Shown: in pieces, positions 1 to 24,010 of the stretch | Numbering within the stretch: the stretch's first letter is position 1 | How the letters are laid out: the number at the start of each line of letters is the position of its first letter | Virus record (IMG/VR): IMGVR_UViG_3300023223_000221 | Coordinates: 1 to 24,010 of that record | Origin: a virus | DNA: 24,010 nt | Strand: one strand, 5' to 3' | The notes under the pieces: model-generated | Seen by the model: only the letters and a program-made list of their open reading frames with translations | The model's database searches: none | What the model was told of the DNA's origin: nothing | Position numbers and translations under genes: made by a program

Positions 1-2072
1 GCAAGTGCGTTCAATAAATCGGCAGCTAATGCGCCATTCTGGGTCATCTTAACCCTGTTGGCTGATCCTATTTGAAAGTTTACTTCTAAAATAATGGGGG
101 TATTGGCCGGCACAGCTGAACCTGATAAGGTTTGTGGTCCTCCTGTACTCGCACTCGCAATGATTTGAGGTAAATTTGTATTAGATATCAACCATCTATA
201 ACCTGAATCCCCATTCTTATCAAAGAAGGTGATAGCGCCTACGCCATCATTCTGTAACCGTAGATTAGTCACCACATAAAAAGTAAATGAGCCTGTAAAA
301 TTAAGGGAACTATCGGCAGGTGCAACTAAACTCTCGGCGCCGACAATATCCGTAACAAAAACAAGTGAACGCTGACCATTCATTCCAGGTGAATTATGAA
401 GAAAGGTTGGTTGTTTTACGGGGTCTGCTTGAACTGCAACTTGAGCTTGCGAACTTTGACCTGTCCATCCTGTTACAAGACCAGCAGTCACAGGGGCAAT
501 ACCTTTCGCCGCATCAAACCAGGCCACTAATCCTGAAAAGTCTTTAGGATCAAAAGGTTTTAAATTAACCCATGTGAGACCGTATCGATCAGCAAGGTAA
601 CTCCCTATAAAGTTCCTTTCGTTGAGGGACAGCGCACGATTAAACAATAAAATCTGAGCCATTTGTCCTTTGAATGCAGACGTTCCTGCATCTTTAGCGC
701 CAATAAACAGATCGGATGGACTTTGATTTATTTTTCGGAGAATATTGCTTTTCAATTCACCCAACAAAGTTCCACTCTGACTGAAACTGATCAGGCCGCC
801 TACTTCATAATGAACCTCTAAAATAATATCCGTGGCATTAGTCGGAGCCGTGTCACAAGTTACAAACTCACTGGACACATCATCGGTTACTCCGACCGTG
901 ACCTTATTGGATTCTGAGGTATCCATGAAAATCTCATAACCATTGGGAGAATTGTGACCTATGATAAAACGATCTACACCATTGGAAACACTGTTCATTG
1001 CCACATAAAAAGTGAAAGAAGTGCTTAAATCAATAGTTGATGAACTGGCAATCGTCATATGTTCATCAGTCGTATCATCAAACTCTAGATTAGGAAATCC
1101 ATTGAATGCCGTTGCCTGAAACAGTGGTTGTTTCGCTCCGGTTGTCTGTGCTGCATTATTCGCTTTACCAGATTGGTCAGCCCAGGCCGACACGTTTGGT
1201 GAACCCGTAATACCACGAGCAGCATCCAGCCAAACCACTAGACCAGGTACCTCATCAGGCGTGTGTTCTAAATCTGTCCAAGTCAAATGATAACGAGATG
1301 CAAGATAGCTTCCCACCTTGTTTCGTTCTTCTAATGTCAAGAGTCTGTCATAAATAACTACCTGGCCCATTTCCCCAACAAACCGTTCCCCTGTCCCAAG
1401 GGAACCTATAAACAGGGCGGCAGTATTATTGTTAATGGGAGCGACCACTGTATTAGTAACAATCGCACCCAAAGGAACCCCGCTTTGAGTGTAATTAATT
1501 ACCCCTCCCACTTCATAATGAACTTCTAAAATTATGTTAGTATTAAGAGAAACTGCAGATGTGCTAGAAACAAACTGAACTGCCCCTGTCCCTTTTATTC
1601 CTGTTGAAGATTTAGTCCCGGTTGCCGCAATTCTCCATCGGTATCCAGCATTTGCTCCCTTGCTAAAAAAGTTTGGATTCGCTGTAGCAGATGTAGCCTT
1701 GACCACAACGTAAGCGGTGAATGAGCCAGCTAAATCCAAGCTGGTAGAATCAGGGGCGCTCATCTCATCATTGGATCCATCAAAGGTAAGAGAAGGGAAA
1801 CCATTTATACCCGTAAGATTAAAAACAGGCCGAGCAGAGCCAGTCCCTGTAGCGTTATTCCCCTCCTTACTACGGTCAGCCCATGAATCAACAGGTGCCG
1901 CAGTTCCAGGCACCACTCCCTTCCCGGCATCCAACCATAAAACTAGATTTGATATATCGTTGAGGGTAAAACCTTCCTCGGCAGTTCCGAAGGCACTCCC
2001 CATAGCAGGGCCAAAAGGTTTCCCGAATGGAGGACCGTCAAGAAGAATTGATTTAAGATGGTTTTTAATCAT
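1..2072 (-). CDS. Tandem LamG/concanavalin-like domain protein (partial, runs off left edge)
   Basis: This frame is open from the ATG at 2072 to the window edge (about 690 codons), so the C-terminus is missing. It contains three copies of a roughly 236-residue unit. Each begins with an LV-x-W-(L/F)-D-A-(G/A)-(K/R)-G motif, with the tryptophan codons at 1937, 1232 and 521, all in frame. The first two units end in an ERN-x-(V/I)-GSYLA-(S/D)-RY-x-LTW motif; the third is cut off before it. This beta-rich pattern with a terminal GYLA-like helix is typical of LamG/laminin-G-3 (concanavalin A-like) domains, which bind glycans or act as adhesion modules. The start overlaps the stop of the 107-aa gene as TAATG, suggesting translational coupling. 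Its place at the end of the terminase-portal operon suggests a virion surface or receptor-binding decoration protein. The domain family is fairly secure; the role is inferred. Confidence 0.8.
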   Translation of the reverse strand, partial: MIKNHLKSILLDGPPFGKPFGPAMGSAFGTAEEGFTLNDISNLVLWLDAGKGVVPGTAAPVDSWADRSKEGNNATGTGSARPVFNLTGINGFPSLTFDGSNDEMSAPDSTSLDLAGSFTAYVVVKATSATANPNFFSKGANAGYRWRIAATGTKSSTGIKGTGAVQFVSSTSAVSLNTNIILEVHYEVGGVINYTQSGVPLGAIVTNTVVAPINNNTAALFIGSLGTGERFVGEMGQVVIYDRLLTLEERNKVGSYLASRYHLTWTDLEHTPDEVPGLVVWLDAARGITGSPNVSAWADQSGKANNAAQTTGAKQPLFQATAFNGFPNLEFDDTTDEHMTIASSSTIDLSTSFTFYVAMNSVSNGVDRFIIGHNSPNGYEIFMDTSESNKVTVGVTDDVSSEFVTCDTAPTNATDIILEVHYEVGGLISFSQSGTLLGELKSNILRKINQSPSDLFIGAKDAGTSAFKGQMAQILLFNRALSLNERNFIGSYLADRYGLTWVNLKPFDPKDFSGLVAWFDAAKGIAPVTAGLVTGWTGQSSQAQVAVQADPVKQPTFLHNSPGMNGQRSLVFVTDIVGAESLVAPADSSLNFTGSFTFYVVTNLRLQNDGVGAITFFDKNGDSGYRWLISNTNLPQIIASASTGGPQTLSGSAVPANTPIILEVNFQIGSANRVKMTQNGALAADLLNAL

Positions 2073-2395
2073 TAGCAATGCAATCCTGAATTCAGGTAAA
2101 TAGTTACAGCCGCCACTGTCGCTGGCTTATCAATCACGATTGTCATGGGAACCTTGATTGCTTCCCCTTTATTCGTTGGTGTTAAAACTACTGCCGATCC
2201 ATCCTGGAACCATGTTTCTTTAGTAGTTCCATCGTCCGGAGTCAGCTTGATGGGAATTGAATCTGTGCTGGTTAATCCAACTGCCCAGATAAGAGCAGGA
2301 AGAAGTTCCTGGGTGACTGTAAAAACATGGTCATTGCTCACACCCGAAGTGGAAGGAACAATTACCTGCGATTGATTAAAAGCTGTTATTGACAT
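2072..2395 (-). CDS. Hypothetical virion-associated protein, 107 aa
   Basis: I do not recognise a family. The protein is small and mostly beta-strand in character, with a threonine/valine-rich composition and no signal peptide or membrane segment. It starts at an ATG 7 bases after AAAGGAC, a good ribosome site lying just past the portal stop codon. It ends in a TAATG overlap with the LamG-repeat gene. Tight packing between the portal and a surface protein makes a virion role likely, for example a small head, decoration or adaptor protein, but sequence alone does not show this. Confidence 0.7.
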   Translation of the reverse strand: MSITAFNQSQVIVPSTSGVSNDHVFTVTQELLPALIWAVGLTSTDSIPIKLTPDDGTTKETWFQDGSAVVLTPTNKGEAIKVPMTIVIDKPATVAAVTIYLNSGLHC

Positions 2396-2406
2396 AATTT
2401 TGTCCT

Positions 2407-4512
2407 TTAATTAAGTGGTAATCCTTCCACATTCTCGAATATTTGCTGGTTGATATCAGATTCAATCTTTCTTATATCGGCTCCTGCCTTTGCATCATCC
2501 CGAGGGATTTCCCTGAGAATTTTCTGCGCCTCAACCCCTTTCTTCTGTGCTGATGCCAGATTATCCGCGACCTTGGAAGTGCGTTCTTCTGCTTCCGAGT
2601 CAGCCTGTTTAGCGGCCGCTTCAAAGAGTTTGTCTTCCTCGCTCTGCTGGTTCTCTTGAGCACTGATGAGCGCTTTCTTTTCTTCATCTGTTTCTGGATC
2701 AATTAATCCGAGTTGGATCATGCGATCTCGATTGAATTTCTGTAGTCCTTTGCCAATCCCCGGCAGTTTGTTGAACATTTCAGCCAGGATAATCGGAGTG
2801 TAATCACCCAAGGCAGGAGTATCTTTGGAAAGTTCCAGCAAGTCCTTGAACATTTCAACATCGGCTTCCCTCTGGGTTTCATACTGAGGACCGACATCCG
2901 AATAAGCCCTGAACTTCTTATTCCTGAGAACGCTGATCTCTGCTATTTGCCCCAGGCTTTCATCAAACGTGGCCTTGATAAGTTGCTGGTTGGATTCCGT
3001 TCCATCTTCTTTGAGCAGGACAATCTCGCGCCTGTCGGCATAGTTTTCGGTGGCTATGGATTGATAAACTTCTCCTATGTGTTCCACCGCACTGAATATA
3101 TTGTCCATGATGGGTTGGGTGTTTAAATCCCTGATCTTTCTTTCGGCAATGATAGCCTTCCCTGATTCCAGCCTCGGGTTTGCTGTCTCCTGGGGAGAAC
3201 CTCCTGTCATTTCCTGCATAAAGAGTGGAACAACCTGGAGAAGGGCTTGCATCGAGGGAGATACTGCCGGTGCGCTGAGGAACCCAAGCGGTCCCTGATG
3301 AACTATATTCCCATCCTTGTCCCTCAATGCTTCCATTCGGACATAAGGAGCATTCGTCAAATCAGTCCAATCAGATTCATACTCTGGGGTGATCTGTTTC
3401 GGATCCACTATCGGGATGTCAGTCGATTGCATGGCCGCATTCTCGGCAAGCTGAGAGATTTGCATATTGTACATTCGCTGAGGATCAATGTTCTTCCTGA
3501 CCAATCCCCTGGACCACTCCACGCCATCTGAATAGCCACGGAAAGCATAAACAGGAATAATGGGTATCCACTTGCCGGCTATAATCTTGGGTGCTTTGAG
3601 CATATCCTGACCGCTGAATACTGACTTCCTGATTCTCCTGCGTCTGAGAGTCTTTTCTTCGCTGAATCGAAGGGATGGATCTTTCTTTATGGTGGACTTA
3701 TCTTCCTCATGTTCCTTTTCAGAGAACACTTCTTTCTTCAAGGTGTTGAGATTATCGTAAATAAAGACAGTCTCATTAACGTGCATCACATCGTAACGAG
3801 TGCCGACATAAATATTATTGGGGTTGGTCGAGGAGAAGTTGAACTCCTTGCGGTCTGATGGATTGAATACCGACACCGCATCCTTATCAGGGTAAAGCCT
3901 TTTAAATTCATCCCGATTCATTTCAGTCAAGATAGTGCAATGGATAGCGTCCCTCTTGTCCTTGCGTTGCGCTCCCTTGTTGAAATAAACACTGTTATAT
4001 CCATTGAACAAAGGCTTGAATACTATCCTGCGGTCCTGGTTCTCTGGATCTTCTTCATCCTCATGTATGGTTCCCAATTTAAGAAAGCCCTGCCCAGTAA
4101 TTACAGCTTCCTGCACCGCATTATCTAAAGACTCTTTGCCTGAGAACTGCCGGTAATCCGTCCGGAACAGGTTATTCAGGAGCATGGCATCCTTCTGATC
4201 TCCTGCTGAATCAGTCGGTCGATAATCAACAGCCACTCGGTTCTGGTTCCATTCACCCATAAACCGTTGGATATGATTGCTTATCAGGTCAAACTCTAAT
4301 TGAACCCTGCCCTCAAACTGATCCTCCAGGAAGTCCTCCCATTGACCACCCTGAACCATAACCATTCGCATATCTATATTGGCTTGACCTCTTTGCTCAA
4401 GATTGATCGAGGCATCCTGGGCAACATCAATCTTGAACTTGTCAAGGAGTTCAGCCATATCTTCCTTGGTCAGATTCTTTTTGTTCGCAATAGTCTTAAT
4501 ATCTTCTGGCAT
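2407..4512 (-). CDS. Phage portal protein, P22-like
   Basis: The 701-aa product matches the P22-type portal family in length (P22 gp1 is about 725 aa) and sequence style. The N-terminal third contains the characteristic stretch around residues 43-120, with an early GQWEDFLED segment, LISNHIQRFMGEWNQNR and VDYRPTD, followed by a conserved helix-rich region with ITGQGFLKLG. The C-terminal 100 residues are charged and predicted helical or coiled coil (EE/KK/AQ-rich), as in the barrel of P22-like portals. Portals form the dodecameric channel at one capsid vertex, dock the terminase during packaging and carry the tail. The start ATG overlaps the terL stop as TAATG, so synthesis is probably coupled. 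A P22-type portal suggests podovirus-like morphology. Confidence 0.93.
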   Translation of the reverse strand: MPEDIKTIANKKNLTKEDMAELLDKFKIDVAQDASINLEQRGQANIDMRMVMVQGGQWEDFLEDQFEGRVQLEFDLISNHIQRFMGEWNQNRVAVDYRPTDSAGDQKDAMLLNNLFRTDYRQFSGKESLDNAVQEAVITGQGFLKLGTIHEDEEDPENQDRRIVFKPLFNGYNSVYFNKGAQRKDKRDAIHCTILTEMNRDEFKRLYPDKDAVSVFNPSDRKEFNFSSTNPNNIYVGTRYDVMHVNETVFIYDNLNTLKKEVFSEKEHEEDKSTIKKDPSLRFSEEKTLRRRRIRKSVFSGQDMLKAPKIIAGKWIPIIPVYAFRGYSDGVEWSRGLVRKNIDPQRMYNMQISQLAENAAMQSTDIPIVDPKQITPEYESDWTDLTNAPYVRMEALRDKDGNIVHQGPLGFLSAPAVSPSMQALLQVVPLFMQEMTGGSPQETANPRLESGKAIIAERKIRDLNTQPIMDNIFSAVEHIGEVYQSIATENYADRREIVLLKEDGTESNQQLIKATFDESLGQIAEISVLRNKKFRAYSDVGPQYETQREADVEMFKDLLELSKDTPALGDYTPIILAEMFNKLPGIGKGLQKFNRDRMIQLGLIDPETDEEKKALISAQENQQSEEDKLFEAAAKQADSEAEERTSKVADNLASAQKKGVEAQKILREIPRDDAKAGADIRKIESDINQQIFENVEGLPLN

Positions 4513-5954
4513 TAGATTCTTTGCCTTTTGGCTCTAGGGAAATAAACACTCTTTTCTTCTATTCTAGGAAATTCCATTGACATCATTGCCGAATCAGCCA
4601 AATTGGGAGACTCAATTTTTAATTTGTTTTTCATTTCTTCCTTAGTCATTATTTGCAAGAATCCGTTCCCGTTTATTTTCCTGGGTATTCGACAAATTTC
4701 TGAGCGGAATTGTTCAATACATTTTATTTCCGAAGAAACACTTATCAACTCATCAGGATCAACATATTCTTTCTTCACAATAGCTCTATAAGTATTGTAA
4801 AAACGGTCACGGAGTCTCCAATAATATTGGGCTCGTTTATTCTTGAATGTTTCTTTGTTTGTTTTCGCCTGTTGACGTTCCATCCTTGCGTCTGGTTGAT
4901 ATAATTCACTCGGATTGACTACACCCTCCGACCCTTTAAACATTATGGGTTTAATATTTTTACCTTCCAGGTCTTTATTTACTTGTCGTTTTAGAGAAAC
5001 TCCCAGACCATCACAATCCCAACTGAACAAGTCCACATTATTTTGGATTGCATATTCAGTAGCCCAATCACAACCATCATTCACATCACCATCTATTTTT
5101 TCCATGACATCCACAAATACGGAACCATGCCGGTAAACAAGACCTTTTGGGTCTGGACCCATATCAGATGGATCATGTGAAACGATCTTGACTCCCCTTG
5201 GTTTAAATCCGAGTTTCACATGGGCATCAATGGCCGCATCGAACCACTCTGCCTTGATAATGGAATTTTCTACACTGTCATTGAATGCACCTTCCCAGAT
5301 ATGGTCGTATTCGGCTCGGGAACGGTTTTTAAAGTCCCATGCCTTCTCCATTGCAAGACCCTTGGGGAACCAGGGGTTATCCCTCCAGTTCATAACTATA
5401 ATCAAGTGCATTTCGTCCTCATAGAAGCCATCCCTATCCAATTCCTTCTTGAATGGAACTATAAAACGCTTGCTGAACGGGTCATTTGAGGCCATTGGAT
5501 TCGCTGTAAAGAATAGTTGCGAATCGCCTTCCCGGATGGTCGGGAGTAAATCATCAAGGGATTGTTGGGAGAGATCCTGGGCTTCCTCGATCCATGAATA
5601 TTTGAAGCCTTGGGCAGAACGAACGGCAGAGGAATTCCGAGCAAATCCTTTATACCGGAACCCTCCTTTTGGGATGAAATCTATTTTCTTATCTTTGGGG
5701 ATGGCATCAATTCCATCCATCTTTTCGATCAAGCCTTTGAGGAGTTTGTGGACTGAATCATCTATCGAAGCCTGGAACTCTCGACCGCAGAGAATGTCAG
5801 CACCTTCAACCTCAACCTTCAATATAAGGATTCGGCCTACGCTTTCTGATTTTCCTGAACCTCGGCCTCCTATCAGAACAACGAGCCTTTTTTTAGTCGT
5901 TAAGACCTTTTCCAGTTTCTTCGGAAGCTGGACTTTTGAGTGTATTGTCAGCAT
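4512..5954 (-). CDS. terL: Terminase large subunit
   Basis: The 480-aa product has the two-domain layout of a packaging motor. The N-terminal ATPase has Walker A GGRGSGKS (residues 29-36), a Walker B-like YSWIEEAQDL (119-128) and the coupling motif TANP (150-153). The C-terminal RNase H-like nuclease shows SHDPSD (259-264, probable first metal-binding Asp), WDCDGLG (312-318) and an Asp near NLADSAM close to the C-terminus. The sequence style fits the PBSX/Terminase_3 group used by many headful-packaging phages. The enzyme cuts the concatemer and pumps DNA through the portal. Its start overlaps the end of terS by 62 bases and its stop overlaps the portal start, so the packaging proteins form one coupled unit. 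Confidence 0.95.
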   Translation of the reverse strand: MLTIHSKVQLPKKLEKVLTTKKRLVVLIGGRGSGKSESVGRILILKVEVEGADILCGREFQASIDDSVHKLLKGLIEKMDGIDAIPKDKKIDFIPKGGFRYKGFARNSSAVRSAQGFKYSWIEEAQDLSQQSLDDLLPTIREGDSQLFFTANPMASNDPFSKRFIVPFKKELDRDGFYEDEMHLIIVMNWRDNPWFPKGLAMEKAWDFKNRSRAEYDHIWEGAFNDSVENSIIKAEWFDAAIDAHVKLGFKPRGVKIVSHDPSDMGPDPKGLVYRHGSVFVDVMEKIDGDVNDGCDWATEYAIQNNVDLFSWDCDGLGVSLKRQVNKDLEGKNIKPIMFKGSEGVVNPSELYQPDARMERQQAKTNKETFKNKRAQYYWRLRDRFYNTYRAIVKKEYVDPDELISVSSEIKCIEQFRSEICRIPRKINGNGFLQIMTKEEMKNKLKIESPNLADSAMMSMEFPRIEEKSVYFPRAKRQRI

Positions 5955-6402
5955 TCACAAACTCGACAGTGATTTTTTTCTCAACCGGCCCACCATTGGG
6001 TCCGGTATTCACAACAGTATCTTTAAACATTCCTAAATTCTTTCCTGCCAGTTCAATACCTTTAAACATTGGTCCTGCTTGGAAGGTGTATTCTCCGGTC
6101 TCTTTTCCTTCCTTATCCAATACCGGACTGTGTTGCATACAACGCTCGACACCTTCTTTCAAATTGGTTAAAACCCAATCCTGATCGATGTGACAGCGTT
6201 TAGATGATGCTTCCATTGCCTCAACAATTGCGGCCGAAATTGCCGGTTCTTTTTTCAAACGAGAACCACCAGCATTTGCCACTTCATAAGAGCAGTCATA
6301 GACTTTCTGATAGGCTTCGGTCGCATTTCTGCTGATGGCATATTCATCAACAAATGCCTGATGTCTGTCAGATAATTCTTCGTCTATGCTTTCCTCGGTC
6401 AT
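5893..6402 (-). CDS. terS: Terminase small subunit
   Basis: The 169-aa product carries a Terminase_2-type helix-turn-helix at residues about 10-60: a LSDRHQAFVDEYAISRNATEAY helix pair, then YEVANAGGSRLKKEPAISAAI. This is the usual pac/cos recognition fold of small terminase subunits. The C-terminal part is probably the oligomerisation and TerL-binding region. The last 62 bases overlap terL in another frame. The start codon overlaps the stop of a 28-aa basic frame as ATGA. Function and position agree, so the call is strong although the recognition site is unknown. Confidence 0.92.
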   Translation of the reverse strand: MTEESIDEELSDRHQAFVDEYAISRNATEAYQKVYDCSYEVANAGGSRLKKEPAISAAIVEAMEASSKRCHIDQDWVLTNLKEGVERCMQHSPVLDKEGKETGEYTFQAGPMFKGIELAGKNLGMFKDTVVNTGPNGGPVEKKITVEFVNADNTLKSPASEETGKGLND

Positions 6403-6485
6403 TTTCTACCTTTTTTCCCTTTTCTTGGTTTCCTGCGAGTTCCATTCGGCTTTGTTGGTTTTCGCCTTCCATTATCAGATGACAT
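6399..6485 (-). CDS. Very small, highly basic protein (28 aa) upstream of terS
   Basis: An ATG at 6485 follows a good AAAGGAG ribosome site with 5 bases of spacing and opens a 28-codon frame. Its TGA overlaps the terS start as ATGA. Thirteen of the 28 residues are Lys or Arg, concentrated in a C-terminal RRKPRKGKKGRK run. The ribosome site sits immediately after the stop of the upstream 132-aa gene, so the frame fills the only gap in the operon. The composition suggests nucleic-acid binding, perhaps in packaging or head assembly, or merely a translational coupler for terS. No family is recognisable at this size. Confidence 0.6.
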   Translation of the reverse strand: MSSDNGRRKPTKPNGTRRKPRKGKKGRK

Positions 6486-6497
6486 AATTTCTCCTTT

Positions 6498-6896
6498 CTA
6501 AGGGTCTATTGCTTCTTGAACTTGGAACCTGATATCCTGGTTCCTGATCTGTCGTTCCTCATTCGTTGATGTGTTTACAAGCCGAGCGAACGCATTCCAC
6601 AGCCCCAAATTCATCACTGCTGTTTCTGCGGCCGTGATAAGAGTGGGCCAATTATTGTCCGGACCCGGGGGAATAACCCGATTAAATCCTGTGGCTCCCG
6701 GGGTGGTAGTGGTAACGTCCTTAACGTGCTGTTTGACATAAAGAGTAGCAACCCATCCCTCGATGCTCTCACCATCCCGGTCAAATGTGACCTCCAGGCT
6801 TGCACCTTTTCCTATTTGAGTTATCTTACCCACAAACACCTCCACTCCCTTTGGTACTCTGTGCTTTTCCACCACTTTTAATCTTCCGAGAACCAC
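6498..6896 (-). CDS. Hypothetical virion-associated protein, 132 aa
   Basis: I do not recognise a domain. The start is a GTG at 6896, preceded by AGGA about 5 bases upstream, and the frame overlaps the end of the 76-aa gene by 71 bases. The N-terminal 60 residues look like small beta strands with charged loops (VEVFVGKITQIGKGASLEVTF). The C-terminal half is probably helical and contains WPTLITAAETAVMNLGLWNAFARLV. The stop is followed at once by the ribosome site of the basic 28-aa gene. Position inside the structural operon suggests a virion or assembly role. A downstream GTG is a possible alternative start. Confidence 0.65.
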   Translation of the reverse strand: MVLGRLKVVEKHRVPKGVEVFVGKITQIGKGASLEVTFDRDGESIEGWVATLYVKQHVKDVTTTTPGATGFNRVIPPGPDNNWPTLITAAETAVMNLGLWNAFARLVNTSTNEERQIRNQDIRFQVQEAIDP

Positions 6897-7056
6897 CCAT
6901 TCCTACAATGCTCTTGGGTTGTGCCGATCCGGTGAGTGGAATGGATTTCCCTTCTGCCTCCAGAGGGGCTATAACTCCCGATTCCGCATCTGCCTTAGAT
7001 GGATCAATCGTTATGCTCACTAATCCCCAGTGAAGGGGCATATATTGCCAGGACAT
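6826..7056 (-). CDS. Hypothetical small protein, 76 aa
   Basis: No family is recognised. The ATG at 7056 overlaps the stop of the preceding gene as TAATG, the same junction used at several other places in this operon, which supports it being translated. The N-terminal part includes WGLVSITIDPSKADAESG. The C-terminal 25 residues are glycine-, serine- and lysine-rich and probably disordered (SRKIKSGGKAQSTKGSGG). The last 71 bases overlap the 132-aa gene in another frame, which is long for two real genes, so one start may be misplaced. Confidence 0.55.
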   Translation of the reverse strand: MSWQYMPLHWGLVSITIDPSKADAESGVIAPLEAEGKSIPLTGSAQPKSIVGMGGSRKIKSGGKAQSTKGSGGVCG

Positions 7057-7520
7057 TAGGGTGCATCCAATGTTGTTATCGTTACATTTGGAGTCAACAG
7101 ACTTCCAGTAATTGTTTTATCCAGGACCGCTGTTGTCGTTCCCTGCTTATTGACTCGCAAACTCGTACTCGTTTCAATGTGATCACCCAGGAGGATCTCG
7201 GTGGCTTTTTCAGCGTTGCCATCTGGGATATCAATGAACATAAAAATGTCCTTCCAATTCTCTCCGCTTACATCCTTGCCAACAATCGAAACCTTATCGG
7301 CTCCTGTCATTTCAGCCACACTCAGATTGACTTTTACATTCACCGATGCACCAGGTGATACAACAGGAGTGTTCGCAAGATTATTCAACCCACCTCCTGC
7401 TTTACTGATCTTGAAATCCCCAGAAACTATGGTCGGAGCAACTTTAAGTTTGCTCGGGTCCAGGAAATCAGTCAGAGCAATATAAAACTCGTATGCTTCG
7501 CCTTTATGAGGTTGCGGCAT
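7056..7520 (-). CDS. Hypothetical phage structural protein, 154 aa (Ig-like/beta)
   Basis: The protein resembles a common class of small beta-rich phage virion proteins with an early EFYIALTD motif, a glycine-rich hairpin (KAGGGLNNL) and alternating strands such as VNVKVNLSVAEMTG. The opening part looks like a bacterial Ig-like or jelly-roll module, and the C-terminal ILLGDHIETSTSLRVNKQGT is a pattern I associate with head or tail accessory proteins. It overlaps the upstream 65-aa gene by 17 bases and ends in a TAATG junction with the 76-aa gene. The exact role (decoration, adaptor or fibre part) cannot be decided from sequence. Confidence 0.7.
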   Translation of the reverse strand: MPQPHKGEAYEFYIALTDFLDPSKLKVAPTIVSGDFKISKAGGGLNNLANTPVVSPGASVNVKVNLSVAEMTGADKVSIVGKDVSGENWKDIFMFIDIPDGNAEKATEILLGDHIETSTSLRVNKQGTTTAVLDKTITGSLLTPNVTITTLDAP

Positions 7521-7701
7521 CCTTGTTTTCCTCAGCCGTTTTGGGTTTGTCTCCGTTACTTTCTGGTTCTGGCGGAAGGAATGATTTAATAATTGCGACA
7601 GCCTGGATTACTTGAACATGCGCTTGCCTACCCATAGAAGTACCTGAACAAACCTGGTCCAGAATTGTGAGGGCTTCTGCCGGTGTCATTTGGTTTTGCA
7701 T
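7504..7701 (-). CDS. Small hypothetical phage protein, 65 aa
   Basis: I chose the ATG at 7701 because GGAG lies 5 bases upstream of it. An upstream in-frame GTG at 7731 lacks a ribosome site and would extend into the repeat-bearing intergenic region. The helical N-terminal part, with TPAEALTILDQVC and QAHVQVIQAVAIIKSFL, resembles small phage proteins often found near structural genes. The last 25 residues are charged and probably disordered. It is the first gene after a 114-base non-coding stretch that may hold its promoter. Function is unknown. Confidence 0.7.
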   Translation of the reverse strand: MQNQMTPAEALTILDQVCSGTSMGRQAHVQVIQAVAIIKSFLPPEPESNGDKPKTAEENKDAATS

Positions 7702-7815
7702 AAATTCTCCATTAAAATTAATTTGTCTCACATAATCTTAAATTGATACATGATAATCTCATTTAATATCAAAATGATACAATAATCTCATGCTGAGACA
7801 AATTCAGCCAAAGTC
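7702..7815 (-). promoter_or_regulatory. AT-rich intergenic control region with repeats and a candidate promoter
   Basis: This 114-base gap contains an 11-base perfect inverted repeat, AATTTGTCTCA (7720-7730) and TGAGACAAATT (7794-7804). It also holds two copies of ATAATCTCAT (7753-7762 and 7782-7791), each preceded by GATACA, plus a partial third copy at 7732-7740. On the minus strand TTGTCT (7801-7796) and TATCAT (7779-7774), separated by 16 bases, form a plausible sigma70 promoter for the 65-aa gene and the genes after it. The repeats look like operator sites, but no regulator is known. Confidence 0.4.
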
Positions 7816-9501
7816 TTAGATGGACGTACATCCTTGTGTGGCTGTAAAATCTGCGGTTGTTCCTACACCTTCTGCCTGATATTTGACAATATCCCCCTGG
7901 TTCATAAGAACTGACCGGGAAGTCTTAAAGGTTCGATCGTCTCCAGACCCGGAATATTGTTCCTGGGTTTCTATGATGTCTGCAAGATCAACAAAGCCAG
8001 CTCCTCGATCAATCACTATTTTAAAATTATATGTCCTGGTCCCCCCTCCTACCGGCGTCACAAGAAATTCAATGGGGATTTGCAACACTTCTGGATCAAG
8101 ACCGTCATATCTCAAAGCCCCATTAACAGGGTCTATAAGGGATATTCTTTCGTTAAATGAAAGAGGTGTTGCCGTTCCCAAGTCAATATCTACATAGGTT
8201 CCATCCAGGACATCGGTTGCGGTCACATTTGATACGGCAGTCCAACCTCCGACAGTTAAAGAATCTTTCTGATTCCCGCAATCTGTTACGTTCAGGCGAC
8301 TATCTTTTTCGGTTAAGGAACCTGTATCCAATTCGCCAGAAGTTTCCCCGGTGGCAAAGGTTGCATTGACTTGGAATGTGTTGGTGAGAGGGTTATAGAT
8401 TGTATAACCAGCGTTATAAGCAATTGTTTTGAGAATCAAGAGGGTTTGTAAGGCGCTAAAACCGTGGGCCGCTGAGGTAACGGTGACAGAATTAGAAAGG
8501 TACGACCCGGTATCACTACTGGTGAAAGCGATAGGTGCGCCCGTTGATTCAATATTTCCTTCAAAGAAACCCGCGCCGGTCACTGTCACGATTAAAGTCT
8601 GGTTATAGGTGACCTCTGGAGTGAAAGTTGAATTCACAACTCTTTGCCCGACAAATACATCCGTTCCAGCATGATTAAATCTTGCGTAGTTTCCTCCTGC
8701 GGGGATAGAAGTCCCACTCGAAACGCTGGTGATTGCGGTTGCAGTTATAGAGGCATCAGCAAAAAGAGTTATTGCCTTAATCATGCCAGCTTTAAAATAA
8801 GTTGATAAACCTTGATTTTGAACTTGATCAATTATCAATTGCAAAGCAGGGTTTATTGTTGGGTCAATATCAAATGCACTTTGACTTGCTCCTGCAACTA
8901 TTCCCGTATTATTAAAACCCCCCGCTACACCTAAATTATTAATAGTAAATATAGCCCCGGTTCCTGCAAAATCTGAGAGCAGGAAACTAGCCACATAATT
9001 TACTGCTTGAATATTTGTTAATGTTAATCCGTTCCTAAATCCCCTATGAACAAACCCATTGGCATTCACAGTACCGCCATCTATTAATCCAATTTCTGTT
9101 GTGCCGCCGCCTGTATAACTTACCGTGACTGCCGAAGGTGTAAAAGTATTTGTTACTCCCACCATGTTCATGAATTTTGCACCAGCACCAGATAAGGTGA
9201 CATCCATATTTGAAATATTCACATTCAGAGCATTGACAACATCGAGGAAGGTTCCTGTGGAAGAACAGGTTAATTTAGATCGTCCCTTATCAATCGTTCT
9301 GATTGACAATTCCTCTCCTACATGGTCAAACCGGATGGTATTGATTCCAAAATCTATGGTCTCGGAAATAATGTAATTACCGGGTTCAAGGTCAATCACA
9401 TTCCCAGAAGGTGCAGGAAGAACACTGATATCGAAAACAAAGAATGTTCCTATCGGTGTGATGGCAGGGAGTCTATTGGTTGTATTGGTATTGAATCCCA
9501 T
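7816..9501 (-). CDS. Beta-rich tail fibre / appendage protein, 561 aa
   Basis: The protein is glycine-, threonine- and serine-rich and almost entirely beta in character. Residues about 35-250 look like a parallel beta-helix (repeated short strands such as VIDLEPGNYIISETIDFG and ISNMDVTLSG), the pattern of tailspikes and other host-glycan-binding appendages. The C-terminal 150 residues look like a separate jelly-roll-like domain with RTYNFKIVIDRGAGFVDL. No catalytic motif is evident. Its ATG overlaps the stop of the 891-aa fibre protein as TGATG, so the two are likely made together and may assemble into one appendage. Receptor binding is inferred from fold type and position. Confidence 0.7.
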   Translation of the reverse strand: MGFNTNTTNRLPAITPIGTFFVFDISVLPAPSGNVIDLEPGNYIISETIDFGINTIRFDHVGEELSIRTIDKGRSKLTCSSTGTFLDVVNALNVNISNMDVTLSGAGAKFMNMVGVTNTFTPSAVTVSYTGGGTTEIGLIDGGTVNANGFVHRGFRNGLTLTNIQAVNYVASFLLSDFAGTGAIFTINNLGVAGGFNNTGIVAGASQSAFDIDPTINPALQLIIDQVQNQGLSTYFKAGMIKAITLFADASITATAITSVSSGTSIPAGGNYARFNHAGTDVFVGQRVVNSTFTPEVTYNQTLIVTVTGAGFFEGNIESTGAPIAFTSSDTGSYLSNSVTVTSAAHGFSALQTLLILKTIAYNAGYTIYNPLTNTFQVNATFATGETSGELDTGSLTEKDSRLNVTDCGNQKDSLTVGGWTAVSNVTATDVLDGTYVDIDLGTATPLSFNERISLIDPVNGALRYDGLDPEVLQIPIEFLVTPVGGGTRTYNFKIVIDRGAGFVDLADIIETQEQYSGSGDDRTFKTSRSVLMNQGDIVKYQAEGVGTTADFTATQGCTSI

Positions 9502-12176
9502 CAGGCAGACCTCACAAAAAGGTTTGTTCCATTCGTATAAATAACCAGATCAAAGAAAGCAGTATTCAGGACCAGGGAAGTTGCTCCGTCTATAGTTTCC
9601 GATCCTCCTGTGGTCAAGGTAATGGTATCGGTTCCATCCACCGAACCGCTCTCATCCTTGATAGGCCATTCCTTCCCGGTCTTGGCTATCTCTGTGGTGG
9701 GAAAATCAATTGTCCTGGCGGCTGTGATGGAAGTAATTGCAAGAAGATAATCAGCGGCAACTACTGTGTGGTTGGCGTCTGCTATTGCAGTTCTTGAATT
9801 TGCATGACTACCCTGAACATCGAGGCCAGCAGTCGGTAAAGCCGTATCACCTATTCGCAAGCCCGTTGTATTAAGGCTCATTCGTATGATGTTATTTACC
9901 GTTGACCATAAAAAATCATCTGTTGTGGTATAGGAGAAAGCACCGGCAACAGGGATAGCAACATCACCAAATATAAGGCCACCCCCACTAGCATTAGGCT
10001 GTAGAAATTGAAGAAAATTATTAATATTACTTTCTATAATTGCAGTTATACCACCGCCTCCTGCAACTGCACCTGACGAGGCGGCTCTAAGATGGAATAG
10101 GGCATCAGGCGTGGTAGTACCGATGCCTACCCTTCCATTCTGCTCGATGCAAACTCGATTCGTGTTTAGATTGTTTCGGAACTGAAAACCGTTTGTCACA
10201 TCGTAGAAAATTCCACCGTGGATATTATTCTGTCCTCCTCCGGGGAAACCAAATAAAAGGCCGTGGGTACTGATCGCAGGGGCGAGAAAACTCAGGTAGT
10301 TATCACCACTGTTTTCCATGGTTATAACCGTTCCACCCAAGGGGCTGACTGAACCAGCCGTATTTAGATGAACATGGAGGCGAGAATCAGGCGTTGAAAT
10401 TCCTATGCCCAATTTCCCCTGTGCGGCAGTCCCACCAATTAACCGCATTCTTTCAATTCCGGTATTTGTGGAATTATCCCCGGTAAAGAAAACCATATCC
10501 CTGTCAGAATCAGTCCTGGTCGAAAAACATAAATCGCCAGCCGCATCTTGGATTTGGGAATATGTGCTGTTCCCGTCTACACCAGCCAAAGCCCTAAATC
10601 CCAACTGCATCCTTACAAATGAATCTCCAACCCTTATAAAAGTATCTGTAACTGGTGCCCCTCTTATATCCAATTTACTTGTAGGTGTTAAAATTCCAAT
10701 TCCTACATCCCCGGTACCATCTACAATTCGCATCCTTTCAATCAAAGTATCCAAGGCGGCGTTAGGAGTGATGAATTGAATACCGCCGCCAGCAAAGTTT
10801 CCTCTGCTTGCTATTTGAACAGCTCCATTTAGGCTTGCTCCTATTTGGGCTTGTCCCGCACCCTGCGATAAACCCGTTGTTCCAAAATATCCAAACTGCA
10901 ATCTCACAGAAGTATCTTCAATATTTATTAAGGATGCGACACCTGAACCCGCATCCATTCGGAATCGCGCTACTACACTTTCAGAAACATCAAAAAGAAG
11001 TTTCCCGGTTGTGGGGTCAACTGTATGAGGGGAATCTTTAAGGGTCTTGGAATTTACGCCGTTCCAAACAGGTATAGAATTATCTGTATTCGTTGCAGGA
11101 CCGGAAACGTCACCACCACCCATCGGAACCCAGGCAACTCCATCGAAGTTTTCCATCTGGTCTGTTGTCGTGTTCCATATCCCCATCCCTGCCAATGGAA
11201 TTGGAATAGCGTCCCTTTGCGTTGTAGTGAGGCGATTAAACAGGAGGGCGGCAGTTGTTGACTTTAAATCAATCGAGGTAGATGCGGCAGAATCGGTCAA
11301 GGCTCCAACACTCATTGCCGAACCAAATAAAGCGTTCCCGGTAGAAGTCTTAATCCTCATTCTCTCTACAAGAGAACTGAGCCCCGCATTTGGTGTATAT
11401 AGCTCTATATCGCCAGCACCATCGGAAGTAGGGGCCAGGAACAGACCGCCAGTAGTTCCCCAACCTATTTGGGCATGAACACCACCTAAATCAATTCCCC
11501 CGCCATAATCCCCAACTTTCCCGGTAATTAATCCGTCATTATCAAATGCCAGTAAAGTTGTACCCGGGCTGGCCCTTCTAACAATGGCAGTATCAAGTTG
11601 TAGAGATTCAAGGATGACACTGTTGCCGCCAGTATTTGAAAGGGTATCAACATTGAGTTGCAGATTATCTACATTGAGTTGAGTTAAACCAGAAAGAGCG
11701 CCGGCATCATCAAGTATCCCTAAAGAATTCTGGATTAGTTTCCCAGTGGCAAGATCGAATCGCGCCAGGGCGTTATCGGTGGATACTCCGACATTGATTA
11801 CATTACCGGCATCATCGGTAGTGAATTCAAGACCGGTCTCAGCGGCATTGACCCTGACAGCATTTAGAGCAAAGCCTGTATAAGTGGTTTCAAATACATC
11901 GGTGAGTTCAAGAAAGGTATCAACAGGGTCAGCTGTTCCCAACTCCAACCAGACCGAGGGGCCGGTGGACATCAGGACAAATATACTTAATGGGCTTGTG
12001 ATGCCGACCGCTTTGCCGACATTCTCCAGGACTTGAAAGGCTGTGTCTGCATCCCGAGCGGCTATGTCAGCATAGAACGTTCCGGCCGCATTGGGATTGC
12101 CCAGGATGGAGTGGACATTCTTCCCCACTGAGAAGGGATGAGAAAGCCCTAGCGTTTGGTCAAACGGTAAAGTCAT
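9501..12176 (-). CDS. Large fibre protein with repeated GIGT(T)TP units, 891 aa
   Basis: The product is a long repeat protein. The central and C-terminal parts hold at least five versions of an (E/N)RMR(I/L) strand, followed in most cases by a GxVGIG-x-x-TP-x-x-x-L-x-(I/V) segment, for example GDVGIGILTPTSKLDI and GRVGIGTTTPDALFHL. This repeat is common in phage tail and head fibres and in intramolecular-chaperone-bearing tail proteins, although I see no S74 chaperone here. The last 90 residues form a compact domain ending in TIDGATSLVLNTAFFDLVIYTNGTN, a frequent fibre C-terminus. The N-terminal 120 residues probably attach to the virion. The ribosome site is AAAGGA upstream of 12176. Confidence 0.8.
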   Translation of the reverse strand: MTLPFDQTLGLSHPFSVGKNVHSILGNPNAAGTFYADIAARDADTAFQVLENVGKAVGITSPLSIFVLMSTGPSVWLELGTADPVDTFLELTDVFETTYTGFALNAVRVNAAETGLEFTTDDAGNVINVGVSTDNALARFDLATGKLIQNSLGILDDAGALSGLTQLNVDNLQLNVDTLSNTGGNSVILESLQLDTAIVRRASPGTTLLAFDNDGLITGKVGDYGGGIDLGGVHAQIGWGTTGGLFLAPTSDGAGDIELYTPNAGLSSLVERMRIKTSTGNALFGSAMSVGALTDSAASTSIDLKSTTAALLFNRLTTTQRDAIPIPLAGMGIWNTTTDQMENFDGVAWVPMGGGDVSGPATNTDNSIPVWNGVNSKTLKDSPHTVDPTTGKLLFDVSESVVARFRMDAGSGVASLINIEDTSVRLQFGYFGTTGLSQGAGQAQIGASLNGAVQIASRGNFAGGGIQFITPNAALDTLIERMRIVDGTGDVGIGILTPTSKLDIRGAPVTDTFIRVGDSFVRMQLGFRALAGVDGNSTYSQIQDAAGDLCFSTRTDSDRDMVFFTGDNSTNTGIERMRLIGGTAAQGKLGIGISTPDSRLHVHLNTAGSVSPLGGTVITMENSGDNYLSFLAPAISTHGLLFGFPGGGQNNIHGGIFYDVTNGFQFRNNLNTNRVCIEQNGRVGIGTTTPDALFHLRAASSGAVAGGGGITAIIESNINNFLQFLQPNASGGGLIFGDVAIPVAGAFSYTTTDDFLWSTVNNIIRMSLNTTGLRIGDTALPTAGLDVQGSHANSRTAIADANHTVVAADYLLAITSITAARTIDFPTTEIAKTGKEWPIKDESGSVDGTDTITLTTGGSETIDGATSLVLNTAFFDLVIYTNGTNLFVRSA

Positions 12177-12213
12177 CTAACAAAAGTCCTTTGGTTTCGA
12201 CGGGTAAAGCTAA

Positions 12214-13080
12214 CTAAAATTGTGCGGCATACACTGGCTCTAAATCTGCGTTGACAATCTCCTGGAGTTCGGCATTAACCATCCGGTTATGGGTGACTAC
12301 TTCTTCCGTCTTAAAATCATGAGCATCAAGGGAAGTAATCACATCCCCTCCTGCATTTGTATCGAGGCTGAAACTATTAACGCTGGTCATTTCCAGGAAT
12401 ATAGAAGTGCCTTCTTCAAAGACCACGCTTGAATCAAGAAAAATTGTGACCGGCAGATTTGCTGTAAAGACTGATGGAGCGAAAGGTTCATCAAAAATAA
12501 TCGGCCCTGTGTTGTCAGTCCCAACATAAATCGTATATTGAACATCTGTGGTCGCACTGATAGAGCCGGCTTCATGGATGATTGTCTCAACCACCCTGCC
12601 AGCACCAGCAGGACAAATCTGCCCGATTGTTGTATTGATTATTTCTGATGTGGTCGGTCCAGGTAAAACTGGATCGAGTTTCATCTTGTCAAGGAAAGGA
12701 GTTACAAGAAAGGCTGTGCCATCAGCATCAAATTGAATTTCAGGGATTAAAGCAAATAATTGTGGGTTGATTTCTGCTGAATTATTGGTACGTATAAATC
12801 CACCGGTTGGAGAAATGGTTAAATTGGGACCAATCAGAACAGATCCAGAACCAGTTTTAAGACTGCTAGCCCTGAATGTCTGGGCTCCGCTCCCGGTTAA
12901 TCGTCTTGCCTGGAGGGTAACAACATTTTTATTAGTATTGCGGTCAAGTGTGATCTTGAATCGAAAGGCTTCTTTGGTGTTGGTATCACCTCCCGCATCT
13001 GATTGAACATACGAAGTATCACGTGGATTCCGGAGGGATAAATCAGGACCACCGCTAGGAGATAGAACGTGCAGAGTCAT
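12214..13080 (-). CDS. Hypothetical virion/fibre protein, 288 aa
   Basis: No family is recognised. The sequence is beta-rich and hydrophilic with alternating polar strands (RFKITLDRNTNKNVVTLQARRL) and a C-terminal NADLEPVYAAQF tail. The central segment, with ATTDVQYTIYVGTDNTGPIIFDEPF, looks like a jelly-roll or carbohydrate-binding-type fold. The ATG overlaps the DUF1353 gene stop as TAATG. It lies immediately before the 891-aa fibre gene, so a role in the same appendage is likely but inferred. Confidence 0.65.
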   Translation of the reverse strand: MTLHVLSPSGGPDLSLRNPRDTSYVQSDAGGDTNTKEAFRFKITLDRNTNKNVVTLQARRLTGSGAQTFRASSLKTGSGSVLIGPNLTISPTGGFIRTNNSAEINPQLFALIPEIQFDADGTAFLVTPFLDKMKLDPVLPGPTTSEIINTTIGQICPAGAGRVVETIIHEAGSISATTDVQYTIYVGTDNTGPIIFDEPFAPSVFTANLPVTIFLDSSVVFEEGTSIFLEMTSVNSFSLDTNAGGDVITSLDAHDFKTEEVVTHNRMVNAELQEIVNADLEPVYAAQF

Positions 13081-13589
13081 TAGGCAACTCGTTTACGAAA
13101 TGAAACAAAGCCCTCGGGTTGCAATAAACAAAGTGAATCCTTTTTCCTGTGCTTATTCCAGGCTATGAATCCAAATGCTCTGAGTGATTTGTAAGCAACT
13201 GCGGTGAAGAATTTGGCACCCATGCAGATTTTATCAGCCATAGCTTCAAACCTATAGTCAGATTCCTTCTGATTTAACCAACATTTGATAATTCTCCTGT
13301 TATCACCATCGAAGGATTCAACCGCCGAATAAATATAAACAAATCCGTATTTATAGGGGAAATCATGGAACAAGCCAGCGAGGAACAAGTAACCGCTTGG
13401 TGAGAGCATATTCCAGAATAGGCGCGGGATACTGGCGCCATCAAATATAAAGCCTTTTGGAATTATGAATGTGAAACCCCTTCCCAAGAGATCACATTCC
13501 CAATCTTCCATAAGCTCATATCTTCTGCGTTCTCTCCTTTTCCGAACCGGTATCGGCCGCAATATAGGCATCTGCTCTTTAGTCAGCAT
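13080..13589 (-). CDS. DUF1353 family protein
   Basis: The 169-aa product has the DUF1353 core: a GFTFIIPKGFIFDGASIPR segment (residues about 38-56), then GYLFLAGLFHDFPYKYG (66-82) with a conserved His-Asp pair. This family is widespread in phages, often beside lysis or tail genes, and has no proven biochemical role. The Lys/Arg-rich N-terminus (VRKRRERRR) and a hydrophobic stretch after residue 125 are visible. The start abuts the stop of the M15 peptidase gene directly (TAA then ATG), and the stop overlaps the next start, so it is part of the late operon. Confidence 0.82.
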   Translation of the reverse strand: MLTKEQMPILRPIPVRKRRERRRYELMEDWECDLLGRGFTFIIPKGFIFDGASIPRLFWNMLSPSGYLFLAGLFHDFPYKYGFVYIYSAVESFDGDNRRIIKCWLNQKESDYRFEAMADKICMGAKFFTAVAYKSLRAFGFIAWNKHRKKDSLCLLQPEGFVSFRKRVA

Positions 13590-13967
13590 TTAGTATGTCC
13601 AGAGAACGTCCTGGTCCTTTGTGGGGTCGATATCAACGTGGATAAAAGAATTCTTTACGCCTACCCTTCGAAATGTCTTGCAGAGAACAGGCAGGAGGGT
13701 CATTCGTTTATGGCTATGAGTGCAGGATATGTCTACGGCATGACCGGTGAGGTGTGCTGAGAAAGAATGTCCGCCTTCGGCTTCGTTGTGCGCTGAACAC
13801 CGACAGCCAGAAGTTATCTTGATGGGATGGCCTATCTCATCCCGGACAACTTGGAGCTTGGCAACAAGGCCTCGGTCGATATCATCCAGACCACACCCAC
13901 ACCGGCAGGAGAACTCGGATCGTTTAAAGTTTGTGGTGATCTGTTCATCGATGGTAGATAAAGACAA
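13590..13967 (-). CDS. Peptidase M15 family (D-Ala-D-Ala carboxypeptidase-like), probable endolysin
   Basis: The 125-aa product carries the M15_3 signature: FSCRCGCG near residue 19, ITSGCR at 51-56, then S-x-H-x-x-G-x-A-x-D around SAHLTGHAVDI (70-80) and FIHVDID (108-114). The zinc ligands are inferred as His72, Asp79 and His110. Such enzymes cut peptidoglycan cross-links and serve as phage endolysins or virion-associated lysins. There is no signal peptide. The start is a TTG at 13967 behind a GGGGTGA ribosome site 7 bases upstream; an upstream ATG hits a stop after two codons. It is the first gene after the promoter at 14015-14043, and no holin was identified nearby. Confidence 0.85.
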   Translation of the reverse strand: MSLSTIDEQITTNFKRSEFSCRCGCGLDDIDRGLVAKLQVVRDEIGHPIKITSGCRCSAHNEAEGGHSFSAHLTGHAVDISCTHSHKRMTLLPVLCKTFRRVGVKNSFIHVDIDPTKDQDVLWTY

Positions 13968-14014
13968 TATTTGTCACCCCATGTAAAAAAGTAAACAAAC
14001 TGACCCACATGTGG

Positions 14015-14043
14015 AATATAAGTTAAATGATGGAGTATTGCAA
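14015..14043 (-). promoter_or_regulatory. Sigma70-like promoter of the late operon
   Basis: On the minus strand TTGCAA (14043-14038) and TATATT (14020-14015) are separated by exactly 17 bases. This is a good match to the sigma70 consensus, in an AT-rich gap between a terminator-like hairpin and the first late gene. The predicted start lies about 40 bases upstream of the TTG start of the M15 gene. The parS site ends 29 bases upstream of the -35 box, so a ParB protein bound and spreading there could influence this promoter. Confidence 0.6.
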
Positions 14044-14102
14044 ACAATAATCGTCAGTCTGTGTATGAATATGTTTCACGTGGAACAATTATTGTCAGTC
14101 GG
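14043..14102. repeat. Direct repeats flanking the parS site
   Basis: Two 19-base copies, 14043-14061 and 14084-14102, share the pattern AACAAT-x-AT-x-GTCAGTC-x-G with 3 mismatches. They are 41 bases apart and bracket the parS site. The left copy abuts the -35 box of the promoter and the right copy overlaps the last bases of parS. Their regular placement suggests binding sites for a phage regulator or for an accessory partition protein, but neither is known. Confidence 0.5.
14072..14087 (-). promoter_or_regulatory. parS: parS centromere-like site (chromosomal ParB-binding consensus)
   Basis: The minus-strand sequence TGTTCCACGTGAAACA is a perfect 16-base match to the bacterial chromosomal parS consensus TGTTNCACGTGAAACA, in the exact version found in Bacillus subtilis. 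ParB clamps load at parS, spread along the DNA and recruit SMC and ParA for chromosome segregation. No ParA or ParB gene is seen in this window. A 16-base match in 24 kb of DNA by chance is extremely unlikely. The site lies in the non-coding control region between early and late genes, next to a promoter. Confidence 0.85.
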
Positions 14103-14108
14103 AAGGAA

Positions 14109-14134
14109 GGCCGACAGCCCCGAAACTGTCAGCC
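14109..14134 (-). terminator. Intrinsic terminator-like hairpin after the accessory operon
   Basis: On the minus strand GGCTGACAG, an 8-base loop and CTGTCGGCC form a 9-base stem with one G-T wobble, followed by TTCCTTCC. The U-tract is interrupted, so termination may be partial. It lies just past the stop of the nuclease-like gene and before parS and the late promoter, the expected place to separate two transcription units. Confidence 0.5.
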
Positions 14135-14158
14135 CTGGAGGTGAGCTGGTGGGGTGGG

Positions 14159-14521
14159 TTATCGAGTGAACCAGACTCGGATCTTACCGCCTCTGGCTTG
14201 AATAGCACGAAACAGTCGCATCACATATTTGAGGTCTCTTTCCGGATTCTCCATGATCAGAACAATGCCTGGGGGTCTATTGGTGGCCGCACCGTAATAA
14301 ACAGCTTGCCCGATAGATTCTGCCCACTTATCAGCAAAATCAAACTCGATGGCATAGTCAGGGAGCAGACAGTCTACCCTCGTCCGATCAGGTAGAACGT
14401 GCTCGGTGACCCCACTGTGAGCAGTACACCAAATATTCTGATAATACGACTCAGGATGGGCTCGGGCCGCTTCTGCTGGAACAGCAAAACAAAGCATTAA
14501 AGCTATTAGAAGGTATTTCAT
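14159..14521 (-). CDS. Exported small protein with PD-(D/E)xK nuclease-like pattern, 120 aa
   Basis: The first 18 residues are a classical Sec signal peptide (MKYLLIALMLCFAVPAEA, cleavage likely after AEA). The mature part has a motif set seen in a family of small uncharacterised phage and proteobacterial proteins: W-C-x-A-H-x-G-x-x-E, LPDRTRVDCL, then AIEFDFADKWAESIGQA. Asp50, Glu59, Asp61, Lys65 and Gln72 fit the layout of a restriction-endonuclease-like (PD-(D/E)xK) fold. If so, it would be a nuclease acting outside the cytoplasm, perhaps against incoming or free DNA. The ribosome site is AAAGGA. The signal peptide is clear; the nuclease assignment is inference. Confidence 0.75.
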   Translation of the reverse strand: MKYLLIALMLCFAVPAEAARAHPESYYQNIWCTAHSGVTEHVLPDRTRVDCLLPDYAIEFDFADKWAESIGQAVYYGAATNRPPGIVLIMENPERDLKYVMRLFRAIQARGGKIRVWFTR

Positions 14522-14553
14522 TTAATTCCTTTCGTTTAGTCAGTTGAGATGGG

Positions 14554-14736
14554 TTATTTATTCAGAGCTTTATAGGTTGCATCAGATAATTCAATGGCCT
14601 TGTCAATGATAACGTGGATGCCTATATCATCAGGATGCTTGCCAGCCACCATCGAAACAACAAGTTTAATCACTAATCTTTCCCTCAGTTCAACTTGAGG
14701 ATCTTCTTCCAACCCGAGTGTGTTAGCTTTACTCAT
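14554..14736 (-). CDS. Hypothetical small protein, 60 aa
   Basis: No family is recognised. The product is mostly helical, with an acidic N-terminal third and the segment LVIKLVVSMVAGKHPDDIGIHVIIDKAIEL. A good AAAGGA ribosome site precedes the ATG at 14736, which lies 2 bases after the stop of the oxygenase gene. Its role cannot be inferred beyond membership in the accessory operon. Confidence 0.6.
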   Translation of the reverse strand: MSKANTLGLEEDPQVELRERLVIKLVVSMVAGKHPDDIGIHVIIDKAIELSDATYKALNK

Positions 14737-14738
14737 GT

Positions 14739-15419
14739 TTAATCCTTTCTTTCAATTGTTTGGGCATCATTGCCCCCTTCTTTCTGAATAGGAGCGACTG
14801 CCATATTCATTGAGAATGATTTACGCCTTCCTTCTCCCTTAAAAGGAGCTACACAATGGTTTAAAAAGCTAGGAAACACATAGAAATCCCCTACTTTCGG
14901 ACGGATATAGAATACATGGGATGAAAGTTCCTGTGGATCCCCATAGGAAAACTCGATACATCCATCCAGGCAATTCGGATCTTCCGGAGCGGATATGCTT
15001 GCCGGCAATTCAAGATAGCCAACACAGCTAAGACTGCACTGAGTATGGTGGTGCCTGGGGTTATATTCTCCAGCTACCTGGTCAACGAACCAGCCAGTTA
15101 GAAAGAGCAATTCATGTTCCCCTTGGACCTTATAAAGCCCATGAGAGTTGATTCGTATGGTATCGATGAAATATTGCAGGATACCTGAAACCAGCTCCTT
15201 TAATACCTTTTGAGCAGTATGTTCAAGGAATTTTGGCTGATGTTCTATACGACCGGCAAGTTTGTGACCGTGATCTGTTTGAGATTTGTCCATGCCGGTC
15301 AACAGATAACCCACCAAATCATCGGACATTTTCAATTTACCCAGAGTGGGACCGAAAGGACACAGAATATCGAAATCAACATTCTGCAATATTGGGGGTG
15401 GATATTCTTTGTCCTTCAT
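14739..15419 (-). CDS. 2OG-Fe(II) oxygenase superfamily protein
   Basis: The 226-aa product matches the phage-associated 2OG-Fe(II) oxygenase type (2OG-FeII_Oxy_5-like). Around residue 120 it has NPRHHHTQCSLSCVGYLELP, and at 174-203 PKVGDFYVFPSFLNHCVAPF then GRRKSFSMNMAV. These supply the expected metal-binding histidines (one of 123-125, and 188) and a 2-oxoglutarate-binding arginine near 198-199. The second acidic ligand is not obvious. Such enzymes hydroxylate or demodify an unknown substrate, possibly virion protein or nucleic acid. The start overlaps the previous stop as ATGA, with GGAG upstream. Assignment to the superfamily is good; the substrate is unknown. Confidence 0.8.
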   Translation of the reverse strand: MKDKEYPPPILQNVDFDILCPFGPTLGKLKMSDDLVGYLLTGMDKSQTDHGHKLAGRIEHQPKFLEHTAQKVLKELVSGILQYFIDTIRINSHGLYKVQGEHELLFLTGWFVDQVAGEYNPRHHHTQCSLSCVGYLELPASISAPEDPNCLDGCIEFSYGDPQELSSHVFYIRPKVGDFYVFPSFLNHCVAPFKGEGRRKSFSMNMAVAPIQKEGGNDAQTIERKD

Positions 15420-15952
15420 TTCATCTCCTCAATGCTGTACTTCCAGAACCATTTTTCTTTGTATTTTGGACCTGCGGCAAATCCCAAAGTAGATGGATCT
15501 ATCCCAATAATTTTATGGGTAAGTTCAACCTCGATCCCCGTAACCTTGAAGGTCTTGTCTGCCAGTGAGATAGGCATTGTTTGGGGTGGGTGCCATTCAA
15601 AGTCTACGGGCTTAGCATAGTCTGGAGTCTCGTCAACTATATCCTCGTAAGGGTCTGGATATTCAGACTTTAAAATCAAGGTTGGATCGTATGGCTTGCC
15701 TTTAGGAGTGCAATCCGTTCTATCCCATGCTCCCCACTCCTCGCCCTGGTAAACAGTGTCACCGATAGAGATTGGGGGAATGCCAACGCAGTGCTTTGAA
15801 GGAAATCCTTCATTTGTAACACCTTCAAAATAAAGTTTTTTAAACTTAAAAGTTTCATCCCAGTAAAAGTCCTTCATCCACTCTGGAGGCTGTGGCTCGA
15901 CCTCAACATAAAGCGTGTTGTCGTTGATCTGCTCTTTGATAGCGTGGTTCAT
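15416..15952 (-). CDS. Hypothetical phage protein, 178 aa
   Basis: I placed the start at the second of two adjacent ATGs (15952) because GGAGG lies 5 bases upstream. An upstream in-frame TTG at 15964 sits inside the ribosome site. The protein is hydrophilic, with a beta-strand-rich middle and the C-terminal motif QTMPISLADKTFKVTGIEVELTHKI. That pattern resembles small phage proteins with ASCH-like barrels, which bind RNA or modified nucleotides, but I cannot assign it. It overlaps the oxygenase gene by 4 bases and is the first gene after a 61-base gap. Confidence 0.75.
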   Translation of the reverse strand: MNHAIKEQINDNTLYVEVEPQPPEWMKDFYWDETFKFKKLYFEGVTNEGFPSKHCVGIPPISIGDTVYQGEEWGAWDRTDCTPKGKPYDPTLILKSEYPDPYEDIVDETPDYAKPVDFEWHPPQTMPISLADKTFKVTGIEVELTHKIIGIDPSTLGFAAGPKYKEKWFWKYSIEEMK

Positions 15953-16013
15953 CATATCCTCCAAGTTTATTTAGTAACTATGATTTACTATTATTGTTAA
16001 TCACTCATGCTAT

Positions 16014-16739
16014 TCATTGGATTCGCTGAATTCGAAAATCCACCAGAGTTTTCTTATCTGAGATTTGGTGGATGAAAAGCTCTATCACTTCGCGGTAGTT
16101 TTCAATCATCAACTTTCTTTTAAACTGGTTCGGTACTGCGATACACAATGTACCACCCTGGAGACTACTCGGAAAGGTATCATCGAATAGATGGTGATTT
16201 TCAGCCGATACCTGAGACTTGAGCATTTCAAGACATTTAGCCCACAGGTTCTCAAGGTCTGTGTTTTTAGGTTTTGATTTTTCTGATATTTCTGACGGTT
16301 TAAGGGGTGAAGAAGAAGAAGGAGAAGAAGAAGAAGATAAAGAGCTATCGTTTGCCATTGGCAAAACTATGGCACTGCCATCGTTATTCTGTTCCTTTTT
16401 CCACCGGCTGGCTCCTCCTTTTTTGCCTGCCTGGGACTTCTTTTCTCTGAAATCCTCCTGCTTTTGACGCTCTTTTTCGAGCCTTTTATTGACAAGTCTG
16501 ACAGGATTATCGGGCATAATTGTAAACCGGTCCATCACAATATCTGGCACAGAAGGAGTGCTTAATCCAGGCAAAAGTCTGATGATTTTGGTGTGGTCGG
16601 CGGGAATTGAACCTTGAATCCAGCAGATAGATAGAAGTGTGATGTAAACGCCTCTTTCCTCAAATGTCATGGAAATAACATTCTCATCGGACAGGAAATC
16701 GCCAGGGTAGAATTGAAAGGCAGGGCTTTTGTTAATCAT
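16014..16739 (-). CDS. DUF1376 / DnaA domain-I-like fusion, probable phage replication protein
   Basis: Residues about 5-90 are a DUF1376 domain (PAFQFYPGDFLSD, then MTFEERGVYITLLSICW), followed by the common linker AGKKGGASRWK. Residues 132-150 are a serine-rich linker. Residues about 162-225 match the DnaA N-terminal domain (domain I), with LWAKCLEMLK, AVPNQF and KRKLMIENY. In DnaA this domain contacts the DnaB helicase and regulators. The combination suggests a phage initiator or helicase-loading adaptor that couples phage replication to the host replisome. The start overlaps the methyltransferase by 8 bases. The domain calls are good; the mechanism is inferred. Confidence 0.8.
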   Translation of the reverse strand: MINKSPAFQFYPGDFLSDENVISMTFEERGVYITLLSICWIQGSIPADHTKIIRLLPGLSTPSVPDIVMDRFTIMPDNPVRLVNKRLEKERQKQEDFREKKSQAGKKGGASRWKKEQNNDGSAIVLPMANDSSLSSSSSPSSSSPLKPSEISEKSKPKNTDLENLWAKCLEMLKSQVSAENHHLFDDTFPSSLQGGTLCIAVPNQFKRKLMIENYREVIELFIHQISDKKTLVDFRIQRIQ

Positions 16740-17691
16740 AAAAACTCAGCGTTTTTTGTTTAAATCGTTTCATGGATAATTCGCAATAATCAGGATAGAT
16801 TTCTATTGCCTTACATTTGCGGCCGTGATCCCTCGCCACTTTTCCAGAGACACCGGATCCGAAAAAATTATCGAGAATAGTATCTCCTTCTCGGGACCCG
16901 GCTAGGATGCAAGGAGTAATCAAGGCAGGAGGAAAGGTTGCGAAATGGGCTTCTTTATATTGATTTGGTGATATATGCCACACCGACCTTTTATTTGCCC
17001 CTTTTTCAATATTCCCCCTGGCTTTCATATTGCCGTTGGTTTTTCCATAAGTGCGGGAGGACCCCTTTTGGTTCTCAATATCCTGATGAAACCGGCCAAC
17101 ATCCTTGAAAGGCTCCCGGATGGCATCGGCATCGTAATAATATGTGTGGGATTTGCTGAGCAGGAAAATATACTCGTGGGATTTCGTGCAACGGTCTGTG
17201 ACGCTCTCAGGCATCGGGTTTGGCTTGCTCCAGATAATATCCTGGCGAAGATACCAGCCATCGGAACGGAGAGCAAAGGCCAGCATCCAAGGGATTCCGA
17301 TTAAATCCTTTGGTTTGCAACCTGGGGGAATTTTTCTCGAGACCTTGTCGCCGGGCCTGGGCTTGTGTCCATGAAATTTCCCGAAAGGCTTTCCTTCTGC
17401 GTGTCCCCCTGGCAGTCCGTCTTTTGCGTAAGTATCGCCAATGTTTATCCAGAGGGTTCCATCCTTTTTCAAGGTTCGATGGACCTCTCGGAAAACAAGG
17501 ACCAGCTTTTCGATATATTCTTCCGGGGTGTTTTCCATTCCGATTTGCCCTTTAATCTTGTAATCCCTTAGCCTCCAGTAAGGAGGTGAAGTGACGCAAC
17601 ACTGGACGGATTCATCTGGAATTTGAGCCAGACCATCCATCACTTCGGCGTTGTAAAGAGTTATATTTTCGTCCTGGAAATATGGATTCAT
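16732..17691 (-). CDS. Beta-class DNA N4/N6 methyltransferase
   Basis: The 319-aa product has the permuted order of beta-class amino-methyltransferases: catalytic motif IV TSPPYW at residues 34-39, a long central target-recognition region, and SAM-binding motif I late, as DNFFGSG at 274-280. The usual motif is DPF-x-GSG, so Pro to Asn is a variation. SPPY favours N4-cytosine or N6-adenine methylation, but the target cannot be read from sequence. No cognate restriction enzyme is next to it, so it is an orphan that may protect phage DNA from host restriction. A weak terminator-like hairpin lies just upstream, and I see no strong ribosome site. Confidence 0.9.
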   Translation of the reverse strand: MNPYFQDENITLYNAEVMDGLAQIPDESVQCCVTSPPYWRLRDYKIKGQIGMENTPEEYIEKLVLVFREVHRTLKKDGTLWINIGDTYAKDGLPGGHAEGKPFGKFHGHKPRPGDKVSRKIPPGCKPKDLIGIPWMLAFALRSDGWYLRQDIIWSKPNPMPESVTDRCTKSHEYIFLLSKSHTYYYDADAIREPFKDVGRFHQDIENQKGSSRTYGKTNGNMKARGNIEKGANKRSVWHISPNQYKEAHFATFPPALITPCILAGSREGDTILDNFFGSGVSGKVARDHGRKCKAIEIYPDYCELSMKRFKQKTLSFYD

Positions 17692-17701
17692 AAGGTTAAA
17701 A

Positions 17702-17724
17702 GGACCACCCCCGAAAGGATGGCC
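17702..17724 (-). terminator. Possible intrinsic terminator before the methyltransferase gene
   Basis: On the minus strand CCATCC pairs with GGGTGG (one wobble). An outer GG/CC pair with a bulge follows, and the 3' side is CCTTTT. The loop is 6 bases. It lies between the stop of the DUF2829 gene and the methyltransferase start. The T run is short, so it may instead be a translational control hairpin hiding the methyltransferase start. Confidence 0.35.
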
Positions 17725-17733
17725 CCATAATTG

Positions 17734-17958
17734 TTAGTCGGTGACTACTTCCCAATCTCTAGCCAGGATGTCGGTGATAGAAGCTACCCAAGGAACCAGA
17801 TCACCCTGCACCGTTTTCATGTAAAAATAGGGCAGAGTCATTTTAGAATTGGCATCGGGATTTTGTTGATGTATATACATCCCCCTTCCATTCCATCCTG
17901 CCCTTGTTACTTTATTTCCTGCTGCCAGGTTTTCAATTGCGAGGCCAAAATTAAACAT
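17734..17958 (-). CDS. DUF2829 / Tad2-like anti-Thoeris protein
   Basis: The 74-aa product is a full-length DUF2829 protein: FGLAIENLAAGNKVTRAGWNG at residues 4-24, GMYIH, and the C-terminal block PWVASITDILARDWEVV (56-72). DUF2829 defines the Tad2 family, which from the SPO1 example is known to bind the Thoeris signal 1''-3' gcADPR and block the defence. Some homologues also bind other cyclic nucleotides. Whether this copy keeps the binding pocket cannot be shown here. It sits at the end of the small-gene run, behind a copy of the GTTAAAGTTTGCTAATA leader motif and an AAAGGA ribosome site. Confidence 0.85.
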   Translation of the reverse strand: MFNFGLAIENLAAGNKVTRAGWNGRGMYIHQQNPDANSKMTLPYFYMKTVQGDLVPWVASITDILARDWEVVTD

Positions 17959-17970
17959 AAAATTCCTTTC

Positions 17971-17987
17971 GTTAAAGTTTGCTAATA
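17971..17987. repeat. 17-bp leader repeat upstream of the DUF2829 gene
   Basis: GTTAAAGTTTGCTAATA occurs here and identically at 18563-18579, each time just upstream of a gene's ribosome site. A related but divergent version lies at 18201-18220. This points to a duplicated promoter, operator or mRNA-stability element shared by consecutive small genes. Confidence 0.55.
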
Positions 17988-17992
17988 TTCTG

Positions 17993-18187
17993 CTATGAAT
18001 GTTCTTTCATATCAGTGGTTAAAACATATCGAGGGGTTAATACCTCTCGACCGCATCCGTCACAATCAGAGTCCCACACAGAATCCGTACACCATTGGCG
18101 ACCTTCATAATTCGGATCGCCACCAGGAAGCTCAACGTCACATTCAGGACAAATCGGCTGCAAATATATTTCCTTTGGGTTATTCAT
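17993..18187 (-). CDS. Small zinc-ribbon-like protein, 64 aa
   Basis: Five cysteines are spaced like a small metal-binding module: CPEC at 13-16, Cys33, and C-D-G-C at 42-45. There is no wider homology I recognise. The start ATG at 18187 follows CTGGAGG with 4 bases of spacing. The upstream leader shares repeats with the neighbouring genes. The stop lies 11 bases from the 17-base repeat. A role in nucleic-acid or protein binding is a guess from the cysteines alone. Confidence 0.65.
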   Translation of the reverse strand: MNNPKEIYLQPICPECDVELPGGDPNYEGRQWCTDSVWDSDCDGCGREVLTPRYVLTTDMKEHS

Positions 18188-18191
18188 ATAG

Positions 18192-18236
18192 CCTCCAGTA
18201 AGTTTGCTAAAGTTTTGCTACAAAATAGGGGGTGTT
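18192..18236 (-). promoter_or_regulatory. Duplicated leader, copy A (upstream of the 64-aa gene)
   Basis: On the minus strand this leader reads ACACCCCC, a T-rich block, TAGCAAAACT, TTAGCAAACTT and ACTGGAGG, in the same order as copy B at 18557-18605. The two share the spacing between the C-run and the ribosome site to within a few bases. It contains the ribosome site of the 64-aa gene. Function is not known; promoter, operator or mRNA leader are all possible. Confidence 0.5.
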
Positions 18237-18549
18237 ATAAATTATATCGCCCTTCTCCGCGACATTGGTTACATTGGGAAGTTGATTGAAAAGTTCCACC
18301 ATAACTAATTATTATTCCTTTCCCCTTACATTCATCACATAAAATCTTGTCTTTTTCTTTTTTCAGTTCTTTTTTCAATTCTTTATTTTCAAGGTCTACT
18401 GGGTTTGGAATACAATCGTGTCCGAACGCCATTCCATAATTTTCATGCCCACTTTCAACCCATCCGGCAACATTTTCGATCTGCTCTTTTGTAGCCATAA
18501 TTCCCGCATCATCAAACGCCTCACCTATACACTCTTGCCAGTAATCCAT
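18235..18549 (-). CDS. Small phage protein with two CxxCxGxG zinc motifs, 104 aa
   Basis: The C-terminal half carries two CxxCxGxG motifs, CDECKGKG (71-78) and CNQCRGEG (93-100), the hallmark of a DnaJ-type zinc-binding module, here a single pair. The N-terminal 55 residues match a common phage pattern: EAFDDAGI-x-AT-x-EQI-x-x-VAGWVE-x-x-HENYGMA-x-G-x-DCIPNP. The whole protein is a recurrent phage family of unknown function, probably binding a nucleic acid or partner protein. The start at 18549 follows CTGGAGGATGAAAG. Confidence 0.8.
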   Translation of the reverse strand: MDYWQECIGEAFDDAGIMATKEQIENVAGWVESGHENYGMAFGHDCIPNPVDLENKELKKELKKEKDKILCDECKGKGIIISYGGTFQSTSQCNQCRGEGRYNL

Positions 18550-18556
18550 CTTTCAT

Positions 18557-18605
18557 CCTCCAGTTAAAGTTTGCTAATAGTTTGTTAGTAAAACGGGGGT
18601 GTCAA
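18557..18605 (-). promoter_or_regulatory. Duplicated leader, copy B (upstream of the 104-aa gene)
   Basis: The minus strand reads TTGACACCCCC, then a T-run, ACTAACAAACTATTAGCAAAC, TTTAACTGGAGG. TTGACA is a perfect -35 hexamer, but a good -10 box at 17 bases is lacking, so I do not claim a promoter here. The order of elements repeats copy A. The 17-base motif GTTAAAGTTTGCTAATA is contained here at 18563-18579. Confidence 0.5.
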
Positions 18606-18650
18606 AAATCCCGCAGCGTTGTTTTATAAGGGGGTTATGCGTTATGCAAA

Positions 18651-18668
18651 CAACAGTATTGACTGTTG
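18651..18668 (-). terminator. Weak hairpin after the 88-aa gene
   Basis: CAACAGT and ACTGTTG form a perfect 7-base stem around a 4-base loop, followed on the minus strand by TTTGC. It lies 8 bases past the stop of the 88-aa gene. The stem is AT-rich and the T run is short, so termination is uncertain. Confidence 0.3.
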
Positions 18669-18676
18669 GCTTAAAA

Positions 18677-18943
18677 TTAGCCACCGTAAGTGTCTTTGTT
18701 TTCAGTGAGTTGCACGGCGTCAATATTTTGATCCCTATAGTTTGTCAAGAGTTTGCTAAGTTCTTCTCGGATTGGATGGCTTGAATTTACTCCAAAATCA
18801 TAAATATGAGCCTGAGAAAAAATGGGTTCTTTACTCAATCTCATTAAAAGTTCTTGTCGCGGGAGTGCCGCTGAAACTCTAATAATATATTGTCGCTCCT
18901 GTTTCGTTCGCCGTTCCCTTGTGTTTTTTCTTCTTTCATCCAT
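18677..18943 (-). CDS. Hypothetical small basic protein, 88 aa
   Basis: The N-terminal 17 residues are strongly charged (MDERRKNTRERRTKQER), followed by a probable alpha/beta segment IIRVSAALPRQELLMRL. No family is recognised. The start at 18943 follows ACTGGAGGTTAAAG. Within the gene, 18740-18760 resembles the AGTTTGCTAA leader repeat of neighbouring genes. This is the first of three adjacent small genes that begin with MD(E/D)-like charged N-termini. Confidence 0.6.
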   Translation of the reverse strand: MDERRKNTRERRTKQERQYIIRVSAALPRQELLMRLSKEPIFSQAHIYDFGVNSSHPIREELSKLLTNYRDQNIDAVQLTENKDTYGG

Positions 18944-18960
18944 CTTTAACCTCCAGTTTA

Positions 18961-19131
18961 TTATTTGTATTGTTCGAGAAAGGGTAAACGTATTTTTATT
19001 GGCCCGTTCTTTTTCACATATTTATCAAGGGCTGCAAGTTCCTCCGGTGTTGTATTTTCCTCTAGGTTTTTTCTTACACTCTTTGCTAGTGCTTCCGCGG
19101 CAGACTTTGCCATGCGTTCTCTTTCATCCAT
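18961..19131 (-). CDS. Hypothetical small protein, 56 aa
   Basis: A GGAGG 7 bases upstream of the ATG at 19131 supports this start. The frame has no internal stops and ends just before the leader of the 88-aa gene. The protein is charged and helical (ERMAKSAAEALAKSVRKNLEE), then TTPEELAALDKYVKKNGPIKIRL. No family is recognised. It fills the gap between two clearly real genes with normal spacing, so I regard it as genuine despite its size. Confidence 0.6.
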   Translation of the reverse strand: MDERERMAKSAAEALAKSVRKNLEENTTPEELAALDKYVKKNGPIKIRLPFLEQYK

Positions 19132-19143
19132 CCTCATTCCTCC

Positions 19144-19554
19144 TTATCGTTTGTGATGTTCTTCCCGGAATCGGGTCCAGTTTGAAACTGCTTCGGGTGA
19201 GCCCCAGGAGCGTCCCGGTAAATGTTCCAGGCAAAAGTCAATCCATTGGAGCAGATGATATCGGTTATGGACATCCGCTCTTTTGACCGCGCCGCGCAGA
19301 TCATTTGTGAGGATGGAATAAAGGAAACCGCCTAGCTCCCATCCATACTCCAGATAATTCTCCATGTTCTCCCTCATGTGTTCCGGGAGCGCACTGTAAT
19401 CAACGTGCGTAAATTCTTTGGGTTTTTTATTCTCCGGATTTTGATTTTTTAATTTAGAAATTTCCGTCAATAATTTTTTTATTATCAATTCAGTTTCTTC
19501 ACGGTTGCTTTCAATAACGTCTGTCAATAATTTAATTCTTTCTTTATCATCCAT
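19144..19554 (-). CDS. Conserved phage protein, 136 aa
   Basis: Residues about 1-40 are a charged, probably coiled-coil N-terminus. The remainder matches a recurrent phage pattern: ALPEHMRENMENYLEYGWELGGFL, then LTNDLRGAVKRADVHNR and a GSPEAVSNWTRFREEH ending. Proteins of this type are common in phage early regions but their function is not known. The start at 19554 follows ACTGGAGGTTTAAAA. The gene lies directly downstream of the recombinase, with a 14-base gap. Confidence 0.75.
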   Translation of the reverse strand: MDDKERIKLLTDVIESNREETELIIKKLLTEISKLKNQNPENKKPKEFTHVDYSALPEHMRENMENYLEYGWELGGFLYSILTNDLRGAVKRADVHNRYHLLQWIDFCLEHLPGRSWGSPEAVSNWTRFREEHHKR

Positions 19555-19568
19555 TTTTAAACCTCCAG

Positions 19569-20537
19569 TTATTTAACATCAAATTTCCTCATTCCTTCTT
19601 TAAGAGTTTCCCTGTCCGTCCTGGCGTAAATCAGGGTAGTATTAAAATCAGCGTGGCCCATCAACTCTTGGATCGTGGTCAAGGCCACCCCCTGCTTAAT
19701 CAGATAACAGGCGCCGAAATGCCTCAGAACGTGCATTGCTCCCCAGTGGTCCCATCCCGAAGCTCTTAAGTTACGTCCTACGGCACTTGAGACCGTTGAG
19801 GTATTCATAGGAGGGAACCATCGACCATCATCATTTAATGGCGTTGGTACACTCTTAAAGGCATCCCGGAGTTTATTTGTCATGGGAACAAAGAGGGGGG
19901 GCCGATTTTTGTGTCTGGTTTTCCTTCTGGTGTAAGTGATGCCGGCATCGGGACCCGTAAAAACGACCTGGCTCTTTTCCATATAAAGTAAATCGCTGAG
20001 GGGCATCGTGGAATACAAAGCCACATAGCAGAGTCCGTGATATTTCCTTGATCGAGGGGAAGATTTCAGCCGGTCCAGGAAGATGAAAGCTGTCTCCTCG
20101 AAAAGGATCTGAGTCCCATCGAATGTCCTGCCTTTTATAAAATTAATTTCTTTGTAATTAACCTCCAGACCCAACTCCGTTGCCGGCCTGATAATTGCCA
20201 GGGCAGAGGATTCGCAATAGGTGGACGCAATCTTTTCAGCCCATTCTTGGACGTTAATTTCATGGAGCCGTTTCCCCGCGAATTCCGGAATAACGTGGTT
20301 TTCCAGATTCATCAGCTTATTTTTCCGGTCCACCTGGGGATTGTATTTCTTGACTAGATCATCAAACTTGGCTGAGTAAAATTGGTAGGTGCCATCCTCA
20401 ATAGAATTGATTAGAGCAATAAATCTTTTGATGGCCAGGTCCTTGTCGGACGTTTTGAGAGAACGCCTGAGTAGCGTTCCCTGATGCGTGATACTGACGT
20501 ACCAATACTGTCCCTTCTTGAAAATAATATCGCCCAT
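19569..20537 (-). CDS. int: Tyrosine recombinase / phage integrase, first catalytic Arg missing
   Basis: I start at the ATG at 20537 (322 aa), where the N-terminus MGDIIFKKGQYWYVSITHQG resembles integrase arm-binding domains and CTGGAGGG lies 8 bases upstream. An ATG at 20612 in the same frame is an alternative, overlapping the preceding gene as ATGA. The C-terminal catalytic domain has HVLRHFG (His269, Arg272), LMGHADFNTT (His295) and Tyr304. Where Arg I should be (TGMR-x-x-E), the sequence is STMPLSDLL: codon CCC at 20003-20001 encodes Pro179. A CGC-to-CCC change would explain it. The protein may be inactive, or may have shifted function. Confidence 0.85.
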   Translation of the reverse strand: MGDIIFKKGQYWYVSITHQGTLLRRSLKTSDKDLAIKRFIALINSIEDGTYQFYSAKFDDLVKKYNPQVDRKNKLMNLENHVIPEFAGKRLHEINVQEWAEKIASTYCESSALAIIRPATELGLEVNYKEINFIKGRTFDGTQILFEETAFIFLDRLKSSPRSRKYHGLCYVALYSTMPLSDLLYMEKSQVVFTGPDAGITYTRRKTRHKNRPPLFVPMTNKLRDAFKSVPTPLNDDGRWFPPMNTSTVSSAVGRNLRASGWDHWGAMHVLRHFGACYLIKQGVALTTIQELMGHADFNTTLIYARTDRETLKEGMRKFDVK

Positions 20538-20608
20538 CGTTATACCCTCCAGAGCATTCGAATAGCTTGACGCTAAAAATTCTAAGTTGGAAGGTAACAC
20601 AAAAGAAT

Positions 20609-20815
20609 TCATTTACGAATCATCATATTTATAACGAGTTTCAAATCGACAAGTTTTTCGCGCAATTGATAAATTTCAGCTTTCTTGTCGTGGAGAGCAT
20701 CATCCCGAGCCTTTAGAATTCTTTCTAATTTGAATCCTGAGAGAGATTGCGGTTTTGCTTGGTATACAGAAGATATCTTGTTGAATTTATTTTTTGAATA
20801 CGTTTCCCGTAACAT
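20609..20815 (-). CDS. Small coiled-coil protein, 68 aa
   Basis: The second half is a predicted coiled coil (ILKARDDALHDKKAEIYQLREKLVDLKLVINMM). The N-terminal half is basic, with a Lys/Ser-rich composition. No family is recognised. The ATG at 20815 follows AAGGAAAACC. It lies between the GC-rich non-coding block and the recombinase gene. A structural or DNA-binding accessory role for the recombinase is possible but unproven. Confidence 0.65.
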   Translation of the reverse strand: MLRETYSKNKFNKISSVYQAKPQSLSGFKLERILKARDDALHDKKAEIYQLREKLVDLKLVINMMIRK

Positions 20816-21040
20816 GGTTTTCCTTATTAAAGGGTGAGCCAGACCGGATTGGATACCGGCCTGATAAACCCTGTCGTGGACCTGGAGGGACCGACCTGAC
20901 AGGTAGACAGGTGCGCCTGTCCCGCTGGCTCGTTATATTTGCGGACGCCCCTTGAGCGGGAGACCTTATAAAGATCACCCAAGAGGATAGCCACAAGGCT
21001 ATTCGGCCTCGACTTGTTCCGATTCAATGGCAAGCCGCCG
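20816..21040. other. Non-coding GC-rich block with clustered dyad repeats
   Basis: This 225-base region lacks a convincing gene. It contains four GACAGG hexamers in alternating orientation: CCTGTC at 20870-20875, GACAGG at 20898-20903 and 20906-20911, and CCTGTC at 20916-20921. They form the palindrome ACCTGACAGGT (20894-20904) and a hairpin-forming GACAGG-TGCG-CCTGTC. A 6-base stem, ATAGCC-ACAA-GGCTAT, lies at 20987-21002. It is richer in G+C than the flanks. It could be an operator cluster, a replication or recombination site (it sits near the recombinase), or a structured RNA; none is proven. Confidence 0.45.
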
Positions 21041-22324
21041 CTAATTCAAAGTCAGGTTTTCGTCCTCGCTTACCCGAGTAACAAAAAACTGCATATCTGT
21101 TTTCTCTGCCAGCTCCACAAACTTTTTAAATACTTCTTCGTCCAGGGCTTCCAGACCATCCACACAGACTAGAGGCAGTTTGGTTTTTCGGAGACCGGCA
21201 ACCATCAGACAAAAACTGATTTTAGATGCCTCGTTCAAAGTGTCGAAGTTGACGCCGTTGATATAAATATCACCATCCCTGACTTCCAGGTTATCGATGG
21301 GAAGGTTCTGCATCATTTCAGCCTTTAGACCATCCAAAGATTTGATCTGCTCCCCTTGAGAAAGTGCTTCCTTTTTCAGGATCTCAATTTCTCCCTTGGT
21401 TCGTTCGACATACTCAACTGCGCCAGATATCTTGGCCTGGTTCTTTGAGTTCTGATCGGCCTCGGTGATCTTGGCCTTCAAAGGTTCGGCTACCTTTTCA
21501 AATTCTTCTCGCACCTTTCCTGCTGATACCGTATGAGCGGAAGTACATTCTTCAATATAAGCAGAAAGCTCTTTATTTAACTGATCAATTTTAGCTTGGG
21601 TACTTTCTTTGGCATCATTAACAAGTTTCAATCTAATTGCAGAGACTTCCTCGTTCCCTTTCTCCAGGATAATCGATACTTTCTCCAACTCCGTCCTAAG
21701 CGTTCCGACCTGAATTGCCCAATCAGTTTTATTGGATGGATCGAAAGGAATTGTTTTATTCATTTCCTGGACCATCACATCCAGATCAACAGCTTTCTTG
21801 TTGACAAAAGCTCTCTCCTCATAGATATCTTTCCTTACCGCCTCAATGACTTTGAGGGGATGAGCAGTTTCCCCGGAACGATCAAGGCCAGTAATAAATT
21901 TGATTTCATCAGCCGGCAATTCCATCGGAACAGAATCGAGGAGCAACTTAATCCGGGTCTTGGAGTCAGCAGTTAATATTTGAATAGGATTGATACCCAC
22001 AGAATCCACAATCTCTTTAACGTAGGATGCCCCGAGCTTCATCTTCTTGCCTTCCTGGTCCTCAAAGACAACGCTGGATTTATCGCGGTTCATTTTCTTT
22101 CTGAGCGTTTCGCCGGTGTCAAAGATAAGAACAACCTCGCCTTCCGTTGTGCCGTTTTTAAGCAGGGTTCCATCATGCCCACCACCGAGCGCACTTTTAA
22201 TGGCTTCCAGGACAGAAGTTTTTCCCGAAGCGTTTTGACCGGAAATTGTGGTTATTTTTCCCGGCGCATATTCCAAACTGTCAATTCCTAAAATGTTGCG
22301 GATCTGAAATTTAATAAGTCTCAT
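21041..22324 (-). CDS. SMC/RecF-like P-loop ATPase, 427 aa
   Basis: The N-terminus has Walker A GQNASGKTS (29-37) in the RecF/Rad50-like context MRLIKFQIRNILGIDSLEYAPGKIT. Residues about 200-345 are predicted coiled coil. The C-terminus has a signature-like NEASKISFCLMVAGL (364-378) and Walker B LVCVDGLEALDEE (385-397). This is the layout of a compact SMC-superfamily ATPase without a recognisable zinc hook. Next to RecT it is likely part of the phage homologous recombination or DNA-end-processing module, but no nuclease partner is visible here. The start follows CTGGAGGAAAG. Confidence 0.85.
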   Translation of the reverse strand: MRLIKFQIRNILGIDSLEYAPGKITTISGQNASGKTSVLEAIKSALGGGHDGTLLKNGTTEGEVVLIFDTGETLRKKMNRDKSSVVFEDQEGKKMKLGASYVKEIVDSVGINPIQILTADSKTRIKLLLDSVPMELPADEIKFITGLDRSGETAHPLKVIEAVRKDIYEERAFVNKKAVDLDVMVQEMNKTIPFDPSNKTDWAIQVGTLRTELEKVSIILEKGNEEVSAIRLKLVNDAKESTQAKIDQLNKELSAYIEECTSAHTVSAGKVREEFEKVAEPLKAKITEADQNSKNQAKISGAVEYVERTKGEIEILKKEALSQGEQIKSLDGLKAEMMQNLPIDNLEVRDGDIYINGVNFDTLNEASKISFCLMVAGLRKTKLPLVCVDGLEALDEEVFKKFVELAEKTDMQFFVTRVSEDENLTLN

Positions 22325-22351
22325 CTTTCCTCCAGTATTGTTTAAAGTTCA

Positions 22352-22436
22352 GGGGCTTGCCTGATCCACAAGGTTCAGGAAGGTGGAAAACGGGCTACTG
22401 AATTAATCAGGAGCAAACACCTCTTTATCAAGCCCC
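22352..22436 (-). ncRNA. Possible structured RNA in the recT-ATPase intergenic region
   Basis: The minus-strand RNA can close an 8-bp stem between GGGGCTTG (22436-22429) and CAAGCCCC (22359-22352). Inside it, AGGTG (22422-22418) pairs with CACCT (22385-22381) and encloses a hairpin with GCT, CTGA, a TTAAT loop, TCAG and AGC. A second hairpin, CCTGA/TCAGG (22379-22375 with 22364-22360), stacks directly on the outer stem. This gives a compact three-way junction lying upstream of the ATPase gene's CTGGAGG ribosome site, which it leaves free. I did not fold it computationally. Confidence 0.4.
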
Positions 22437-22442
22437 TTTATA

Positions 22443-23393
22443 TTATTTTGCTATTTCTTCTAATCCTTCAAGAAACAAATCATATCTCTCTTGAGTGATT
22501 TTAGAAGCGTCACTAAAACCATTTTTCTTTGCAAATGTCACAAACTCTTTGGTAGTGAGTTTCAGATCCCTCACCTTTTGCAGAACTGTAGCAATCTGCT
22601 CCTCGTTAATTGTTTCCAGTGTGATGGGAATATCATCATCCATTGGAGGAGGGATAGCATTCTCATCGGCAATGCCAGGACCCGGAGCAGGGGGAGGAGT
22701 TTCTTCTGGCTCCTCAACCACAGGAGGATTTGTTATTTCATCGGCTGTGAGAATTTCCATGGGAGGTTTTTGAGCGTCCAGGATTTTCTTGGAAGCCTCA
22801 AATTTTTCCTTATCCTTTTCCTTCTCTTTTTCGGTGACGATCACAGCTTCGATGTCGATAATATCCTGTACTTCTTCCCGACTCTGGATACCTTTCAGAA
22901 CATCGGGAAATAAATCCCGTAAGGCAAAAGAACGAGCCCTCATTTGAAGCATTCTTTTTGGATACTGTTTCCAAGGTCCGGTTTTTCCCCACAAGCCGGC
23001 TGTTTGAGCATCGGTCTTGCTAAACGTCTGGCTCACTACATTTGGCTCATCGTATCTTTTAACCTCACAGGTAGCAGAATTTAGATCACCTGTCTCTTTC
23101 ATCCATTCCAGATGCCCGGAACCCCGCACCAGTGCTATCTGAGCATCACCCCAGATGCAGGGACGCCCATTGATAACCGCGATATTTTGTAAGGCTTGCA
23201 TCGGCAGGAGGCCGACTTCCATCCCCAATTGAATAGCAACGATTGTGTTAGGTTCGTGGCCTTTAAAATCCTTGGGAACCATATCGGTGTGCGCCATCAT
23301 CTTACCCATCTTAAAAACTTCGTCATAATTCTTGGGAATGATCGGCATAATTTGAACCGATTCCCTTTTGATTAATGCTTGTTTTTCTTCCAT
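22443..23393 (-). CDS. recT: RecT-family single-strand annealing protein
   Basis: The 316-aa product has the RecT family core: VAIQLGMEVGLLPMQALQ and IAVINGRPCIWGDAQIALV (residues 52-88). These are followed by GLWGKTGPWKQYPKRMLQ and SFALRDLFPDVLKG. It promotes annealing of complementary single strands during phage recombination or repair. The C-terminal part (about 200-250) is a Pro/Glu-rich linker, followed by a small helical domain. The ATG at 23393 follows CTGGAGGGATCAACG and overlaps the 41-aa membrane protein frame by 22 bases. It is followed by the structured gap and then the SMC-like ATPase, a common phage recombination pairing. Confidence 0.9.
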   Translation of the reverse strand: MEEKQALIKRESVQIMPIIPKNYDEVFKMGKMMAHTDMVPKDFKGHEPNTIVAIQLGMEVGLLPMQALQNIAVINGRPCIWGDAQIALVRGSGHLEWMKETGDLNSATCEVKRYDEPNVVSQTFSKTDAQTAGLWGKTGPWKQYPKRMLQMRARSFALRDLFPDVLKGIQSREEVQDIIDIEAVIVTEKEKEKDKEKFEASKKILDAQKPPMEILTADEITNPPVVEEPEETPPPAPGPGIADENAIPPPMDDDIPITLETINEEQIATVLQKVRDLKLTTKEFVTFAKKNGFSDASKITQERYDLFLEGLEEIAK

Positions 23394-23497
23394 CGTTGAT
23401 CCCTCCAGAGTTCCAGGTTAAAAATATCTATCCAACAAACGAGAGCCCAGGCAATGCATAGGGCTCCCACAGTTCCAATAACAGCGGCTTCGAACAT
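23372..23497 (-). CDS. Tiny single-pass membrane protein, 41 aa
   Basis: An ATG at 23497 follows a GGAG ribosome site with 7 bases of spacing and opens a 42-codon frame. The stop of the preceding 87-aa gene sits just upstream, and the frame ends inside recT in another frame. Residues 4-22 are a single hydrophobic helix (AAVIGTVGALCIAWALVCW), then a basic, aromatic tail ending LWRDQRWKKNKH. The shape, one helix plus a positive cytoplasmic tail, is that of many small phage membrane proteins (holin-like, immunity or anti-defence). No family is recognised. Confidence 0.6.
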   Translation of the reverse strand: MFEAAVIGTVGALCIAWALVCWIDIFNLELWRDQRWKKNKH

Positions 23498-23499
23498 AT

Positions 23500-23763
23500 C
23501 TATGCTCCTACTTCATGCCGGGGATTGCCTTCATCCGGTAACAAATCGTTTTCCTGAAAATCGGACTCCACCCTTTCACCCTCAATTTCTTCATCAATCC
23601 ATAAGACAGCCTCATCTGCGGAATTGACCAAGGATTGAAAACATTCCGTATCCCAAAAAGGATCGGCAATATTTATGGCATCTTCCGGATCGGATTTTTG
23701 CAACTGAACCATAAGAGTTGCTATGCTCGTCTTAACTTCGATTAACGCTTCAATTCTGTTCAT
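23500..23763 (-). CDS. Hypothetical acidic protein, 87 aa
   Basis: No family is recognised. The product is rich in Asp and Glu, particularly in the last 40 residues (EEIEGERVESDFQENDLLPDEG), and has a helical N-terminus (IEALIEVKTSIATLMVQLQ). The start at 23763 follows CTGGAGGCTAGATT. It is the first full gene after the right-edge leader, in the position of an early regulator or DNA-mimic protein, but nothing in the sequence proves either. Confidence 0.65.
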   Translation of the reverse strand: MNRIEALIEVKTSIATLMVQLQKSDPEDAINIADPFWDTECFQSLVNSADEAVLWIDEEIEGERVESDFQENDLLPDEGNPRHEVGA

Positions 23764-23777
23764 AATCTAGCCTCCAG

Positions 23778-23933
23778 CTAAATATCGGTTGACAAATATC
23801 TCTTTATATGAGACAAAAAAAAAGGCCAAACAGCAGGGATCTCTTGGGAGAAAAGTCGCTGTTTGGCCTGAGTAGAGCTTTGCGGTTCGGTTTCCCGTAC
23901 CTCTCGGCTTTCTGATTTAATTAACAATCCCAT
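23778..23933 (-). CDS. Possible leader peptide frame, 51 codons, crossing the terminator
   Basis: An ATG at 23933 opens a frame of 51 codons that runs through the terminator stem, its loop and the T-run, and stops with TAG at 23780-23778, directly abutting the CTGGAGG ribosome site of the 87-aa gene. GGGAG lies 10 bases upstream of the ATG, slightly long. The peptide (MGLLIKSESREVRETEP start) has no known family. Translation through the terminator could keep the stem from forming, as in attenuation. The frame may equally be a chance one. Confidence 0.35.
   Translation of the reverse strand: MGLLIKSESREVRETEPQSSTQAKQRLFSQEIPAVWPFFLSHIKRYLSTDI
23815..23869 (-). terminator. Strong intrinsic terminator / attenuator of the early leader
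   Basis: AGGCCAAACAGC (23823-23834) and GCTGTTTGGCCT (23858-23869) are a perfect 12-base inverted repeat around a 23-base loop. On the minus strand the stem is followed by a run of 9 T (23823-23815). This is a textbook Rho-independent terminator. It sits between the promoter at 23966-23994 and the first early gene, so most transcripts would end about 145 bases after the start unless termination is overcome. Confidence 0.85.
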
Positions 23934-23965
23934 TTAATCTTTTCTCCCGTTAAAACTTAACCTTC

Positions 23966-23994
23966 AATATAAGCGAGTTTGGATTATAAGTCAA
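23966..23994 (-). promoter_or_regulatory. Sigma70-like promoter of the early leader
   Basis: On the minus strand TTGACT (23994-23989) and TATATT (23971-23966) are separated by exactly 17 bases, five of six matches to the -35 consensus and a good -10. The transcription start would be near 23959, about 25 bases before the ATG of the leader frame. This is the only strong promoter I see upstream of the early genes. Stronger phage promoters may lie beyond the right edge. Confidence 0.6.
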
Positions 23995-24010
23995 GCGAAA
24001 TCAGCTTTTT

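Follow-up and report, generated by a model that had tools for sequence, protein, structure and literature searches.

A conserved early-operon leader of uncultured phages, with a terminator loop complementary to its own ribosome site, as a candidate self-locking attenuator

Introduction

In the ampC-type growth-rate attenuator of E. coli and in pyrBI, a ribosome on a short leader prevents an intrinsic terminator, and read-through needs translation of that leader. We know of no ampC or pyrBI leader in which an anti-Shine-Dalgarno sequence in the terminator loop shuts off the leader itself. Phage early transcripts offer a second precedent: the C4 RNA of P1 and P7 and the CI RNA of P4 are short RNAs from the early transcript that pair with a leader ribosome site, coupling loss of translation to termination. 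These antisense RNAs are processed and act in trans, and the terminator is a separate one, often Rho-dependent.

Among the systems that we compared from the literature, the nearest documented one appears to be Gifsy-1 IsrK. At the IsrK/orf45/anrP locus, a prophage promoter gives rise both to a short terminated RNA and to a read-through mRNA, and a short upstream frame, whose ribosome site is hidden by long-range pairing, is translationally coupled to the next gene (PMC4825925). A lock of a related kind is known from the type I toxin mRNAs hok and aapA, where an anti-Shine-Dalgarno sequence near the 3′ end pairs with the 5′ ribosome site and silences translation; the AapA mRNAs in particular are a precedent for a 3′ lock that forms during and after transcription (PMC6733600). 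In E. coli gnd, as cited in that report, the ribosome site is hidden by an internal anti-Shine-Dalgarno sequence of the coding region, one that, as far as the cited description goes, is not part of a transcription terminator.

Here we analyse a leader encoded in a 24,010-base stretch of DNA (hereafter the window), which is itself a virus record. As in ampC and pyrBI, leader translation is proposed to control an intrinsic terminator, in a direction argued below; unlike in those leaders, the terminator hairpin itself carries the lock. As in the C4 and CI systems, the ribosome site of an early leader has its complement in a short RNA segment, but both partners lie in one leader, the anti-site sits in the loop of an intrinsic terminator, and a repressor gene is present in relatives. 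Gifsy-1 also resembles the leader in the fusion, in one relative, of the upstream frame to the gene that follows. The two differ in that the IsrK frame follows the terminator and the IsrK short RNA activates in trans (PMC4825925), whereas the present frame begins ahead of the terminator and crosses it, with a loop that we expect to be repressive. In contrast to hok and aapA, the element lacks a conserved peptide and any stop ahead of the terminator, and it heads an early operon.

Results

A leader with a complement to its own ribosome site, ahead of an early operon

All features of the leader lie on the minus strand. The promoter, TTGACT-17-TATATT (23966..23994; −35 TTGACT at 23994-23989, a 17-nt spacer and −10 TATATT at 23971-23966), matches the consensus at 10 of 12 positions. 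Near the 5′ end of the transcript lies element A, GGGAGAAAAG (23939..23948), ten bases that include the GGGAG ribosome site and make up the Shine-Dalgarno region of a leader frame of 51 codons (23778..23933; ATG at 23933, stop ending at 23778). This frame stays open through the terminator and ends at the ribosome site of the gene for an 87-aa protein (23500..23763), the first gene of the early operon downstream of the leader; the same operon, behind the leader, encodes a RecT-like single-strand annealing protein (22443..23393).

Between the leader start and the terminator is a GAAA-capped hairpin, P1 (GGTACGG-GAAA-CCGAACC, 23884..23901). The intrinsic terminator is a 12-bp stem with arms AGGCCAAACAGC/GCTGTTTGGCCT (5′ arm 23858..23869, 3′ arm 23823..23834), both of which covary across relatives, around a 23-nt loop (23857-23835). 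The 5′ side of this loop holds element A′, CTTTTCTCCC (23846..23855), the exact complement of A. A run of nine T (23815..23823) marks the expected end of an RNA of ~145 nt. The terminator is absent from the output of a simple terminator scan because that scan takes loops of 3-8 only.

When re-read from the sequence, the elements named in the preliminary description all lay at the positions that it gave, including its exact 10-base complement between loop and ribosome-site region and its 51-codon frame running through the stem to the next ribosome site. The perfect 12-bp stem and the nine T that it reported are both present, with the small correction that the first T doubles as the last base of the stem. 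The GAAA-capped hairpin, and the lack of conservation of the leader peptide described below, are additions to that account.

The module recurs in five further phages

Six distinct contigs hold the module: the window and the loci L002, L003, L073, L074 and L079. L002 and L003 were reached via the 87-aa protein behind the leader, L073 via a repressor alignment built from those two, and L074 and L079 via a DNA pattern that combines the conserved GGGAAACC with GGCC-T6. Two pattern scans returned 52 and 80 loci, with L074 and L079 as the only new members; the second, which used the 5′ half of the module, gave no further member among its 80 loci. Likewise, a covariance model run over 50 whole virus records and 0.85 Mb of loci found no member beyond the six: a single copy in each relative searched, and none in other virus records. 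Megablast and distant DNA searches of phages and plasmids returned no related leader, tblastn of the 87-aa protein in named phages returned no match, and the genome collection held no relative detectable by protein or by promoter pattern.

The module is thus a single-copy element at the head of an early operon. All five relatives have a similar promoter at the same place, and in each of the six phages an intrinsic terminator, with 7-9 T after GGCC, stands between the promoter and the first structural gene. The genes behind it vary. The 87-aa protein is 75% and 70% identical in L002 and L003, and L073 has a copy too, while the genes directly behind the leader in L074 and L079 differ from those of the window; a search for the RecT of the window, run without a positive control, found no match in the records of L002 and L003. 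The differing genes and the lack of a RecT match suggest that the module has been kept across differing early operons. Downstream of the T run, TGTCAA occurs in all six leaders (in the window within 23778-23815), some copies being preceded by GTCTCATAT; candidate roles are a protein site, a nut-like element or an operator.

Compensatory changes preserve the complement

In the window by itself, a loop complement of at least 10 bases to the upstream 110 nt arises in 0.4-0.5% of shuffles (upstream 110 nt dinucleotide-shuffled, the loop optionally too), which makes the single match suggestive, not decisive. Together with the divergent repressor gene found nearby in relatives, this frequency is what speaks for a chance complement or for an inverted repeat acting at the DNA level, such as a repressor operator, with no role in RNA. 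The comparison across phages argues strongly in the other direction. A and A′ pair at 60 of 60 positions over the six phages, 59 of them Watson-Crick and one a G.U in one phage, and when each A is re-paired with the A′ of another phage only the true assignment, 1 of 720, reaches 60/60. Nine of the ten positions vary, no two phages have the same A/A′ pair, and eight of the ten pairs show double compensatory changes.

For A:A′ and the terminator together, 97.5% of cells are paired and 11 pairs have double changes, with 25 doubly changed cells where shuffles give 9.5 and a covariation score of 0.667 (0.282 in shuffles); none of 500 shuffles scored as high. Sliding the partners by 1-3 columns lowers pairing to 39-53%. 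These values come from an alignment assembled from hand-chosen ungapped segments, in which the terminator arms were placed from the hairpin and the A:A′ register was set by the exact complement itself, and they rest on six sequences and hence few independent events. Among ~490 terminator-like hairpins in 1.4 Mb of fetched loci, a complement of at least 8 bases ending 3-5 nt before an ATG is found in the six family members only.

Since the complement is kept in six phages despite changed letters, chance is untenable. Compensatory changes affect A:A′, the terminator arms and the GAAA hairpin alike, and the letters of A differ among phages while its geometry to the start codon and the hairpin loop stays fixed; we regard an accidental or purely DNA-level origin as scarcely credible. 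Sequence comparison marks three structures as conserved: the A:A′ helix, the terminator and the GAAA hairpin. The preliminary description had named loss of the complement or the frame, in relatives that keep the hairpin, as evidence against its reading; instead complement, hairpin and open frame are all retained in the five further phages, the complement through compensatory changes.

Geometry and predicted folding of the leader

Element A ends 3-5 nt ahead of the leader start codon in all six phages. The distance from A to A′ is 93-96 nt in five phages and 105 in one, and A′ sits 0-3 nt past the 5′ arm of the terminator and ~8-11 nt ahead of the 3′ arm. Given this spacing from both arms, the terminator and A:A′ would be compatible as a coaxial H-type pseudoknot; pseudoknots with an 11-bp first helix, such as the IBV frameshift signal, tolerate ~8 nt across the groove.

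Minimum-free-energy folds of the nascent RNA ending at A′ (~115-127 nt) have all ten A bases paired to A′ in 6/6 phages, and in these folds the pairing precedes the existence of the terminator 3′ arm. In the nested fold of the full leader, A is not paired with A′ because standard folding cannot score a pseudoknot. The predicted energy of A:A′ is −13.0 to −17.0 kcal/mol, against −3.0 to −7.4 for A with the 16S tail. By the latter measure L003 and L073 have weak ribosome sites and may therefore initiate the leader poorly.

The GAAA hairpin is present in all six phages, closed by GG and CC, with a GGAAA loop in L073. Its GGGAAACC is invariant while the flanking pairs change, and an outer AGC/GCT pairing (GCC/GGC in L079) encloses it. 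The arrangement GGGAAACC...CAAAGCT had suggested a c-di-GMP (GEMM) riboswitch, a candidate that we rejected when Rfam, scanned against the window, L002, L003 and L073, gave no match to it at E-values up to 10. In these scans of four of the six phages, no Rfam 15 family reached its gathering score, including any known C4/CI-type immunity RNA in the window or in the L002, L003 and L073 leaders. The best-scoring family for the window, with 24 bits where 80 are required, was the unrelated rhizobial sRNA Atu_C4.

Folding more stable than shuffled controls (single-strand z of −2.5 for the window, −5.2 for L002, −3.2 for L003 and −3.4 for L073), together with a protected 5′ end and a U tail, would also suit a pseudoknotted small RNA that acts on other messages of phage or host, the terminator being a plain one and A:A′ merely stabilising the 5′ end. 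In L002 the loop even matches, over 14 nt, the ribosome site of a gene further downstream that encodes an ERF-like protein. We nevertheless consider such a small RNA improbable: near start codons the six phage contigs share no second target, the L002 site does not rank with the best ones of the other phages, and an open leader frame in 6/6 would be left unexplained. The match itself, with G.U allowed, lies at L067:3640-3662 (the record of L002), at the ribosome site of this annealing-protein gene, and was not seen in the other phages.

The leader frame is kept open and its peptide is not

In all six phages the leader frame is open from its start codon through the T run, whereas the other two frames contain 1-4 stops each in 12 of 12 cases. 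The product of the open-frame shuffle probabilities is 4e-5, an optimistic value in that it treats related sequences as independent. In every phage the frame is placed so that a ribosome would cover a terminator arm. Its register relative to the hairpin varies among phages, however (WPFF in some and xAFF in others), and in the terminator half, 8 of the 9 codons changed between the window and L073 are non-synonymous. The varying register and mostly non-synonymous changes indicate that openness, and not the peptide, is kept.

The leader ends near, overlapping or fused with the next gene in five of the six phages: at or near it in the window and L002, across its start in L074, and running into it in frame in L073 and L079. 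The L003 leader stops ~35 nt short of the next start. Such a layout would be expected if what counts is that a ribosome passes through the terminator, and not the peptide that it makes.

These features bear on a quite different role for the short RNA, as a leader-peptide mRNA silenced by its own 3′ end in the manner of hok and aapA, where the terminator would do no more than end that mRNA, with read-through as background. Pairing between a 3′ anti-Shine-Dalgarno and a 5′ ribosome site is known from type I toxin mRNAs (PMC6733600), and the leader start with an N-terminal KLNKKS-like stretch recurs in 5/6 phages. Past the first ~10 residues, however, the peptide is not conserved and the frame shifts against the hairpin. 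No phage has a stop in the frame before the terminator, so that an RNA ending at the T run would have no stop codon for it, and by eye the peptide has no obvious membrane-spanning stretch. A conserved small toxin peptide with its own stop on the RNA was found in none of the six phages. A silenced peptide mRNA is, in our judgement, quite improbable.

Discussion

The leader RNA element is real and conserved, and probably a switch that opens the early genes only upon timely ribosome loading. Comparison among the six phages supports A:A′, the terminator and the open frame as its parts, and from these we infer the mechanism: that timing decides, in which direction regulation goes, and that the terminated RNA is pseudoknotted. 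The interpretation that we favour, as on balance somewhat more probable than not, is that of a translation-coupled transcription attenuator with a self-lock, acting in cis on the early operon (the 87-aa protein gene and RecT) and also yielding a short RNA. Retention of the structures and the open frame supports the attenuator or short regulatory RNA that the preliminary description had proposed.

Under the attenuator model, polymerase would make A first, a few to ~11 bases from the 5′ end, and then the leader start codon. A ribosome loaded promptly would follow the polymerase and translate through A′ and the 5′ arm of the terminator; the terminator then could not form, polymerase would enter the early genes, and the ribosome would be delivered to the first gene or, where the leader is fused in frame with it, would simply continue. 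Should no ribosome have loaded by the time A′ emerges (~115 nt transcribed), A′ would pair with A over 10-12 bp and close the ribosome site. About 20 nt further on, the terminator hairpin would form and complete the H-type pseudoknot, and transcription would end with a predicted product of ~145 nt. The logic would be that of a race, in which an early ribosome keeps A covered and an absent one lets A′ shut A.

The same parts could instead act in trans, in RNA immunity or feedback. The short RNA, or a processed piece with the A′ loop, would then bind A in leader transcripts newly made by the same phage or by a superinfecting one, so that leader translation stops and termination follows as with P1/P7 C4 and P4 CI. 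Variation at nine of the ten A:A′ positions, with no pair shared between phages, is as expected for immunity types, and the single copy heads the early operon beside a divergent repressor gene in L002, L003 and L073. A cis helix would, however, be expected to show compensatory drift just as well. In the short RNA, A and A′ occur together in good geometry for a cis pseudoknot, and with both partners in one RNA the loop would be occupied in cis unless processed. A protein repressor gene, moreover, is already present in the relatives. We judge trans immunity unlikely, though deserving of serious weight. A distinctly doubtful idea, that of a new phage RNA family, combines the two roles: one hairpin would be both the terminator and the antisense to its own leader ribosome site, and its terminated form a type-specific immunity signal in trans, with each phage having its own A/A′ type.

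The self-locking attenuator would add a compact control element, in which the terminator loop doubles as a lock on the ribosome site of the very leader that would defeat the terminator. If it is correct, early gene expression in these phages would depend on the speed of ribosome loading, and the module would be a structured RNA family missing from Rfam that heads an early recombination operon in uncultured phages. Among the titles and abstracts listed in literature searches, which cover subscription journals thinly and so do not establish priority, we found no case of a terminator loop that hides the ribosome site of its own leader.

The genomic setting adds several observations. A divergent repressor gene adjoins the leader in L002, L003 and L073, and a conserved divergent operon lies opposite the leader at L067:1815-2775 and L068:2835-3738 (-), encoding a repressor with a shared C-terminal part followed by proteins of 71-77 and 85-90 aa; the counterpart in the window would fall just outside it. 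Terminase comparison gave no host assignment, the nearest terminases in named phages being 47-49% identical and spread over several host groups (phages of Pseudomonas, Shewanella, Stutzerimonas, Vibrio and enterobacteria). Elsewhere in the window, a 2OG-Fe(II) oxygenase gene (14739-15419, minus strand) stands amid phage tail and replication genes, and a gene at 16014-16739 (minus strand) encodes a primosome-like protein that matches DUF1376 weakly and also has a DnaA N-terminal domain. Near the repressor operon, L067:48-1265 (-) and L068:456-1371 (-) encode collagen-like proteins with Gly-x-Thr/Ser repeats that are apparently secreted.
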